Below are positions 1 through 64,000 of a stretch of 64,000 bases of DNA, piece by piece (the first letter of the stretch is position 1; each line of letters begins with the position of its first letter). This stretch comes from Thermus hydrothermalis. Its GTDB lineage: Bacteria; Deinococcota; Deinococci; Deinococcales; Thermaceae. The position numbers and the translations under genes are program-made. The notes beneath the pieces are model-generated. The model saw only the letters and a program-made list of their open reading frames with translations. It did not search any database and had not been told where the DNA came from. The stretch is from NCBI RefSeq assembly GCF_022760925.1, contig NZ_JAKTNT010000003.1, positions 62,001-126,000 on the forward strand, read 5' to 3'.

Positions 1-264
1 CCCTGGCCGCACCTCATCCAGGTGGCGGGCCAAAGTTTCCCCGTCCAGGGCCACCAGGAAGTCCACCTTGTCCCGGAAAGCCCCCACCGGTTTTCGCCCC
101 AGGCGCACGTCCAGGTAGGAGTGCCGCCCCATGATGTTGGAGTGGTACTCCCGCTTGGTGGCCACCCACCATCCCCCCTTGGCCACCGCCCGGGCGAAGA
201 GGGTGGCCGCCGTCTCTATCCCGCCCCCTTGGGGGCCGCCCACGCGCCACGTGAACTCCTGCAT
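1..264 (-). CDS. 2-oxoacid:ferredoxin oxidoreductase alpha chain (partial, N-terminus)
   Basis: Only the first 88 residues are inside the window; the gene runs on past base 1. They form the gamma-type domain that opens KorA-like alpha chains, with a WRVGGPQGGGIETAA loop at about residues 6-20 and TKREYHSNIMGRHSY soon after. By family these enzymes oxidatively decarboxylate a 2-oxoacid to acyl-CoA and reduce ferredoxin; the beta chain would lie further left. The ATG at 264 follows a strong GGAGG ribosome site about 5 bases upstream, so this gene is led, unlike many here. Substrate (2-oxoglutarate or another 2-oxoacid) cannot be told from this fragment. Confidence 0.8.
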   Translation of the reverse strand, partial: MQEFTWRVGGPQGGGIETAATLFARAVAKGGWWVATKREYHSNIMGRHSYLDVRLGRKPVGAFRDKVDFLVALDGETLARHLDEVRPG

Positions 265-331
265 AAGCCCTCCTTGGTCCAGGACTACCCTACTCCTTAT
301 GCCTCGGGTTGGCTAGGGGCATTTGCCCAAA

Positions 332-793
332 TCACTCCTCCTGGTCCGCCTGGTGGAGCTTTCTGCCCCAGGGGCTTTGGGGGGCGTGGTGTTCCAGGAC
401 CAGGCTCCGCACCCAGGGGTCTTGGATGCGTTCGGCGGCGTAAAGGGGGTGGTGGCGGCGCACCTGGAAGGCGCCCAAGAGCCCCCGGCGCAAGGGGTAG
501 GGGGGAAGAGGCGGGGCGAAAAGCCCCGTGAGGATGCGCTCCAGGGGGCGGTAGGGCCTTAGGGCCTTGCCGGCGTCGTGGAGGAGGGCGGCCCGCACCA
601 CCGCCTTAGGGGCCTCGGGGTGGGCTTGGAGGAGGCGGCGGGCCACCCGCACCGCATGGGCCCGGTCCCGGGGGTCCATGGCCAGGTAAAGGTCCCGTTC
701 CTCCCCTTCCAGGAAGGCGAGGGCAAAGGCGTCGTCGGGAGGGGTTTTGGGGGGGAAGAAGGCCTGGAGGAGACGGTAGAGGCGCTTGGTCAA
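332..793 (-). CDS. HD-domain protein, probable metal-dependent phosphohydrolase
   Basis: A 153-residue single-domain protein with the HD signature in order: His in RAHAVRVA (about 65), the HD pair in LLHDAGKA (about 90), then HH and a C-terminal H..D (LHQAD). These residues bind one or two metals in HD hydrolases acting on nucleotides or other phosphates; the substrate is unknown. The start is TTG at 793 with GGAAGG upstream. It lies 23 bases after the CsoR-family gene on the same strand and is probably in its transcript. Confidence 0.7.
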   Translation of the reverse strand: MTKRLYRLLQAFFPPKTPPDDAFALAFLEGEERDLYLAMDPRDRAHAVRVARRLLQAHPEAPKAVVRAALLHDAGKALRPYRPLERILTGLFAPPLPPYPLRRGLLGAFQVRRHHPLYAAERIQDPWVRSLVLEHHAPQSPWGRKLHQADQEE

Positions 794-816
794 GGGGCCC
801 CTTCCTCGCCCTCCGG

Positions 817-1098
817 TTAGATGAACTTCTTGAGCATGTTGGCGATTTCCTCGGGCTTCTTGGGGTCCACCTTGCCCTCGGAAACCTCGGTGGCGCAGAC
901 GTTGAGGAACTCGTGGAGGATCAAGGTGGCCGCCGCCTCCATGGCCTTCTTGGTGGCGGTCATCTGGGTGAGGACCTCGTCGCAGGGGCGGCCTTCCGCC
1001 ACCATCTTCTGGAGGCCCCGAACCTGGCCCTCAATGCGCCGTAGACGCTTCAGGATGTTCTCCACGGTGTCTTGTCCCAGCTCGGTGGTCTTGGTCAT
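817..1098 (-). CDS. CsoR/CstR-family transcriptional repressor
   Basis: A 93-residue all-helical DUF156 repressor (RLRRIEGQVRGLQ N-terminal motif). The CsoR sensing positions read Cys39, Phe64, Cys68: both cysteines are kept at the usual spacing of 29, but the copper-binding His between them is Phe. That C-x-C pattern, without His, is the one described for CstR-type persulfide sensors, so sulfur stress is a better guess than copper. I chose ATG 1098 rather than an upstream in-frame start because TATAAT (1105-1110) ends 6 bases before it, giving a leaderless mRNA. The gene begins 7 bases after the tau stop codon of dnaX. Confidence 0.85.
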   Translation of the reverse strand: MTKTTELGQDTVENILKRLRRIEGQVRGLQKMVAEGRPCDEVLTQMTATKKAMEAAATLILHEFLNVCATEVSEGKVDPKKPEEIANMLKKFI

Positions 1099-1104
1099 GG
1101 GGGC

Positions 1105-1110
1105 ATTATA
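1105..1110 (-). promoter_or_regulatory. -10 element of the CsoR/CstR-family gene
   Basis: A perfect TATAAT, 6 bases from the ATG at 1098 and overlapping the tau stop codon of dnaX. G5 (1099-1103) and C5 (1119-1123) runs flank it as an inverted repeat, a possible but non-canonical operator for this G-tract-binding family. No clear -35 box. Confidence 0.6.
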
Positions 1111-2711
1111 TACCACTACCCCCTATGTTGTCTTCGCTCATGGGTTCCTCAGGCTCTGGGGCCTTGGGCCTGCGCACCCAAAGGAGCCTTCCCCCCAGGA
1201 GGCGGGCGATTTGGTGAAGGCGGGCTTCGGGGTCTTCGGGGGGCGCCTCGTCCTCGGGGTATTCTTCCGGCTCCTCCTTTGGCGGGGCCACCGGGGGCGG
1301 TTCTGGGATGCGGGGGGTGGGTTTGGGAGGGGGGCTTACGGGCTCAGGGCTTTTTTTTTTCCAGGACGAAGAGGACCTCCTTCACGCCGAAGTGCTCCTG
1401 GGCCAGGGGCAGAAGCGCTCCCCTTTGCTCCTCGGCCTTCTTGTGGTGGAAGGCCTTGCTCTCGGGGAAGCGGAGGTAGAGGGTGGACCCCACCACCTCG
1501 GGCCTGGCCTCCCGCACGAAGGCCCGCAGGGTGGGCCTAAGGGCCTCCAGAAAGGCGCGGAAGCGGGGAGCGAGGTCTTCTCCCCCGCTGGGCTCGGGTC
1601 CCTCCCGGCGCGGCGGGGGCGGGGGGGCCAAGGGGTCAAACTCGGGCAAGGGGGGCTCTGGGGCTTGGGCCCTCGGCGCTTCTCCCGGGGCCTTGGGGGT
1701 GAAGGCGGAGAGGAGGGCCGCCTCGAGGGCCAAAAGGTCCGAGCGCTTGCCGAGGCGTTCCAGGGCCTCGTCCAGCCGGGTGAGGGCGGAAAGGAGGGCT
1801 TCGGGGGAGAGGGGAAGGGGCCTCCCCGGGAGGCCGTAGGCGGCGTAAAGGGCTTCCCGCAAAGCCTCCATAAGCCCCCCCACCAGGCTCCTCGGGGCGA
1901 AGCCTTGGCCGTAAAGCCTTCGGGCCGTTTCTAGGGCCTCTTTGAGCCGGCCCTCCCCCAGGGCCTGGGCCAGGCCAAAGAGGGCCTCCTTGGGGGGGAG
2001 GCCCAGGGCCTCCTCCACCTTGGCTCGGGTGAGGGGGTCCTCCAGGAGGAGGAGGCGGTCTAGGAGGCTTTCCGCATCCCGCATGGCCCCGTCCGCCAGG
2101 CGGGCCACCAGGAGGAGGGCTTCTTCTTCCGCTTCCCGCCCCAGGGCTTGGAGGATGCGGGCGAGCTTGCCGGCGATCTCCTCCTCCGTGAGGCGGCGGA
2201 AGCGGTAGTGCTGGGTGCGGGAGAGGATGGTGGGGGGCATCCGCTCGGGTTCCGTGGTGGCGAAGACGAAGAGGACGTGGGGGGGAGGTTCTTCCAGGGT
2301 CTTGAGGAGGGCGTTGAAGGCGCTTTTGGAGAGCATGTGGGCCTCGTCCAGGATGAAGACCTTCTTGGGGGCGGAAAGGGGGGCGAGGAGGATCCGCTCC
2401 CTTAGCTCCCGCACGTCCTCCACGGAGTTGTTGCTGGCGGCGTCAATCTCCACCACGTCGGGGTGGCTCCCCTTCTGCACCGCCTGGCAGTGGGGGCAGG
2501 CCCCGCAAGGGCGCTCCTCCCCTTCACACCCCACGGCCATGGCCAGGAGGCGGGCGGTGGTGGTCTTTCCCACCCCGCGGGGGCCGGAGAAGAGGTAGGC
2601 CTGGGCCAGCCTCCCTTCCCGGATGGCCCGCAGGAGGGGCTCCTTCACGTGCTCCTGGCCCACCACCTCGGCGAAGGTGAGGGGGCGCACCCGCCGGTAA
2701 AGGGCGCTCAC
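1106..2711 (-). CDS. dnaX: DNA polymerase III subunits tau and gamma
   Basis: The clamp-loader ATPase. Order: Walker A GPRGVGKT (about 44), a four-Cys zinc module (CGACPHC region), Walker B ILDEAH, sensor 1, then the SRT arginine-finger motif. Read straight through, the gene gives a 455-residue gamma-like protein ending EKKKP with a stop at 1344. If one A is lost from the run at 1351-1360 the frame opens into a Pro/Glu-rich linker and a conserved tail (ARLLGGRLLWVRRP) stopping at 1106, giving a tau of about 534 residues. T. thermophilus dnaX is the known case of transcriptional slippage at an A-run to make both forms. The start is GTG 2711, 7 bases after TATACT (2719-2724), so leaderless. Confidence 0.95.
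1351..1360 (-). promoter_or_regulatory. dnaX: dnaX transcriptional slippage site (A10 in mRNA)
   Basis: Ten consecutive A residues on the coding strand (GAA AAA AAA AAG). Even-frame reading ends at TGA 8 bases later (gamma); loss of one A or gain of two yields tau. The remembered T. thermophilus run is nine A, which encodes tau directly, so run length decides the default product. Confidence 0.8.
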
Positions 2712-2728
2712 AAGGGCTAGTATAGGGC

Positions 2729-3220
2729 GTGGTGCGGAGCTTTCTCTCCTTCCACGTCAAGGCCCCCTTGGAGGAGGTGGCGGCTTGGGCGGGAGGCCGC
2801 ACCCAGGGGGCCGGGGTGTACCTGGTGCCCGACCCCCCCTGGGTGAGCCTCTACCACGAGGCCCTCGAGGCCGAGGAGGACCCAGAGGCCATACGGGCCT
2901 TCCTGAAGGCGCTTTCAGGGCTGGGGCCTGCCCTGGCCTTTATGGTCCTGAACGAGGAGGACCTCCTCTTCCTCCTGGCGGAGGGGGGCGAGGTGGTGGC
3001 CGAGCTCAGGCGGGGCCCGGAACTGGGGGAAGCCCTTTCGGCCCCCGAGGCGCTTCTTCCCCTTCTAGAGGAGGCTAGGCGGATGCCCCCCACGGGCGCC
3101 GTCCAGGCCCTCGCCGCCCGCTTCGGCCTCCACCCCGACCACGCCCTTTTGGGGTTTGGGGACCTCTTGGAGGCCGAGGAGGAGGAAGGCTTGCCCGAGG
3201 AGGTGGTCTACCTTGAGTGA
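2729..3220 (+). CDS. conserved hypothetical protein
   Basis: A 163-residue acidic soluble protein with no signal peptide or membrane segment that I do not recognise. It is Leu/Glu-rich and ends in an acidic stretch ([16 protein letters not shown]). The start is one of two tandem GTG codons (2729 or 2732), head-to-head with dnaX and only 17 bases from its start; a TAGTAT lies at 2718-2723 and overlaps the dnaX -10. Its stop overlaps the argB start, so it is probably co-transcribed with argB. Confidence 0.6.
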   Translation: MVRSFLSFHVKAPLEEVAAWAGGRTQGAGVYLVPDPPWVSLYHEALEAEEDPEAIRAFLKALSGLGPALAFMVLNEEDLLFLLAEGGEVVAELRRGPELGEALSAPEALLPLLEEARRMPPTGAVQALAARFGLHPDHALLGFGDLLEAEEEEGLPEEVVYLE

Positions 3221-3980
3221 GGCCCTCTTGGTGAAGGTGGGAGGAAGCCTAAGGGGGGCTGAGGCCCTTTTGGACGAACTCGCCCGCTATCCCGGGCCCC
3301 TGGTCCTGGTCCACGGCGGCGGCCCCGAGATCGGGGCCCTCCTCGCCCGGCTGGGGTACGAGAGCCGTTTCGTGGGGGGCCTGCGCGTGACGCCCAAGGA
3401 GCACCTCGAGGCGGTGGAGATGGCCCTCTACCTTACGGGCAAGCGCCTGGCGGAGGGGCTTTCCCGAAGGGGAAGAAGGGCCCTCGCCCTTTCCGGGAGG
3501 GACGCCCTTTGCCTGAAGGGCAGAGCCCTTCCCGAGCTCGGCCGGGTGGGGGAGGTGGTGGGGGTGGAGGCGGGGCTTTTCCTGGACCTTCTGGAGAAGG
3601 GCTACACCCCCCTCCTCGCCCCCATCGCCCTGGACGAGGAGGGCCCCTTGAACGTCAACGCCGACACCGCCGCCGGCGCCGTGGCCGGGGCCTTGGGGTG
3701 GGGGGCGGTGTTCCTCACCGACGTGGAGGGGGTCTATGCGGACCCCAAGGACCCCAAGACCCGCCTTTCCCGCCTCACCCCGGAGGAGGTGGAGGCCCTG
3801 AAGGCCCAAGGGGTCATCCAAGGGGGGATGATCCCCAAGGTGGAGGCGGCCTTGGCGGCGCTCCGGGCCGGGGCCCCCTGGGCGGCCATCGCCAAGGGAG
3901 GCCTGGGGGTTTTGGAGAGGGTGCTTTTGGGCGAGGCGGGGACCCTTTTCACCCTAGGAGCCCGAGAAAGGCCCGCATGA
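3213..3980 (+). CDS. argB: acetylglutamate kinase
   Basis: Phosphorylates N-acetylglutamate, the second step of arginine synthesis. Amino-acid kinase fold with LVKVGGSL at the N-terminus, VHGGGPEI (substrate loop), [10 protein letters not shown] and [10 protein letters not shown], the NAG kinase signatures. 255 residues. It does not resemble remembered LysZ, the lysine-pathway paralogue of Thermus, which carries different motifs. Start TTG 3213 is chosen because GGAGG lies about 8 bases upstream and the protein then begins just before the first beta strand; it overlaps the previous gene by 8 bases. The 3' end overlaps the convergent PfpI gene by 32 bases. Confidence 0.85.
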
Positions 3981-4446
3981 ACCCGGGCAGGTCCTTGGGC
4001 CCCTGGGCGGTCACCAGGTTGCCGTCCACCACCACCCCTTCCTCCTGGTAGAGCCCGCCGGCGTTCACCAGATCGTCCCGGATGGAGGCGAAGCCCGTGA
4101 CCCGCCTGCCCCGCACCACCCCGGCGCTGATGAGGACCCAGCCCGCATGGCAGATGGCCCCTAAGGGCTTCCCCTCTTCCGCCACCTTCCGCACCAGGGC
4201 CAAGACGGCCTCGCTCCGCCGCAGGTAGTCGGGGGCGAACCCGCCGGGGATGAGGAGACCCGCAAGCTCCGGGGCCTCCCCTGCGGCCAGGTCCGCCTTC
4301 CAGCCAAAGCCCGACTTGGCCCGGTACTCCCGGGCCTCGAGCCCCAGGACCACCGGGGTGTACCCCGCCTCCTGCACCCGGTAGTAGGGGTAGAGGAACT
4401 CCCGCTCGTCAAAGAGGTCCGCCAGCAAAATCCCGATGCGCCGCAC
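3949..4446 (-). CDS. DJ-1/PfpI family protein
   Basis: 165 residues with the class I glutamine amidotransferase-like fold. The nucleophile elbow AICHAGW carries the reactive Cys at about 100, and the conserved acidic residue is in ADLFDERE near the N-terminus. Family members are intracellular proteases, glyoxalases or deglycases; sequence alone does not decide. It overlaps the 3' end of the Nudix gene by 38 bases on the same strand, giving a tight mazG-nudix-pfpI order consistent with metabolite clean-up. Confidence 0.8.
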   Translation of the reverse strand: MRRIGILLADLFDEREFLYPYYRVQEAGYTPVVLGLEAREYRAKSGFGWKADLAAGEAPELAGLLIPGGFAPDYLRRSEAVLALVRKVAEEGKPLGAICHAGWVLISAGVVRGRRVTGFASIRDDLVNAGGLYQEEGVVVDGNLVTAQGPKDLPGFMRAFLGLLG

Positions 4447-4996
4447 GCCACACCTCCAGGAACTCCTTCAGGATATTCCCCGTCACCCCCCAGATGTCCA
4501 CCCCCCGCCAGGGGAAGTGCCACACGGTGCGCCCTAGGCGCACCTCGCTCCAAGGGGCCAGGGCCAGAAGCTCCTCCAGGGGAGCGAGGAGGACCTCCGC
4601 CACCTCCTCCGGGTTGGGCTTTAGGGGGGGGAGGTCTTCCCGGAAGACCACCACGGGCTGCACCCAAAACCCTTGGGGGGAAAGGGTGGGGGAGAGGAAG
4701 CCCAAGGGCTCCACCCCCTTGAGCCCCACCTCCTCCTCCGCCTCCCTTAAGGCCGCCTCCACCACCCCTTCCCCCGCTTCCACCACCCCTCCGGGGAAGC
4801 TCACCTGGCCGGCGTGGGTGGGGAGCGAGGGGCTACGCCGGGTGAAGAGGAGGTGCCCTCCCAGGAGGGGCACGGCCACCGCCGCTAGGCGAAAGCCCTG
4901 GGGGAGGGCTACCTCCGGCAGGCTTTGCGGGAGCGCCTTCTTAAGGCGGTCTCGGGGTCCAAACCCCTTTTGGCGAAAAGCCCCACCAGGTTCCAA
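4409..4996 (-). CDS. Nudix hydrolase, CoA-pyrophosphatase type
   Basis: Carries the Nudix box (GG-x5-E-x7-REAEEEVG) and, just before it, the LLFTRRS...FPGG motif typical of coenzyme A diphosphatases, which cut CoA to phosphopantetheine and 3',5'-ADP. The start is uncertain: the frame has no ATG, and TTG 4996 (195 residues) lies inside the 3' end of mazG; starting there implies translational coupling. An internal GTG would cut into the first strand. Confidence 0.75.
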   Translation of the reverse strand: MEPGGAFRQKGFGPRDRLKKALPQSLPEVALPQGFRLAAVAVPLLGGHLLFTRRSPSLPTHAGQVSFPGGVVEAGEGVVEAALREAEEEVGLKGVEPLGFLSPTLSPQGFWVQPVVVFREDLPPLKPNPEEVAEVLLAPLEELLALAPWSEVRLGRTVWHFPWRGVDIWGVTGNILKEFLEVWRAAHRDFAGGPL

Positions 4997-5502
4997 AGCG
5001 CCTCCTCCAGGTCGCCTCTTTCCAGGGCCAGCAAAAGCCCTTCCTCGCTTCCGGGGTCTATGCCTTTGCGCTGGAGCTCGTAGGCCCTTAACAGGGTGGG
5101 GAGGTTCTTGGGCAGGCCGCAAGGGTCTTCCCGCTTCCCTTCCTGGGCCTTCAGGTCTTCCCAGCGGGCCTTCACCTCCTCCGGGGTCTTGGCCTTTGCC
5201 TCCCCGAAGACGTGGGGGTGGCGGCGGATGAGCTTTTCCACGATGGCCCGCTCTACGTCCTCGTAGGCAAAGCGCCCCTCCTCCTCGGCGATGACGCTGT
5301 GGAAGGCCACCTGGAGGAGGACGTCCCCAAGCTCCTCCGCCATCTCCTTGGGGTTTCCCCCAAGGAGGGCGTCCGCCGCCTCCGAGGCCTCCTCCAGGAG
5401 GTAGGGGACCAGGCTCTCGTGGGTCTGGGCCCGGTCCCAGGGGCACCCCCCGGGGCCCCTGAGGCGGCGCATCACCTCAAGCAGGCGTTCCATGCCCCCC
5501 AT
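4909..5502 (-). CDS. mazG: MazG-family nucleoside triphosphate pyrophosphohydrolase
   Basis: All-alpha NTP pyrophosphatase of 197 residues. The metal-binding acidic residues appear as LLEEASEAADAL (about 36-47) and EELGDVLLQVAFHS (about 57-70), with the family opener CPWDRAQTHESL. It hydrolyses NTPs or dNTPs to monophosphates, a house-cleaning role. It is shorter than the about 260-residue two-domain E. coli protein, with a reduced second domain. ATG 5502 or 5493 may be used. Its start overlaps the upstream membrane-protein gene by 26 bases. Confidence 0.85.
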   Translation of the reverse strand: MGGMERLLEVMRRLRGPGGCPWDRAQTHESLVPYLLEEASEAADALLGGNPKEMAEELGDVLLQVAFHSVIAEEEGRFAYEDVERAIVEKLIRRHPHVFGEAKAKTPEEVKARWEDLKAQEGKREDPCGLPKNLPTLLRAYELQRKGIDPGSEEGLLLALERGDLEEALWNLVGLFAKRGLDPETALRRRSRKACRR

Positions 5503-5923
5503 TCTCCCGCAAAAGGAGCCCGCCCAAAAGGGAGAGCCCCACCAGAAGGAGGCTTAGGGGGTCCAGGGGGGCGGGTTCCAGGACCACTCCCGTGGGGGTG
5601 GGCAGGGGAAGCCCGGTGGTGCGGGTGAGGAAGAAAAGGGCGAGAAGCGCCCCCACCAGAAAGCGCCCGGTCCGGAGCCAGGCGGGGCCAAGGCGCACCT
5701 CCAGAAGGGGCAGGAGGAGGAGGGAAAGCCCGTAGCCTAGCTCCAGGGCCAAAAGGAGCATGAAGAGGAGGCCATACCAAAACCCCGGGGTTTGCAGGGC
5801 CAAGGCGGGGTCTTTCTGGCGGAAGACCTCCCCGCAGAGCCCCCCGCCCAAGGGGGTATCCCCCAGGCCGAGGAGCTGGAGGAAGAAGGGGAGGGTGAGG
5901 AGGATGCCGGCTATGCGGAGCAT
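5477..5923 (-). CDS. integral membrane protein of unknown function
   Basis: 148 residues, very hydrophobic, with about four membrane segments (near 5-22, 48-72, 85-103, 122-142) and short loops. No family is recognised. The start ATG 5923 has AAGGAG about 10 bases upstream. It heads a run mem-mazG-nudix-pfpI on the minus strand and is divergent from the copper-chaperone genes. Confidence 0.65.
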   Translation of the reverse strand: MLRIAGILLTLPFFLQLLGLGDTPLGGGLCGEVFRQKDPALALQTPGFWYGLLFMLLLALELGYGLSLLLLPLLEVRLGPAWLRTGRFLVGALLALFFLTRTTGLPLPTPTGVVLEPAPLDPLSLLLVGLSLLGGLLLRENGGHGTPA

Positions 5924-6000
5924 GGTCTAAAGCTCCTTCCCGGGGGCATCTTACCCCGGTGAAGTACATTTGTCCCCCCAAGGCCCCCTATCCTGAGGCC

Positions 6001-6420
6001 ATGCGGCGCTGGATGGGGTTCTTCCTCCTTCTCGGCCTGGCCTTGGCCCAGGAGGTGCGGGTGGTGGAGGGCTGGGTCCGCTACCCGGCCACCTTGGCCG
6101 TGACCGCCGCTTACCTCACCTTGGAAAACCCGGGGGAGGCTCCCTTGCGCCTGGTGGGGGCGGAGGCGGCTTGGGCCGAGCGGGTGGAGCTTCACGGCAC
6201 CTTCCACCAGGAAAAGGACGGCAAGATGGTCATGGGGATGCGGCCCGTGGACTTCGCCGAGGTCCCGCCCAAGGGAAAGCTTGCCCTCAAGCCCGGGGGG
6301 TACCACCTCATGCTCTTCAACCTCAAGCGGCCCCTCAAGCTGGGGGAAAAGGTGGAGCTCGTTCTCCGGTTCCAAGACGGCACCCGGCTTAAGGTGCTCC
6401 TGCCCGTGGAGGCCCGATGA
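6001..6420 (+). CDS. PCuAC periplasmic copper chaperone
   Basis: 139 residues with an N-terminal signal peptide (hydrophobic core GFFLLLGLALA, cleavage near AQE) and the PCuAC copper site: a His in VELHGT, Met residues in KMVMGM, then HLM in GGYHLMLF. It carries Cu(I) outside the cytoplasm and, in T. thermophilus, loads the CuA centre of cytochrome oxidase. ATG 6001 is chosen over an upstream GTG because TATCCT (5989-5994) ends 6 bases before it. It overlaps the sco gene by ATGA. Confidence 0.9.
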   Translation: MRRWMGFFLLLGLALAQEVRVVEGWVRYPATLAVTAAYLTLENPGEAPLRLVGAEAAWAERVELHGTFHQEKDGKMVMGMRPVDFAEVPPKGKLALKPGGYHLMLFNLKRPLKLGEKVELVLRFQDGTRLKVLLPVEAR

Positions 6421-6998
6421 GGCGGCTTTGGCTTCCCCTTGCCCTCTTGGCCCTCCTGGGGGTGGCCTACCTCCTCCTGCCCAAGGGGCATAGCTTCTAC
6501 GGCACCCGGCTCATGAACCCCAAGCCCGTGGACTTTACCCTGGAAAGCCCCGGGGGCCCGGTGCGCCTGGCCGACCTCGAGGCCAAGGTGGTCCTGCTCT
6601 TCTTTGGCTACGTGCACTGCCCCGATGTTTGCCCCACTACCCTTCTCGCCCTGAAGCGGGCTTACGAAAAGCTTTCCCCGAAGGAGCAGGAAAGGGTGCG
6701 GGTAGTCTTCGTGAGCGTGGACCCGGAGCGGGACCCCCCCGAGGTGGCGGACCGCTACGCCAAGGCCTTCCACCCGAGCTTCCTGGGCCTTTCCGGGAGC
6801 CCTGAGGCCATCCGGGAGGTGGCCCAACGCTTTGGCGTCTACTACCAGAAGACCCAGTACCGGGGGCCGGGGGAGTACCTGGTGGACCACACCGCCACCA
6901 CCTTCGTGGTGCAAGGGGGGAGGCTCGTCCTCCTCTTCAGCCCGGACAAGGTGGAGGCCACGGACCAGGTGGTGGCGGACCTTAGGGCCTTGTTGTAG
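6417..6998 (+). CDS. Sco1/SenC-family thiol oxidoreductase
   Basis: 193 residues: an N-terminal membrane anchor (LWLPLALLALLGVAYLL), then a thioredoxin-like domain with the CPDVCP copper/thiol motif (about 67-72) and the distal His in LVDHTATTF. It reduces or metallates the CuA site of cytochrome oxidase together with PCuAC, with which it overlaps by four bases. Confidence 0.92.
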   Translation: MRRLWLPLALLALLGVAYLLLPKGHSFYGTRLMNPKPVDFTLESPGGPVRLADLEAKVVLLFFGYVHCPDVCPTTLLALKRAYEKLSPKEQERVRVVFVSVDPERDPPEVADRYAKAFHPSFLGLSGSPEAIREVAQRFGVYYQKTQYRGPGEYLVDHTATTFVVQGGRLVLLFSPDKVEATDQVVADLRALL

Positions 6999-7006
6999 CA
7001 TGAAGC

Positions 7007-7333
7007 ATGGCGGATTTCAGAGATTTCTTGGAAAAGGCCAAGGAGACGGTGCGGTCCGTGGCCGATGAGGTGGAAAAGCGCCTCTTGGAGCTCAAGGACA
7101 AGCTGGACCAGGACAAGGATGGCCGGCCCGACGTGGTGGAGCGGGCCTTGGAGGAGGCCAAAAAGGCGCTGGAGGAGGCCAAGGCCCGCTTGAAGGAACT
7201 GGATCAGGACCAGGACGGGCTTCCCGACGGGCTCAAAAGCTTGGCGGAGGCGGCCAAGAAGGCGGCGGAGACCGCCAAGGCCAAAGCGGAGGAGGCCGCC
7301 CGCCTCCTACGGGAGCGCTTGGGCCGGGACTAG
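7007..7333 (+). CDS. coiled-coil protein with two calcium-binding-like loops
   Basis: A 108-residue protein that is mostly charged helix. It holds two copies of the loop D-Q-D-x-D-G-x-P-D (LDQDKDGRPDVV about 36 and LDQDQDGLPDGL about 65), like the calcium loops of EF-hands, dockerin and thrombospondin type 3 repeats, each followed by an Ala/Glu/Lys helix. No signal peptide, so probably cytoplasmic. It sits 8 bases after sco. Function unknown. Confidence 0.65.
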   Translation: MADFRDFLEKAKETVRSVADEVEKRLLELKDKLDQDKDGRPDVVERALEEAKKALEEAKARLKELDQDQDGLPDGLKSLAEAAKKAAETAKAKAEEAARLLRERLGRD

Positions 7334-8124
7334 CCCAAGGCCACGTCCAGGGCCATCATGGTGGCGAAGCCCACCATGACCCCAAAGCTGGAAACGTCCC
7401 CGTTGCCCTCCGCCTGGCTTTCCGGGATCACCTCCTCCACGATGACGAAAACCATGGCCCCCGCCGCCAGGGCCATGAGGTAGGGAAGGAGGGCCATCAT
7501 CTGCCCCACCAAAGCCGCCCCCAGGAGCGCCCCTAAAGGCTCCACGATGGCGGAGAGTTGGCCGTAGAAGAAGGCGAGCCCCGCCCCCACCCCTGCCCGC
7601 CGCAGGGGCCAGGCCACGGCCAGGCCCTCGGGCAGGTTCTGAAGCCCAATGCCCACGGCCAGGGCGATGGCCCCACCCAGGCTTGCCGCCCCCGTGGGGT
7701 CTAGGCCCGCCGCCCCGAAGGCCACCCCCACCGCAAGCCCCTCGGGGAAGTTGTGCAGGGTGATGGCCAGGATGAGGAGGGTGGTGCGCCGCCAGGGGGT
7801 GGGCACGCCTTCCGCCTGGGCCCCCGGCATGAGGTGAACGTGGGGAAGGAGGCGGTCCACAAGGCGCAACAAGGCTCCCCCCAGGAGGAAGCCCACCACC
7901 GCCGGAACGAGGGGGTTTTGCCCTTGGGCCTCCGCCATCTCCATCCCTGGCAGGAGGAGGGAGAAGACGCTGGCGGCCAGCATCACCCCGGCGGCGAAAC
8001 CCAGCATGCCGTCTAGGAGTTTGCGGCTGGGCTCTCGGGCGAGGAAGACGCTGGCCGCCCCCACCGCGGTCAGCCCCCAGGTGAAAAGGCCCCCAAGGAG
8101 GGCGTGAAAGAGGGGGGTGTCCAT
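7330..8124 (-). CDS. ZIP-family metal transporter
   Basis: 264 residues with eight predicted membrane helices. The two metal-site helices carry HNFPEG and QNLPEG, the GufA-subfamily ZIP signatures, so zinc (perhaps iron or manganese) uptake is likely. ATG 8124 is chosen over an upstream start because TAAAAT (8132-8137) ends 7 bases before it. Its stop shares CTAG with the convergent gene. Confidence 0.85.
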   Translation of the reverse strand: MDTPLFHALLGGLFTWGLTAVGAASVFLAREPSRKLLDGMLGFAAGVMLAASVFSLLLPGMEMAEAQGQNPLVPAVVGFLLGGALLRLVDRLLPHVHLMPGAQAEGVPTPWRRTTLLILAITLHNFPEGLAVGVAFGAAGLDPTGAASLGGAIALAVGIGLQNLPEGLAVAWPLRRAGVGAGLAFFYGQLSAIVEPLGALLGAALVGQMMALLPYLMALAAGAMVFVIVEEVIPESQAEGNGDVSSFGVMVGFATMMALDVALG

Positions 8125-8189
8125 GCCCCCAATTTTAGGCAAACCTAAATCCCGGGGCAAGCCCGCTTTGGGGTATCCTGAGATAAGGT

Positions 8190-9254
8190 ATGCTGGATAA
8201 GCTTGCGCGCCTAGAAGAAGAGCACCGGGAGCTGGAAGCGCTCCTTGCCGACCCCGAGGTCCTAAAGGACCCCAAGCGCTACCAGAACCTTTCCCGGCGC
8301 TATGCGGAGATGGGGGAGATCATCGCCCTCATCCGGGAGTACCGCAAGGTCTTGGAGGACCTCGAGGGCCTAGAAACCCTCCTGGAAGACCCCGACCTGA
8401 AGGAGGAGGCCAAGGCGGAGAAGGAACGGCTTCTTGCCCGGAAGGAAGCGCTAGAAAGGGAGCTTGAGCGCCACCTCCTGCCCAAAGACCCCATGGACGA
8501 AAGGGACGCCATCGTGGAGATCCGGGCCGGCACCGGGGGGGAGGAGGCGGCCCTTTTCGCCCGGGACCTTTTGGAGATGTACCTCCGCTTCGCCGAGGAG
8601 ATGGGGTTTGAAACGGAGATCCTGGACTCCAACCCCACGGACCTAGGGGGCTTCTCCAAGGTGGTCTTTGAGGTGCGGGGTCCGGGGGCCTACGGCACCT
8701 TCAAGTACGAAAGCGGGGTCCACCGGGTGCAACGGGTTCCGGCCACGGAAACCCAGGGGCGGATCCACACCTCCACGGCCACGGTGGCCGTCTTGCCCAA
8801 GGCGGAGGAGGCGGACTTCCAGCTCAACATGGACGAGATCCGCATTGACGTGATGCGGGCCTCGGGGCCTGGGGGGCAGGGGGTGAACACCACGGACTCC
8901 GCCGTGCGGGTGGTGCACCTGCCCACGGGGATCATGGTCACCTGCCAGGACTCCCGGAGCCAGATCAAGAACCGGGAGAAGGCCCTCATGATCCTCAGGA
9001 GCCGCCTTTTGGAGATGAAGCGGGCGGAGGAGGCGGAAAAGCTCCGCCAGACCCGCCTGGCCCAGATCGGCACCGGGGAGCGCTCGGAGAAGATCCGCAC
9101 CTACAACTTCCCCCAGTCCCGGGTCACGGACCACCGCATCGGCTTCACCACCCACGACCTCGAGGGCGTCCTCTCGGGCCACCTCCAGCCCCTTTTGGAG
9201 GCCCTCAAGCGGGCCGACCAGGAGCGGCAGCTGGAGGCCATGACGGAAGCGTGA
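8190..9254 (+). CDS. prfA: peptide chain release factor 1
   Basis: RF1 terminates translation at UAA and UAG. 354 residues; the codon-reading tripeptide PAT is in RVPATETQG and the GGQ catalytic loop in SGPGGQGVNTTDSAV. The PAT (not SPF) marks RF1 rather than RF2. The ATG at 8190 has TATCCT 10 bases before it, so any leader is only a few bases. A Nudix gene follows with overlapping stop/start. Confidence 0.97.
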   Translation: MLDKLARLEEEHRELEALLADPEVLKDPKRYQNLSRRYAEMGEIIALIREYRKVLEDLEGLETLLEDPDLKEEAKAEKERLLARKEALERELERHLLPKDPMDERDAIVEIRAGTGGEEAALFARDLLEMYLRFAEEMGFETEILDSNPTDLGGFSKVVFEVRGPGAYGTFKYESGVHRVQRVPATETQGRIHTSTATVAVLPKAEEADFQLNMDEIRIDVMRASGPGGQGVNTTDSAVRVVHLPTGIMVTCQDSRSQIKNREKALMILRSRLLEMKRAEEAEKLRQTRLAQIGTGERSEKIRTYNFPQSRVTDHRIGFTTHDLEGVLSGHLQPLLEALKRADQERQLEAMTEA

Positions 9255-9721
9255 TGCGCCGCGAGATCCTGGTGGTGGCGGCCATCCTCCTGGACCGCCA
9301 GGGCCGGGTCCTCTTGGTGGGGAACGACTGGGGCCGCCGGGGCCAGGTGCGCTATACCCTTCCCGGGGGCACGGTGGAGCCCGGGGAGACGGTCTTGGAG
9401 GCCTTGGCCCGGGAGGTGCGGGAGGAAACGGGCCTTTGGGTCAAGGCGGTGGAGCACCTGGCCTACGTGATCCAGGTGGAGGACCGGCGCAAGAACGAGC
9501 GCACCCTGGCCATGGCCTTCAAGGCCAGCTACGAGGGGCTTTTAAACCCTAAGGACCCCGATGGACACATCGTGGAGGCCCGCTTTTTCACCCCGGAAGA
9601 GGTGGCGGTCAAGCTTTCCGGGCACCGCCCCTTGCAGGAGCCCCTTTTGGATTACCTTTCAGGGGAGCGGGGGCGGTTTTACGCCTACACCGGCTGGGGC
9701 CAACCGGGGGTGCGGGTCTAG
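9254..9721 (+). CDS. Nudix hydrolase
   Basis: 155 residues with the Nudix box GGTVEPGETVLEA followed by REVREETG. The upstream segment binds an unknown nucleoside diphosphate derivative. Start at ATG 9254 (or the GTG one codon earlier), overlapping the prfA stop, so co-translated with RF1. Its stop shares CTAG with the convergent zinc-ribbon gene. Confidence 0.85.
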   Translation: MRREILVVAAILLDRQGRVLLVGNDWGRRGQVRYTLPGGTVEPGETVLEALAREVREETGLWVKAVEHLAYVIQVEDRRKNERTLAMAFKASYEGLLNPKDPDGHIVEARFFTPEEVAVKLSGHRPLQEPLLDYLSGERGRFYAYTGWGQPGVRV

Positions 9722-10383
9722 GGGCCGAGTTTCCGCTTGAGGTAGCTAAGAAGCTCCTCCAAGGTCTTCCTTAGGGCCCGTTGCTCCTCCGCCAGGACCT
9801 CCAGGGGGTCCTTGGGGGCCTCGGTGCCGCTAAAGGTCTTGAAGAGCAGGGTGGGGTTGCCGCACCGGGGGCAGGCCACCTCCGTTGGCCGCACCGAGGG
9901 GGCGTAGAAGACCCGGGCCCCGCACCGGGGGCAGAGGAGGTACTTGGCCCCCAGGGCCTCCCCTTTGCGTACCGCTTCCGCCAGTTCCCTGGCCTCTTCC
10001 TGGGGAAAGCCCAGGAAGTAGTCCTCCCCCACGGGGACGAGGCCCAGGCTTTCCTCGGTGCTCCTTAGGTCGCCCCGCTTGCCCTCGGGCACCTCCCAGG
10101 TATAGCCGTTCCAACGGAAGTGGCGGAGGTGCTTTCGCCCCTCCAGGTCCTCTATCTCCACGATGAGTTGGAGGTTTGGGTCCTTGGGGTAGTAGAAAAG
10201 GCGCACCCCCTGGACGCCGGAAAGGCTTTTGGTGCGGGGGAGGGTGTAGCTCAAAGGCCCGTCGCCCTTGGCGGGGTAGCCCACCAGGCGCTCCAGGTCG
10301 TAGAGGGTGAGGCCGGGGCGCTCCATGTCCCCGAAGAGGAGGCGTTCCACGTAGCGGAAGGCGGCCTCGAGGCCTGGGTCCAT
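9718..10383 (-). CDS. zinc-ribbon protein of unknown function
   Basis: 221 residues. The N-terminal half has no known motif; residues about 150-180 hold two CPRCG knuckles ([10 protein letters not shown] and [10 protein letters not shown]) forming a zinc ribbon, followed by a charged coiled-coil tail. ATG 10383 is supported by TAAGAT (10390-10395) ending 6 bases before it. Divergent from the ene-reductase gene. Confidence 0.7.
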
Positions 10384-10431
10384 AGGCAAATCTTACCATG
10401 CGAGAAAGGGTTTCTTGGCAATAATAGGCGC

Positions 10432-11481
10432 ATGCCTCTCCTCTTTACCCCTCTAGAGCTTCGCGGCCTGCGGCTAAAAAACCGCCTTGCCATGTCCCCC
10501 ATGTGCCAGTACTCGGCCACGGAGGACGGGAAGGTGACGGACTGGCACCTCCTCCACTACCCCACCCGGGCCCTGGGGGGCGTGGGGCTCGTGCTCCTCG
10601 AGGCCACCGCCGTCCTCCCCGAGGGGCGCATCAGCCCCTTTGACCTGGGCATCTGGTCGGAGGACCACCTCCCGGGGTTGGCGGAGCTGGCCCGCCGCAT
10701 CCGGGAGGCGGGGGCGGTGCCGGGCATCCAGTTGGCCCACGCCGGGCGCAAGGCGGGGGTGGCGCGGCCCTGGGAAGGAGGAAAGCCCTTGGGCTGGCGG
10801 GTGGTGGGGCCAAGCCCCATCCCCTTCGCCGAGGGCTACCCCGTGCCCGAGCCCCTGGACGAAAGGGGGATGGAGCGGGTCTTGGAGGCCTTCGTGGAGG
10901 GGGCGAGGCGGGCCCTTAGGGCGGGCTTCCAGGTGGTGGAGCTCCACATGGCCCACGGCTACCTCCTCTCCTCCTTCCTCTCCCCCTTGAGCAACCAAAG
11001 GGAGGACGCCTACGGGGGGAGCTTGGAAGGCCGCATGCGCTTTCCCCTACGGGTGGCCCAGGCGGTGCGGGAGGCCCTGCCCGAGGAGGTTCCCCTTTTC
11101 GTGCGCCTTTCCGCCACGGACTGGGCGGAAGGGGGGTGGGGCCTGGAGGACACCCTGGCCTTCGCCCAAAGGCTCAAGGCCCTGGGGGTGGACCTTTTGG
11201 ATCTCTCCAGCGGGGGCGTGGTGCCTTGGGTGCGGGTGCCGGTGGCCCCAGGCTTTCAGGTGCCCTTCGCCGATGCCGTGCGCAAGCGGGTGGGGCTTCG
11301 CACGGGGGCCGTGGGGCTCATCACCACCCCGGAGCAGGCGGAAACCCTCCTCCAGGCGGGAAGCGCCGACCTCGTCCTCCTGGGGCGGGTGCTCCTTAGG
11401 GACCCCTACTTCCCCTTGCGGGCGGCTCAGGCCCTGGGGGTCAAGGCGGAGGTCCCGCCCCAGTACGCCCGGGCCTTCTAG
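10432..11481 (+). CDS. NADPH-dependent ene-reductase of the old yellow enzyme family (YqjM/CrS type)
   Basis: A 349-residue FMN TIM barrel reducing activated C=C bonds. It shows the thermophilic-like OYE signature with the redox-tuning Cys in SPMCQYSA (about 25) and the substrate-binding [11 protein letters not shown] pair. The sequence is very close to the remembered T. scotoductus chromate reductase CrS. A long upstream extension of the frame is rejected: AATAAT at 10420-10425 ends 6 bases before ATG 10432. Stop shares CTAG with the convergent regulator. Confidence 0.93.
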
Positions 11482-11765
11482 CCCTTAAGGAGGGCCAAAA
11501 GGGCTTCCCGGTGGGCCAGGTAGGCGGCCCGCCCTTGGGGGGTGAGCCGGACCCAGGTCTTGGGCTTCCTTCCCACGAAGCCCTTCCGCACGGCCACGTA
11601 CCCCGCCTCCTCCAGCTTCTGCAGGTGGCTTGCCAGGTTGCCCTCGGTGAGGCCAAGGGCGTTTTTTAGCCAGGAGAACTCCACTTCGGCCTCCTCCCCC
11701 AGGGCGGCCAGGAGGGCCATGAGGCGGAGGCGGGTTTCCTGGTGGATTAAGGGGTCCAGCGCCAT
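11478..11765 (-). CDS. winged-helix transcriptional regulator
   Basis: 95 residues, a single MarR/ArsR-like winged helix: [17 protein letters not shown], then recognition helix [17 protein letters not shown] and wing [10 protein letters not shown]. The start is ATG 11765, which overlaps the end of the membrane-protein gene by 19 bases. It is the last gene of the operon starting at 12717 and likely represses that operon through the palindrome at 12746-12759. Confidence 0.85.
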
Positions 11766-12298
11766 ACGAGCCGCACCCCCAAGAGGAGAGCGAGAAAGCC
11801 CACCAGGGCCATGCCCCATGCCCACCCGTCGGGAAAGACGCGAAGGAGGAGGAGGGCGAGGAGGAATAGCCCCAAGCCGCCAAGGAGGAGTTCCCGCACC
11901 TTCCAAAGGACCCCGGTGAGGGCGAGGCCGAAGGCCACGAGGCTTACCAGGAAGCTTTGGCCCTCGAGGCCCTTAGGGGGCAGGAGGAAGGCCCAGTGAA
12001 GGAGGTAAAAGAGGGCGAGAAGCCCCCAGAGGGCGAAGACCAGGAGGCCCCGCTCGCTCCGCACCGCTTCCCTTTGCCGGAAGCCCAGGTAAAACGTGAG
12101 CAGGGTGGCCAGGGGGGCGGTGAGGGCGAAGAAGGGCCCAGCCCACGCCGGGTGGAGGGCCTGGAGGAGGTAGCCCAGGGCCCAGACCCCGCCCCAAAGG
12201 ACCAGGTACCACCCCCCGAGGAGGGCGAGCCTGAGCCGCGCCGCCTGCGCGCTCCTTTGGGCGGCCTGGAGGAGGTGTTGGGCCTCTTCCCGCCTCAC
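11747..12298 (-). CDS. integral membrane protein in regulator operon
   Basis: 183 residues; a short charged N-terminus (EEAQHLLQAAQRSAQAARLR) followed by about five membrane helices. No family recognised. GTG 12298 overlaps the upstream stop as GTGA, and its 3' end overlaps the wHTH gene, so all three genes are translationally coupled. Sensor or transporter roles are both possible. Confidence 0.65.
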   Translation of the reverse strand: MRREEAQHLLQAAQRSAQAARLRLALLGGWYLVLWGGVWALGYLLQALHPAWAGPFFALTAPLATLLTFYLGFRQREAVRSERGLLVFALWGLLALFYLLHWAFLLPPKGLEGQSFLVSLVAFGLALTGVLWKVRELLLGGLGLFLLALLLLRVFPDGWAWGMALVGFLALLLGVRLVWRWTP

Positions 12299-12717
12299 GG
12301 CCTCCCTCCCCCCAGGAGAAGCCTCAGGTAGAAACCCCCGAAGGTGGGGGCGTGGGTGTAGCCCACCCCAAGCCCCACCGCCCAGCCGCCTTCCCCCCTC
12401 GGGAAGTAGAAGGCCCGCACCCCCAGGTCCAGGAGGAACCCTCCTTGGTTGCCCCCTTCCCCGCCCCCAAGGCCCAGGCCAGGCAAGAGGTAGAAGCCCT
12501 CCCCCAGGGAAAGCCAAGGCCCCACCACCAGGGCGCCCCCCCTGCCCCCGGGCCCGCCCCAGGCCTCTCCCCCCAGGGCCAGGCCTTGGAAGGTGCCGAA
12601 CCCCCCGCCGCCCCCTTGGAACCCGCCTCCGTAGCCCAGGAAGCCGTAGCCCAAGGAGCCGCCAAGGGCCTGGGCGCTCAGGGCCAGCGCCGCTACCCAG
12701 AAGGCCATGCGCCGCAT
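12295..12717 (-). CDS. exported glycine-rich protein, possible small outer-membrane barrel
   Basis: 140 residues: a signal peptide (RMAFWVAALALSAQALG), a run of Gly/Phe/Tyr repeats, then alternating segments such as FYLLPGLGLGG, LGVRAFYFP, VGYTHAP and GGFYLRLLLGG that look like beta-hairpins of a small outer-membrane barrel. ATG 12717 has AGGAGGT 5 bases upstream, among the strongest ribosome sites here. First gene of a three-gene operon. Confidence 0.6.
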   Translation of the reverse strand: MRRMAFWVAALALSAQALGGSLGYGFLGYGGGFQGGGGGFGTFQGLALGGEAWGGPGGRGGALVVGPWLSLGEGFYLLPGLGLGGGEGGNQGGFLLDLGVRAFYFPRGEGGWAVGLGVGYTHAPTFGGFYLRLLLGGGRP

Positions 12718-12737
12718 ATTCACCTCCTACAAAATAC

Positions 12738-12766
12738 TTTGTATCGCAAAGTCCTTTGCTTTTCAA
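12738..12766 (-). promoter_or_regulatory. promoter with palindromic operator for the wHTH operon
   Basis: On the minus strand: TTGAAA (12761-12766), a 17-base spacer, TACAAA (12738-12743). The spacer contains the perfect palindrome GCAAAG-NN-CTTTGC (12746-12759), placed as a repressor site between -35 and -10. Confidence 0.65.
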
Positions 12767-12804
12767 GAGGTGCGGGGCGGGGAGGGCTTGGGTAGACTAG
12801 GCCC

Positions 12805-13764
12805 ATGCGGGCGATCCGGGTACACGAGGTGGGCGGGCCCGAGGTGTTGCGGCTGGAAGACCTTCCCCTTCCCGAGCCGGGGCCAGGGGAGGTGTTGGTG
12901 CGGTTGGAGGCCATCGGGGTCAACTACATTGACACCTACAAGCGGAAGGGCCTTTACCCTATGCCCCTCCCCTTCACCCTGGGGGAGGAAGGGGCTGGGG
13001 TGGTGGAGCGGGTAGGGGAAGGGGTGTTGGGGGTGCGCCCGGGGGACCGGGTGGCCTTCGCCAACGTGCAAGGCGCTTACGCCGAGTACCAGCTCGTCCC
13101 CGCCGAGCGCCTGGTGCCCATCCCCGAGGGGCTTAGCCCCAAGTTGGCGGCGGCGGCCCTCCTCCAGGGGATGACCGTGCACTACCTCCTGAAGAGCACC
13201 TACCCCGTGGGGCCGGGAACCCAGGTCCTGGTGCACGCCGCCGCGGGGGGTGTGGGCACCCTCCTCGTCCAGTGGGCCAAACGGCTTGGGGCCACGGTCT
13301 ACGCCACGGCCAGCACCGAGGAGAAGCGGGCCCTGGCGCGCTCCTTGGGGGCGGACTACGCCCTTCCCTACGAGGGCTTTGCCCAGGCGGTGAAGGCCCT
13401 TTCCGGGGGCGGTGTGGACGTGGTCTACGACGGGGTGGGGCAGGCCACCTTTCTGGAGAGCCTCGAGGCCCTCCGCCCCCGGGGCTACCTGGTCCTCTTC
13501 GGCCAGTCCTCCGGCCCCGTGCCGCCCCAGGACCCCCAGATCCTGAACCGCAAGGGAAGCCTCTTCCTCACCCGCCCCACCCTCCACCACTACACGGCGA
13601 GCCGCAAGGAGCTCCTCTGGCGGGCGGGGGAGGTCTTCCAGGGGGTGCGGGAGGGGTGGCTTAAGGTCTTGATTGGGGCCGAGTTCCCCTTGGAAAAGGC
13701 CAAGGAGGCCCACGAGGCCCTGGAGGGGCGGAAGACCACGGGGAAGGTCCTCCTAATCCCCTAG
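12805..13764 (+). CDS. NADPH:quinone oxidoreductase, MDR family
   Basis: 319 residues of the zinc-independent medium-chain dehydrogenase/reductase family, zeta-crystallin/QOR branch: GroES-like N-terminal half (GVNYIDTYKRKGLYP) and a Rossmann half with HAAAGGVGTLL. Reduces quinones by one electron with NADPH. ATG 12805 has TAGACT (12793-12798) 6 bases before it. Convergent with the PfkB kinase, overlapping by 12 bases. Confidence 0.9.
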   Translation: MRAIRVHEVGGPEVLRLEDLPLPEPGPGEVLVRLEAIGVNYIDTYKRKGLYPMPLPFTLGEEGAGVVERVGEGVLGVRPGDRVAFANVQGAYAEYQLVPAERLVPIPEGLSPKLAAAALLQGMTVHYLLKSTYPVGPGTQVLVHAAAGGVGTLLVQWAKRLGATVYATASTEEKRALARSLGADYALPYEGFAQAVKALSGGGVDVVYDGVGQATFLESLEALRPRGYLVLFGQSSGPVPPQDPQILNRKGSLFLTRPTLHHYTASRKELLWRAGEVFQGVREGWLKVLIGAEFPLEKAKEAHEALEGRKTTGKVLLIP

Positions 13765-14652
13765 GAAGCGGGCCTTCCAGGCCCTAAGGCCTTCCTCGGG
13801 CAGGTAGGCCCCCCGCACGGTGCAGGCCAGGGCGGCGAGGGCCATGGCCCCCCTTAGGCTTTCCTCCAGGTCCTCCGGGGTGAGGGAGGGGAGGCTTGCC
13901 TTGCCGTAGCCTTTCCGCAGGAGGAGGGCGAGGAGGCCCGCCGTGAAGCTATCCCCCGCCCCCACGGTGTCCGCCACCGCCACCCTTTCCGCCGGCAGGC
14001 GCACCTCCTTTTCCCCCAAGAAGGCCAAGGCCCCCTCCTCCCCCAGGGTGAGGACCTTGAGGGGTGGAGGAAGCCCCCTTACCCCTTCCACCGGGCCTTC
14101 CGGGAAGAGGAGGCGGGCGTCCTCCAGGGAAAGCTTCAGGAGGTCCACCCGTCGTAGGTAGCTTTGGATGCGCGCCCGCTCCTCCCCCGTGGGCGGGTGG
14201 CGCAGGTTGGGGTCGTAGGAGAGGAGGGCCCCTTCCGCCTCTTCCACAAGGGCCAGGACCCCATCCGCCGTGCGCCCTTCCAGGGCGAAGAGGGAGCCGA
14301 AGTGGAAGGCCCTCGCCCCCTTTAGGGCCCCCTTCGGGGGGCGGAAGGCCCCTTGGAAGGGGCGGTGGAAGCTATAGGTGGCGTTACCCCCTTCCAGGCG
14401 CACCAGGGCGAGGGGCATGGGGCCCTCGTGGCGCACGAGATGGGCTTCCAAGCCCCTTCGGGCCATTTCCTCCTCGCTCCAACGGGAGAGCCAGTCCGTG
14501 CCCACCTCGGAGAGGAAGCGCACGGGAAAGCCGAGCCGGGCCAGGGTGGTGGCGGTGTTCAGGGCCGAACCTCCCAGGACCCCGGTGAAGCGCAAGGGGT
14601 TTTCCCCCTCCAGGATGAGGTCCACCAGGACCTCGCCGCAAAGGGCCAGCAT
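13753..14652 (-). CDS. PfkB-family carbohydrate kinase (fructokinase-like)
   Basis: 299 residues with GGSALNTATTLARLG near the N-terminus and the PfkB catalytic motif DTVGAGDSFTAGLLA (Asp base about 245). Likely phosphorylates a sugar such as fructose or 2-keto-3-deoxygluconate; substrate undecided. ATG 14652 lies 6 bases after GATAAT (14659-14664), so leaderless. Divergent from the tungsten oxidoreductase. Confidence 0.85.
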   Translation of the reverse strand: MLALCGEVLVDLILEGENPLRFTGVLGGSALNTATTLARLGFPVRFLSEVGTDWLSRWSEEEMARRGLEAHLVRHEGPMPLALVRLEGGNATYSFHRPFQGAFRPPKGALKGARAFHFGSLFALEGRTADGVLALVEEAEGALLSYDPNLRHPPTGEERARIQSYLRRVDLLKLSLEDARLLFPEGPVEGVRGLPPPLKVLTLGEEGALAFLGEKEVRLPAERVAVADTVGAGDSFTAGLLALLLRKGYGKASLPSLTPEDLEESLRGAMALAALACTVRGAYLPEEGLRAWKARFLGD

Positions 14653-14674
14653 AGGTCCATTATCCCCGAATGGC

Positions 14675-14705
14675 TTCACATTCTTCCCCGGGAAAGTGGT
14701 ATAAT
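14675..14705 (+). promoter_or_regulatory. promoter of the aldehyde:ferredoxin oxidoreductase gene
   Basis: TTCACA (14675-14680), a long 19-base spacer holding a near-palindrome TTCCCCGGGAA (14684-14694), then TATAAT (14700-14705). The predicted mRNA has a leader of about 70 bases before ATG 14783, unusual among the leaderless genes around it. Confidence 0.55.
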
Positions 14706-14782
14706 CCACCCCGAAACCAGGGCAACCCCGTGCGGTCTTCATGGCGCCCTTTGCCTTTATCCCGCCCTCAGGAGGTGTGAGA

Positions 14783-16609
14783 ATGCTTGGAGGATATGCC
14801 CACAGGATCGCCCGTATAGACCTCACGAGCGGCAAGGTGGAGTACTTTGCCCCCGACCCCAAGGACCTGGAGATGTACGTGGGGGGCCGGGGCCTTGGGG
14901 TGAAGTACGTGTTTGAGAACGGCCCCCAGGTGGACCCCTTTAGCCCGGACAACCTCCTGGCCATCATGAACGGCCCCCTCTCCGGCACCCGGGCCAAGAT
15001 GTCGGGGCGGCTCGCCGTGGTCACCAAAAGCCCCCTCACGGGCACGGTCACGGACAGCCACATGGGGGGTTGGACCGCCGCCAAGCTGAAGTGGGCGGGG
15101 TTTGACGGCCTCCTCATCAAGGGGGCTTCGGAGAAGCCCGTCTACCTCCTGGTGAAGGACGGGGAGGTGACCCTCCACGACGCCAGCGACCTCTGGGGCA
15201 AGACCACCCACGAGGTGCACCGCATCCTCCGCGAGCGGCACGGGGAGGAGGCGGACGTGATGGCCATCGGCCCTGCCGGGGAGAACCGGGTGCGCTTCGC
15301 CAACTGGATCAACAACGACGAGCGGGCGGCGGGCCGCGGGGGCACCGGGGCGGTGGCGGGGAGCAAGCGGCTCAAGGCCATCGTGGTGGTGGGCAAGCAG
15401 GACCACATGCCCCAGCCCAAGGATCCGGAGCTTTGGCGGGAGGCGGACCGGCTGGCCTCCGCCACCATCAACGACCCCAAGAACGTCACCGCCCCCAAGA
15501 AGGGCGGGCTTTCCCTCTACGGCACCAACGTCCTCATGAACATCACCAACGTCATGGGGGCCCTGCCCACCTTTAACGCCCAGCACACCTGCATAGACGG
15601 GGTCCAGACCATCTCCGGGGAGTACATCCGGGAGCACCGCCTCATCAAGGACAACACCTGCCATGCCTGCCCCGTGGCCTGCAAGAAGATGGTGGAGGTG
15701 CACGTAAACGGCAAGACCATCCGCTTTGAGTCCTACGAGTACGAGTCCGCCTGGGCCCTGGGGGCCCACGCCGGGCACACGGACACCGACTGGACGGGCT
15801 ACGCCATCTACCTCTGCAACGCCTACGGCATGGACACCATTGAGGCGGGCAACGCCATCGCCGTCCTCATGGAGGCCACGGAGAAGGGCTACTACACGGG
15901 GGAGGACGGGATCCGCTTCGGGGACAAGGAAGGGGAGATCCGGATCCTCGAGGCCATCGCCCTCCGCAAGGGGGTGGGGGACATGCTGGCGGAAGGCCCG
16001 GCCCGCTTCGCCAAGGCCATCGGCCATCCCGAGATCTCCTTGGAGGTGAAGGGCCAGTCCATCCCCGCCTACGACCCCCGGGGCCTCAAGGGCATGGGCA
16101 TCGCCTACGCCACCTCCAACCGCGGGGCCTGCCACCTCCGGGCCTACACCCCGGCCTCCGAGATCCTGGGGGTGCCCTACAAGACCGACCCCTTGGCCTG
16201 GGAGGGCAAGGGCAAGCTCACCAAGCTCTTCCAGGACCTTTCCGCCTTCACCGACTCCCTGGACCTCTGCAAGTTCAGCCAGTTCGCCGAGGGACCCGAG
16301 GAGTACGCCAAGCAGCTTGCCGCCTACTGGGGCCGCCCGGTGACCCCGGAGGAGATCCTGACCATCGGCGAGCGCATTTACAACCTGGAGCGCTACTACA
16401 ACAACCTGGCGGGCTGGGCCGAGGGCTCGGACTACCTGCCCAAGCGCTTCCTGGAGGAGGCCTCGGACTGCGCCGGCTCTAAGGGGCAGCGCACGGAGCT
16501 GGACCTCATGTTGGAGGAGTACTACCGGGAGCGGGGCTGGGAAAAGGGCGTGGTGCCCAGGGCGAAGCTCGCCGAGCTCGGCATCCTCTCCCAGGCGGCG
16601 GACGATTAA
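14783..16609 (+). CDS. aldehyde:ferredoxin oxidoreductase, tungsten enzyme
   Basis: 608 residues, full length for the AOR family. Oxidises aldehydes to acids and reduces ferredoxin, using a tungsten bis-pterin centre and one [4Fe-4S] cluster. The N-terminal beta domain opens HRIARIDLTSGKVEY; cluster cysteines are in CHACPVAC (about 292-299) and DLCKF (about 493). ATG 14783 is preceded by AGGAGG about 7 bases upstream; earlier in-frame starts lie in the leader. Followed by a hairpin and a MoaD-fusion gene likely serving its cofactor. Confidence 0.93.
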   Translation: MLGGYAHRIARIDLTSGKVEYFAPDPKDLEMYVGGRGLGVKYVFENGPQVDPFSPDNLLAIMNGPLSGTRAKMSGRLAVVTKSPLTGTVTDSHMGGWTAAKLKWAGFDGLLIKGASEKPVYLLVKDGEVTLHDASDLWGKTTHEVHRILRERHGEEADVMAIGPAGENRVRFANWINNDERAAGRGGTGAVAGSKRLKAIVVVGKQDHMPQPKDPELWREADRLASATINDPKNVTAPKKGGLSLYGTNVLMNITNVMGALPTFNAQHTCIDGVQTISGEYIREHRLIKDNTCHACPVACKKMVEVHVNGKTIRFESYEYESAWALGAHAGHTDTDWTGYAIYLCNAYGMDTIEAGNAIAVLMEATEKGYYTGEDGIRFGDKEGEIRILEAIALRKGVGDMLAEGPARFAKAIGHPEISLEVKGQSIPAYDPRGLKGMGIAYATSNRGACHLRAYTPASEILGVPYKTDPLAWEGKGKLTKLFQDLSAFTDSLDLCKFSQFAEGPEEYAKQLAAYWGRPVTPEEILTIGERIYNLERYYNNLAGWAEGSDYLPKRFLEEASDCAGSKGQRTELDLMLEEYYRERGWEKGVVPRAKLAELGILSQAADD

Positions 16610-16623
16610 GCCTTCTTCCAAGG

Positions 16624-16647
16624 CCCCGGCCCTCGAGGGGGCCGGGG
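16624..16647. terminator. GC hairpin after the tungsten oxidoreductase
   Basis: Perfect 9-base arms (16624-16632 and 16639-16647) with a 6-base loop, followed only by TTT. Probably a weak terminator; the next gene has its own -10 immediately downstream. Confidence 0.6.
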
Positions 16648-16661
16648 TTTAAACTGGCCCT

Positions 16662-17171
16662 ATGCCCAAGGTGAACCTTTACGCCACCTTCCGCGACCTC
16701 ACGGGGCAAAGCCACCTGGAGGTGGAGGGCAGGACCGTGGGGGAGGTGTTGGAGAACCTGGTCCGGGCCTACCCCAAGCTAAGGGAGGAGCTCTTTGAGG
16801 GGGAGGCCTTGGCGGAGCGGGTTTCGGTCTTTTTGGAGGGGCGGGACGTGCGGTATTTGGCGGGGCTTGCCACCCCCTTGGGCCCGGACGCCACCTTGGA
16901 CCTTTTCCCCCCGGTGGCGGGCGGGGCGCCGGAGGCCACCTTCGGGGCGCTTCCCCCGTGGCTTTTGGAGGAATACCTGGTTTCCTGGGGCGGGAGGAAG
17001 CTGGAGGAAGGCCACTACGCCCTTCCCGGGGCCACGGTCCGCTTCGCCGAGGCCGAGCCCCTAAGGGTGGGAAGCCTGAGCGTGCCCCAGCTTTGGGTCC
17101 AGGTGGAGGGGGAGGAGGCGGAGGCCTGGTTTAACCGCATCGCCTTCGCCGCAAGCCGCGGGGGCGGCTAA
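16662..17171 (+). CDS. MoaD-like protein fused to an extra C-terminal domain
   Basis: 169 residues. Residues 1-87 are a ubiquitin-like MoaD domain (VNLYATFRDLTGQ opener, ending LFPPVAGG, where MoaD normally stops with Gly-Gly). A further domain of about 80 residues follows (PPWLLEEYLVSWGG ... LWVQVEGEEAEAWFNR) and itself ends GGG. MoaD carries the thiocarboxylate used to build molybdopterin; here it lies directly after a tungsten-pterin enzyme. ATG 16662 is leaderless, 6 bases after TAAACT (16650-16655). Confidence 0.75.
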   Translation: MPKVNLYATFRDLTGQSHLEVEGRTVGEVLENLVRAYPKLREELFEGEALAERVSVFLEGRDVRYLAGLATPLGPDATLDLFPPVAGGAPEATFGALPPWLLEEYLVSWGGRKLEEGHYALPGATVRFAEAEPLRVGSLSVPQLWVQVEGEEAEAWFNRIAFAASRGGG

Positions 17172-17797
17172 AGGGTTAGGAGGGTGTAGCCCTGGACGTG
17201 CACCACCTCCACCCCCAAGGGGGTGCGGTAGCCCCTCTTGGGGTTCGCCCCGAGAAGGGGGGTGTGGCCGTGGACGTGGAGCCGGGGGCGGAAAAGGCGG
17301 TGGAAGAGGAGGAAGGCGCCGCTTCCCCTATGGGCGTGGTCCTCCCCAGCCGTGGGCCCGGGGGGCGGGGCGTGGGTGAGGAGGACGTCCACGCCGTGCC
17401 CCCCAAGGAGCCGCCTGGGTAGGAGGAAAAGGGGCTTGAGGGCCAGGCGGTAAAGCGCTGCCTCCGCGAGTTGTCCTTCCCCTTCCCGGTAGCGGGGCAC
17501 CCCCCCGATGCCGTAGAAGAGGAGCCCCTGGTGGCGGTAGAGCCTCCCGTGCAGGTTCACCACCCCCCCGGGGCGCTTCTTCCGTCCCTCTTCCCACACC
17601 CACTCCTCCCCGTGGTTGCCGGGCACGTAGAGCACCGGCACCGCCACCTTGCTGGCCACGTACTCCAAGTACTCCCCCGGCAGGTCCCCCGCCGCCAGGA
17701 CCAGGTCAAAGGGCGGGAGGTTGTGGGGGAAGCGGGGGGAGTGGATGTGGGGGTGGACCTGGTCGGAGAGGAGAAGGAGGCGCACGCTTCTTTTCAT
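17168..17797 (-). CDS. calcineurin-like metallophosphoesterase
   Basis: 209 residues with the ordered metallophosphoesterase motifs: LLLSDQVHPHIH (a variant of D-x-H), LAAGDLPG, VPGNHGE, LLTHAPPPG and HVHGHTPLLG. Two-metal phosphoesterase of unknown substrate, possibly nucleic acid or nucleotide. Starts 28 bases from the divergent HDAC-like gene; the stop overlaps MoaD's by 4 bases. Confidence 0.85.
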   Translation of the reverse strand: MKRSVRLLLLSDQVHPHIHSPRFPHNLPPFDLVLAAGDLPGEYLEYVASKVAVPVLYVPGNHGEEWVWEEGRKKRPGGVVNLHGRLYRHQGLLFYGIGGVPRYREGEGQLAEAALYRLALKPLFLLPRRLLGGHGVDVLLTHAPPPGPTAGEDHAHRGSGAFLLFHRLFRPRLHVHGHTPLLGANPKRGYRTPLGVEVVHVQGYTLLTL

Positions 17798-17825
17798 TGT
17801 GGCAGAAAGGCGTAAGGATAGGAGC

Positions 17826-18710
17826 GTGCGGGCTTACACCACGGCCCACCTCTCCTTCTCCCTCCCCGAGGGGCACCCCTTTCCCCTCTACAAGTACGGG
17901 GGGGTGGCGGAGGCCCTAAAGGGGCTTCTTCCCATCCTCCCCGCCCCCGAGGTGCCCAAGGAGGCGCTTTACCTGGCCCACGAGCGGGAATACCTGGATA
18001 GGCTCTTTACGGAGGGGCTTACCCGGGAGGAGTCCTTGCGCCTGGGGCTACCCTTTAGCCAAGCCCTCCTCCAAAGGGCCCTCCACGCCGCTGGGGGGAC
18101 CTTGCGGGCGGCGGAGGACGCCTTGGAGCTGGGCCTTGGGCTGAACCTTGCGGGCGGCACCCACCACGCCTTCCCGGGGCGGGCCGAAGGGTATAGCCTC
18201 TTCAACGACGTGGCCGTGGCCATCCACTGGCTGAGGGCCAAACGGGGCTTTGGGGGACGGGTCTTGGTGGTGGACCTGGACGCCCACCAGGGAAACGGCA
18301 CCGCCGTCTTCTTCCAGGATGACCCCCTGGTCTTCACCCTCTCCCTGCACGGGGAGCGGAACTACCCCTTGAAGAAGGAGCGGAGCGACCTGGACGTGGG
18401 CTTCCCCGATGGGGTAGGGGACGAGGCCTACCTAAGGGCCCTCGAGGCCGCCCTAGAGGTGGCCCAGGACTTCCGCCCCGGCCTTGTCTTCTACAACGCC
18501 GGGGTGGACGTCCTCAAAGGGGACCGCTTCGGCCGCCTGGCCCTGAGCTTGGAAGGGGTTGGGCGGCGGGACCTCGCCGTCTTCCGCTTCGTGAAGGGGC
18601 TCGGCGTGCCCTTGGTGGTGGTCATGGGCGGGGGGTACAACCGGGACCCCGCCCTCACCGTGGCCGCCCACGCCACCACCTACCGCCTGGCCCTGAGCTC
18701 CTTGGCGTAG
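17826..18710 (+). CDS. histone-deacetylase-like amidohydrolase
   Basis: 294 residues of the arginase/deacetylase fold, single-domain type close to class IV HDACs. Zinc and catalytic residues are visible: LAGGTHHAF (His-His), VVDLDAHQGNGT (Asp/His ligands), GVDVLKGDRFG (Asp) and MGGGYNRD. In bacteria such enzymes act on acetylated small molecules or proteins such as acetyl-CoA synthetase. GTG 17826 is chosen from family length; the -10 (AAGGAT at 17814-17819) is weak. The 3' end overlaps the convergent GNAT gene by 31 bases, an acetyltransferase/deacetylase pairing that may be coincidental. Confidence 0.85.
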   Translation: MRAYTTAHLSFSLPEGHPFPLYKYGGVAEALKGLLPILPAPEVPKEALYLAHEREYLDRLFTEGLTREESLRLGLPFSQALLQRALHAAGGTLRAAEDALELGLGLNLAGGTHHAFPGRAEGYSLFNDVAVAIHWLRAKRGFGGRVLVVDLDAHQGNGTAVFFQDDPLVFTLSLHGERNYPLKKERSDLDVGFPDGVGDEAYLRALEAALEVAQDFRPGLVFYNAGVDVLKGDRFGRLALSLEGVGRRDLAVFRFVKGLGVPLVVVMGGGYNRDPALTVAAHATTYRLALSSLA

Positions 18711-19534
18711 GTGGCCACCGCCTCCTCGAGGCTAAACCCCAGGCCCCGGTATAGCTCCAAGGCCCCCTTCTCGTGGTCGTGGGCCCGCACCCGGAGAAGC
18801 CTCGCCCCCTTCCTTTGGGCGAGCCTTGCCGCCTCCGCCAGGAGGGCGCGCCCGATCCCCTTCCCCCGCGCCCTGGGCACCACGCCGATGTAGGCCACGC
18901 TCGCCTCCTGGTCCTCCAGCTCCACCTCGGCCATGCCCACCGGCTCCTCCCCTTGGTAGGCCACCAGGAGGTGGATGGCGGGGTCAGCGAAGTGCTCCGC
19001 CAGCTCCTCGTCCGTCCACTTGAGGCGCAAGGCCCAGCCCTCCTCGCTTTCCCGGTAAAGCTCCCGGTACACCTCGGGCCCCGGGAAGCCCTCCCGGATG
19101 CGCACGCCCTCGGGGGGCGGGAAGTCCAGGCCCTCCGGGTTTTTCACGAAGAAATAGGTAACGTGGAGGAGGCCGTACCCCGCCTCCTCCAGGGCCTCGC
19201 GCACCGCTTCGTTCTCCTGACGGGGGAAGGCGTAAAGCCTTTCCACCCCAAGCGCCTTGGCCCGTTCTTCCGCCGCCTCTAGAAGTGGGCGGAGGTCCTC
19301 TTTCCGGTAGGCCAAGGGGCCCTCCAGGGCGGCCCCGTCCCAGAAGGGGTAGAGGCCCACGTACCCCGCCACCTCCCCGTCCCGGAGGAGGATGAGGCCG
19401 TCTTCCAGTTCCTCGGCGAGGCCCTCGAGGTCCCGCGCCTCCGGGGCCAAGACCCCCCTTTGGGGGCTTTCGTCCATGAAGCGGAGGAGCTTTAAAAGCC
19501 CCGGCAGGTCCTGGCGGGCCACGGGCCGAATCAT
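18680..19534 (-). CDS. tandem GNAT acetyltransferase
   Basis: 284 residues in two GNAT halves. The second half (about 150-284) has an intact acetyl-CoA motif A, VPRARGKGIGRALLAEA; the first half is degenerate, as in mycothiol-synthase-like tandems. Substrate unknown. ATG 19534 is leaderless, 6 bases after TAGACT (19541-19546). Confidence 0.8.
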   Translation of the reverse strand: MIRPVARQDLPGLLKLLRFMDESPQRGVLAPEARDLEGLAEELEDGLILLRDGEVAGYVGLYPFWDGAALEGPLAYRKEDLRPLLEAAEERAKALGVERLYAFPRQENEAVREALEEAGYGLLHVTYFFVKNPEGLDFPPPEGVRIREGFPGPEVYRELYRESEEGWALRLKWTDEELAEHFADPAIHLLVAYQGEEPVGMAEVELEDQEASVAYIGVVPRARGKGIGRALLAEAARLAQRKGARLLRVRAHDHEKGALELYRGLGFSLEEAVATYAKELRARR

Positions 19535-19567
19535 GCCCTAAGTCTACCCCTAAGGCCCCGGGGGCGG

Positions 19568-20206
19568 CTAGGGACAAGGGTCCAGGTTGAGGGCCTTCAC
19601 CACCCCTTCTTCCCCATAGAAGTCCACCATGGTGAGCCGGGCGTAGTCCTGCTCTAGCCTTAAGCCCTCCTCCGGGGGAAGGGGAAGGGCGAGGCTTAAG
19701 GCGGCGCGGTTTACCGTGCAGTTCCCCACCACCAGGATGGCCTGGCCCCTATGCCTTCGCAAAAGGCCCTTCACCGCCTCCTGCCCCCGCACCCACGCCT
19801 CCCGCACGCTCTCGCCCAGGGGCGGGGCGAAGCCCGCCTCGTCCTCCAGCCAGGCCCGCACCGCCTCGGGGTAGCGGGCCTCCACCTCGGCGAAGCTAAG
19901 CCCTTCCCAAGCCCCCCAGCGCCTTTCCCGGAGTTCGGGAAGGAGGGCGTAGGGTACCCCCAGGGCCTCCCCCAGGAGGGCCGCCGCTTCCCTTTCCGCC
20001 AGGCTATCGGCGGCGTAGACCCGGACCACGGGATAGCGCTTGAGGAGGGGCACGAGGGCCAGAAGGGCCCGCCTGCCCTCCTCGGCCAGGGGAAGGCCCG
20101 GATGGCTATAGAGGACGTGGCCCGGGTTCTCCACCGGCCCGGCCCGGGTGAGGAGGAGGGTGGTCTTGGGGTGGGGGCCTTGCAGGAAATGGGCGAGGAG
20201 GCCCAT
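19568..20206 (-). CDS. histidine-phosphatase-superfamily protein lacking the catalytic histidines
   Basis: 212 residues with the phosphoglycerate-mutase fold pattern (LPLAEEGRRALL, LRERRWGAWEGLSF, LGESVREAW). The usual RHG at the N-terminus reads TRAGPVEN, so the phosphorylated His is Ala, and the second catalytic His (normally SHGG) reads VGNCTVNRA. It is probably not a phosphatase; a binding or scaffold role is more likely. ATG 20206 is leaderless after TATTCT (20213-20218). Head-to-head with the lipid kinase, 17 bases apart. Confidence 0.75.
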   Translation of the reverse strand: MGLLAHFLQGPHPKTTLLLTRAGPVENPGHVLYSHPGLPLAEEGRRALLALVPLLKRYPVVRVYAADSLAEREAAALLGEALGVPYALLPELRERRWGAWEGLSFAEVEARYPEAVRAWLEDEAGFAPPLGESVREAWVRGQEAVKGLLRRHRGQAILVVGNCTVNRAALSLALPLPPEEGLRLEQDYARLTMVDFYGEEGVVKALNLDPCP

Positions 20207-20211
20207 GGCCC

Positions 20212-20218
20212 TAGAATA
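20212..20218. promoter_or_regulatory. overlapping divergent -10 elements
   Basis: TAGAAT on the plus strand (20212-20217) and TATTCT on the minus strand (20218-20213) occupy the same seven bases, each 6 bases from its own start codon (20224 and 20206). One polymerase must exclude the other. Confidence 0.65.
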
Positions 20219-20223
20219 CGGGG

Positions 20224-21144
20224 GTGGAACGTTGGGTCATCGTCAACCCGGCGGCAGGCCGGGGCAGGGTGGGGAGGCTTTCCGGGGCCATCCTGAGGGC
20301 CGCCCGGGACAGGGGGGCCAAGGCCTTCCTCACCGAAGGCCCGGGCCACGCCACGGAGCTCGCCCAACGGGCCCCCGAGGGGGCACGGGTGGTGGCCGTG
20401 GGGGGGGATGGCACGGTGCACGAGGTGCTCCGGGGCCTCGCCGGCACGGAAAAGGTCCTGGGGGTGGTGCCCATCGGGAGCGGGAACGATTTCGCCCGCA
20501 TGTTGGGCCTGAGGGGGCTTCCGTGGCCTATGGCCTTGGAGCACGCCCTCCTCGCCCCCGAGGAGGCGGTGGACCTTTGCCGGGTGAACGGGGAGCCCTT
20601 TGGCGCCTCCTTGGGCGTGGGTTTTGACGCCCTGGTGGCCAAGAAGGCCCTTTCCGCCCCCTCCTTCCTCCGGGGCATGCCCCGGTACCTTTATGCCCTC
20701 TTCGCCGTGCTCAAGGCCCTGCGGCTCCCCGAAGGGCGGCTCCTTTTGGACGGGAAGGAGGTCTACCAGGGCCCCCTCCTGCTCCTCGCCGCCATGAACG
20801 GCCCCGCTTACGGGGGCGGCATCCCCATCGCCCCCATGGCCGACCCGCAGGACGGGCTCCTCTCCGTGGTCCTGGCCAAGCGCTTTTCCCGGCCCGGGGT
20901 GGTCTTCATCCTGCCCCGGCTTCTCCTCGGCAAGCACCTCTCCCACCCCCAGGTGGAGGCCTTTGCGGCGAGGACGGTGGAGCTGGCCTTCCCTTACCCC
21001 GTGCCCGCCCACGCCGACGGGGAGCTTTTGCCGGAGGCGAGCGCCTACCGGGCGGCGGTGGAGCCCTTGGGCCTCAAGGTGGTGGGCCGGCGGGCCGGGG
21101 CCAAGGGGCGTAAGCCCCTCCTGCGGCCCCTGGAGGCTTCCTAA
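20224..21144 (+). CDS. diacylglycerol/lipid kinase family protein
   Basis: 306 residues with the DAGK catalytic motifs VNPAAGRGR, AVGGDGTVHEVL and PIGSGNDFAR. YegS-like soluble lipid kinases phosphorylate diacylglycerol or related lipids at the membrane. The GTG start at 20224 is leaderless. Stop overlaps the microprotein stop by 4 bases. Confidence 0.85.
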   Translation: MERWVIVNPAAGRGRVGRLSGAILRAARDRGAKAFLTEGPGHATELAQRAPEGARVVAVGGDGTVHEVLRGLAGTEKVLGVVPIGSGNDFARMLGLRGLPWPMALEHALLAPEEAVDLCRVNGEPFGASLGVGFDALVAKKALSAPSFLRGMPRYLYALFAVLKALRLPEGRLLLDGKEVYQGPLLLLAAMNGPAYGGGIPIAPMADPQDGLLSVVLAKRFSRPGVVFILPRLLLGKHLSHPQVEAFAARTVELAFPYPVPAHADGELLPEASAYRAAVEPLGLKVVGRRAGAKGRKPLLRPLEAS

Positions 21145-21239
21145 AGGGATTCCTCCATGCGTTCTAGAAGGTACTGAAAGCGGCGCCCTTGTAGGTGCCT
21201 TCGCACCACGTCCACCGCCTGGGCCAGGGCCTGGTCCAC
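21141..21239 (-). CDS. 32-residue microprotein
   Basis: A short frame starting GTG 21239: reads as an amphipathic helix beginning VDQALAQAVDVVRRHL and ending LLERMEESL. Two features argue that it is real: TAGGAT (21246-21251) ends exactly 6 bases before its GTG, as for other leaderless genes here, and its stop forms the same 4-base CTAA overlap with the convergent kinase gene that other convergent pairs show. Function unknown; no signal peptide or metal motif. Confidence 0.6.
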   Translation of the reverse strand: MDQALAQAVDVVRRHLQGRRFQYLLERMEESL

Positions 21240-21275
21240 GTTCCCATCCTACCCCTTCCGCCCTATACTTAGGCC

Positions 21276-22433
21276 ATGCGCGGCCTCTCGCAAAGGGTCA
21301 AGGCCATGAAGCCCTCGGCCACGGTGGCGGTGAACGCCAAGGCCCTCGAGCTCAGGCGCCAAGGGGTGGACCTGGTGGCCCTCACCGCCGGCGAGCCCGA
21401 CTTTGACACCCCAGAACACGTGAAGGAAGCGGCGCGGCGGGCCTTGGCCCAGGGCAAGACCAAGTACGCCCCCCCGGCGGGCATCCCCGAGCTGAGGGAG
21501 GCAGTGGCGGAGAAGTTCCGCCGGGAAAACGGCCTCGAGGTGCGCCCGGAGGAGACCATCGTCACCGTGGGCGGGAAGCAGGCCCTCTTCAACCTCTTCC
21601 AGGCCATCCTGGACCCCGGGGACGAGGTCATCGTCCTGGCCCCCTACTGGGTGAGCTACCCCGAGATGGTGCGCTTCGCCGGGGGGGTGCCGGTGGAGGT
21701 CAAGACCCTCCCGGAAGAGGGCTTCGTGCCGGACCCCGAGCGGGTGCGGCGGGCCATCACCCCCCGCACCAAGGCCCTGGTGGTGAACTCCCCCAACAAC
21801 CCCACGGGGGCCGTCTACCCCGAGGAGGTCCTTAAGGCCTTGGCCGAGCTCGCCCAGGCCCACGACTTCTACCTCATCTCCGACGAGATCTACGAGCACC
21901 TCATCTACGAGGGGGCCCACTTCTCCCCGGGGCGGGTGGCCCCCGAGCACACCATCACCGTGAACGGGGCGGCCAAGGCCTTCGCCATGACGGGCTGGCG
22001 CATCGGCTACGCCTGCGGGCCCAAGGAGGTCATCAAGGCCATGGCCGACGTTTCCAGCCAGTCCACCACGAGCCCCGACACCATCGCCCAGTGGGCCACC
22101 CTCGAGGCCCTCACCAACCAGGAAGCCTCCCGCGCCTTCGTGGAGATGGCCCGGGAGGCCTACCGGAGGCGGCGGGACCTGCTTCTTGCGGGTCTAGCCC
22201 AGATGGGCCTAAAGGCGGTGCGCCCACAAGGGGCCTTCTACGTCCTCATGGACACGGCTCCCATCGCCGAGGACGAGGTGAAGGCGGCGGAGCGCCTTTT
22301 GGAGGCGGGGGTGGCCGTGGTCCCGGGGACGGACTTCGCCGCCTTTGGCCACGTGCGCCTTTCCTACGCCACCAGCGAGGATAACCTGAAGAAGGCCCTG
22401 GAGCGCTTCGCCCGGGTCCTCCAAAGGGTTTAG
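21276..22433 (+). CDS. aspC: aspartate aminotransferase
   Basis: 385-residue class I PLP aminotransferase, nearly identical over long stretches to remembered T. thermophilus AspAT, whose length is the same. Key residues: NSPNNPTGAVYP (Asn that binds PLP), ISDEIYEH, and the Schiff-base Lys in NGAAKAFAMTGWRIG (about 234). Interconverts aspartate and oxaloacetate with 2-oxoglutarate/glutamate. TATACT (21264-21269) lies 6 bases before ATG, so leaderless. Confidence 0.97.
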   Translation: MRGLSQRVKAMKPSATVAVNAKALELRRQGVDLVALTAGEPDFDTPEHVKEAARRALAQGKTKYAPPAGIPELREAVAEKFRRENGLEVRPEETIVTVGGKQALFNLFQAILDPGDEVIVLAPYWVSYPEMVRFAGGVPVEVKTLPEEGFVPDPERVRRAITPRTKALVVNSPNNPTGAVYPEEVLKALAELAQAHDFYLISDEIYEHLIYEGAHFSPGRVAPEHTITVNGAAKAFAMTGWRIGYACGPKEVIKAMADVSSQSTTSPDTIAQWATLEALTNQEASRAFVEMAREAYRRRRDLLLAGLAQMGLKAVRPQGAFYVLMDTAPIAEDEVKAAERLLEAGVAVVPGTDFAAFGHVRLSYATSEDNLKKALERFARVLQRV

Positions 22434-22882
22434 AACGCTCGCCTGCGCCGCCTGGGGGTGAAGAGGAGGAGAAGGGCCCCCAGGGTCACGCAGATATCCG
22501 CCAGGTTGAAGACGGGGAACTGGGCGATGGGGGGGATGGAGGTGCCGAGGTCCAAATAGTCCACCACCCACCCCCGGCCCAGGCGGTCTATCCCGTTCCC
22601 CAAGGCCCCGGCGGCGATGAGGGAGAGGGCGAGGGCTTGAGCGAAGGGGTAGCGGCGGCTTGCGAGGAGGTAGAGGAGGGCCGTCCCCACCACAAGGCTC
22701 AGCCACCCCAGGAGGAAGGCCTTCCCCTGCAAAAGGCCGAAGCCCGCCCCGGCGTTGCGCACCAGGGTGAGGTAGAGGAGGTCGCCCAGGAGGGGCTTCG
22801 GCACCGGGGAGAGGTTCTCCAGGGCCCAGAGCTTGAGGATCTGGTCAAGGGCTATGAGCAAGGGCACGAGCACCGTGGGCAT
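22430..22882 (-). CDS. lspA: lipoprotein signal peptidase
   Basis: 150 residues with four membrane helices. The catalytic aspartates are in [17 protein letters not shown] (about 104-120) and [11 protein letters not shown] (about 132-142); [10 protein letters not shown] is also conserved. Cleaves prolipoprotein signal peptides in the inner membrane. ATG 22882 is leaderless after TAGACT (22890-22895). Stop shares TTAG with aspC. Confidence 0.92.
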
Positions 22883-22955
22883 CCCCCAGAGTCTACCGGA
22901 TGGGGCCCTTTGTGCTATACTCCATAGGGTTTGCCTTCGGGCACGGGAGGGTGCC

Positions 22956-23252
22956 ATGGCTAAGGTGTGTGAGATTAGCGGAAAGCGGCCCATCGTGGCC
23001 AACAGCATCCAGAGGCGGGGTAAGGCCAAGCGGGAAGGGGGCGTGGGCAAGAAGACCACGGGCATCTCCAAGCGGCGCCAGTACCCTAACCTCCAGAAGG
23101 TGCGGGTGAAGGTGGCGGGCCAGGAGATCACCTTCCGCGTGGCCACAAGCCACATCCCCAAGGTTTACGAGCTTTTGGAAAGGGCCAAGGGCCTGAAGCT
23201 AGAAGGCCTTTCCGCCAAGGAGATTAAGGAGAGGCTTCTTAAGCTCCTCTAG
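22956..23252 (+). CDS. rpmB: ribosomal protein bL28
   Basis: 98 residues opening [12 protein letters not shown], the L28 signature, with a basic middle. Structural protein of the 50S subunit. Has a led mRNA: TATACT at 22916-22921, about 28 bases of leader and a GGGAGG ribosome site, in contrast to its leaderless neighbours. Confidence 0.97.
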
Positions 23253-23268
23253 CCCATCCCTTCCTCCC

Positions 23269-23292
23269 AAGGGCCCCTAGGGGGCCCTTTTT
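23269..23292 (+). terminator. rpmB: intrinsic terminator of rpmB
   Basis: Arms AAGGGCCCC and GGGGCCCTT around a short loop, followed by five T. A classic rho-independent terminator 16 bases after the rpmB stop. Confidence 0.85.
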
Positions 23293-23308
23293 CCTGTAGC
23301 ATGGCCCT

Positions 23309-24004
23309 GTGGCCTGGAAGCCCGGGCACTATCTCCTCTTGGCCCTTTCCCTGTACGCCCTGGTGGTGACCCTGGGGTTTTCCTCCCGAGGGCGGCAGCT
23401 TGCCGCCCTCCGCCAGGAGGTGGCCCTTTACCAGGCCCAAGCCGCCTGGGCCCCCGAGGGTTACCGCCTGCCCCTTCCCGGGGCTTGCCTGCCCACCCGG
23501 CCCGAGAACCTGCCCAACGCCCCCCGCCCCTACCGCAAGGGGGTGAGCGCCGGCTTCGTTTTCCAGGCGGGGGACGCCTGCGTGCCCGTGGTGCGGGGCG
23601 TGGGGGTGGTGGCGGCGGCAAGCGGCGAGGTGGTGAAGGTGGACCTGGACTACCAAGAGCCTTCCCCCAAGGCCTTCCAAGCCCTCCTGGAGCGGGTGAA
23701 GGAGGGGGCGGGCCCGGAGGAGATGGACGTGCTAAGGGGCCTCGAGGTCTGGGTTCGCCACCCCGATGGCCGCACCACCGTCTACGGCCACCTCCAGGCC
23801 CCCTACCGGGGCCTAAAGGTGGGAAGCCGCCTCCACCGGGGCGATCCCTTGGGCTACGTGGGGAATACCGGCCTTCAGGGCGGGGCCTCGAGGCTTCTCT
23901 TTGAGGTCTGGGAGGGCGAGCCCGATCGGGGCCGCTTCCTCTTCCAGGGGCTTGCGGGCGAGGCCCTTTTGCGCCAGGCCAAGGCCTTCTTCGGCCTAGA
24001 ATAG
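23309..24004 (+). CDS. degenerate M23/LytM-like envelope protein
   Basis: 231 residues: N-terminal membrane anchor (YLLLALSLYALVVTLGF), coiled linker, then a LytM beta domain. Of the zinc ligands only the His in TVYGHLQ survives; the first motif reads YRKGVSAGF (no H-x3-D) and the last LLFEVW (no His). Probably a non-catalytic activator or wall-binding protein like EnvC. GTG 23309 is leaderless after TAGCAT (23297-23302). Confidence 0.7.
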   Translation: MAWKPGHYLLLALSLYALVVTLGFSSRGRQLAALRQEVALYQAQAAWAPEGYRLPLPGACLPTRPENLPNAPRPYRKGVSAGFVFQAGDACVPVVRGVGVVAAASGEVVKVDLDYQEPSPKAFQALLERVKEGAGPEEMDVLRGLEVWVRHPDGRTTVYGHLQAPYRGLKVGSRLHRGDPLGYVGNTGLQGGASRLLFEVWEGEPDRGRFLFQGLAGEALLRQAKAFFGLE

Positions 24005-24008
24005 CCCC

Positions 24009-25106
24009 ATGCGCGAGGCCTTCGCCAAGGTCTGGGAAAACCCCTACGTGCGGGTCCTGGTCTACCTCCTCCTCCTTTTTCTCCTCTACCGCCTCCTGGC
24101 CCGGGCCTGGCCCGCCCTTTCCGTCCTCCTCTTCGCCTTCGCCTTCGCCTACCTTTTCCACCCCTTGGTGCGCTTCTTTGAGGGCCTTAGGCTTCCCCGG
24201 GCCTTGGGGGTGGCCCTGGTCTACCTCCTCTTGGGGCTTTTCCTGGGCCTCGCCTCCTTCCTCACCGCCCAGACCCTCTTGGAACTTACCCGCTTGGCCC
24301 AGGAGCTTCCCCGGCTTTTGGATCCCTTTTTCCAATGGCTCCAGGGCCTGCCTGACCGCGTGCGGGCTGTACCCGTGCCCGAAGCCTTGCAGCCCATCCT
24401 CACCGAGGCGGGCCGAAACCTTCAGGGCCTTCTGCAGAACTTTTTGGAAATTCTTGCGCGCTGGCTCCAGGAGCTTTTGGCCCAAGGGGGGAGCCTCCTG
24501 GGCTTTTTCACCGCCCTCTTGGGCGGGGTTTTGCAACTTCTCACCGCTCTAACCCTCTCCATCTACTTCCTCTACGACCTGCCCCGGTTGGGCCGGGCCT
24601 TCCTCCTGGCCTTCCCCGAGCCCTACCAGCCCTTGGTGGCCGAGCTTTCCGCCAAGCTAGACCGGAGCGTGGGGGGCTATGTCCGGGGCCAGCTTCTCGT
24701 GGCCTTCTTGGTGGGCCTCATCGTGGGGGTGGGGCTATGGCTCGTGGGGGTGCCTTTGGCGGCGAGCCTGGGCTTCTTGGCGGGGGTGTTCAACCTCATT
24801 CCCTTCGTGGGGGTGGTCGTCTCCGGGGTGCCCGCCCTGCTCCTCGCCGCCACCGGGGGGTGGCCTAAGGTTCTCCTCGCCCTCCTCGTCCTTTGGCTCG
24901 CCAACCAGCTGGAAGGAAACCTCTTCGGCCCCCTCATCGTGGGCCGGGCCACGCGGCTCCACCCGGTGACGGCCATCGCCGCCATCCTCACCGGGGCAAG
25001 CCTCTTTGGCCTCTGGGGCGCCCTTTTGGGGGTGCCCGCCGCCGCCTTCTTGAAGGTCCTCCTGGAGGACTACTACCGGCGAAGCCGCTTCTACCGGGAA
25101 GGCTAG
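24009..25106 (+). CDS. AI-2E (PerM/TqsA) family transporter
   Basis: 365 residues with about eight membrane helices in the AI-2E transporter arrangement: two N-terminal pairs, a large helical loop, then a C-terminal bundle containing [19 protein letters not shown] and [15 protein letters not shown]. Family members export autoinducer-2 or act as ion antiporters; substrate unknown. ATG 24009 follows TAGAAT (23997-24002), which overlaps the end of the upstream gene. Confidence 0.85.
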
Positions 25107-26338
25107 GGTAGGCGCTCCTCTTCCGTGGCCAGTTCCTCCGGTTCCAGTTGCCTGGGCAGAAGGAGGTTCAGAACCACACCCGCCAAGGCGGCCAGGGCCA
25201 TGCCGCTCACCTTGAGGGGCAACGCCGCCCCGGCCACCTGCACCGTGCCCAGGTTGGCCACCGCCCCGCCCAGGCCCAGGACCAGGATGGCGGAAACCAC
25301 GATGAGGTTCCGGCTGTGGGTGAAGTCAATCTCGGCCTCCGCCAGGGTGCGGATGCCCACGGAGGCGATCATGCCGAAAAGGAGCATGGAAATCCCCCCC
25401 AAGACCCCCTGGGGCAGGGTCTGGAGGAGGGCGGCGAGCTTGGGGGAGAAGGAGAGGAGGATGGCGAAGACCGCGGCGATGCGGAGGACCAGGGGGTCGT
25501 AGACCTTGGTCACCGCCAGGACCCCGGTGTTCTCGGAGTAGGTGGTGTTGGCGGGCCCGCCCAAAAGCCCCGCCAGGCTGGTGGCCAAGCCGTCCCCGAG
25601 GAGGGTGCGGTGGAGGCCCGGGCGGGCGAAGAAGTCCTTCCCCACCACCCGGCCGTTGGTGAGGATGTCCCCGATGTGTTCCATGACCGTGACGAAGGCC
25701 ACGGGGGCGATGAGGAGCACCGCCCCCCATTCAAAGGAGGCCAGGGTGAAGGCCGGGAGGCCGAACCAGGAGGCCTCCCCTAGGGGCCTTAGGTCCACCC
25801 GGCCCAGGAGAAGGGCGAGAAGGTACCCCACCCCCACCCCCATCAGCACGGGGATCATCTGGAAAAGCCCCCGGAAGAAGACGGCGCTCACCACCGCTCC
25901 CAAGAAGGTGGCGATGGCCAAGAGCCAGTCCTTGGCCGCCATCCCCACCGCCACCGGGGCCAGGGTCAGGCCGATGACCACGATGACGGGGCCCGTGACC
26001 ACCGGGGGGAAGACCTGCCGTACCCTTTCTGAGCCGATGAGGAGGACCAGAAGGGCGAAAAGGGCATAGACGAGCCCCGCCGCCGCAATGCCCCCGCCCA
26101 CTGCCGCCAGGGAAAACCCCGCCTCCTTGGCCGCCAGGATTGGGGCGATGAAGGCGAAGCTGGAGCCCAGGAAGACGGGGACCATCCGCCCCGTGACCAG
26201 GTGGAAAAGAAGCGTGCCCGCTCCGGCGGTGAAGAGGGCCACCGCCGGGTTCAGCCCGGTGAGGAGGGGCACCAGCACCGTGGCCCCGAACATGGCCACC
26301 GTGTGCTGGAGGCCCAGGATAAGGTGCCGTGGCGTCAT
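25103..26338 (-). CDS. uraA: uracil-xanthine permease (NCS2)
   Basis: 411 residues, about 14 helices. NCS2 signatures: [18 protein letters not shown] at the N-terminus, [10 protein letters not shown] and [19 protein letters not shown] with the substrate-binding Glu. Uracil/H+ symport is the most likely role. ATG 26338 is chosen because TAGAAT (26346-26351), which contains the tgt stop, ends 7 bases before it. Confidence 0.9.
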
Positions 26339-26348
26339 GAGGGGCATT

Positions 26349-27506
26349 CTACCAATGCCCCCCGGCGGCCAAGGCCTCCCGGAACCAGAGGGGCACTTCC
26401 TTGCCAAAGCGCCTTTCGGCGAAGGCCCGGGCGAAGTCCCCGTAGGACCCTTTGCGGATGGCCTCCCGCGCGCCTTCCGTGAGGCGGTGGAGGTAGCGGA
26501 GGTTGTGCAGGGAAAGGAGAACCCCCCCAAGCATCTCCCCGGCCCGCACCAGGTGGGCGAGGTAGCCCCGGCTAAAGGTCTGGCAGGTGTAGCAGTCGCA
26601 CCCCTCCTCCAAGGGGCCTTTTTCCTCCAGGAAGCGGGCGTTTTTCAGGTTGAGGCGGCCTTCGGGCACCAGGGCGCTTCCGAAGCGGCCCGTGCGGGTG
26701 GGGTAGACGCAGTCAAAGAGGTCTACCCCAAGCCCGATAGCCGCCACCAGGTCCTCCGGGTGGCCTACCCCCATGAGGTAGCGGGGGCGGCCTTCGGGGA
26801 GGAGGCGGGTGGAGAGCTCCACCGCGCGGAACATGGCCTCCTTGGGCTCCCCCACCGCCAACCCCCCGATGGCGTAGCCGGGGAGGTCAAAGCGGAGGGT
26901 TTCCTCCGTGGAAAGCCGCCTGAGCTCGAGGTCCGTCCCCCCTTGGGCGATGCCGAAGAGGGCCTGGTCCTCCCGGGTTTTGGCCCTTAGGGAGCGCTCC
27001 AGCCAGCGCAGGGTACGCTCCAAGGAGTCCTTCAGGTACGCCCGGCTTGCGGGGTAGGGAGGGCACTCGTCAAAGGCCATGACGATGTCCGCCCCCAGGG
27101 CTTCCTGGACGGCCAGGCTCCTTTCCGGGGTGAGCCGGATGAGGCTCCCGTCCAGATGGCTCTGGAAGACCACCCCCTCCTCGTCTATGCGCCTTAGGTG
27201 CCCCAGGCTCATCACCTGGAAGCCCCCGGAGTCCGTAAGCCATGGCCCCCGCCACCCGGCGAAGCCGTGAAGCCCTCCAAGGGCCCGCACCCGCTCGGGC
27301 CCCGGGCGCAGGAGGAGGTGGTAGGTGTTGGCGAGGAGGATCTGGCTCCCAATCTCCTTAAGGTCTCTGGGCAGAAGGCCCTTGACCGAGCCTTGGGTGC
27401 CCACGGGCATGAAGAGGGGGGTTTCCACCACCCCGTGGGGCGTGGAAAAACGGGCCACCCGGGCCCGGCCGCTTTGGGCTTCCACGGAAAAGGCGAAGGG
27501 CTCCAT
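26349..27506 (-). CDS. tgt: queuine tRNA-guanine transglycosylase
   Basis: 385 residues. Exchanges G34 of GUN-anticodon tRNAs for preQ1. Catalytic Asp in [13 protein letters not shown] and in [17 protein letters not shown]; zinc site CDCYTCQ with the following His. ATG 27506 overlaps the ispG stop by one base (TGATG). Confidence 0.95.
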
Positions 27507-28717
27507 CAGGCTTTGGGGGCGAAGCGCTCCTTCACGTAGGCTTCCAGGATCTTGAGGAACTCTTGCGCAAGGTTCTCCCCCTTGAGGATGGTGAGGAGCT
27601 TGCCGTCGGCGTAGACCGGGGCCTTGGGCTCCTCCCCCGCCCCCGGCAGGGAGATGCCGATGTGGGCGTGCTTGCTCTCCCCGGGGCCATTCACCACGCA
27701 CCCCATCACCGCCACCTTGAGCCCCTCCACCCCGGGGTAGCGTTTCCGCCACTCGGGAAGCCGTTCCTTGAGGTGGCGGGAAACCTCCTCGGCCAACTCT
27801 TGGAAGCGGACGCTGGTGGTGCGGCCGCACCCGGGGCAACTCGTCACCTCGGGGGCGAAGGTCCTGAGGCCCAGGGCCTGGAGGATCTCCTGGGCCACCT
27901 CCACCTCCTTGGTGCGGGGTTCGCCGGGAGCGGGGGTGAGGGAGACGCGGATGGTGTCCCCAATCCCCTCCAGGAGGAGGGGGGCCAGGGCGGCGGCTGA
28001 GGCCACGATTCCCTTCACCCCCATGCCCGCTTCCGTGAGGCCCAGGTGGAGGGGAGCCTGGGTGCGCCGGGCGAGCTCCCGGTAGACCTGGACCAGGTCA
28101 GGGGCCTTGGACACCTTGGCGGAAAGGACGATCTTGTCCTCCCCTAGGCCCATCTCCAAAGCCGCCTCGTAGGCCCGCACCACGCTTTCCACCAGGGCCT
28201 CTAGCACCACCTCGTGGGCGCTTTTGGGCTCCGGGCGCCGGGCGTTTTGGTCCATGAGCTCGGTGAGGAGGGCGGGGTCCAGGCTCCCCCAGTTGCCGCC
28301 GATGCGGATGGGTTTGCCCAGGTCCAGGGCGATGCGCACCATCTCGGCGAAGTGCTCGTCCTTGTGCCGTCCCCGGCCCAGGGTACCCGGGTTGATGCGG
28401 AACTTGTCCAGGGCCTCGGCCATCCGGGGGAACTTCCTGAGGAGGAGGTGGCCGTTATAGTGGAAGTCCCCCACCAAGGGCACGTCTATGCCTTCGGCCA
28501 AAAGCCTTTCCTTGATCTCGGGCACCGCCTGGGCGGCGGCCTCGTCGTTCACCGTGAGGCGGACGATCTCGCTCCCCGCCCGGTGAAGCGCTGCCACCTG
28601 GCGGAAGGTGGCCTCCACGTCGGCGGTGGGGGTGTTGGTCATGGACTGCACGGCGATAGGGTGGGCGCCCCCTAGGGGGATGCGCCCCACCCAGACCGTG
28701 GGGGTGGGCCGTCTCAT
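27506..28717 (-). CDS. ispG: 4-hydroxy-3-methylbut-2-enyl-diphosphate synthase
   Basis: 403 residues. Iron-sulfur enzyme of the MEP isoprenoid pathway, converting MEcPP to HMBPP. Cluster residues are in SCPGCGRTT and [13 protein letters not shown] 28717 is preferred to an ATG three codons upstream because TAGCAT (28725-28730) ends 7 bases before it and overlaps that earlier ATG. Confidence 0.95.
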
Positions 28718-28765
28718 CCCTCCCATGCTAGCGGAAACAGGCTTGAGCGGTTTGGGGGCCAGGCG

Positions 28766-29548
28766 CTATTCCAGCTCCATCCCCATGATGTGGTACCCGG
28801 CGTCCACGTAGACCACCTCCCCCGTGATGCCGCTTGCCAGGGGGGAGAGGAGGAAAAGCCCCAGGTGGCCCACCTCCTCCTGGGTGACGTTCCGCTTGAG
28901 GGGGGCGGTCTGGGCCACCCGGTCGTACATCTTGGTGAAGCCGGGGATGCTCCTTGCCGCCACGGTGCGCACGGGGCCGGCGGAGATGGCGTTTACCCGC
29001 ACCCCCTTGGGGCCAAGCTCGTAGGCCAGGTAGCGCACGCTCGCCTCCAGGGCGGCCTTGGCGATGGCCATGACGTTGTACTTGGGCACCACCTTCTCGC
29101 TGGCGTAGTAGGTGAGGGTGACGATGCTCCCGCCCTCCTGGAGAAGGGGTTCCGCCCGCTTCGCCACCGCCACCAGGGAGTAGGCGGAAACCTCCAGGGC
29201 CAGGAGCCAGTCCTGCCGCCGGGTGTCCAGATACCGCCCCTCCATGGCCTCCCGGGGGGCGAAGGCGATGGCGTGGACCAGGTAGTCTAGGCTTCCCCAG
29301 GCCTCCTTTAGGCCGGCGAAGAGGGCGTCCAGCTCGGCGTCTTGGGTCACGTCCGCCTGGAAGAGGAGGGCCCCGCCCAGGGCCTCGGCGAGCTTTTCCG
29401 CCTCGGTCCGAAGCCGTTCCCCTTGGTAGCTTAGAGCCACCTCGGCCCCCGCTTGCCTTAGCTTTTCGGCGATGGCGTAGCCCAGGCTCCGCTGGTTGGT
29501 AACCCCCATGACCAGGGCCCTTTTGCCGGAAAGGTCCAGGGTGAGCAT
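28766..29548 (-). CDS. fabI: enoyl-[acyl-carrier-protein] reductase
   Basis: 260-residue SDR enzyme completing each round of fatty-acid elongation with NADH. Gly motif GVTNQRSLGYAIA and catalytic Tyr...Lys in TYYASEKVVPKYNVMAIAK (Y-x6-K type). ATG 29548 is leaderless, 6 bases after a perfect TATAAT (29555-29560). Confidence 0.95.
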   Translation of the reverse strand: MLTLDLSGKRALVMGVTNQRSLGYAIAEKLRQAGAEVALSYQGERLRTEAEKLAEALGGALLFQADVTQDAELDALFAGLKEAWGSLDYLVHAIAFAPREAMEGRYLDTRRQDWLLALEVSAYSLVAVAKRAEPLLQEGGSIVTLTYYASEKVVPKYNVMAIAKAALEASVRYLAYELGPKGVRVNAISAGPVRTVAARSIPGFTKMYDRVAQTAPLKRNVTQEEVGHLGLFLLSPLASGITGEVVYVDAGYHIMGMELE

Positions 29549-29555
29549 GGGGGGA

Positions 29556-29984
29556 TTATACCCCTTGGAGGACAGGAAAACCCTCTTGGGCGGCGGCTTG
29601 GGCGAGGCGCAGGTCCAAGGTGACAAGGGGCAAAGGGGTGGGTACGTTGCTCGCCACCACGCAAAGGGCTGCGAGCTGAAGGGCGTCCAGGGTTCGTAGG
29701 GGGTAAGCCTGGAGAAGGCGTATAGCTTCCTTGCGCACCCCTTCTGTGGGCAGGACCTCGTGCCAGGCGTTTTTAAGACGCCGCAAACGCTTCCGCGCCA
29801 GGGTGTAGTCCCTTTCCCCTAAGGCTCCTTGGCGCCTACGCCGGTTTAGGGCCGATAGCGCCTCCACCTCGGAAAGCCAGAACACCAACATCTCCCCGTC
29901 TTCGGCGAGAAGGCGCTTCGCCCATTGCGAAGAGGCTTCCTGCACCAAGAGGGGGACGATGGCCGAGGTATCCCAGAACCTCAC
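29556..29984 (-). CDS. VapC-type PIN-domain toxin
   Basis: 142 residues of PIN ribonuclease. Acidic metal ligands: FWDTSAIVPL (Asp 5), a Glu in LSEVEALSALN, RTLDALQLA and TLDLRLAQ. By family it cuts RNA, often tRNA, when freed from its antitoxin. Overlaps the antitoxin gene by 4 bases. It ends 8 bases before fabI's start, covering that gene's promoter. Confidence 0.85.
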   Translation of the reverse strand: MRFWDTSAIVPLLVQEASSQWAKRLLAEDGEMLVFWLSEVEALSALNRRRRQGALGERDYTLARKRLRRLKNAWHEVLPTEGVRKEAIRLLQAYPLRTLDALQLAALCVVASNVPTPLPLVTLDLRLAQAAAQEGFPVLQGV

Positions 29985-30247
29985 CCCTCCTCCCTTTCTT
30001 CCAAAAGGGCCTCGAGCACGCTCTGCTGGCTAGAGGGAAGGGGAAGGTCTTCTAGTTGGGCTTTTCCCTTTCCCCGGCGTAGGAGTCCCCGCTCTTCTAG
30101 GCGGAAGAGCGCCCCTTTGGGGGTTTCCGGGACCAGGCGGGCCACGGTTACCCCCTGGTCCAGGATAAGAACCTCCTCCCCGGCTTGGACCTCTTTGAGG
30201 AGCTCCTCTAGCCGGCTTTGCGCTTCCTGCAGGGAAACCGCCCGCAC
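29981..30247 (-). CDS. Phd/YefM-like antitoxin
   Basis: 88 residues: N-terminal DNA-binding part MRAVSLQEAQSRLEELLKEV and VLILDQGVTVARLVP typical of Phd/YefM, then an unstructured charged tail that would wrap the toxin. GTG 30247 is leaderless after TAGGAT (30254-30259). Confidence 0.8.
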   Translation of the reverse strand: MRAVSLQEAQSRLEELLKEVQAGEEVLILDQGVTVARLVPETPKGALFRLEERGLLRRGKGKAQLEDLPLPSSQQSVLEALLEEREEG

Positions 30248-30293
30248 GGGTCTATCCTACCCCAATCGGAAGGATCCGTGTTAGGATCAGGCT

Positions 30294-30800
30294 ATGCCCC
30301 TGGAAGCCTACGGCACGTGGGAAGAGGCCTTAGCCCGGCTTGGGGAAAGCCGCAAGGCCCTCCTGGCCCTCCTCCAGGAGGCGGAGGCCTCCTGGCTCGT
30401 CACGCCCCTTAGGGTGGGGGCCTGGACCCCCCTCATGGTGGCGGAGCACATCGCCTTGGTGGAGGAGTCCACCGCTCGGGTGCTCCGGCGGCTAAGGCGC
30501 CTGGCGGCGGGGGAAAGCCTTCCCCCGGTGCCCTTCGTCCCCGGGGAGTACAAGGACGGCAAGCCTCAGGCCCCCGAGGGGGTGAGGCCCAAGGGGGGGT
30601 TATCCCTGGAGGAGGTGCTGGACCTCCTCCAACGGGCCCGGGGCTTCCTCCTGGAGGAGGCCAAGAAGGCCGACCCTCACCACCCCGCCACCTTCCCCCA
30701 CCCCTTCTTCGGGGAGCTCAACGCCTTGGGCTGGGTGCGGGCCGCCGCCTACCACGAGGCCCACCACCTGAAGGCCCTTCAGGAGGCCTTCTCCCGGTAG
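30294..30800 (+). CDS. DinB-like metal-binding four-helix protein
   Basis: 168 residues with DinB-superfamily His ligands in VAEHIAL (about 45) and YHEAHHLKAL (about 155). Members include bacillithiol transferases and thiol-dependent enzymes; exact role unknown. Leaderless: TAGGAT (30282-30287) then ATG 30294. The 3' end overlaps the glutaredoxin-like gene by 22 bases. Confidence 0.75.
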   Translation: MPLEAYGTWEEALARLGESRKALLALLQEAEASWLVTPLRVGAWTPLMVAEHIALVEESTARVLRRLRRLAAGESLPPVPFVPGEYKDGKPQAPEGVRPKGGLSLEEVLDLLQRARGFLLEEAKKADPHHPATFPHPFFGELNALGWVRAAAYHEAHHLKALQEAFSR

Positions 30801-31033
30801 CGGGCGTACCAGGCGTTGAGGGCAGCGGGGGATACCCCCCGGATCACCTCCGTCCTGCCGTCCCACTCCAGGACCACCCCGGCGGTGGGGCTTCCCGCAA
30901 GTTCCGCCACCTTTTTCGCCGCCTCCTGGTCCTCCCGGGCGTTCACGAAGGTGAAGGGCACGCCCTTTTGCGCCAGGAACATCTTCACGATCTCGCAGGG
31001 GCCGCACCCCGGGACGCCGTAGAGCCGCACCAT
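30779..31033 (-). CDS. glutaredoxin-like protein
   Basis: 84 residues with a CGPC redox site in VRLYGVPGCGPCEIVKMFL and a cis-Pro in GSPTAGVVL. Resembles NrdH/small glutaredoxins, which are reduced by thioredoxin reductase. ATG 31033 chosen by family length; TACCCT lies 8 bases upstream. Confidence 0.85.
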   Translation of the reverse strand: MVRLYGVPGCGPCEIVKMFLAQKGVPFTFVNAREDQEAAKKVAELAGSPTAGVVLEWDGRTEVIRGVSPAALNAWYARYREKAS

Positions 31034-31092
31034 ACCCCTATAGGGTAGCAGAGGGCGGGCCCTAGGGGCCACCCTCCCTTACAATCTTCCCT

Positions 31093-32064
31093 ATGCGCCT
31101 GGTGGACCGCCACCCCGAGGTGGACCTGGAGGAGCTTCTGAAGAGCTTCGCCCCCCCGCCCCGCTTCCAGAAGGCCACCTTCGCCGCCTACCGCCCCGAC
31201 CCCCGGTACCCCTCCCAGGCCCTGGCCAAGGAAAGGCTCCGAAGATGGGTGCATGACCGGCCTCGAGGGCTTTTCCGCCCCCGGATGCCGGGGCCCCAGG
31301 GGATTTACCTGGACGGGGGCTTCGGGGTGGGGAAGACCCACCTCCTGGTGGCCGCCTACCTCGAGGCCCCCCCGCCCAAGGCCTTCCTCACCTTTGAGGA
31401 GCTCACCTACACCCTGGGCCTCATGGGCCTGAGGGAGGGGGCGAGGCGCTTTGCCGGGCTTCGCTACCTCTTCCTGGACGAGTTTGAGCTGGACGACCCC
31501 GGCAACGCCCAGATGATCACCCACTTCCTGGCCCTCACCATGGACAGGGGCCTCAGGGTGGCCACCACCTCCAACACCCCACCCGGGGCCTTGGGGGAGG
31601 GGCGGTTCAACGCCGAGCAGTTCCGGCACCAGATCCAAAGCCTGGCCAAGCGCTTCGCCGTGGAGCGGATAGAGGGGGAGGACTTCCGCCACCGCGACCC
31701 CGAATGCTTCCCGGAGCCCCTCGCCGACGAGGCCCTCCTCGCCCTCTACCGGGAGGACCCCAGGCGGAAAAGCCTGGACGCCTTCCCCGAGCTCCTCGCC
31801 CACCTCCGCACCCTCCACCCCATCCGCTACCGCTACCTCTTCCGGGACTTGGATGTGGTCTATATCCAGGGCCTCGCCCCCATCCCCGACCAGAACGACG
31901 CCCTGCGCTTCGTGCACTTCGTGGACCAACTCTATAACCTGGGCCTCCCCTTGCGGGCTTCCGGCGTGCCCCTCAAGGAGCTTTTCCCGGAGGGCTACCG
32001 CCACGGGCCCTTCGCCAAAAAGTACGGGCGGGCGCTTTCGCGGCTTGCGGAGCTTTTGGGGTAG
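31093..32064 (+). CDS. ZapE/AFG1-type ATPase
   Basis: 323 residues. P-loop GGFGVGKTHLLVA (about 76) and Walker B FLDEFELDD (about 133), with arginine-finger region SNTPPGAL. ZapE/AFG1 proteins act at cell division or membrane protein quality control. Leaderless: TACAAT (31080-31085), 7 bases to ATG. First gene of the run to fmt. Confidence 0.85.
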   Translation: MRLVDRHPEVDLEELLKSFAPPPRFQKATFAAYRPDPRYPSQALAKERLRRWVHDRPRGLFRPRMPGPQGIYLDGGFGVGKTHLLVAAYLEAPPPKAFLTFEELTYTLGLMGLREGARRFAGLRYLFLDEFELDDPGNAQMITHFLALTMDRGLRVATTSNTPPGALGEGRFNAEQFRHQIQSLAKRFAVERIEGEDFRHRDPECFPEPLADEALLALYREDPRRKSLDAFPELLAHLRTLHPIRYRYLFRDLDVVYIQGLAPIPDQNDALRFVHFVDQLYNLGLPLRASGVPLKELFPEGYRHGPFAKKYGRALSRLAELLG

Positions 32065-32073
32065 GATGGGGGT

Positions 32074-32325
32074 ATGGACCTAGCGGAAAGGCTTTCGGAG
32101 TTGGCCCAGGCCCTCTCCCAGGCCAGCGCGGCGGTGGGGATCCTCGAGGCCATAGAGGAAGTGGTGGACGAGTACAAGGACGGGGAGCTTTCCCTTAGCG
32201 AGGCCATGGAGGAAATCCAGGGCCTTCTGGAGGAGTTCCAGGCGGTGCGGGCTCTCTCCGAGATGACCCCGGAGGAGCTCATGGCCCTGGCGGAGGAGGA
32301 GGACGAGGAAGGGCTACGCTCCTGA
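32074..32325 (+). CDS. small acidic helical protein
   Basis: 83 residues, rich in Glu, entirely helical by composition, with no known motif. ATG 32074 has its own leaderless promoter TAGGAT (32062-32067), and its stop overlaps the deoB start by one base, so it begins a deoB-cdaA transcript. Confidence 0.7.
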
Positions 32326-33470
32326 TGAAGGTCACGGCCATCGTTTTGGACTCCGTGGGGCTAGGCTACCTGCCGGACGCCCCAAGCTTTGGGGACGAGG
32401 GGGCGGATACCCTGGACCACACGGTTTTGAAAACCGGGATAGCCCTGCCCAACCTTGCCGCCTTGGGCCTGGGCTGGGTGCCGGGGGTGCACACCTTGGA
32501 GCGGGCACCCCGGCCCCGGGCCGGGTTTGGCCGCATGCGGGAGGTGAACCCGGGGAAGGACACCACCACCGGGCACTGGGAGTTCGTGGGCATCCACCTG
32601 GAAAGGCCCTTCCGCACCTTCCCCGAGGGCTTTCCCGAGGAGCTTTTGCGCGCCTGGGCCGAGCGGATCGGGGTGAAGGGGTGGCTTTTAAACAGGCCTT
32701 ACTCCGGCACGGAGGCCATCCGCCACCACGGGGAAGCCCACCTGAAGACGGGCTACCCCATCGTCTACACCTCGGCGGACTCCGTCTTCCAGGTGGCGGC
32801 CCACGTGGCGGTGGTGCCGCCGGAGGTGCTTTACCAATGGTGCCAGGTGGCCCGGGAGATGCTCGTGGGCGAGTACCAGGTGGCCCGGGTCATCGCCCGG
32901 CCCTTCGCCGGGGAGCCGGGAGCCTTCCACCGGTTGGAGGCCTTGCGCAAGGACTTCGCCCTGGAGCCCCCGCGGAACGTCCTGGACGTCCTCAAGGAGG
33001 GGGGCCTCGAGGTGGTGGGGGTGGGGAAGATCCCCGATATCTACGCCCACCGGGGCTTTACCCGGGAGGTGAAGACGGCGGACAACGCCGATGGTCTGGA
33101 AAAGACCCTCGCCCTCCTGCAAGAGCCCCTTTCCGGCCTCCTCTTCGTCAACCTGGTGGACTTTGATAGCAAGTACGGCCACCGCCGCAACCCCCAAGGC
33201 TACGGGGAGGCCTTGGAGGAGGTGGACCGCTTCCTTCCCCGCCTCCTCGAGGCCCTGGGGCCCGAGGACCACCTCTTCCTCGTCTCGGACCACGGGAACG
33301 ACCCCACCTTCTTCGGCACCGACCACACCCGGGAGTACGGGATGCTCCTTTGGGTGGGGCCGGGGGTGGAGGGGGAGCTGGGCACCCGGGAGACCTTCGC
33401 CGACCTCGGGGCCACCTGGGTGAGGCTCTTCGGCCTTTCCTGGGAGGGCCCGGGGACGCCCATCCGCTAG
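32325..33470 (+). CDS. deoB: phosphopentomutase
   Basis: 381 residues of the alkaline-phosphatase superfamily: [17 protein letters not shown] with the first metal Asp, [11 protein letters not shown] with the phosphorylated Thr, and [17 protein letters not shown] with the second metal site. Converts (deoxy)ribose-1-phosphate to the 5-phosphate in nucleoside salvage. Confidence 0.95.
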
Positions 33471-33472
33471 CC

Positions 33473-34186
33473 ATGCCCTTCACCTGGCGCGACCTTCTGG
33501 ACATCCTCCTGGTGGCCGTGCTCTTCTACTCCCTGGGCCGGCTCATGGCCGGCACCCGGGCCCTAAACCTCGTCCGCGGGGTCCTCGTCTACCTTGGGGT
33601 CTGGTTTCTGGCGAGCCTCCTTGGGCTTTCTACCCTGTCTTGGCTCCTGGGAAACGCCGCCACCTTGGGGGCTTTCGCCCTCATCGTGGTCTTCCAACCG
33701 GAGCTTAGGGGGCTTTTGGAGCGGCTTGGCCGGGCCCAGGGGCCACGGGCCCCCTCCTTGGCCCTGGAGGAGCTTCTTCTCGGGCTTTCCCGCCTTTCCG
33801 AAAGGCGCTACGGGGCCTTGATCGCCCTAGAGCGGCGCACCCCCTTGGGGGAGTACGCCGCCACGGGGGAGATTCTGGAGGCCAGGCTTTCCGCTAGGCT
33901 TTTGGAAACCCTCTTCTACCCCGGCACCCCCCTGCACGACGGGGGGGCCATCCTCCGGGGGGACCGGGTCTTCGCCGCCGGGTGCGTCTTCCCCCTTTCC
34001 GAGGCGCGGCTTGGCCTGGGCACCCGGCACCGGGCCGCTTTGGGGCTTTCCGAGGTTTCCGACGCCCTGGTCCTGGTGGTGAGCGAGGAGACGGGGGCCA
34101 TCCGGCTCGCCGAGGGGGGGAGGCTTTCGCCCCCCTTGGCCCTCGAGGCCCTGCGGGAACGGCTCAAGGAGGTTATCCGTGCGTGA
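33473..34186 (+). CDS. cdaA: diadenylate cyclase CdaA
   Basis: 237 residues. Three N-terminal membrane helices, then the DAC domain with HDGGAILRG (metal and base contact) and LGTRHRAALGLSE (RHR phosphate-binding). Makes c-di-AMP from two ATP at the inner membrane. Two bases after deoB; overlaps cdaR by 8 bases. Confidence 0.95.
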   Translation: MPFTWRDLLDILLVAVLFYSLGRLMAGTRALNLVRGVLVYLGVWFLASLLGLSTLSWLLGNAATLGAFALIVVFQPELRGLLERLGRAQGPRAPSLALEELLLGLSRLSERRYGALIALERRTPLGEYAATGEILEARLSARLLETLFYPGTPLHDGGAILRGDRVFAAGCVFPLSEARLGLGTRHRAALGLSEVSDALVLVVSEETGAIRLAEGGRLSPPLALEALRERLKEVIRA

Positions 34187-34994
34187 GTGGGGCGGCTTCC
34201 TCCTGGCGCTTTTGGCGGCCTTAGCCCTTTGGTACTCCTTGCGGGAAAGGGCCCCGGTGGTGGAGCGGGCGGTGAGCGTTCCCTTGCGGGTGGTGGGCCT
34301 GGAAGGGGAAAAGGTGGCGGAGGGCGTGCCCAAGGAGGTCCTCCTGCGCCTAAGGGGCCCTGCCCCCCTGGTGGAGGGCACCCCCCTGGTTTCCGCCTAC
34401 CTGGACCTTTCCGGGGTGGAGGGGGCCTTTGCCCGGGAGGTGCGGGTGGCGGTGCCCCAGGGGGTGGAGGTCCTGGAGGTGCGCCCAGCCCGGGTGGAGG
34501 GAAGGGTGGAGGCGGTCCTAAGCCGCACCCTCCCCGTGGAGGTCCTGGCCCAAGGGGCCTGGGTGGAGACCGAACCTGCCTTCGTGGAGGCCAAGGGTCC
34601 AAGGAGCCAGGTGGAGGAGGCGGTGGTGGCCCTGGGCTTAGACCTCGGGGGGGAGGAGGTGGCCCTCACCGCCTTCGGCCCGGAGGGCCCCTTGCCGGGG
34701 GTGGAGCTCAACCCCAGCCGGGTGCGCCTCGTGGCCCGGGAGGCTCCCCTTTTCCGCAAGGAGGTGCCCTTGGTCTTCCGTCCCCCAGAGGGGCTTCGGG
34801 TAGAGGACTATGCCCCCAAAACCATTGCGGTGGTGGGGCCTAGGGAGGCCCTGGAGGGCCTAAAGGAGGTGGAGGCGAGGCCCCAAGGGGGCTTCCGTCC
34901 CGGGGTGGTGGAAGGCCCCCTTCTCCTCAACCTCCCCCCTGGGGTCCAGGCGGTGGGCCAGGTTTTGGGAAGCGTGCGGCTTGCGCTACAATAG
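34179..34994 (+). CDS. CdaR-like YbbR-domain protein
   Basis: 271 residues: one N-terminal anchor (GGFLLALLAALALWY) and about three YbbR beta repeats outside the membrane. CdaR proteins bind and tune CdaA. GTG 34179 start; translationally coupled to cdaA. Confidence 0.85.
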   Translation: MREWGGFLLALLAALALWYSLRERAPVVERAVSVPLRVVGLEGEKVAEGVPKEVLLRLRGPAPLVEGTPLVSAYLDLSGVEGAFAREVRVAVPQGVEVLEVRPARVEGRVEAVLSRTLPVEVLAQGAWVETEPAFVEAKGPRSQVEEAVVALGLDLGGEEVALTAFGPEGPLPGVELNPSRVRLVAREAPLFRKEVPLVFRPPEGLRVEDYAPKTIAVVGPREALEGLKEVEARPQGGFRPGVVEGPLLLNLPPGVQAVGQVLGSVRLALQ

Positions 34995-34999
34995 CTAGG

Positions 35000-35575
35000 A
35001 TGATCTACCCCATCCGCCTCTATGGGGACCCCGTGCTGCGCCGCAAGGCCCAGCCCGTGCGGGACTTTTCCCGGGTGAAGAAGCTCGCCGAGGACATGCT
35101 GGAAACCATGTTTGACGCCCGGGGGGTGGGCCTTGCCGCCCCGCAGATTGGGCTTTCCGAGCGCCTATTTGTGGCGGTGGAGTACGCCGACGAGCCCGAC
35201 GAGGAAGAAAGGCCCCTTCGCGACCTGGTGCGCCGGGTCTACGTGGTGGCGAACCCCGTCCTCCTCCACCGGGAGGGGGAGGTGGAGGGCACGGAGGGGT
35301 GCCTATCCCTCCCTGGCCTCTACTCCGAGGAGGTGCCCCGGGCGGAGCGCATCCGGGTGGCCTACCAGGACGAGGAGGGCACCCCCCGCACCTTGGAGCT
35401 GGAGGGCTACATGGCCCGGGTTTTCCAGCACGAGATGGACCACCTGGACGGGATCCTTTTCTTTGAGCGCCTGCCTCGCCCTAAGCGGGAAGCCTTCTTG
35501 GAGGAGAACCGGGCGGAGCTGGCCCGGATGCAGAAGGAGGCCCGGGCGCTCCTTAAGGAGCTTTCCCGGCGATGA
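35000..35575 (+). CDS. def: peptide deformylase
   Basis: 191 residues with the three motifs GVGLAAPQIG, EGCLSLPG and QHEMDHLDG (Cys and two His bind the metal). Removes N-formyl from nascent proteins. An internal leaderless promoter TACAAT (34987-34992) ends 7 bases before ATG, so def-fmt can be transcribed apart from cdaA. Confidence 0.96.
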   Translation: MIYPIRLYGDPVLRRKAQPVRDFSRVKKLAEDMLETMFDARGVGLAAPQIGLSERLFVAVEYADEPDEEERPLRDLVRRVYVVANPVLLHREGEVEGTEGCLSLPGLYSEEVPRAERIRVAYQDEEGTPRTLELEGYMARVFQHEMDHLDGILFFERLPRPKREAFLEENRAELARMQKEARALLKELSRR

Positions 35576-36486
35576 GGGTGGCTTTCTTCGGCACCCCGGC
35601 GTGGGCGGTGCCGGTGCTGGACGCCCTAAACCGGCACCATCAGGTGGTCCTGGTGGTGACCCAGCCGGACAAACCCCAGGGGCGGGGCCTAAGGCCCACG
35701 CCGAGTCCCGTGGCCCAGTACGCCGAGGCCCACGGGCTTCCCCTCCTAAAACCCGAGCGGCTTAAGGGAAACGAGGCCTTTCTAAAGGCTTTCCGGGAGG
35801 CTGCCCCCGAGGTGGCGGTCACCGCCGCTTACGGGAAGATCCTGCCCCGGGAGGTCCTCGAGGTCCCCCCCTACGGTTTCCTCAACCTCCACCCCTCCCT
35901 CCTCCCCAAGTACCGGGGCCCGGCCCCCGTGCCCTGGGCCCTCATCCGGGGGGAGAAGGAAACGGGGGTGGCCATCATGAAGACGGAAGAGGGGGTGGAC
36001 ACCGGGCCCCTCTACGCCCTCTGGCGCACGGAGATCGCCCCCCACGAGGACGCCCTCACCCTTTCCGAGCGCCTACGGGACAAGGGGATAGAGCTCCTCC
36101 TCCGGGTGCTCCAGGACCTCCCCCACCTCACCCCTACGCCCCAAGAGGGCGAGCCCTCCTACGCCCCCCTCCTCACCAAGGAGGAAGGGCGGATCCGCTT
36201 TGCGGATAGCGCCCAGGCCATCTACAACCGCCACCGGGGGGTGCAGCCCTGGCCCGGGAGCTACTTCTTCCATGGGGGCAAGCGGGTCAAGGTCCTCGCC
36301 CTGCGGCCCGAGCCCGGGGAGGGGGAGCCTGGGGTGGTGCAGGCGGTGGACCGGGAAGGGGTCTTGGTGGGCACCGGGGAGGGACTTATCCGCCTCCTCC
36401 AGGTCCAGCCCGAGGGCAAGCGCCCCATGCCCGCCGCCGACTGGGCCCGGGGGTACGGGGTCGTCCCCGGGACCCGGCTCGGCTAG
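35572..36486 (+). CDS. fmt: methionyl-tRNA formyltransferase
   Basis: 304 residues. Formylates initiator Met-tRNA with 10-formyl-THF. Catalytic Asn-His-Asp set in LNLHPSLLPKYRGPAP and TEEGVDTGP. Overlaps def by ATGA; ends with CTAG shared with the convergent gene. Confidence 0.95.
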   Translation: MRVAFFGTPAWAVPVLDALNRHHQVVLVVTQPDKPQGRGLRPTPSPVAQYAEAHGLPLLKPERLKGNEAFLKAFREAAPEVAVTAAYGKILPREVLEVPPYGFLNLHPSLLPKYRGPAPVPWALIRGEKETGVAIMKTEEGVDTGPLYALWRTEIAPHEDALTLSERLRDKGIELLLRVLQDLPHLTPTPQEGEPSYAPLLTKEEGRIRFADSAQAIYNRHRGVQPWPGSYFFHGGKRVKVLALRPEPGEGEPGVVQAVDREGVLVGTGEGLIRLLQVQPEGKRPMPAADWARGYGVVPGTRLG

Positions 36487-38156
36487 AACTCCTCGTCCCA
36501 CTCCACGATGGTCTCGCTCGTCAGGGTGGTGGCGGGGCGCTCGGCGGTGCCCGGCACCTCTTCCCCCCGTTCCTTCAGAAGGCCGAACTGGGCGGCGATG
36601 CCCCTAAGCCCCGCCCCGGCGAAGGCCACCACCAGGAAGACGGTGAGCCCCCAGGCCAGGTACGGGATGAGGCCCTGACCGATGGAAAGGTTGGCGAGGA
36701 AGCCCAGGAAGGGCAGGTTGCCGTAATCGGCCATGACCGAGCCGAAGTAAGAGAGCCCCTCAGCCAAGATGGGCAGGAAGAGGAAAAGGAAAGCCAGGCC
36801 CAGGAGGTTCCAGTACACGTTCCGCCCGCCGAAGGTGAGGCGGATAAGGTAAAGGGGAAAGAGGCTTAGGGCAGCTGCCAGGAGGAAGAAAACGGCCCGA
36901 GGAACCCCCGCCGTTTGGGCCAGGAGAAGCTTCAGAAAGAGCCAGGGGTTTTGGCTGGGACCCTGGCTAAAAGTTCGCTTTAGCTCTTCCAGGGCTTCGT
37001 ATACCACCAGGGCGTCTAGGGCGCGGATACCCGTTGCCCCTGAGAGGTGGACCAAGGTGCGGGAAACCTGGTCGGTAAGGGTGGGGTGGATTACGGCGAA
37101 GACGGGCTCGAGGTCGGCGCGGAACCGCCACAGTGCGCGGTCTAAGTGGTACCTTCCCTCGGCGAGGTTGCCCCGCCCCAAGGTAGCGATGGCGAGACCC
37201 ACCTCTGCTTGCACTTGGTTTAGGGCTTCCAACAGTTCAAAGTTGTAGTTGTAGCCCAAGGTGTAGGCTTGGCGGCGCACCGCCTCCGCTGTAGCCCGGT
37301 CCATCCAAGGGGGAGTATAGAAGGTCTCCACCGAGGAGCTTGCTGGGGACGTTTCCGCAGGCGGAGTAGGGGAGGGTTGGGGAGGACGGGAGGGTGGGGC
37401 GGATGGGCTCGGGGAAGGTGGGTTTTGGGCAGGAGGGGGGGTGGTTTGCGTGCGAGGGATAGCGGCCAGGAGGGCCTTGCGCCAGGCGGCCACCTGGTTC
37501 AAAAGCCGCTCCACCTCGGGGCGGAACGCTTCCCCGGCAGAAACCTTGGCCAAAGCCTGGATGAAGTCCTGGGCCTTCAGGGTGCTTTGCGGGCTATCCT
37601 GGACCACCAAAAAGCGGGCGTAGGCCCGGGCCAGGGCCAGGTAAGCCTCGGGTCTCGAGGCCGCCCCCAAGGCCTTGCTTAGATCCTCGGCCATCGCCTG
37701 GAGGAAAAGGGCCTCGAGGCGGCGCCTGGCCTCCTCGGCCCCCAAGCCTTGGACCCCTTGGAGGAGGGAGGGGGATAGGCCCGTGGCGCGCGCCAGGCGG
37801 CTTAGGTAGGCGGGCTTATCCTGGGCTCCCGCCTGGAAGAAGCCGTCGTAAAGCGCCTTGCCCATGAGGTGGCGGACGAGGAGGAGGCGGGCTTCTAGAT
37901 CGGCCCGGCTTTTCTGCACCACCGCCTGCCGTAGGCCCTCGAGGTTATTCAAAATGGCGTCCCGGATCACGGAAGGAAGGCCCTCCGCCTCCTGGCGCAA
38001 GAGGCTTTGCGCCCGGTCCAAGGCGGCCAGGGCCTGGGTGGGGTTGGCGAGGCCCACCTGGGCCAGGGCTTCCTCCAGGCGGTCGTACGCCTGGGGCAGG
38101 GGAGCGGCTAGGGCCGGAAGGACAAGGGCCAGAACCAGGGAAAGCCATCCTCTCAT
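36483..38156 (-). CDS. large envelope protein of unknown function
   Basis: 557 residues: signal peptide (LSLVLALVLPALAAP), helical domain (about 20-230), Pro/Ser linker (about 240-290), a second helical domain (about 295-410) that looks like a repeat of the first (QVGLA...LDRA pattern in both), then about four membrane helices (about 420-530) and a cytoplasmic acidic tail. A weak resemblance to the duplicated helical part of FTR1-type proteins, but the REXXE iron motif is absent. Coding DNA is less GC-biased than its neighbours. Overlaps the upstream gene by ATGA. Confidence 0.6.
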   Translation of the reverse strand: MRGWLSLVLALVLPALAAPLPQAYDRLEEALAQVGLANPTQALAALDRAQSLLRQEAEGLPSVIRDAILNNLEGLRQAVVQKSRADLEARLLLVRHLMGKALYDGFFQAGAQDKPAYLSRLARATGLSPSLLQGVQGLGAEEARRRLEALFLQAMAEDLSKALGAASRPEAYLALARAYARFLVVQDSPQSTLKAQDFIQALAKVSAGEAFRPEVERLLNQVAAWRKALLAAIPRTQTTPPPAQNPPSPSPSAPPSRPPQPSPTPPAETSPASSSVETFYTPPWMDRATAEAVRRQAYTLGYNYNFELLEALNQVQAEVGLAIATLGRGNLAEGRYHLDRALWRFRADLEPVFAVIHPTLTDQVSRTLVHLSGATGIRALDALVVYEALEELKRTFSQGPSQNPWLFLKLLLAQTAGVPRAVFFLLAAALSLFPLYLIRLTFGGRNVYWNLLGLAFLFLFLPILAEGLSYFGSVMADYGNLPFLGFLANLSIGQGLIPYLAWGLTVFLVVAFAGAGLRGIAAQFGLLKERGEEVPGTAERPATTLTSETIVEWDEEF

Positions 38157-38761
38157 CCGCTGACCTCCCTAAAGGGTACAAGCCGCCTAAGGGCGTGGAG
38201 CAGGCGGCCGATGTTGGTGTCCTTGCGGGCCAGAAGGCCCACGTACCCGAGGCTTAAGGGCCTTAGGGCCACCAGGTTTTCCTGGAGGAGGGCGTAGAAA
38301 ACCCCGTAGCCTTGGCGGGCGAGGAGGTGATGAACGAGGTCCAAAGGGATGGGCTCCCCGGCGAAAAGCTCCTCCTTGCCGCCTTTGCCGGCCACCACCA
38401 CCCCCAGCACCCCCTCCAGGCGGGCAAGCCGCCTCGCCAGGTGCTCCCGGGCGGCGGGGTTCTCGAGGTCCACCACCTCCTCCAAGAGGGCTTCCTCTTC
38501 CTCGGTTTCCTCGTCTTCCCCTTGGACCTCCTGGAGGGCGAGTTGTTTTAGTTCCCGCACCAAAGCCTTAAGCTCAGGAGGCATCTCGCGAAAGGGGAGA
38601 AGGCGGCCAAGCTCGGGCCAAAGGTTCGCCTCAATGAGCCGCGCCCACTCCCCTGGCGTGGCGGGTTTCCTGGGACCTAGGGCCCGGGCGAGTAGGTTCT
38701 CCGCGGCCAGGGGCGAGATATACCGGCTCAGGATTTGTAAAAGGCTTTCCTCCATAGGCAT
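38153..38761 (-). CDS. cytoplasmic protein with possible roadblock-like C-terminal domain
   Basis: 202 residues from ATG 38761 (an ATG at 38797 is possible but lies before a TACACT -10 at 38788-38793). N-terminal helical half with an acidic run (about 80-95), then a segment GVLGVVVAGKGGKEELF ... LVALRPLSLGYVGLLA ... NIGRLLHALRRL that follows the roadblock/LC7 strand-helix order. Paired with the 557-residue envelope protein. Function unknown. Confidence 0.55.
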   Translation of the reverse strand: MPMEESLLQILSRYISPLAAENLLARALGPRKPATPGEWARLIEANLWPELGRLLPFREMPPELKALVRELKQLALQEVQGEDEETEEEEALLEEVVDLENPAAREHLARRLARLEGVLGVVVAGKGGKEELFAGEPIPLDLVHHLLARQGYGVFYALLQENLVALRPLSLGYVGLLARKDTNIGRLLHALRRLVPFREVSG

Positions 38762-38768
38762 CAGGGGC

Positions 38769-38797
38769 TTGCCAATCCGCCCTTTAGAGTGTACCAT
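38769..38797 (+). promoter_or_regulatory. promoter of the Gln-Glu-Glu tRNA cluster
   Basis: TTGCCA (38769-38774), 17-base spacer, TACCAT (38792-38797), directed into the tRNA genes. A 6-base hairpin GCCCGA/TCGGGC (38806-38821) precedes the first tRNA. Confidence 0.6.
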
Positions 38798-38829
38798 AAC
38801 GTCTGCCCGAGGGATCGGGCGCCCGCCGC

Positions 38830-38903
38830 TGGGGTGTCGTCTAACGGCAGGACAGCGGACTCTGGATCCGCCGGTCGTGGTTCGAGTCCACGCACCCCAG
38901 CCA
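38830..38903 (+). tRNA. tRNA-Gln (CUG)
   Basis: Full cloverleaf: acceptor TGGGGTG/CACCCCA, T-arm GGTTCGAGTCC, anticodon loop CTCTGGA giving CUG, discriminator G and encoded CCA. Confidence 0.95.
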
Positions 38904-38910
38904 AACGTTT

Positions 38911-38985
38911 GGCCCCATCGACTAGTGGTTAGGTCACCGCCCTTTCAAGGCGGCGGCGGGGGTTCGAATCCCCCTGGGGTCACCA
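38911..38985 (+). tRNA. tRNA-Glu (UUC)
   Basis: Acceptor GGCCCCA/TGGGGTC, anticodon loop CTTTCAA giving UUC, GGTTCGAATCC T-arm, encoded CCA. Separated from tRNA-Gln by 7 bases that form a 14-base palindrome with the tRNA ends. Confidence 0.95.
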
Positions 38986-38990
38986 GGAGC

Positions 38991-39097
38991 AGTCCGAGCC
39001 GCACGCGGCCCCATCGTCTAGAGGCCTAGGACACGGCCCTCTCAAGGCCGAGACGGGGGTTCGAATCCCCCTGGGGTCACCAGGAGCGGCTCGGATT
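38991..39097 (+). other. 12-bp stem enclosing tRNA-Glu(CUC)
   Basis: Bases 38991-39002 can pair with 39086-39097 (one G-U), leaving only 4 and 3 bases between the stem and the tRNA. A TTTTAT follows at 39100. It may be a processing stem or a terminator using the tRNA as its loop. Confidence 0.6.
39007..39082 (+). tRNA. tRNA-Glu (CUC)
   Basis: Same acceptor and T-arm as the preceding tRNA-Glu; anticodon loop CTCTCAA gives CUC; encoded CCA. Likely a duplicate that diverged in the anticodon and D arms. Confidence 0.95.
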
Positions 39098-39108
39098 GCT
39101 TTTATCCC

Positions 39109-39173
39109 TTGACAGAAAGGAAGCCTTCCGCCAAACTGGGTTCGCTATATACCCCCCATAGGTATATGGGGGT
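39109..39173 (+). promoter_or_regulatory. trxB: trxB promoter with C5/G5 inverted repeat
   Basis: A consensus TTGACA (39109-39114) with a weak -10 CAAACT 17 bases on (39132-39137) or TATATA at 39146. Just downstream is a perfect inverted repeat, CCCCCATA (39153-39160), 4-base gap, TATGGGGG (39165-39172), inside a TATACC..GGGGTGTA frame resembling CsoR/CstR operators. It would cover the transcription start or form a leader hairpin. Confidence 0.6.
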
Positions 39174-39200
39174 GTAGGCTAAAGGCTAAGGAGGGGAAGG

Positions 39201-40187
39201 ATGGAGTTTTCCTTGGCAGGCCTTGCGGCAACCGGCAATGCGGAGGAGCGCTACGACGTGGTCATCATCGGCGGGGGGCCAGCGGGCCTTACCGCCGGCA
39301 TCTACGCGGGCCGGGCGGGCCTCAAGACGGTCATCGTGGAAAAGGGCCTGCCCGGAGGGCAGATCGCCCAGACCGAGGAGGTGGAAAACTACCCGGGCTT
39401 CCCCGAGGGCATTTCCGGGCCCGAGCTCGCAAGCCGCATGGTGCAGCAGGCGGAGAAGTTCGGGGCCCGGATCGTCATGGACGAGGTCTTGGGGGTAGAG
39501 CCCCTGGAGGAAGGCTTCCTGGTCCGGGGCTTTGAGCGGGCGTACCCTACCCGGGTGGTCATCGTCGCCACAGGGGCTAACCCCAGGCGGCTTGGGGTAC
39601 CGGGGGAGGACAAGTTCTACGGCCGCGGGGTTTCCACCTGCGCCACCTGCGACGGCTTCTTCTACCGGGACAAGGAGGTGGTGGTGGTGGGCGGCGGGGA
39701 CGCCGCCGTGGAGGAGGGGCTTTTCCTCACCAAGTTCGCCCGCAAGGTGACCCTGGTCCACCGCCGGGACGAGCTTAGGGCCAACAAGGTGGCCCAAGCC
39801 CGGGCCTTCCAAAACCCCAAGATGCACTTCCTCTTCTCCCACGTGGTCACGGAGATCCTGGGCGAGGAACAGGTGACGGGGGTGCGGCTTAAGAACCTGA
39901 AGACAGGGGAGGAGTACGTCTACCCCACGGACGGGGTCTTCGTCTTCATCGGCCACGAGCCCAACACCGGCTTCCTCAAGGGCGTGGTGGAACTCAGGCC
40001 CGACGGCTACGTGGCCGTGCGGGACGAGGTCTACACCTCGGTTCCGGGCATCTTCGCCGCCGGGGACGTGGCCGACCCCATCTACCGCCAGCTCACCACC
40101 AGCGTGGGGGCGGGTACCCGGGCGGCCATGACGGCGGAGAAGTACCTGGCGGAGAAGGCCGAGCGGAAGGAGCGGGCGAAACCTTAA
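39201..40187 (+). CDS. trxB: thioredoxin reductase
   Basis: 328 residues: FAD motif [19 protein letters not shown], redox CATCDG (about 150), NADPH motif [11 protein letters not shown] and C-terminal AAGDVAD. Reduces thioredoxin with NADPH. ATG 39201 has a strong AGGAGG and a leader of about 55 bases, unlike most neighbours. Confidence 0.94.
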
Positions 40188-40197
40188 GGCCTCAGGC

Positions 40198-41421
40198 GTG
40201 GCCCGGTTCTGGCTTGCCCTAGCCCTTCTAGGGGGCGTTGCCCTGGGGGCTTCGCCCATCCTCTACCTTCCCTTGGACGACCGCCCGCCCAACTGGGCCC
40301 CCTGTACCTGGGGGCTTGTCCTTTGCCCGCCCAAGGCGGCCTATCGGGGGACGGAAGGGGCGGACCTGGCGGCCCTTAGGGAATGGCTCCTGGCCACCCC
40401 CGGCGCAGCCTTGGTGGCCAGCCTGGATGCCTTGGCCTATGGCGGGCTTTTGGCAAGCCGCCACCTGGACCTCCCTGCCGAGGACGCCTTGGCCCGCCTT
40501 GGGCCCCTCCTGGCCTGGAGGGTGCGCCATGGGGGGAAGCTCTTCCTCTTCGGCGTGGTGCCCCGCTTTGACGCCACCCAAAGGGAACGCAACCTCCGGG
40601 TACTCCAGGTCCTCGCCCCTTGGTCCCGCCTGAGGGGACTTTACCTGGAAGCGGTCTGGGACGATGCCCTGCGGGGCTCGCCCGCGCCCAGGGAGGCCCA
40701 GGCCCTCCCTTACCCGAGCCGCCCGGGGGCGGACGAGGCGGGGCAGGTCCTCCTCCTTCGGGCCCTTTCCCCGGGGCTTAGGGTGGCGGTGGCCTACGAG
40801 GAAGGGACCTTGGCGGAGCGCACCACCCCTTACGAGGCCCTGCCCTTGAGGGAAACGGTAAGGCGGCTTCTAAGAAGCGCCGGCGCGGAGGAGGTGGCCC
40901 TGGAGGCCAATCCCCATTTAGTCCTTTACGTCTACGGGGGCAAAAACCCAAGGAAGGCCACCCAAGACCTCCTCCGCCTGATGGCCCGGCACCCCGTGGC
41001 CCTGGCGGACCTTTCCCGGGTAAACCGGGGGGATGCGGGCCTCATGGGCTACCTCCAGGCCCTGGGGCTTTACGGCCGACTTGCCGCCTACGCCGCTTGG
41101 GGTACCCCGGCCAACAACCTGGGAAGCGCCCTGGCCCAAGGAGGGCTTTTCCGGAAGGACCCAAAGGGGCGCCTATGGCGTTTGGCCGAGGCCTACTTCG
41201 CCTACTGGTGGGGGGAGGTGGGGCGGCCTTGGGTGCGGGGCCGCTTTGCGGAGCCTTTAGGCGAGGAGGCCCTTGGGGTGGCTTCCCTCTGGCCCTATGT
41301 GGCGTGGGAAGGCCACCGGATAGACCTTAAAGCCCTCGCTTTCCCCTGGCGCCGCGCTTTTGAGGCGGAGGCCCGGCTGGACCTCATCCCGCTAGCTTTT
41401 CCCTTCCGCCTGGTAGAGTAA
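40198..41421 (+). CDS. DUF4127 family exported protein
   Basis: 407 residues with signal peptide (FWLALALLGGVALG) and the family opener ILYLPLDDRPPNW. Further conserved stretches ASLDALAYGGLLASR and WGTPANNLGSALAQG. Family function is unknown; fold suggests an enzyme outside the cytoplasm. GTG 40198, 10 bases after trxB and probably in its transcript. Confidence 0.8.
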   Translation: MARFWLALALLGGVALGASPILYLPLDDRPPNWAPCTWGLVLCPPKAAYRGTEGADLAALREWLLATPGAALVASLDALAYGGLLASRHLDLPAEDALARLGPLLAWRVRHGGKLFLFGVVPRFDATQRERNLRVLQVLAPWSRLRGLYLEAVWDDALRGSPAPREAQALPYPSRPGADEAGQVLLLRALSPGLRVAVAYEEGTLAERTTPYEALPLRETVRRLLRSAGAEEVALEANPHLVLYVYGGKNPRKATQDLLRLMARHPVALADLSRVNRGDAGLMGYLQALGLYGRLAAYAAWGTPANNLGSALAQGGLFRKDPKGRLWRLAEAYFAYWWGEVGRPWVRGRFAEPLGEEALGVASLWPYVAWEGHRIDLKALAFPWRRAFEAEARLDLIPLAFPFRLVE

Positions 41422-41429
41422 GGGGCGTC

Positions 41430-42998
41430 ATGGCCCAAGGGGTGCTGGAGCTAAAACGCCTGCAGGCTCTGGCGCAAGCCTGGCGGCTTCTAGCCCCTCT
41501 AGAGCGGCGGGAAGCGGTGTTCCGCCAGGTGGTGGAGGCCGCTAAGGCCCAGACCCGGGCGGTTTCCGTCCTGCTCTTCCTGTACCGGCCGGAGGAGGAC
41601 GTTCTGGAACTGGTGGCGGCGGAGGGGCTTTCCCGGGATCGGGTGGGTTTTCGTTTGCCGCGTGGCAAAGGGGTTTCCTGGGTAGTTTTGGAAAGCGGGG
41701 AGCCCCTCTATATACCCGATGTTTCCCAAGACCCCAGGGTGGTTTTCCTAACCGGTCACCCGCAGCCTGGGGTTTACCTAGGGGTTCCCCTTCGGGACCC
41801 GGAGGGTAGGGTGCTGGGGGTGCTTTCCATGGACACCGCTGGGGGGGTAGGGGAGATCCTTCCCGAGGAGCGGTTCTGGCTCCAGGCCCTGGCGGAGGCT
41901 GCGGGGGTGGTTCTGGGCCGCATAGCGGCTTTGGAGAAGGCCCGGGAGGAGACGGAACGCACCCAGGCTCTTCTGGAGCTTTCCCTCGCCCTAGAAAGCG
42001 CTCGGGATCCGCTCGTGATGGCCCAGGAGGCCTTGGAGACCCTGCTCAAGCTAACCCCCTACCACGGGGGAGCTCTTTACCTTTTCCAAGGGGGGCGGGT
42101 GCGGCCGGCAGTGGTGGCGGGCCGCTACCCCCCGGGCTTCCCCCGGCTCTATGTGGAGCACCCCATCCGCTTCGGCGAGGGGCTTCTGGGCCACCCCCGG
42201 CTTTGGGAAGGGCCCATCTATGTGGAGGACTACGCCACGTTTCCCGGGGCCTTGAGGCCCTATGCGGAAGCGGGGTTGCGCTCGGCCCTCCTGGTACCCC
42301 TGAAGCCCGAGGGGCGGCGATACGGGGTGCTGGCTCTGGGCTCTTTTGGCGAGCGGGTGCCCTACCGTGGGGAGGACGAGGCGGTTTTGCAGATGGTGGC
42401 CAAGCGGCTGGAGGAGGCTTTGGAGCGGCTTTTCCACCTGCGGGTCCTGAGGGCCACGCGGGAGGCGGCCCTAAAGGCGCTTTCCCGGGTTCTGGAGTAC
42501 CGGGACCTGGAAACCCAGGGGCACACGGAGCGGGTGGCGGAGCTTTCCCTTCGCTTGGGCCGGGCTTTGGGGTTCCCGGACCTCGAGGGCCTCCGCCTGG
42601 GCGCCTACTTCCACGACCTGGGCAAGCTGGCCCTGCCCGACGAGATCCTGCGCAAGCCCGCCGCCCTTTCCACGGGGGAGTGGAAGGTGGTGAAAACCCA
42701 TCCCGAGGTGGGCTTGGAGATCCTGCGGAACCTCCCCTTTCTCCCCCAGACCGCTCTAAATGTGGTCCTCTACCATCATGAGCGCTTTGACGGCTCCGGC
42801 TACCCCTTTGGCCTAAAGGGGGAGGCCATTCCCTTGGAGGCCCGTATCTTCGCCGTGGTGGACGTCTACGATGCCCTGGTGTCCGAGCGCCCTTACAAGC
42901 GGGCCTGGACGAAGGAGAAGGCCTTGGAAGAGCTCCGGGCCCAGGCGGGGAAGAGCCTGGACCCGGAGGTGGTGGCGAAATTTCTGGAGATTGTCTAG
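41430..42998 (+). CDS. GAF-GAF-HD-GYP cyclic-di-GMP phosphodiesterase
   Basis: 522 residues: two GAF sensory domains (about 25-170 and 190-330), a short coiled linker, then HD-GYP (about 345-520) with GHTERVAELS, YFHDLGKLALPD, KTHPEVG, YHHERFDGSGYP and DVYDAL. Metal ligands and the GYP triad are intact, so it should degrade c-di-GMP in response to a GAF ligand. Its stop abuts the convergent glmS stop with no gap. Confidence 0.9.
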   Translation: MAQGVLELKRLQALAQAWRLLAPLERREAVFRQVVEAAKAQTRAVSVLLFLYRPEEDVLELVAAEGLSRDRVGFRLPRGKGVSWVVLESGEPLYIPDVSQDPRVVFLTGHPQPGVYLGVPLRDPEGRVLGVLSMDTAGGVGEILPEERFWLQALAEAAGVVLGRIAALEKAREETERTQALLELSLALESARDPLVMAQEALETLLKLTPYHGGALYLFQGGRVRPAVVAGRYPPGFPRLYVEHPIRFGEGLLGHPRLWEGPIYVEDYATFPGALRPYAEAGLRSALLVPLKPEGRRYGVLALGSFGERVPYRGEDEAVLQMVAKRLEEALERLFHLRVLRATREAALKALSRVLEYRDLETQGHTERVAELSLRLGRALGFPDLEGLRLGAYFHDLGKLALPDEILRKPAALSTGEWKVVKTHPEVGLEILRNLPFLPQTALNVVLYHHERFDGSGYPFGLKGEAIPLEARIFAVVDVYDALVSERPYKRAWTKEKALEELRAQAGKSLDPEVVAKFLEIV

Positions 42999-44813
<1,815 letters not shown>

Positions 44814-44858
44814 GTTTACTCCTTCTGCGAGGGCAGCGTGCCCTCGTTTCCTAGCTTC

Positions 44859-45037
44859 GCCCTGCCCCCCGGTTGTCCCCCCCTCGCGGGGCTGGCTTTC
44901 CCGGAAGGCTTTGCTCAGGCGGGCGGGGCGGGCACACCCCGGGCGGCATCCGCGGATTTCTCGATCTTTCCCGGCCTCGCCGGTAATCCCCTCATGGGGT
45001 CCGCCACCTCGTGAGGTCCTTTGGGACCCCCTGCGCT
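44859..45037 (-). ncRNA. glmS self-cleaving ribozyme, with extra hairpins
   Basis: Reading the minus strand: cleavage A|GCGC (A 45037, G1 45036), P1 (GGGGTCC-CAAA-GGACCTC), ACGAGG, P2 (GGCGG 45005-45001 with CCGCC 44946-44942), ATCGAGAAATCCGCGGATG (44965-44947) core, and a P3/P4 region with a GNRA-capped CCCC/GGGG hairpin closing at 44859. These match the glmS ribozyme order and spacing, upstream of glmS. Between P2 and ATCGA lie 35 bases (45000-44966) with two hairpins where other ribozymes have about three. An alternative fold pairs GGGGTCC with GGACCCC and uses a second GGCGAGG; both keep the catalytic core. Confidence 0.85.
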
Positions 45038-45088
45038 TCCCGCCTTCCCAAGACCCGTTTCACGCCAGCCTTCCACCTCCTCGCCGGG

Positions 45089-45094
45089 AGTATA
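45089..45094 (-). promoter_or_regulatory. glmS: -10 element for the glmS ribozyme-glmS transcript
   Basis: TATACT on the minus strand; start would fall near 45082, about 45 bases before the ribozyme cleavage site. No clear -35. It lies 24 bases from the divergent slpA -35. Confidence 0.55.
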
Positions 45095-45117
45095 GCAAAA
45101 GCTTAAGGTGCGGGGGC

Positions 45118-45147
45118 TTGACAGGGGTTGTGTGAGGCTTTTATGAT
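45118..45147 (+). promoter_or_regulatory. slpA: slpA promoter
   Basis: Consensus TTGACA (45118-45123), 18-base spacer, TATGAT (45142-45147). Start near 45154, giving a leader of about 130 bases. The strongest -35 in the window, as expected for an S-layer gene. Confidence 0.8.
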
Positions 45148-45148
45148 A

Positions 45149-45282
45149 CCTGCGGATGCAGGGAAAAAGAGGCCTTTGTGCCGGGTAAGCCCTGCATCTT
45201 GGGGAAAGGCGGTTCGGAGAGGAAACGCGGCAACTCGCCCGTCCCGTCTTCCCCAAAATCCCTGAAGGGGGTGTACGGGAAT
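45149..45282 (+). promoter_or_regulatory. slpA: structured slpA mRNA leader with competing hairpins
   Basis: Local hairpin CCTGC-GGAT-GCAGG (45149-45162) conflicts with a long-range perfect pairing of GATGCAGGG (45155-45163) with CCCTGCATC (45190-45198). A second perfect pairing, TTGGGGAA (45199-45206) with TTCCCCAA (45249-45256), closes a large loop before the start codon. No other gene is seen in 44814-45282. Confidence 0.6.
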
Positions 45283-48267
45283 ATGAAGAAGAGGCTAGTG
45301 GTACTTCTGGCAGGGCTCTTGACCGTGCTCTCCATGGGCTTCGGTCTGGCCCAGTTCTCCGATGTGCCCGCTGGGCACTGGGCCAAGGAGGCCGTGGAGA
45401 GCCTGGCGGCCAAGGGCATCATCGTGGGCTTCCCCGACGGTACCTACCGGGGGAACGAGACCCTGACCCGCTACCAGGCGGCTCTCCTCATCTACCGCCT
45501 CCTGCAGCAGATTGAGGAGGAGCTGAAGGCCAAGGGCGAATCCCCCACCATGGAGGCCATGTCCTCCGAGGACCTGGAGGCCCTGAAGAACGCCGTGCAG
45601 GAGCTCGCTGCTGAGCTCGCCGCCTTGGGTGTGCGGGTTTCCGCCCTGGAGGATAGCGCCGCCACCAAGGAGGACATCGCCCGCCTCGAGGCCCTGATTG
45701 AGGAGCTGAAGGCCCAGCCGGCCCCCGAGCCCGGCATGGACGCCGCCGCCCTCCAGGACCTCGCCGACCGGGTGGAGGCTGCCTCCATCGCCGCCGACAC
45801 CGCCTTGGCCCAGGCCCAGCAGCTTGCCGAGCAGCTGGACGCCTTGGCCCAGGACGTGGAGGGCGTGAAGGGCGACCTCTCCGCCCTCGGCACCCAGGTG
45901 GAGGCCAACGCCCAGGCCATCCAGGCCCTGAACGAGCTCGCCGTCCTCCTCAACCAGGACGTGCTGGCCCTGCAGGACCGGGTGACCGCCCTGGAAAAGT
46001 TGGTCTCCGGCGGCGCTGAGCTTCCCGACCTGGAGCAGTTCGCCTCCAAGGAGGACGTGGCCGCCGTCCAGGAGTTCGCCGCCGCCCTCCGCTCTGACCT
46101 GGTGGGGCTTTCCGAGAAGGTGGGGGCCCTCACCGAGCGGGTTTCCGGCCTCGAGGGGCAACTCAAAGAACTCTCCAAGGTGCAGTACTCCATCTCCGGC
46201 AGCCTCACCGCCACCTACGGTTACACGCAGGCCACGGGGCAGGACTTTGACGTGGACCGCCTCTTCCCGGGCAACAAGCTGAGCTCGGGTGTGGGAGAGG
46301 GTGACAACACCAATGGCCGTCGGCGCCCTGCGGTCCGCAGGGGCGACTTCAACAACCAAGACTTCACCGACCTGGGTGGCACCCTCAACTTCTCCGTGAA
46401 GGGCCAGGGGGTAGAGGCCACGGTGGAAACGGGCTTCTCCCTCACGCCCTTCAATGTGAACGTGGATAAGGCCCAGGTGAAGACCAGCGTGGATGGCCAG
46501 CCCCTTACCGTTACCCTGCAGGATGGGGACCACACTTTCCGCTTCAACCCCTACCTCTTTAGCAACGAGCGGGATGACGGCACGGCGGTACCTCGCTACG
46601 GGCTCACGGCTGTCTTGGAGGCTAACAAGCTTCCCTTGAACCCCACCTTGACCTTGGTGGTGGGTGCGGGGGCTACCTCTGAGCCTCGCTTGGCGCAAGG
46701 GAACAATGTAGTGTATGGGGCCTATGGTCCCGTTTTGGACGGCAACTACTTCGGTGCCCGGGTTCAGCTGGATGCCTTTGGGCTGAAGCCCGCCTTCTCC
46801 GTGGCCGGGCAGTGGAACGGTGGCAACAACCGCACCGCTTTCGGTGTGGACGTGAGCGGGAAGCTTTTGGACCTGGTGAGCCTCGAGGGTGCCTTCGTCC
46901 GTTCCTACCAGGCCGTGATACCCTTTGACGTGAACACGGCTACCTACGACGACGCTGCTTACATCAAGGGTGGCCTAGAGGCGAGCCTGGGGGGCATCGG
47001 GCTTAACCTCTCCGCCAACTACCGGAAGATTGACCCCGGCTTTGAAAACGGTGTGGCGGGCATGTCCGCCGACCACGCCTACTACTACTTTGGCGTGAAC
47101 CCCGGTTCTGATGGGAAGGGTGGGGCTCCCTTTGACGCCAACAACCGGGGCTTTGGGGTGGAAGGGTCGGTGAAGCTCCCCTTCCTGGGTGGGCTGGAGG
47201 TCCGGGGCTTTTTTGACCGCTCCGAAGCGGTGGACGGTACGGTGTCCCAACTTGCTTATCTGCAGCGGGCTTTGGCGGCCCAGGCCTGGAGCGTGGGGAC
47301 TACCCTAAACCTCTTCTCGGGCCTCCGCTTGGAGGGTTGGTTCAGCGATGTGCAGGTGGGGCCGAATCTCAGCAGCCTCAACCGCTACCCTGGCGTGTTG
47401 GGAGACCAGGCGGGGCTCTTTGAGGGCACCTACAACTTCTACCTCTACGGTAGCCGCGACGAGCGCTGGTCCAGTGGCTTTGGCGTCCAGCTGGTCCACG
47501 ATGGCAAGGCGAAGGATGCCCTGCTTTCGGGTCTGGACGTGACCGCCGGCTTCCGCCGCTACTACCACCCGGCGACCAACGCTTACGATATGCAGGACAT
47601 CCTGGTGGCGGGGCAGTACAGCCTCAAGCTTGGTCCCATCAGCGCCACGCCCTTCGCCCGTTATCGCATCTTTGCTCAGCAGGGCACCAATAGCACCTAC
47701 CAGAACTACTCGGATAACCAGTCACTTCCCCCCGGTACCCCTGCTACGGTTAGTGTCTACGATTACACCACCTACAAGATCGGGGCTACGGTAAGCACCG
47801 ATCCCTTGGCAATTCCCTTGAAGCCCTCCTTGGCCGGAGCCGCGGCGTACAGGGTGGTGGACATTACGGAGCCCGCTGGCGTCAATGATGCCAAGGAGAC
47901 CTTCTGGCGCCTCCAGCTGAGCCTGAACGAATTCCTCTTCCAGGGGAGCAGGTTCAGCGTGGGTTACGCCTGGTACCGGGGTGAGAATGTGGTAACTCCG
48001 GATGTGCCCTCCACGGTTCCGGCTCGGGGGTACACCAGCAACCTCACCGCCTTTGATGACCGGGTCTTCGCCTACCCGGGCCAGGTGCAGTACCCCTGGA
48101 ACCTGACGGCTTTGGGCACTGCCACGGGTGTGGTCCGGGGCTGGTACGCGGAGTGGACCTTCTCCGGCCTGGAGGTGGCCGCGGGCATCTTTGACCTGCT
48201 GGACGCTAGCGACACCGTCCAGTCCACCGGGGCGGGCTTCAAGGTAAGCTACACCGTGAAGTTCTAA
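45283..48267 (+). CDS. slpA: S-layer protein SlpA
   Basis: 994 residues. Signal peptide (RLVVLLAGLLTVLSMGFGLA), one SLH domain (FSDVPAGHWAKEAVESLAAK ... FPDGTYRGNETLTRYQAA, about 24-80) that binds secondary wall polymer, a long coiled coil (about 85-300), then a beta-barrel-like region ending in Phe (SYTVKF), as in outer-membrane proteins. Codons are less biased to C/G third base (GGT, GCT, GTT), typical of very high expression. ATG 45283 chosen by the signal peptide; a longer in-frame start would lie in the leader. T. thermophilus SlpA is slightly shorter. Confidence 0.93.
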   Translation: MKKRLVVLLAGLLTVLSMGFGLAQFSDVPAGHWAKEAVESLAAKGIIVGFPDGTYRGNETLTRYQAALLIYRLLQQIEEELKAKGESPTMEAMSSEDLEALKNAVQELAAELAALGVRVSALEDSAATKEDIARLEALIEELKAQPAPEPGMDAAALQDLADRVEAASIAADTALAQAQQLAEQLDALAQDVEGVKGDLSALGTQVEANAQAIQALNELAVLLNQDVLALQDRVTALEKLVSGGAELPDLEQFASKEDVAAVQEFAAALRSDLVGLSEKVGALTERVSGLEGQLKELSKVQYSISGSLTATYGYTQATGQDFDVDRLFPGNKLSSGVGEGDNTNGRRRPAVRRGDFNNQDFTDLGGTLNFSVKGQGVEATVETGFSLTPFNVNVDKAQVKTSVDGQPLTVTLQDGDHTFRFNPYLFSNERDDGTAVPRYGLTAVLEANKLPLNPTLTLVVGAGATSEPRLAQGNNVVYGAYGPVLDGNYFGARVQLDAFGLKPAFSVAGQWNGGNNRTAFGVDVSGKLLDLVSLEGAFVRSYQAVIPFDVNTATYDDAAYIKGGLEASLGGIGLNLSANYRKIDPGFENGVAGMSADHAYYYFGVNPGSDGKGGAPFDANNRGFGVEGSVKLPFLGGLEVRGFFDRSEAVDGTVSQLAYLQRALAAQAWSVGTTLNLFSGLRLEGWFSDVQVGPNLSSLNRYPGVLGDQAGLFEGTYNFYLYGSRDERWSSGFGVQLVHDGKAKDALLSGLDVTAGFRRYYHPATNAYDMQDILVAGQYSLKLGPISATPFARYRIFAQQGTNSTYQNYSDNQSLPPGTPATVSVYDYTTYKIGATVSTDPLAIPLKPSLAGAAAYRVVDITEPAGVNDAKETFWRLQLSLNEFLFQGSRFSVGYAWYRGENVVTPDVPSTVPARGYTSNLTAFDDRVFAYPGQVQYPWNLTALGTATGVVRGWYAEWTFSGLEVAAGIFDLLDASDTVQSTGAGFKVSYTVKF

Positions 48268-48284
48268 GGGCTCCTTGGGCCCTT

Positions 48285-48310
48285 CCCCCCGCCCCTGGGC
48301 GGGGGGTTTT
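48285..48310 (+). terminator. slpA: intrinsic terminator of slpA
   Basis: Ten-base arms CCCCCCGCCC and GGGCGGGGGG with a minimal loop, followed by TTTTCCTTT. Confidence 0.9.
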
Positions 48311-48331
48311 CCTTTGCCCTAAACTAAGGGG

Positions 48332-50329
48332 ATGACCTTCCGCTACCGGGGTCCTGAACCCAAGGGGGACCAGCCCAAGGCCATCGGGGAGCTGGTGGCG
48401 GCTTTAAGGGATGGAGAGCGCTACCTGACCCTCCTCGGGGCCACGGGCACGGGGAAGACGGTGACCATGGCCAAGGTCATAGAGGCCCTGGGCCGCCCCG
48501 CCTTGGTCCTCGCCCCCAACAAGATCCTGGCGGCGCAGCTCGCCGCGGAGTTCCGGGAGCTTTTCCCGGAGAACGCCGTGGAGTACTTCATCAGCTACTA
48601 CGACTACTACCAGCCCGAGGCCTACGTGCCGGGCCGGGACCTCTACATAGAGAAGGACGCTAGCATCAACCCCGAGATTGAGCGCCTAAGGCACTCCACC
48701 ACCCGAAGCCTCCTCACCCGGCGGGACGTGATCGTGGTGGCCTCGGTTTCCGCCATCTACGGCCTGGGGGACCCTCGGGAGTACCGGGCGCGGAACCTAG
48801 TGGTGGAGCGGGGCATGGCCTACCCCAGGGAGGCCCTTTTGGAGCGCCTCTTGGAGCTGGGCTACGAGCGGAACGAGATTGACCTGGCCCCGGGCCGCTT
48901 CCGGGCCAAGGGGGAGGTCTTGGAGATCTTCCCCGCGTACGACACCGAGCCCATCCGGCTGGAGCTTTTTGGGGACGAGGTGGAGCGCATCAGCCAGGTC
49001 CACCCCATCACGGGGGAGCGGCTTCGGGAGCTTCCCGGCTTCGTGCTCTTCCCCGCCACCCACTACCTCTCCCCGGAGGGTCTGGAGGAGATCCTGGCCG
49101 AGATCCGCAAGGAGCTGGAGGAAAGGGTCCGCTACTTTGAGGAGCGGGGGGAGGTCCTCTACGCCCAGCGCCTCAAGGAGCGCACCCTTTACGACCTGGA
49201 GATGCTCAGGGTCATGGGGACCTGCCCAGGGGTGGAGAACTACGCCCGCTACTTCACGGGCAAGGCCCCGGGGGAGCCCCCTTACACCCTTCTGGACTAC
49301 TTCCCCGAGGACTTCCTGGTCTTCCTGGACGAGTCCCACGTGACCGTGCCCCAGCTCCAGGGGATGTACCGGGGGGATTACGCCCGCAAGAAGACCCTGG
49401 TGGACTACGGCTTCCGCCTGCCCAGCGCCCTGGACAACCGCCCCTTGCGCTTTGAGGAGTTCTTGGAGCGGGTTTCCCAGGTGGTCTTCGTCTCCGCCAC
49501 CCCCGGGCCCTTTGAGCTCGCCCACTCGGGCCGCATCGTGGAGCAGATCATCCGCCCCACGGGGCTTCTGGACCCCTTGGTGGTGGTGAAGCCCACGGAG
49601 AACCAGATCCTGGACCTCATGGAGGGGATCCGGGAAAGGGCGCAAAGGGGGGAGCGCACCCTGGTCACGGTGCTCACCGTGCGCATGGCGGAGGAGCTCA
49701 CGAGCTTTTTGGTGGAGCACGGCATCCGCGCCCGCTACCTCCACCACGAGCTGGACGCCTTTGAGCGCCAGGCCCTCATCCGGGACCTCCGGCTAGGCCA
49801 CTACGACTGCCTGGTGGGCATCAACCTGTTGCGGGAGGGCCTGGACATCCCCGAGGTTTCCCTGGTGGCCATCCTGGACGCCGACAAGACGGGCTTTTTG
49901 CGGAGCGAACGGAGCCTCATCCAGACCATTGGCCGGGCGGCGCGGAACGCCCGGGGGGAGGTGTGGCTCTACGCCGACCAGGTGTCCGAGGCCATGGAAA
50001 GGGCCATCGCCGAGACCAACCGCAGGCGGGCCATCCAGGAGGCCTACAACCGGGAGCACGGCATCGTGCCCGAAACGGTGAGGAAGGAGGTGCGGGCGGT
50101 GATCCGCCCCGAGGGGTACGAGGAGGCCGCCTTGGAGCCCCTTTGGGCGGAGGAGGACCTGAAGGAGCGCATCGCCGAGCTGGAGCTCGCCATGTGGCAG
50201 GCGGCGGAGGCCTTGGACTTTGAGCGGGCGGCGAGGCTTCGGGACGAGCTTCGGGCCCTCGAGGCCCGCCTCCAAGGGATCAAGGCCCCCGAGCCCGTGC
50301 CGGGGAAGAGGAGGCGGAGGAAGCGCTAA
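48332..50329 (+). CDS. uvrB: excinuclease ABC subunit B
   Basis: 665 residues. Nucleotide-excision-repair helicase: Walker [14 protein letters not shown], beta-hairpin [10 protein letters not shown] that clamps [24 protein letters not shown], and a C-terminal UVR domain that binds UvrC. TAAACT (48320-48325) ends 6 bases before ATG, so leaderless. Confidence 0.97.
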
Positions 50330-50332
50330 ATC

Positions 50333-50361
50333 TTGACGCCTTCCCCGCCTCTTGGTATAGT
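50333..50361 (+). promoter_or_regulatory. tRNA-Asn promoter
   Basis: TTGACG (50333-50338), exact 17-base spacer, TATAGT (50356-50361), 15 bases before the mature tRNA. Confidence 0.85.
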
Positions 50362-50376
50362 GCATCCTGCGGTCGG

Positions 50377-50452
50377 TCCGCGGTAGCTCAGCTGGTAGAG
50401 CGGCCGGCTGTTAACCGGTTGGTCGCAGGTTCGAGTCCTGCCCGCGGAGCCA
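50377..50452 (+). tRNA. tRNA-Asn (GUU)
   Basis: Acceptor TCCGCGG/CCGCGGA, anticodon loop CTGTTAA giving GUU, T-arm GGTTCGAGTCC, encoded CCA. Its anticodon makes it a substrate of the tgt enzyme encoded in the window. Confidence 0.96.
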
Positions 50453-50455
50453 AAA

Positions 50456-50486
50456 GGGGGCCTGAGGGCCCCCTGGGTCTTTTATT
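50456..50486 (+). terminator. terminator of tRNA-Asn
   Basis: Hairpin GGGGGCC (50456-50462) with GGCCCCC (50467-50473), followed by TTTTATTT at 50480-50486. Confidence 0.8.
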
Positions 50487-50502
50487 TGGGGGGAAGAGGG
50501 GG

Positions 50503-50508
50503 TATAAT
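50503..50508 (+). promoter_or_regulatory. -10 element of the rpsF operon
   Basis: Perfect TATAAT; start near 50515, leader about 35 bases with GAGGAGGT before ATG 50550. -35 is weak. Confidence 0.65.
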
Positions 50509-50549
50509 CTTTCCCCGTGCGGCCTGCCGGGCCCGGAGAGGAGGTGAAG

Positions 50550-50855
50550 ATGCGCAGGTACGAGGTGAACATCATTCTTAACCCCAACCTGGAGCAAAGC
50601 CAGCTCGCCCTGGAGAAGGAGATCATCGCCAAGGCCCTCGAGGCCTTTGGGGCGCAGGTTTTGAAGGTGGAAGAGTGGGGGGTGCGGCGCCTAGCCTACC
50701 CCATCGCCAAGGACCCCCAAGGGTACTTCCTCTTCTTCCAGGTGGAGATGCCCGAGGACCGGGTGAACGACCTGGCCCGGGAGCTCCGGATCCGCGACAA
50801 CGTGCGCCGGGTCATGGTGGTTAAGGCCCAGGAGCCCCTCCTCAGCAAGGCGTAA
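50550..50855 (+). CDS. rpsF: ribosomal protein bS6
   Basis: 101 residues, same length as T. thermophilus S6; opens MRRYEVNIILNPNL, with EEWGVRRLAYPI and YFLFFQVEMP strands. Binds S18 in the 30S platform. ATG 50550 follows GAGGAGGTGAAG; an upstream in-frame start precedes the ribosome site. First gene of rpsF-ssb-rpsR-rplI. Confidence 0.97.
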   Translation: MRRYEVNIILNPNLEQSQLALEKEIIAKALEAFGAQVLKVEEWGVRRLAYPIAKDPQGYFLFFQVEMPEDRVNDLARELRIRDNVRRVMVVKAQEPLLSKA

Positions 50856-50864
50856 ACTTTTGAC

Positions 50865-51665
50865 ATGGCAAGAGGCCTGAACCGCGTATACCTCATCGGC
50901 TCCCTCACTTCCCGGCCGGACATGCGCTATACCCCGGGTGGGCTCGCCATCCTGGAGCTCAACCTGGCCGGGCAGGACACCCTTTGGGACGAGTCCGGCC
51001 AGGAACGGGAACTCCCCTGGTACCACCGGGTGCGGCTTCTGGGCCGCCAGGCGGAGATGTGGGGGGATGTCTTGGAAAGGGGCCAGCTCCTCTTCGTGGA
51101 GGGGCGGCTGGAGTACCGCCAGTGGGAGCGGGACGGGGAGAAGCGGAGCGAAGTGCAGGTGCGGGCCGACTTCATTGACCCCTTGGACGCCCGCGGGCGG
51201 GAAACCCAAGAGGACGCCAAGAGCCAGCCAAGGCTCCGCCACGCCCTGAACCAGGTGGTCCTCATGGGCAACCTCACCCGGGACCCCGAGCTCCGCTACA
51301 CCCCCCAGGGGACGGCGGTGGCCCGGCTGGGCCTGGCGGTGAACGAGCGCCGCCGGGGAGGTGGGGCCGAGGAGGAGAAGACCCACTTCATAGAGGTTCA
51401 GGCCTGGCGCGACCTGGCCGAGTGGGCCGGGGAGCTGAGGAAGGGCGATGGGCTTTTGGTGATCGGCCGTTTGGTGAACGACTCCTGGACGAGCTCCAGC
51501 GGGGAAAGGCGCTTCCAGACCCGCGTGGAAGCCCTCCGCTTGGAGCGACCCACCCGTGGGCCTGCCCAGACCGGCGGAAGCAGGCCCCAACCGGTCCAGA
51601 CGGGTGGGGTGGACATTGACGAGGGACTCGAGGACTTCCCGCCGGAGGAGGATTTGCCGTTTTGA
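50865..51665 (+). CDS. ssb: single-stranded DNA-binding protein (two OB folds)
   Basis: 266 residues with two OB folds in tandem (about 1-110, opening [14 protein letters not shown]; about 125-230, opening [20 protein letters not shown]), then a Gly/Pro linker and the acidic partner-binding tip [10 protein letters not shown]. This double-OB form, working as a dimer, is characteristic of Deinococcus-Thermus. Confidence 0.97.
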
Positions 51666-51931
51666 GCACGAAAAACGCTAAACCCACCAAGAAGGAGGCG
51701 CAGCGGCGCCCCTCCCGGAAGGCCAAGGTGAAGGCCACCCTGGGAGAGTTTGACCTGAAGGACTACCGGAACGTGGAGGTTTTAAAGCGGTTCCTGTCGG
51801 AGACGGGGAAGATCCTTCCCCGCCGCCGCACGGGGCTTAGCGCCAAGGAGCAGCGGATCCTGGCCAAGACCATCAAGCGGGCCAGGATTTTGGGGCTTCT
51901 TCCCTTCACGGAGAAGCTGGTGCGCAAGTAG
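51662..51931 (+). CDS. rpsR: ribosomal protein bS18
   Basis: 89 residues from TTG 51662, opening [14 protein letters not shown]; core [19 protein letters not shown]. Overlaps the ssb stop by 4 bases, consistent with coupling. Binds S6. Confidence 0.96.
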
Positions 51932-51940
51932 GGGGTGGAC

Positions 51941-52384
51941 ATGAAGGTCATCCTGCTAGAACCCCTGGAGAACCTGGGCGATGTGGGCCAGGTGGTGAAC
52001 GTCAAGCCCGGCTACGCCAGGAACTACTTGTTGCCTAGGGGCCTCGCCGTCTTGGCCACGGAGAGCAACCTGAAGGCCTTGGAGGCCAAGATCCGCGCCC
52101 AGGCCAAGCGCCTGGCGGAGCGCAAGGCGGAGGCGGAGCGGCTTAAGGAGATCCTGGAGAACCTCACCCTCACCATCCCGGTGCGGGCGGGGGAGAACAA
52201 GATCTATGGCTCCGTCACCGCCAAGGACATCGCCGAGGCCCTGGCCCGCCAGCACGGCATCACCATTGACCCCAAGCGCCTCGCCCTGGAGCGGCCCATC
52301 AAGGAACTCGGGGAGTATGTCCTCACCTACAAGCCCCACCCCGAGGTGCCCATCCAGCTCAAGGTGAGCGTGGTGGCCCAGTAG
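51941..52384 (+). CDS. rplI: ribosomal protein bL9
   Basis: 147 residues: N-terminal domain MKVILLEPLENLGDVGQVV, long connecting helix, C-terminal RNA-binding domain. Start ATG 51941, with GGGGGTGG before it. Confidence 0.97.
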   Translation: MKVILLEPLENLGDVGQVVNVKPGYARNYLLPRGLAVLATESNLKALEAKIRAQAKRLAERKAEAERLKEILENLTLTIPVRAGENKIYGSVTAKDIAEALARQHGITIDPKRLALERPIKELGEYVLTYKPHPEVPIQLKVSVVAQ

Positions 52385-52406
52385 GGGCTAGGCCCGGCAG
52401 GCCGCG

Positions 52407-52426
52407 GGGCGGGGGAAACCCCGCCC
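52407..52426. terminator. hairpin between rplI and the convergent flavoenzyme
   Basis: GGGCGGGG (52407-52414), GAAA tetraloop, CCCCGCCC (52419-52426), then TTA. Placed to serve both converging genes. Confidence 0.75.
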
Positions 52427-53683
52427 TTACCCATAGAGCCACCCCGGGCCGAGCTCCTCCAGCCGGGCCACTCCCATGAGGGCCAGGGTGAGCTCCAGCT
52501 CGGCCAGGAAGTGGTCTAAAAGGGCGCCCACCCCCTTTTCCCCCCGGAGGGCTAAGGCGTAGACGTAGGGCCGCCCAAGCCCCACCGCCTGGGCCCCCAG
52601 GGCCAGGGCCTTCACCGCATCCGCCCCGGTGCGGACGCCGCTATCCATCAAGACGGGAACCTTTCCCCCTGCTGCCTCCACCGCCAGGGGAAGGGCCTTC
52701 AGGGCAGCGAGGCTTCCGTCCACTTGCCTTCCCCCGTGGTTGGAAACGTAGACCCCGTCCACCCCCAGGGCCACGGCCTGGGCCACGTCCTCGGGGTGGA
52801 GGAGGCCCTTGAGGAGGAGGGGCAAGGCGGTGGCCTCCCGCACCCGGCGCACCTCCTCCCAGGAGAGCTCGGGGAAGGAGTAGGTGGCCACGAAGCGGCG
52901 CACCGCCTTTTGCATCTGGGGAAGGCTTAGGCCGAAGCGCTTCCCGGCCCGCCTGAGGGCGAGGAGGTTTTGGAGAAGGGCCAGGGTGGGCCTTGGGCGC
53001 AGGCTAGGCCCCTCCAAGGGCTCTTCCAAGGCGGCGCGGAAAGCGGGGTCCGTGAGGTACATGGCGAGGCCCTGCCCCTTGAGGAAAGGGAGGTGGCCCA
53101 GTTCCAAATCCCTGGGCCGCCAGCCCAGTTGCACCGTGTCCACGGTGAGGACCACCCCGGCGCACCCCGCCTTTTCCGCCCGGCGGAGGAAGCTTGCCAC
53201 CACCCGGGGGTCGGTGGAGTGGTAGAGCTGGAAGAAGACCAGGGCTTCGGGGTTTACCCCTTTGGCCGCCTCCACCACCTCCTCCAAGGGGTACGAGGCC
53301 TGGTTGGAAACCATAAAGGGGATGCCCCGCTGGGCGGCGGCCCGGACCGCGGCGAGCTCCGCCTCCGGGTGGGCGAGCTCTAGGACGCCGATGGGGGCGA
53401 GGAACAGGGGGGCGGCCCAGGGCTTTCCCCACAGGGTGAGCGTGAGGTCCAGGGGCGGGGCGCCCCGGAGCATCCTGGGCCAAAGGGCCACCTGGGCGAA
53501 GGCCCGGCGGTTTTGCTCCATGGTGGCCTCGAGGCCCGCCCCGCCCGCCACGTAGGCGAAGGCCTCGGGGGACATGCGCCTTTTCGCCGCCCTTTCCAAG
53601 GCCTCGGGGTGCAGGGGCAAAGGCGGTCTTTCCCCAAGGAAGCCCCGCAGGTAGATGGCCTGTTGCACCCTCCTTCCCCACAT
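52427..53683 (-). CDS. FMN-dependent alpha-hydroxy-acid dehydrogenase (lactate oxidase-like)
   Basis: 418 residues of the FMN TIM-barrel family: AYVAGGAGLEATMEQNRRAF opener, SNQASYPLEEV, LTVDTVQLGWRPRDLE, LLKGLLHPEDV (FMN Lys), YVSNHGGRQVDG (catalytic His) and DSGVRTGADAVKAL. Closest in style to lactate 2-monooxygenase-like enzymes; the substrate is an L-2-hydroxy acid. ATG 53683 has TATAAT 12 bases upstream. Confidence 0.88.
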   Translation of the reverse strand: MWGRRVQQAIYLRGFLGERPPLPLHPEALERAAKRRMSPEAFAYVAGGAGLEATMEQNRRAFAQVALWPRMLRGAPPLDLTLTLWGKPWAAPLFLAPIGVLELAHPEAELAAVRAAAQRGIPFMVSNQASYPLEEVVEAAKGVNPEALVFFQLYHSTDPRVVASFLRRAEKAGCAGVVLTVDTVQLGWRPRDLELGHLPFLKGQGLAMYLTDPAFRAALEEPLEGPSLRPRPTLALLQNLLALRRAGKRFGLSLPQMQKAVRRFVATYSFPELSWEEVRRVREATALPLLLKGLLHPEDVAQAVALGVDGVYVSNHGGRQVDGSLAALKALPLAVEAAGGKVPVLMDSGVRTGADAVKALALGAQAVGLGRPYVYALALRGEKGVGALLDHFLAELELTLALMGVARLEELGPGWLYG

Positions 53684-53695
53684 GGGTTTGCCCGG

Positions 53696-53703
53696 ATTAT
53701 ACT
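53696..53703. promoter_or_regulatory. overlapping divergent -10 elements
   Basis: Minus-strand TATAAT (53701-53696, with TTGCCT 16 bases upstream) and plus-strand TATACT (53698-53703) share four bases, so the flavoenzyme and SDR promoters are mutually exclusive. Confidence 0.7.
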
Positions 53704-53711
53704 CCGTCCAA

Positions 53712-54533
53712 ATGGAAAGGCAAGTGCTCGTCACCGGGGCAGGAAGCGGCATCGGCCGGGCCACGGCCCGGCGCCTCGCCCAGAGGGGCTTCCGGGTCTA
53801 CGGCGGGGTGCGCCGGGAGGAGGACGCCGAGGCCCTAAGGGCGGAGGGCATCACCCCCCTTTTTCTGGACGTGACCCGGGAGGAGGACCTGGAGAGGGCC
53901 CGGGAGGCCTTGAGGGAAGGGCTCTACGGCCTCGTGGCCAACGCCGGCATCGCCGTGGCCGGGCCCTTGGAGCTCGTGCCCCTTTCCGCCTTCCGCCAGG
54001 CCCTGGAGGTGAACGTCCTCGGGGCCTTGGCCACGGTGAAGGCTTTTTTGCCCTCCCTGCGGCAAAGCCGGGGGCGGGTGGTCCTCATGGGCTCGGTTTC
54101 CGGCCTGGTGGCCCTCCCCCTCATGGGGCCCTACGCCGCCAGCAAGTTCGCCCTCGAGGCCCTGGCGGACGCCCTCAGGGTGGAGCTTCGCCCCTTTGGC
54201 GTCCGGGTTTCCCTCATTGAGCCGGGCTCCGTGGCCACCCCCATCTGGGAGCGCTCCCTGAGGGCGGCCGAGGCCTACCTGGCGCCCCCTCCCCCGGGCA
54301 CGGAAGGGGTCTATGGCCGCTACCTGGAGGTGGCCCGAAGGCTAGCGGAAAGGAACGCCCGGAGGGGCCTTCCCCCCGAGCGGGTGGCGGAGGCGGTGCT
54401 CGAGGCCCTGGAGAGCGAAAACCCCAAGGCCCGCTACCTGGTGGCCCACCCCGCCCGCATCCGGGAAACCCTCCTCCTCAGGCTCCTTCCCACCCCTTGG
54501 CGGGACCGGCTCATCGCCCGGTTTCTGGGCTAG
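53712..54533 (+). CDS. short-chain dehydrogenase/reductase
   Basis: 273 residues: NAD(P) motif VTGAGSGIGRATA, NAGIAVAGPL, catalytic Ser in MGSVSGLVALP and Tyr/Lys in YAASKFALE. Substrate unknown. ATG 53712 lies 8 bases after TATACT; an upstream extension is rejected. Confidence 0.87.
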   Translation: MERQVLVTGAGSGIGRATARRLAQRGFRVYGGVRREEDAEALRAEGITPLFLDVTREEDLERAREALREGLYGLVANAGIAVAGPLELVPLSAFRQALEVNVLGALATVKAFLPSLRQSRGRVVLMGSVSGLVALPLMGPYAASKFALEALADALRVELRPFGVRVSLIEPGSVATPIWERSLRAAEAYLAPPPPGTEGVYGRYLEVARRLAERNARRGLPPERVAEAVLEALESENPKARYLVAHPARIRETLLLRLLPTPWRDRLIARFLG

Positions 54534-54584
54534 GGTTTTGTGGCCCAAGGCTTGGGCCGGGGGCGGGAAAAGGGGTATCCTTAG

Positions 54585-56208
<1,624 letters not shown>

Positions 56209-56217
56209 AATCCCGCC

Positions 56218-56589
56218 ATGACCGCCACGGGAAAGCCTTCCCCCTACCTCTTCCTCCTGGACCTCCTGGCCCTCCTCCTCTTCGCCGCCTCGGGCCTCCT
56301 TTCCCACGGCCAGCCCGTGACCCTGGAAGGCCTTGCCCGCAACGTCCTCCCCGTGCTTTTCGTCTGGCTCCTCCTCGCCCCCTTCCTCGGCACCTACCGG
56401 AGGCCCAGTTGGCAAAACCTCCTCCTCACCTGGCTCCTCGCCTTCCCCAGCGGGCTATGGCTTCGGCAGATGGTCCTTGGGGGGAGTTTCGGGGTGGGGT
56501 TTTTCGTCTTCCTGGGCGTGGCCATGGCCTTTAGCCTCCTTTTCCTCCTCCTCCTCCGGGGCCTCGCCAAGCTCCTAAAGCTCTGGTAA
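56218..56589 (+). CDS. DUF3054 family membrane protein
   Basis: 123 residues with four membrane helices, the usual size of DUF3054. Function unknown. TAAAAT (56206-56211), overlapping the lipA stop, ends 6 bases before ATG. Confidence 0.75.
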   Translation: MTATGKPSPYLFLLDLLALLLFAASGLLSHGQPVTLEGLARNVLPVLFVWLLLAPFLGTYRRPSWQNLLLTWLLAFPSGLWLRQMVLGGSFGVGFFVFLGVAMAFSLLFLLLLRGLAKLLKLW

Positions 56590-56598
56590 AAAAGGGGC

Positions 56599-57468
56599 AT
56601 GGAGAAGGTGGCCTTCCTTGGGCTTGGGGCCATGGGCTACCCCATGGCGGGGCATCTGGCCAAGCGCTTTCCCACCTTGGTCTGGAACCGAACCTTTGAA
56701 AAAGCCCTAAAGCATCAGGCGGAGTTCGGCTCGGAGGCGGTGCCCTTGGAGAAGGTGGCGGAGGCCGGGATCCTCTTCACCTGCCTGCCCACCACCAAGG
56801 AGGTGGTGGAGGTGGCGGAGGCCCTCCTTCCCCACCTCCGCCCCGGCACCTACTGGGTGGACGCCACGAGCGGCGAGCCCGAGGCGAGCCGGCGGCTTGC
56901 GGAAAGGCTTGGGGAAAAGGGCGTCATCTACCTAGACGCCCCCGTTTCCGGGGGCACCGTGGGGGCGGAAAAGGGCACCCTCACTGTGATGATGGGCGGT
57001 CCTGAGGAGGCGGTGGAGCGGGTGAAGCCCTACCTGGCCTACGCCGGCAAGGTGGTCCACGTGGGGCCCGTGGGGGCGGGGCATGCGGTGAAAGCCATCA
57101 ACAACGCCCTCCTGGCGGTGAACCTTTGGGCGGCGGGGGAGGGGCTTGTGGCCTTGGTGCGGCAAGGGGTTTCCGCGGAGAAGGCCCTCGAGGTCATCAA
57201 CGCCTCCAGCGGCCGCTCCAACGCCACGGAAACCCTAATCCCCCAAAGGGTCCTCACCCGGGCCTTCCCCAAGACCTTTGCCTTGGGGCTTTTGGTGAAG
57301 GACCTGGGCATCGCCATGGGGGTGCTGGAGGGGGGTAAGGACCCAAGCCCCCTTCTCCGCCTCACCCGGGAGCTCTACGAGATGGCCAAGCGGGAGCTTT
57401 CCCCGGAGGCGGACCACGTGGAGGCCCTCAAGCTCTTGGAGCGCTGGGCCGGGGTGGAAATCCGCTAA
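56599..57468 (+). CDS. 3-hydroxyisobutyrate dehydrogenase
   Basis: 289 residues, almost collinear with the remembered T. thermophilus enzyme. Rossmann opener [20 protein letters not shown], substrate motif [16 protein letters not shown] and catalytic Lys in [17 protein letters not shown]. Oxidises 3-hydroxyisobutyrate in valine breakdown. Next to the branched-chain dehydrogenase operon, whose product pathway it continues. Confidence 0.93.
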
Positions 57469-57472
57469 GGGA

Positions 57473-57494
57473 GCCCGGGGCCGAAGCCCCGGGC
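57473..57494. terminator. bidirectional GC hairpin
   Basis: Perfect 9-base arms GCCCGGGGC and GCCCCGGGC around a CGAA loop, between two converging genes; no T-run. Confidence 0.65.
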
Positions 57495-57499
57495 AAGGC

Positions 57500-58885
57500 C
57501 TAGCGGCTCAGAATGTGGATGGCCTGCTTGTGGAAGGCCTCCGCCGCCTCCATGAGCCCTTCCGAAAGGGTGGGGTGGGCGTGGACGGTGAGGGCCAGGT
57601 CGGAGACCGTGGCCGCCATCTCCAGGGCCAAGGTGGCCTCGGCGATGAGCTCCCCCGCCTGGGGGCCCACGATGAAGACCCCAAGGAGGAGGTCCGTCTC
57701 CTCGTCCCCCACCACCTTGATAAGCCCCTCCGTGGTCCCCAAGGTGAGGGCCCGGCCGCTGGCGGAAAGGGGGAACCTGCCCACCCTTACCTTGTACCCC
57801 GCCCGCTTGGCCTCCTCCTCCGTGAGGCCCACCCCCGCCCACTCGGGGGAGGTGTAGACCACGCTGGGGATCTGGTAGTCAAAGGCGGCGTCCTTGCCGG
57901 CGGCGTTCTCCGCCGCCACGATGCCTTCCTTCATGGCCTTGTGGGCGAGGAGGGGAGGCCGGGCCACGTCCCCGATGGCGTAGACCCCGGGGACACTGGT
58001 TTCCATCCGGGCGTTCACCCGGACGAAGCCCTTGGCGTCTAGGGCCACGCCCGCCCTTTCCAGGCCCAGGCCCTCCGTGCGGGGCTTGCGCCCCACGGCC
58101 ACCAGGATCTTGTCCACCACCACCTCCTCCTGCTGGCCCCCTTGGGCGGGCTCCAGGAGGACGTGGAGGCCGTCCTTCTTCTTCTCGTAGCCGAGGGCCT
58201 TGGTGCCGGTGCGCACCTTCAGGCCTTCCTTCTCCAGGGCCCGGCGGAGGAGGGCGGCCGTCTCCGGGTCGCCGGCGGGGAGGATTTCCGGCATGTACTC
58301 AATGAGGGTCACCTGGGAGCCCAGGCGGTGGTAGACCTGGCCGAGCTCGAGCCCCACCGCCCCGCCCCCGATGACGAGGAGGCGCCCAGGGATGCCCTCC
58401 TCCACCCGTAGGGCCCGGGTGGAGTCCCAGACATCCTCCCCAAAGGGGAAGCCGGGGAGGCTTGCGGGCTCACTCCCCGTGGCCAGGATGAGGCTTTTGG
58501 CGCCGTAGCGCTCCCCGTTTACCTCCACCTCCTTGGGCCCAACCAAGCGGGCGAAGCCCCGCACGAGCTCCACCTTGTTTCCCTTGAGGAGGCCCGCCAC
58601 CCCGCCGGTGAGCTTCTTCACCACGCTCTCCCGCCAGGACCCGAGCTTCTTAAGGTCTAGCTCCGGGGCGGCCTTTAGGCCGAAGCCTTCCCCCACCTTC
58701 AGGTGGTGCAGGGTTTCGGCGGCGTGGAGGAGGGCCTTGGTGGGGATGCAGCCCACGTTCAGGCACACCCCCCCCACCTCGGCGGCCTCCACCGCCAAGA
58801 CCTTTAGGCCGAGCTGCGCTCCCCGGATGGCGGCGTGGTAGCCCCCAGGCCCTGTGCCGATGACGATGAGGTCGTAGGTCTTCAT
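57500..58885 (-). CDS. lpd: dihydrolipoyl dehydrogenase (E3)
   Basis: 461 residues. FAD motif [19 protein letters not shown], redox disulfide [10 protein letters not shown] (about 40-49), NAD motif [12 protein letters not shown] and C-terminal HAHPTLSE with the catalytic His. Reoxidises the E2 lipoyl arm. Last gene of E1a-E1b-E2-E3. Confidence 0.95.
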
Positions 58886-58894
58886 GGCGCTATC

Positions 58895-60253
58895 CTACAT
58901 TTCCAGAAGGAGCAGGTCGGGGTTTTCCAAAAGCCGGATGACTTCCCGGGTGAAGAGGGCCGCCTCGGCCCCGTCCACCAGGCGGTGGTCAAAGGAGAGG
59001 GAGAGGAACATGATGTCCCTCGCTTGGATGGAGCCATCCGGCATGACCCAGGGCCGCTTGCGGATGGAGTGGACCCCCAGGATGGCGGCGTCGGGCAGGT
59101 TGATGATGGGGAAGCTCAGGGTGGCCCCCACGCTGCCGATGTTGGTGAGGGTGAAGCTGGAGCCCGTGACCTCCTCGGGGCTTAGGCGTCCTTCCCGGGC
59201 CTTGGCGGAGAGCTCGCCGATCTCCCGGGCGAGCTCCAGGATGCTCTTCCGGTCGGCGTCCCGAAGCACGGGGACGATGAGCCCCCTTTCCGTGGCCACC
59301 GCCAGGCCGATGTGGTAGTAGCGCTTGTAGACGATTTCCTGCCGCTCCTCGTCCAGGCTGGCGTTGAGCATGGGGTACTTCTTCAGGGCCCGCACCACCG
59401 CCTTGACGATGAAGGGCAGGTAGGTGAGCTTGATTCCTTGCGCCTCCGCCTCGGGCTTGAGCCTTTCCCGTAGGGCCACGAGCTCCGTGAGGTCCGCCTC
59501 GTCCACGTTTAGGGTGCGCACGGTGTAGAGGTGGCTCTGCCAAAGCCCCTGGGCGATGGCCCGGCGCACCCCCCTAAGGGGCACCCTTTCCTCCAGGTGC
59601 TCGTAGCCCTTGGGCGGGGCGTAGCGGGGAGGTGGGGGGAAGGGGGAGGGCGTGGGGGAAGGGGCTTCCGCCTGGGGGGGCATGGGCGAGGCGGCTTTGC
59701 GCCTTTCGGCGTAGGCCCGCACGTCCTCCACCCGTACCCGGCCCAAGGGCCCCGAGCCCGGCACCTCTGCGATGGGGATGCCCAGCTCCCGGGCGAGCTT
59801 CCGGGCGGCGGGCACCGCCAGGACCCGGCCCCTTTGGCCTGGGGTGGGGGTGGGCTCGCTGGGGGTGGAAAGGAAGGGGTTTTTCACCGCCACCTGGGTG
59901 GTGTCCGGTTTGAAGAGGGAGAGGTCTTCCCTTTCCTCCTTGGGGGGGAGGCCCGGCTCCACGATGGAGCGCTCCTCCACCGCCTGCACCGGGGGCGGCT
60001 CCTTCGCCATTTCCCCAGGCTCGGCGATGAGGGCGATGGGGGCGTGGACCTTCACCACCTCTCCCTCCTTGGCGAGCTTTTTCAGGAGGACCCCCTCGTA
60101 GGGGGAGGGGAGCTCCACGGTGACCTTGTCCGTCATCACCTCCACGAAGGGCTGGTCCTTCTTAAGGTAGTCCCCTTCCTCCACCAGCCACTTCAGGATC
60201 TCGCCTTCCACCACGCTCTCGGCGAGTTCGGGCATGAGGATTTCTTTGGGCAT
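58895..60253 (-). CDS. branched-chain 2-oxoacid dehydrogenase E2
   Basis: 452 residues: one lipoyl domain (EVMTDKVTVELPSP with the lipoylated Lys, about 44), a Pro-rich linker, an E3/E1-binding domain (AVPAARKLARELGIPIAEV, about 150-185), Pro-rich linker, then the catalytic domain ending with FDHRLVDGA. Transfers the acyl group to CoA. Operon partner of E1. Confidence 0.93.
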   Translation of the reverse strand: MPKEILMPELAESVVEGEILKWLVEEGDYLKKDQPFVEVMTDKVTVELPSPYEGVLLKKLAKEGEVVKVHAPIALIAEPGEMAKEPPPVQAVEERSIVEPGLPPKEEREDLSLFKPDTTQVAVKNPFLSTPSEPTPTPGQRGRVLAVPAARKLARELGIPIAEVPGSGPLGRVRVEDVRAYAERRKAASPMPPQAEAPSPTPSPFPPPPRYAPPKGYEHLEERVPLRGVRRAIAQGLWQSHLYTVRTLNVDEADLTELVALRERLKPEAEAQGIKLTYLPFIVKAVVRALKKYPMLNASLDEERQEIVYKRYYHIGLAVATERGLIVPVLRDADRKSILELAREIGELSAKAREGRLSPEEVTGSSFTLTNIGSVGATLSFPIINLPDAAILGVHSIRKRPWVMPDGSIQARDIMFLSLSFDHRLVDGAEAALFTREVIRLLENPDLLLLEM

Positions 60254-60262
60254 AGGCCTCCT

Positions 60263-61237
60263 TCAGTAGTCTAGCGCCCGCTTGGCGGCGTTAAGGATGC
60301 GGGTGACGGTGGGCAAGTAGAGCTTGTCCTGGGCGTAGGGGTAAGGGGTGTCAAACCCCGTGACCCGGATGGGGGGGGCGAGGAGCATGTCCAGGATGTC
60401 CTCGGCGATGGTGGCGGCCACCTCGCTCACGAAGCTGGCGTGCCGGGGAGCATCGGAAACGAGGACCACCCGTCCCGTCTTGGCCACGGAGTTCATCACC
60501 GCCTCGTAGTCCCAGGGCATGAGGCTCCTTAGATCCAAGACCTCGGCGGAAACGCCCACCTTGGCGAGCTCTTCGGCGGCCTGGAGCACCTCGGGCATCA
60601 CCGTGCCGTAGCCGATGAGGGTGAGGTCCTTGCCCTCCCGCCTTAAGGCCGCTTTGCCCAAGGGGAGGACGTAGTCCTCCTCGGGCACCTCCTCCTTCAC
60701 CGAGCGGTAGAGGCGCTTGGGTTCCAGGAAGACCACGGGGTCCTCGTCGCGGATGGCGGCCTTGAGGAGGCCCTTGGCGTCGTAAGGGGTGGAGACGGCC
60801 ACCACCTTGAGCCCGGCGGTGTGGACGAAGTGGGCCTCGGGGCTTTGGGAGTGGTGGTGCCCGCCCTTCACCCCGCCCCCGGAGGGCATGCGGATGACCA
60901 AGGGGGCGGTGAACTGCCCCCCGGAGCGGTAGCGGAGCTTGGCCACCTGGCTCACCAGCTGGTCAAAGCCGGGGAAGATGTAGTCGGCGAACTGGATCTC
61001 CGCCACGGGCCTCAGGCCGTGGGCGGCCATGCCCAAGGCCGCCCCCACGATGGCCGCCTCGGAGAGGGGGGTGTCCATGACCCGGTCGGGGCCGTATTTC
61101 TGCAAAAGCCCCTCCGTGACCAAGAAGACCCCGCCCCTTTTCCCCACGTCCTCCCCCAGGACCACCACCCGGGGGTCCTTGGCCATCTCCTCGTCCAAGG
61201 CCCGGTTTAGGGCCTGCACCATGGTCATGAGGGCCAT
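60263..61237 (-). CDS. branched-chain 2-oxoacid dehydrogenase E1 beta
   Basis: 324 residues of the transketolase pyrimidine/C-terminal fold: [29 protein letters not shown] (ThDP-activating Glu) and [16 protein letters not shown] phosphorylation-loop region. Nine bases after E1 alpha. Confidence 0.95.
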
Positions 61238-61245
61238 GCCGCCTC

Positions 61246-62884
<1,639 letters not shown>

Positions 62885-62888
<4 letters not shown>

Positions 62889-63280
62889 CCTACGAGGCCT
62901 TCGTGCGGCTTGTGGAGAGGCTTTGGGAGGAGATCCCGCCCGAGTTCAAGCGGGAGCTCCAGGGGGTGCACGTTTTCCCCGAGGCCAGGCCCGAGCCCGG
63001 GCTTCCCGGGGTGTGGCGGCTTGGGGAGTACCTGGACCCAGGCCCCCCTAGCGCCCTGGGGGGCTTTGAGGGCCTGGGGCGGCACATCGCCCTCTACTAC
63101 GGCTCGTTCAGGGCGGTGGCGGGGCCCGGGTTTGACTGGGAGAGGGAGGTGTGGGAAACCCTTCTGCACGAGCTCCGCCACCACCTGGAGTCCCTGGCGG
63201 GGCGGGACGACCTCGTCCGGGAGGACCTCAGGCGCCTGGACGCCTTTCGCCGGGGCGGGCCTCCGGGGGAAGAAGGCTAG
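62885..63280 (+). CDS. minimal zincin metallopeptidase-like protein
   Basis: 131 residues with a zinc motif LLHELRHHLESLAG (HExxH, then Glu) near the C-terminus, as in the DUF1025 single-domain zincins. Overlaps rlmH by ATGA and overlaps the convergent DUF2203 gene by 53 bases. Confidence 0.8.
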
Positions 63281-63653
63281 GGGCCCCTTCCAGGGGCCGC
63301 CGCTCGGCGAAGCCCCCGGAAAGGGGGTGGTAGTGGGCCACCTCGGGCTCCCCTTCTTGCCAGCAGAGGAAGACCACCTCCCCCCCTACCCGGGCGGGGA
63401 AGTCCACCAGGCCCCGGTCCAGGTCCTTGAGGAGGACCCCCAAGGAGGCCAGGTAGCGGGCGTCCGCCTCCAAGGAGCCCAGGAGGAAGCGGGCCTCCTC
63501 CTCCAGGGCCCTGCGGGCGAGCCCCCGGGCCTCGGGAAGCCGGTCTTGCACCTCCTTGAGCTCCGCCCGGGCCTTGCGCATCTGGGCCAGGACCCGGCGG
63601 ATCTCCGGCAGGAGGGCGTCCGCCTCTTCCTTGGTGAAGATGCGGGCGAACAT
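63228..63653 (-). CDS. DUF2203 family protein
   Basis: 141 residues: N-terminal helices (FTKEEADALLPEIRRVL), coiled middle and the family C-terminal block GLVDFPARVGGEVVFLCW ... VAHYHPLSGGF. Unknown function. A tail of about 15 residues extends past the usual family end and creates the antisense overlap. Confidence 0.8.
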   Translation of the reverse strand: MFARIFTKEEADALLPEIRRVLAQMRKARAELKEVQDRLPEARGLARRALEEEARFLLGSLEADARYLASLGVLLKDLDRGLVDFPARVGGEVVFLCWQEGEPEVAHYHPLSGGFAERRPLEGAPSLLPPEARPGERRPGA

Positions 63654-63700
63654 ACCTGCCCTAATCCTAGCACAAAGGGTGAGGAAAATCTAAGCGCACC

Positions 63701-64000
63701 TTACTCAATCCCCAGGAGGGCCACCTCCCCCGCCCCCACCCGTACTCCCCCCACGAGGAGGCTCCCGTCGGGGAGGACGGCCTCGGCCACGCCTTCCACG
63801 GGGCCCTTGGGGGTTTCCACCCGCACCCGGCGGCCCAGGGTGTAGGAGGCCCGGGCGTAGCGGGGGAGGAAGGCTTCTGGGTCTTCCAAAAGGGGGAGGA
63901 GGGCCTCGAGGCGGGCCAAGAACCTCTCCAGCACCTCCCGCCGGGAAAGGGGGGTGAACGCCTGCAAAAAGGCCGCCCCCTCCGGGGCCCAGGCCACGTT
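63701..64000 (-). CDS. birA: biotin-[acetyl-CoA carboxylase] ligase (partial, C-terminus)
   Basis: The last 99 residues of a gene that starts beyond base 64000. Reads NVAWAPEGAAFLQAF, then the beta-barrel C-domain SYTLGRRVRVETPKG ... PDGSLLVGGVRVGAGEVALL typical of BirA-type ligases, which attach biotin to acetyl-CoA carboxylase. Whether an N-terminal DNA-binding domain exists cannot be seen. Confidence 0.75.
   Translation of the reverse strand, partial: NVAWAPEGAAFLQAFTPLSRREVLERFLARLEALLPLLEDPEAFLPRYARASYTLGRRVRVETPKGPVEGVAEAVLPDGSLLVGGVRVGAGEVALLGIE

Follow-up and report, generated by a model that had tools for sequence, protein, structure and literature searches.

Comparative analysis of the Thermus glmS leader points to a glmS ribozyme subtype with a helix across the cleavage site and a two-hairpin insertion

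Is the leader RNA of glmS in Thermus hydrothermalis a glmS ribozyme, and how do the parts of it that depart from the known ribozymes fit the family? We addressed this question within a window comprising the whole 64,000-nt stretch of DNA analyzed and by comparison with glmS leaders of other bacteria. The initial annotation had described an ordered glmS ribozyme core in the glmS leader, and every motif that it listed is indeed present at its place on the minus strand: the cleavage site A|GCGC at 45037/45036, ACGAGG at 45007-45012, GATCGA at 44961-44966, GCGGATG at 44947-44953, and the P2 strands GGCGG and CCGCC. The 5' part of the minus-strand leader reads AAGGCGGGA A|GCGC AGGGGGTCCCAAAGGACCTC ACGAGG T GGCGG A CCCCATGAGGGG A TTA CCGGCGAGGCCGG, and after CCGGCGAGGCCGG the leader continues with GAAA GATCGA GAAATCC GCGGATG CCGCC CGGGGTGTGCCCGCCCCG CCCGCCT. 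Its RNA ends about 45 nt ahead of the glmS ATG, likewise in all Thermus. The gene, the putative promoter, and the elements shared with known glmS ribozymes are as follows, with pair counts taken from the Thermales alignment described below.

42999-44813, minus strand: glmS gene, 604 aa, glutamine-fructose-6-phosphate aminotransferase; the open reading frame starts MCGIVGYVG
44857-45046, minus strand: whole conserved RNA from the P0 5' strand to the P3.1 3' strand, kept in 27 of 27 Thermus
45089-45097, minus strand: TGCTATACT, putative extended -10 promoter element of the leader
45036-45037, minus strand: predicted cleavage site A(-1)|G(1), within AGCGC at 45033-45037
45033-45035, minus strand: P2.2 5' strand C2-G3-C4, which pairs with GCG at 44951-44953; invariant
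45013-45030, minus strand: P1 hairpin, 99.6% paired, with double changes at 5 of 5 counted pairs
45007-45012, minus strand: ACGAGG, whose CGA forms P2.1 with UCG at 44962-44964
45001-45005, minus strand: P2 5' strand GGCGG, 100% paired, with double changes at 2 pairs
44942-44946, minus strand: P2 3' strand CCGCC
44961-44966, minus strand: GAUCGA, P2.1 3' strand and ligand-pocket segment; CGA invariant
44947-44953, minus strand: GCGGAUG, P2.2 3' strand and active-site segment; 7 of 7 columns invariant
44924-44941, minus strand: P3 hairpin, whose loop GCCC pairs with the RNA 3' end (P3.1)
44863-44909, minus strand: P4 domain with internal loop GGGAAAGCC / GGACAACC and GCGA tetraloop, present in the minimum free energy (MFE) fold
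44858-44862, minus strand: P3.1 3' strand GGGCG, which covaries with the P3 loop

Folded to its MFE structure, the window RNA forms P0, P1, P2, P2a, P2b, P3, and P4, at an energy that is ordinary against shuffled sequences (z -1.2). AGCGC at the cleavage site is invariant in the 45 sequences of the Thermales alignment, and the A-rich internal loop of P4 is conserved across Thermales. TATACT is conserved in those Thermus leaders whose sequence extended far enough upstream. In the same window, positions 45178-48267 hold the divergently transcribed gene of an S-layer-homology-domain protein (MKKRLVVLLAGLL...), likely an S-layer or outer-membrane protein, and its promoter and that of glmS share a short intergenic stretch.

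By protein search, each of the 27 Thermus genomes has glmS, and the complete ones have a single ortholog apiece (87-97% identity). Because all 27 carry the same leader RNA upstream of the gene, its occurrence is not a matter of chance. The comparison of Thermus glmS leaders that the initial annotation had proposed thus bore it out, with the core conserved in 27 of 27 genomes. Within the RNA, mean column conservation in Thermus was 0.89, with 117 of 189 positions invariant; it was 0.61 over the preceding 51 nt and 0.41 in the stretch that leads from the RNA to the start codon. glmS was present in 103 of 111 Deinococcota genomes, and 68 further leaders were fetched and parsed. For covariation analysis, we used a gap-free alignment of 106 columns with 59 loci (58 from Thermales, and L086) in 45 distinct rows, cut into helix segments anchored on motifs. 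The end of P3 was set by P3 pairing and not by P0 pairing, so that P0 was not favored by construction, while the split between P2a and P2b was chosen by pairing and these two helices were therefore mildly favored. Over all helices, 95.5% of cells were paired and double changes occurred at 19 of 31 pairs, giving a covariation score of 0.339 compared with 0.125 for shuffled and 0.04-0.11 for slid alignments. Compensatory changes were present in P1, P2, P2a, P2b, P3, P2.1, and P3.1. In particular, P3.1 covaries freely between the P3 loop and the 3' strand (GAACCC/GGGUUC, GGGCCC/GGGCCC, CGACCC/GGGUCG, GAGCCC/GGGCUC, and GAAUCC/GGAUUC).

The P2.1/P2.2 double pseudoknot with ACGAGG, UCGA, and GCGGAUG had 99.6% of its cells paired and one double-changed pair, and P2.1 pairing was retained in 44 of the 45 rows. 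In two leaders of the Thermaceae genus g3 (L065 and L072), ACGAGG is altered to ACGCGG and AUCGA to AGCGA. This double change turns a P2.1 A-U pair into C-G and is compensatory, inside the catalytic core. The third P2.1 pair as drawn from crystal structures is A40-U53 in B. subtilis numbering. The other pairs of P2.1 are C38-G55 and G39-C54 in the same numbering (PMC11602151). We replaced the P2.1 hairpin as Rfam draws it (UCGA/UCGg) with the CGA/UCG pseudoknot (PMC11602151), which covaries. Among the leaders collected, L053 of genome G071 has short GTGAAGCGG-like repeats around its ribozyme, which lies unusually far from glmS (about 600-700 nt).

Does the RNA belong to the family as Rfam delimits it? 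The covariance-model check that the initial annotation had suggested fails by itself: at permissive settings, RF00234 matched the window at 44940-44979 with 10.2 bits (E 6.8), below the curated cut-off of 37 bits, which is a detection threshold and not a biochemical feature. Rfam at gathering thresholds returned only four tRNAs from the window and no glmS ribozyme. None of the 27 Thermus genomes reached E 1 with RF00234, and the four of 111 Deinococcota genomes over its cut-off include no Thermus. Such a low score would fit a glmS ribozyme that has decayed or lost catalysis and persists as a structural leader or as a site for protein binding, but the letters of the catalytic core and the P2.1, P2.2, and P3.1 pairings are kept with compensatory changes over about 58 Thermales leaders, as they would not be in a relic, and we regard this explanation as very improbable.

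For our own covariance model we used 24 sequences of Thermales, the window sequence being one row. This model scored the window at 110 bits, its single match in the T. hydrothermalis genome, and gave one match per genome with the exception of G044 (two contigs). It matched 63 of 111 Deinococcota genomes, compared with the 4 of 111 that pass the RF00234 cut-off, and detected both Deinococcota outside its rows that RF00234 also finds (G027, G028, G030, and G033) and Chloroflexota glmS leaders. Among Firmicutes, it matched 23 of 31 canonical glmS loci, the best with E 2.3e-5, and the alignments shown had the P0 pairs flagged as broken. Conversely, insertion-bearing Chloroflexota pass the RF00234 cut-off, L161 with 42.1 bits and L242 with 56.0 bits. 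Because a Thermales-only model matches Firmicutes loci and RF00234 passes insertion-bearing Chloroflexota, these comparisons make membership of the window RNA in the glmS ribozyme family well supported despite its failing Rfam score. The window RNA has the position in the 5' leader of glmS, A|GCGC, the P2.1/P2.2 double pseudoknot, P3.1, and the A-rich loop of P4, all hallmarks of glmS ribozymes; it does not have the short J2/2.1 of the Firmicutes type, nor is it free of a helix 5' of the cleavage site. P0 and the insertion of about 35 nt set a subtype apart and are no argument against family membership. A scan of viral contigs for canonical glmS ribozyme cores found none.

The structured insertion that the initial annotation had noticed between P2 and ATCGA was confirmed as 34-35 bases with two hairpins, at a place where 'TTT' or something close to it precedes RUCGA in the 25 Firmicutes parsed. 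It consists of the following elements.

44988-44999, minus strand: inserted hairpin P2a, CCCCATGAGGGG, 97% paired, with double changes at 3 of 4 pairs
44984-44986, minus strand: linker UUA, which is UAA in most Thermales
44971-44983, minus strand: inserted hairpin P2b, CCGGCGAGGCCGG, 99% paired, with double changes at 3 of 4 pairs
44967-44970, minus strand: linker GAAA, with AAA invariant in the Thermales alignment

Jointly, P2a and P2b were 98.1% paired in the Thermales alignment, with double changes at 6 of 8 pairs and 71 cells changed on both sides compared with 25 in shuffles. The layout in Thermales is P2a - A - UAA/UUA - P2b - GAAA, in which stems and linkers are conserved and loops vary: the P2a loop runs to tens of nucleotides in L054 and L075, and the P2b loop exceeds 100 nt in the Meiothermus-like L060 and L069 with its stem and linkers still conserved. 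The 5'-UAA and GAA-3' linkers at the base of P2b may resemble the UAA/GAN internal-loop motif. The insertion also occurs in Chloroflexota.

The initial annotation had further seen within the insertion a second copy of the GACGAGG-like element, and had offered a two-state ribozyme in which this copy and an alternative P1 (GGGGUCC/GGACCCC) would switch the RNA between active and inactive folds. GGCGAGG does exist in this species, but it is only a variant of the P2b stem-loop, for which other sequences such as CCGGGAAACCGG and CCGGCTTGGGCCGG also occur, so that the element is not conserved. The alternative-P1 pairs exist in the window, and in the nearest-neighbor model the forced two-state alternative is only 1-4 kcal/mol worse. 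All seven pairs, however, are found in just 5 of 27 Thermus, the alternative P1, when forced, is less stable by 3.6 kcal/mol at 37 °C and by 1.8 kcal/mol at 70 °C, and the helices that compete with the two-state fold covary, both P2a and the local P1 hairpin. Because the comparative data and the energies both oppose it, we rejected the two-state fold, to which we give next to no credence.

The initial annotation overlooked a further helix, P0, in which the nucleotides just ahead of the cleavage site pair with those that follow P3.

45039-45045, minus strand: P0 5' strand AGGCGGG, positions -9 to -3 from the cleavage site, which pairs with 44917-44923
44917-44923, minus strand: P0 3' strand CCCGCCU, directly 3' of P3

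RNAalifold predicted P0 unaided, and all seven P0 pairs are present in the MFE fold of the window RNA. In the Thermales alignment, a register-fixed count gave double changes at 5 of 6 pairs, and 30 cells were changed on both sides compared with 10.8 in shuffled and 1-7 in slid alignments; such counts of changed cells are not counts of independent events, and P0 shows at least five separate double changes within Deinococcota. The P0 sequence is near-invariant within Thermus, where covariation support comes from relatives. Changes with pairing kept are A-4:U in Meiothermus-like genomes, A-3:U in L056, U-7:A in f4 and L086, A-7:U in L065 and L072, and G-6:C in L060, L063, L071, and L073. Many Meiothermus-like genomes have a P0 of 3-4 good pairs with a predicted duplex energy near zero at 37 °C, and P0 is mismatched in L081.

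The P0 helices of Chloroflexota are as long as 9 bp, and their sequences are unrelated (GGGGGAAGA/UCUUCCCCU, GGAAAGG/CCUUUCC, GAAGGAU/AUCCUUC, and GGGAAAGGA/UCCUUUCCC). Because the scan that gave these helices took the best complement, it was repeated with matched permutations, which gave 0 of 1000 for Chloroflexota, 17 of 1000 for Thermales (with a coarse score), and 974 of 1000 for Firmicutes. P0 of Trueperaceae likewise begins at -3 (UCGCGAG/CUCGCGA, UUGGG/CCCAA, and GCGAG/CUCGC). P0-like pairing above chance was not found in 25 canonical Firmicutes sequences. Since P0 covaries in Deinococcota and Chloroflexota and is present in Trueperaceae, while the Firmicutes sequences show no pairing above chance, it is best read as a lineage feature of Deinococcota and Chloroflexota that is absent from the 25 canonical Firmicutes. 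Two other ideas about P0 were discarded. A universal P0, at which the Rfam consensus hinted with three A-U pairs in canonical ribozymes, is opposed by the same 25 Firmicutes sequences. A strand swap between P0 and P2, both of which contain GGCGG in Thermus, is not conserved, as P0 of Meiothermus-like genomes is GCGAG-like and their P2 stays GGCGG.

Do the extra helices only keep the core folded at 65-75 °C? The initial annotation had considered a thermostabilized variant, and the Thermus helices are in fact very G+C-rich, with nearest-neighbor estimates for the isolated Thermus P0 of -13 kcal/mol at 37 °C and still about -7.2 kcal/mol at 70 °C. Heat is not needed as the cause, however, since P0 and the same insertion are also seen in Chloroflexota from groundwater and aquifer sediment among the matches listed. 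(The pattern scan of genome-contig DNA for the insertion gave mostly chance matches among those listed, which were filtered by the presence of glmS.) Base composition may reflect thermal tuning, yet P0, P2a, and P2b are lineage features, and thermostabilization as their sole purpose is unlikely.

We consider it very likely that the leader is a glmS ribozyme subtype common to Deinococcota and Chloroflexota, activated by glucosamine-6-phosphate (GlcN6P) and with a periphery that clamps the substrate strand. Known members of the family use GlcN6P as a catalytic cofactor, and in B. subtilis it is RNase J1 that degrades the product with the 5'-OH end (PMC11602151, PMC3997798). To the helices, covariation, distribution, and homology observed here, the known family would add by analogy that GlcN6P binds the preformed double-pseudoknot core in Thermus and helps to cut between 45037 and 45036. 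The cut would leave a downstream mRNA with a 5'-OH end, whose degradation would lower GlmS in a feedback loop. The roles of P0 and P2a/P2b are inferred without precedent, and product retention is likewise an inference. P0 spans the cut, with two unpaired bases (-2 and -1) between the helix and G1; it would close the P1-P2-P3 domain and hold the substrate strand in place and, once the cut is made, the 5' piece. P2a and P2b with the UAA and GAAA linkers would form a junction between P2 and P2.1, probably bracing P2.1. The safest role to propose for P0 is that of a structural clamp on the substrate strand.

In a bolder reading, P0 would make the ribozyme of both phyla a switch that keeps its product and can be reversed, rather than a one-way cut: the retained 5' piece could be religated, the helix would delay attack of RNase J on the 5'-OH end until P0 melts, GlcN6P would set the equilibrium, and P0 length would set a threshold for each species. 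In Thermales and Trueperaceae, 2 nt separate P0 from the cleavage site, and because the helix spans the cut the product would stay base-paired, for Thermus with a predicted energy of -7.2 kcal/mol at 70 °C, but the weak P0 of many Meiothermus-like genomes would not hold the product. We regard the switch as a doubtful, though conceivable, addition to the clamp.

glmS ribozymes of Deinococcota and Chloroflexota are already known to Rfam, as part of the members pass. P0 and the P2a/P2b helices appear to be what is undescribed: the open literature that we searched held no description of either, the search having been made outside the distribution review of McCown et al. 2012, 'Mechanism and distribution of glmS ribozymes', reportedly the main one on glmS, which may mention Deinococcota or Chloroflexota. 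The glmS ribozyme is a model for RNA that uses a metabolite as catalyst. The known structures are, to our knowledge, of the Firmicutes type, from crystal constructs without the strand 5' of the cut. The standard Rfam model has largely overlooked a subtype that carries a conserved helix on this strand and a structured junction next to the ligand pocket; once updated, the model would allow glmS control to be annotated in Deinococcota and Chloroflexota. RNAs of the Thermus type offer natural, very stable material for structural work, and the fate of the cleaved 5' piece becomes directly testable.

Among related systems, the glmS leaders of Trueperaceae (Deinococcota; for example L093, L101, and L119) resemble that of Thermus in a P2a/P2b-like insertion and a P0 with a 2-nt spacer, and share the cleavage site AGCGCAAG and ACGAGG. 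Unlike Thermus, they have GCGGGC in place of GCGGAUG, a very short P3, and an extra hairpin before CUGCGGG; these glmS ribozyme-like leaders may have an altered ligand pocket. Divergent Trueperaceae leaders are L092, L093, L095, L096, L099-L108, L110, L116, and L118-L120.

Chloroflexota glmS ribozymes (for example L242, L161, L306, and L309) have, like Thermus, P0 (7-9 bp) and the insertion, in the form P2a - NUAA - P2b - GAAAAUCGA, and several members pass the RF00234 cut-off. They differ from Thermus in longer purine-rich P0 strands, and some have A|GCGG rather than A|GCGC. A|GCGG was observed in L136, L230, L246, L250, L256, L257, and L304, which also have UCAGCGGAUG for UCGGCGGAUG downstream. 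Five Chloroflexota genomes (G121, G123, G127, G128, and G130) have two glmS ribozyme matches each, compared with one in most Firmicutes searched.

With the RF00234 types of Bacillus subtilis, B. anthracis, and Thermoanaerobacter tengcongensis, whose canonical architecture we took from PMC11602151, the Thermus RNA shares the gene context, the cleavage site, the P1-P2-P2.1-P2.2 core, P3/P3.1, and P4 with its A-rich internal loop, and in T. hydrothermalis also the GNRA loop. Compared with these types, it adds P0 across the cleavage site and, between P2 and P2.1, the hairpins P2a and P2b, about 35 nt where Firmicutes have approximately 3.
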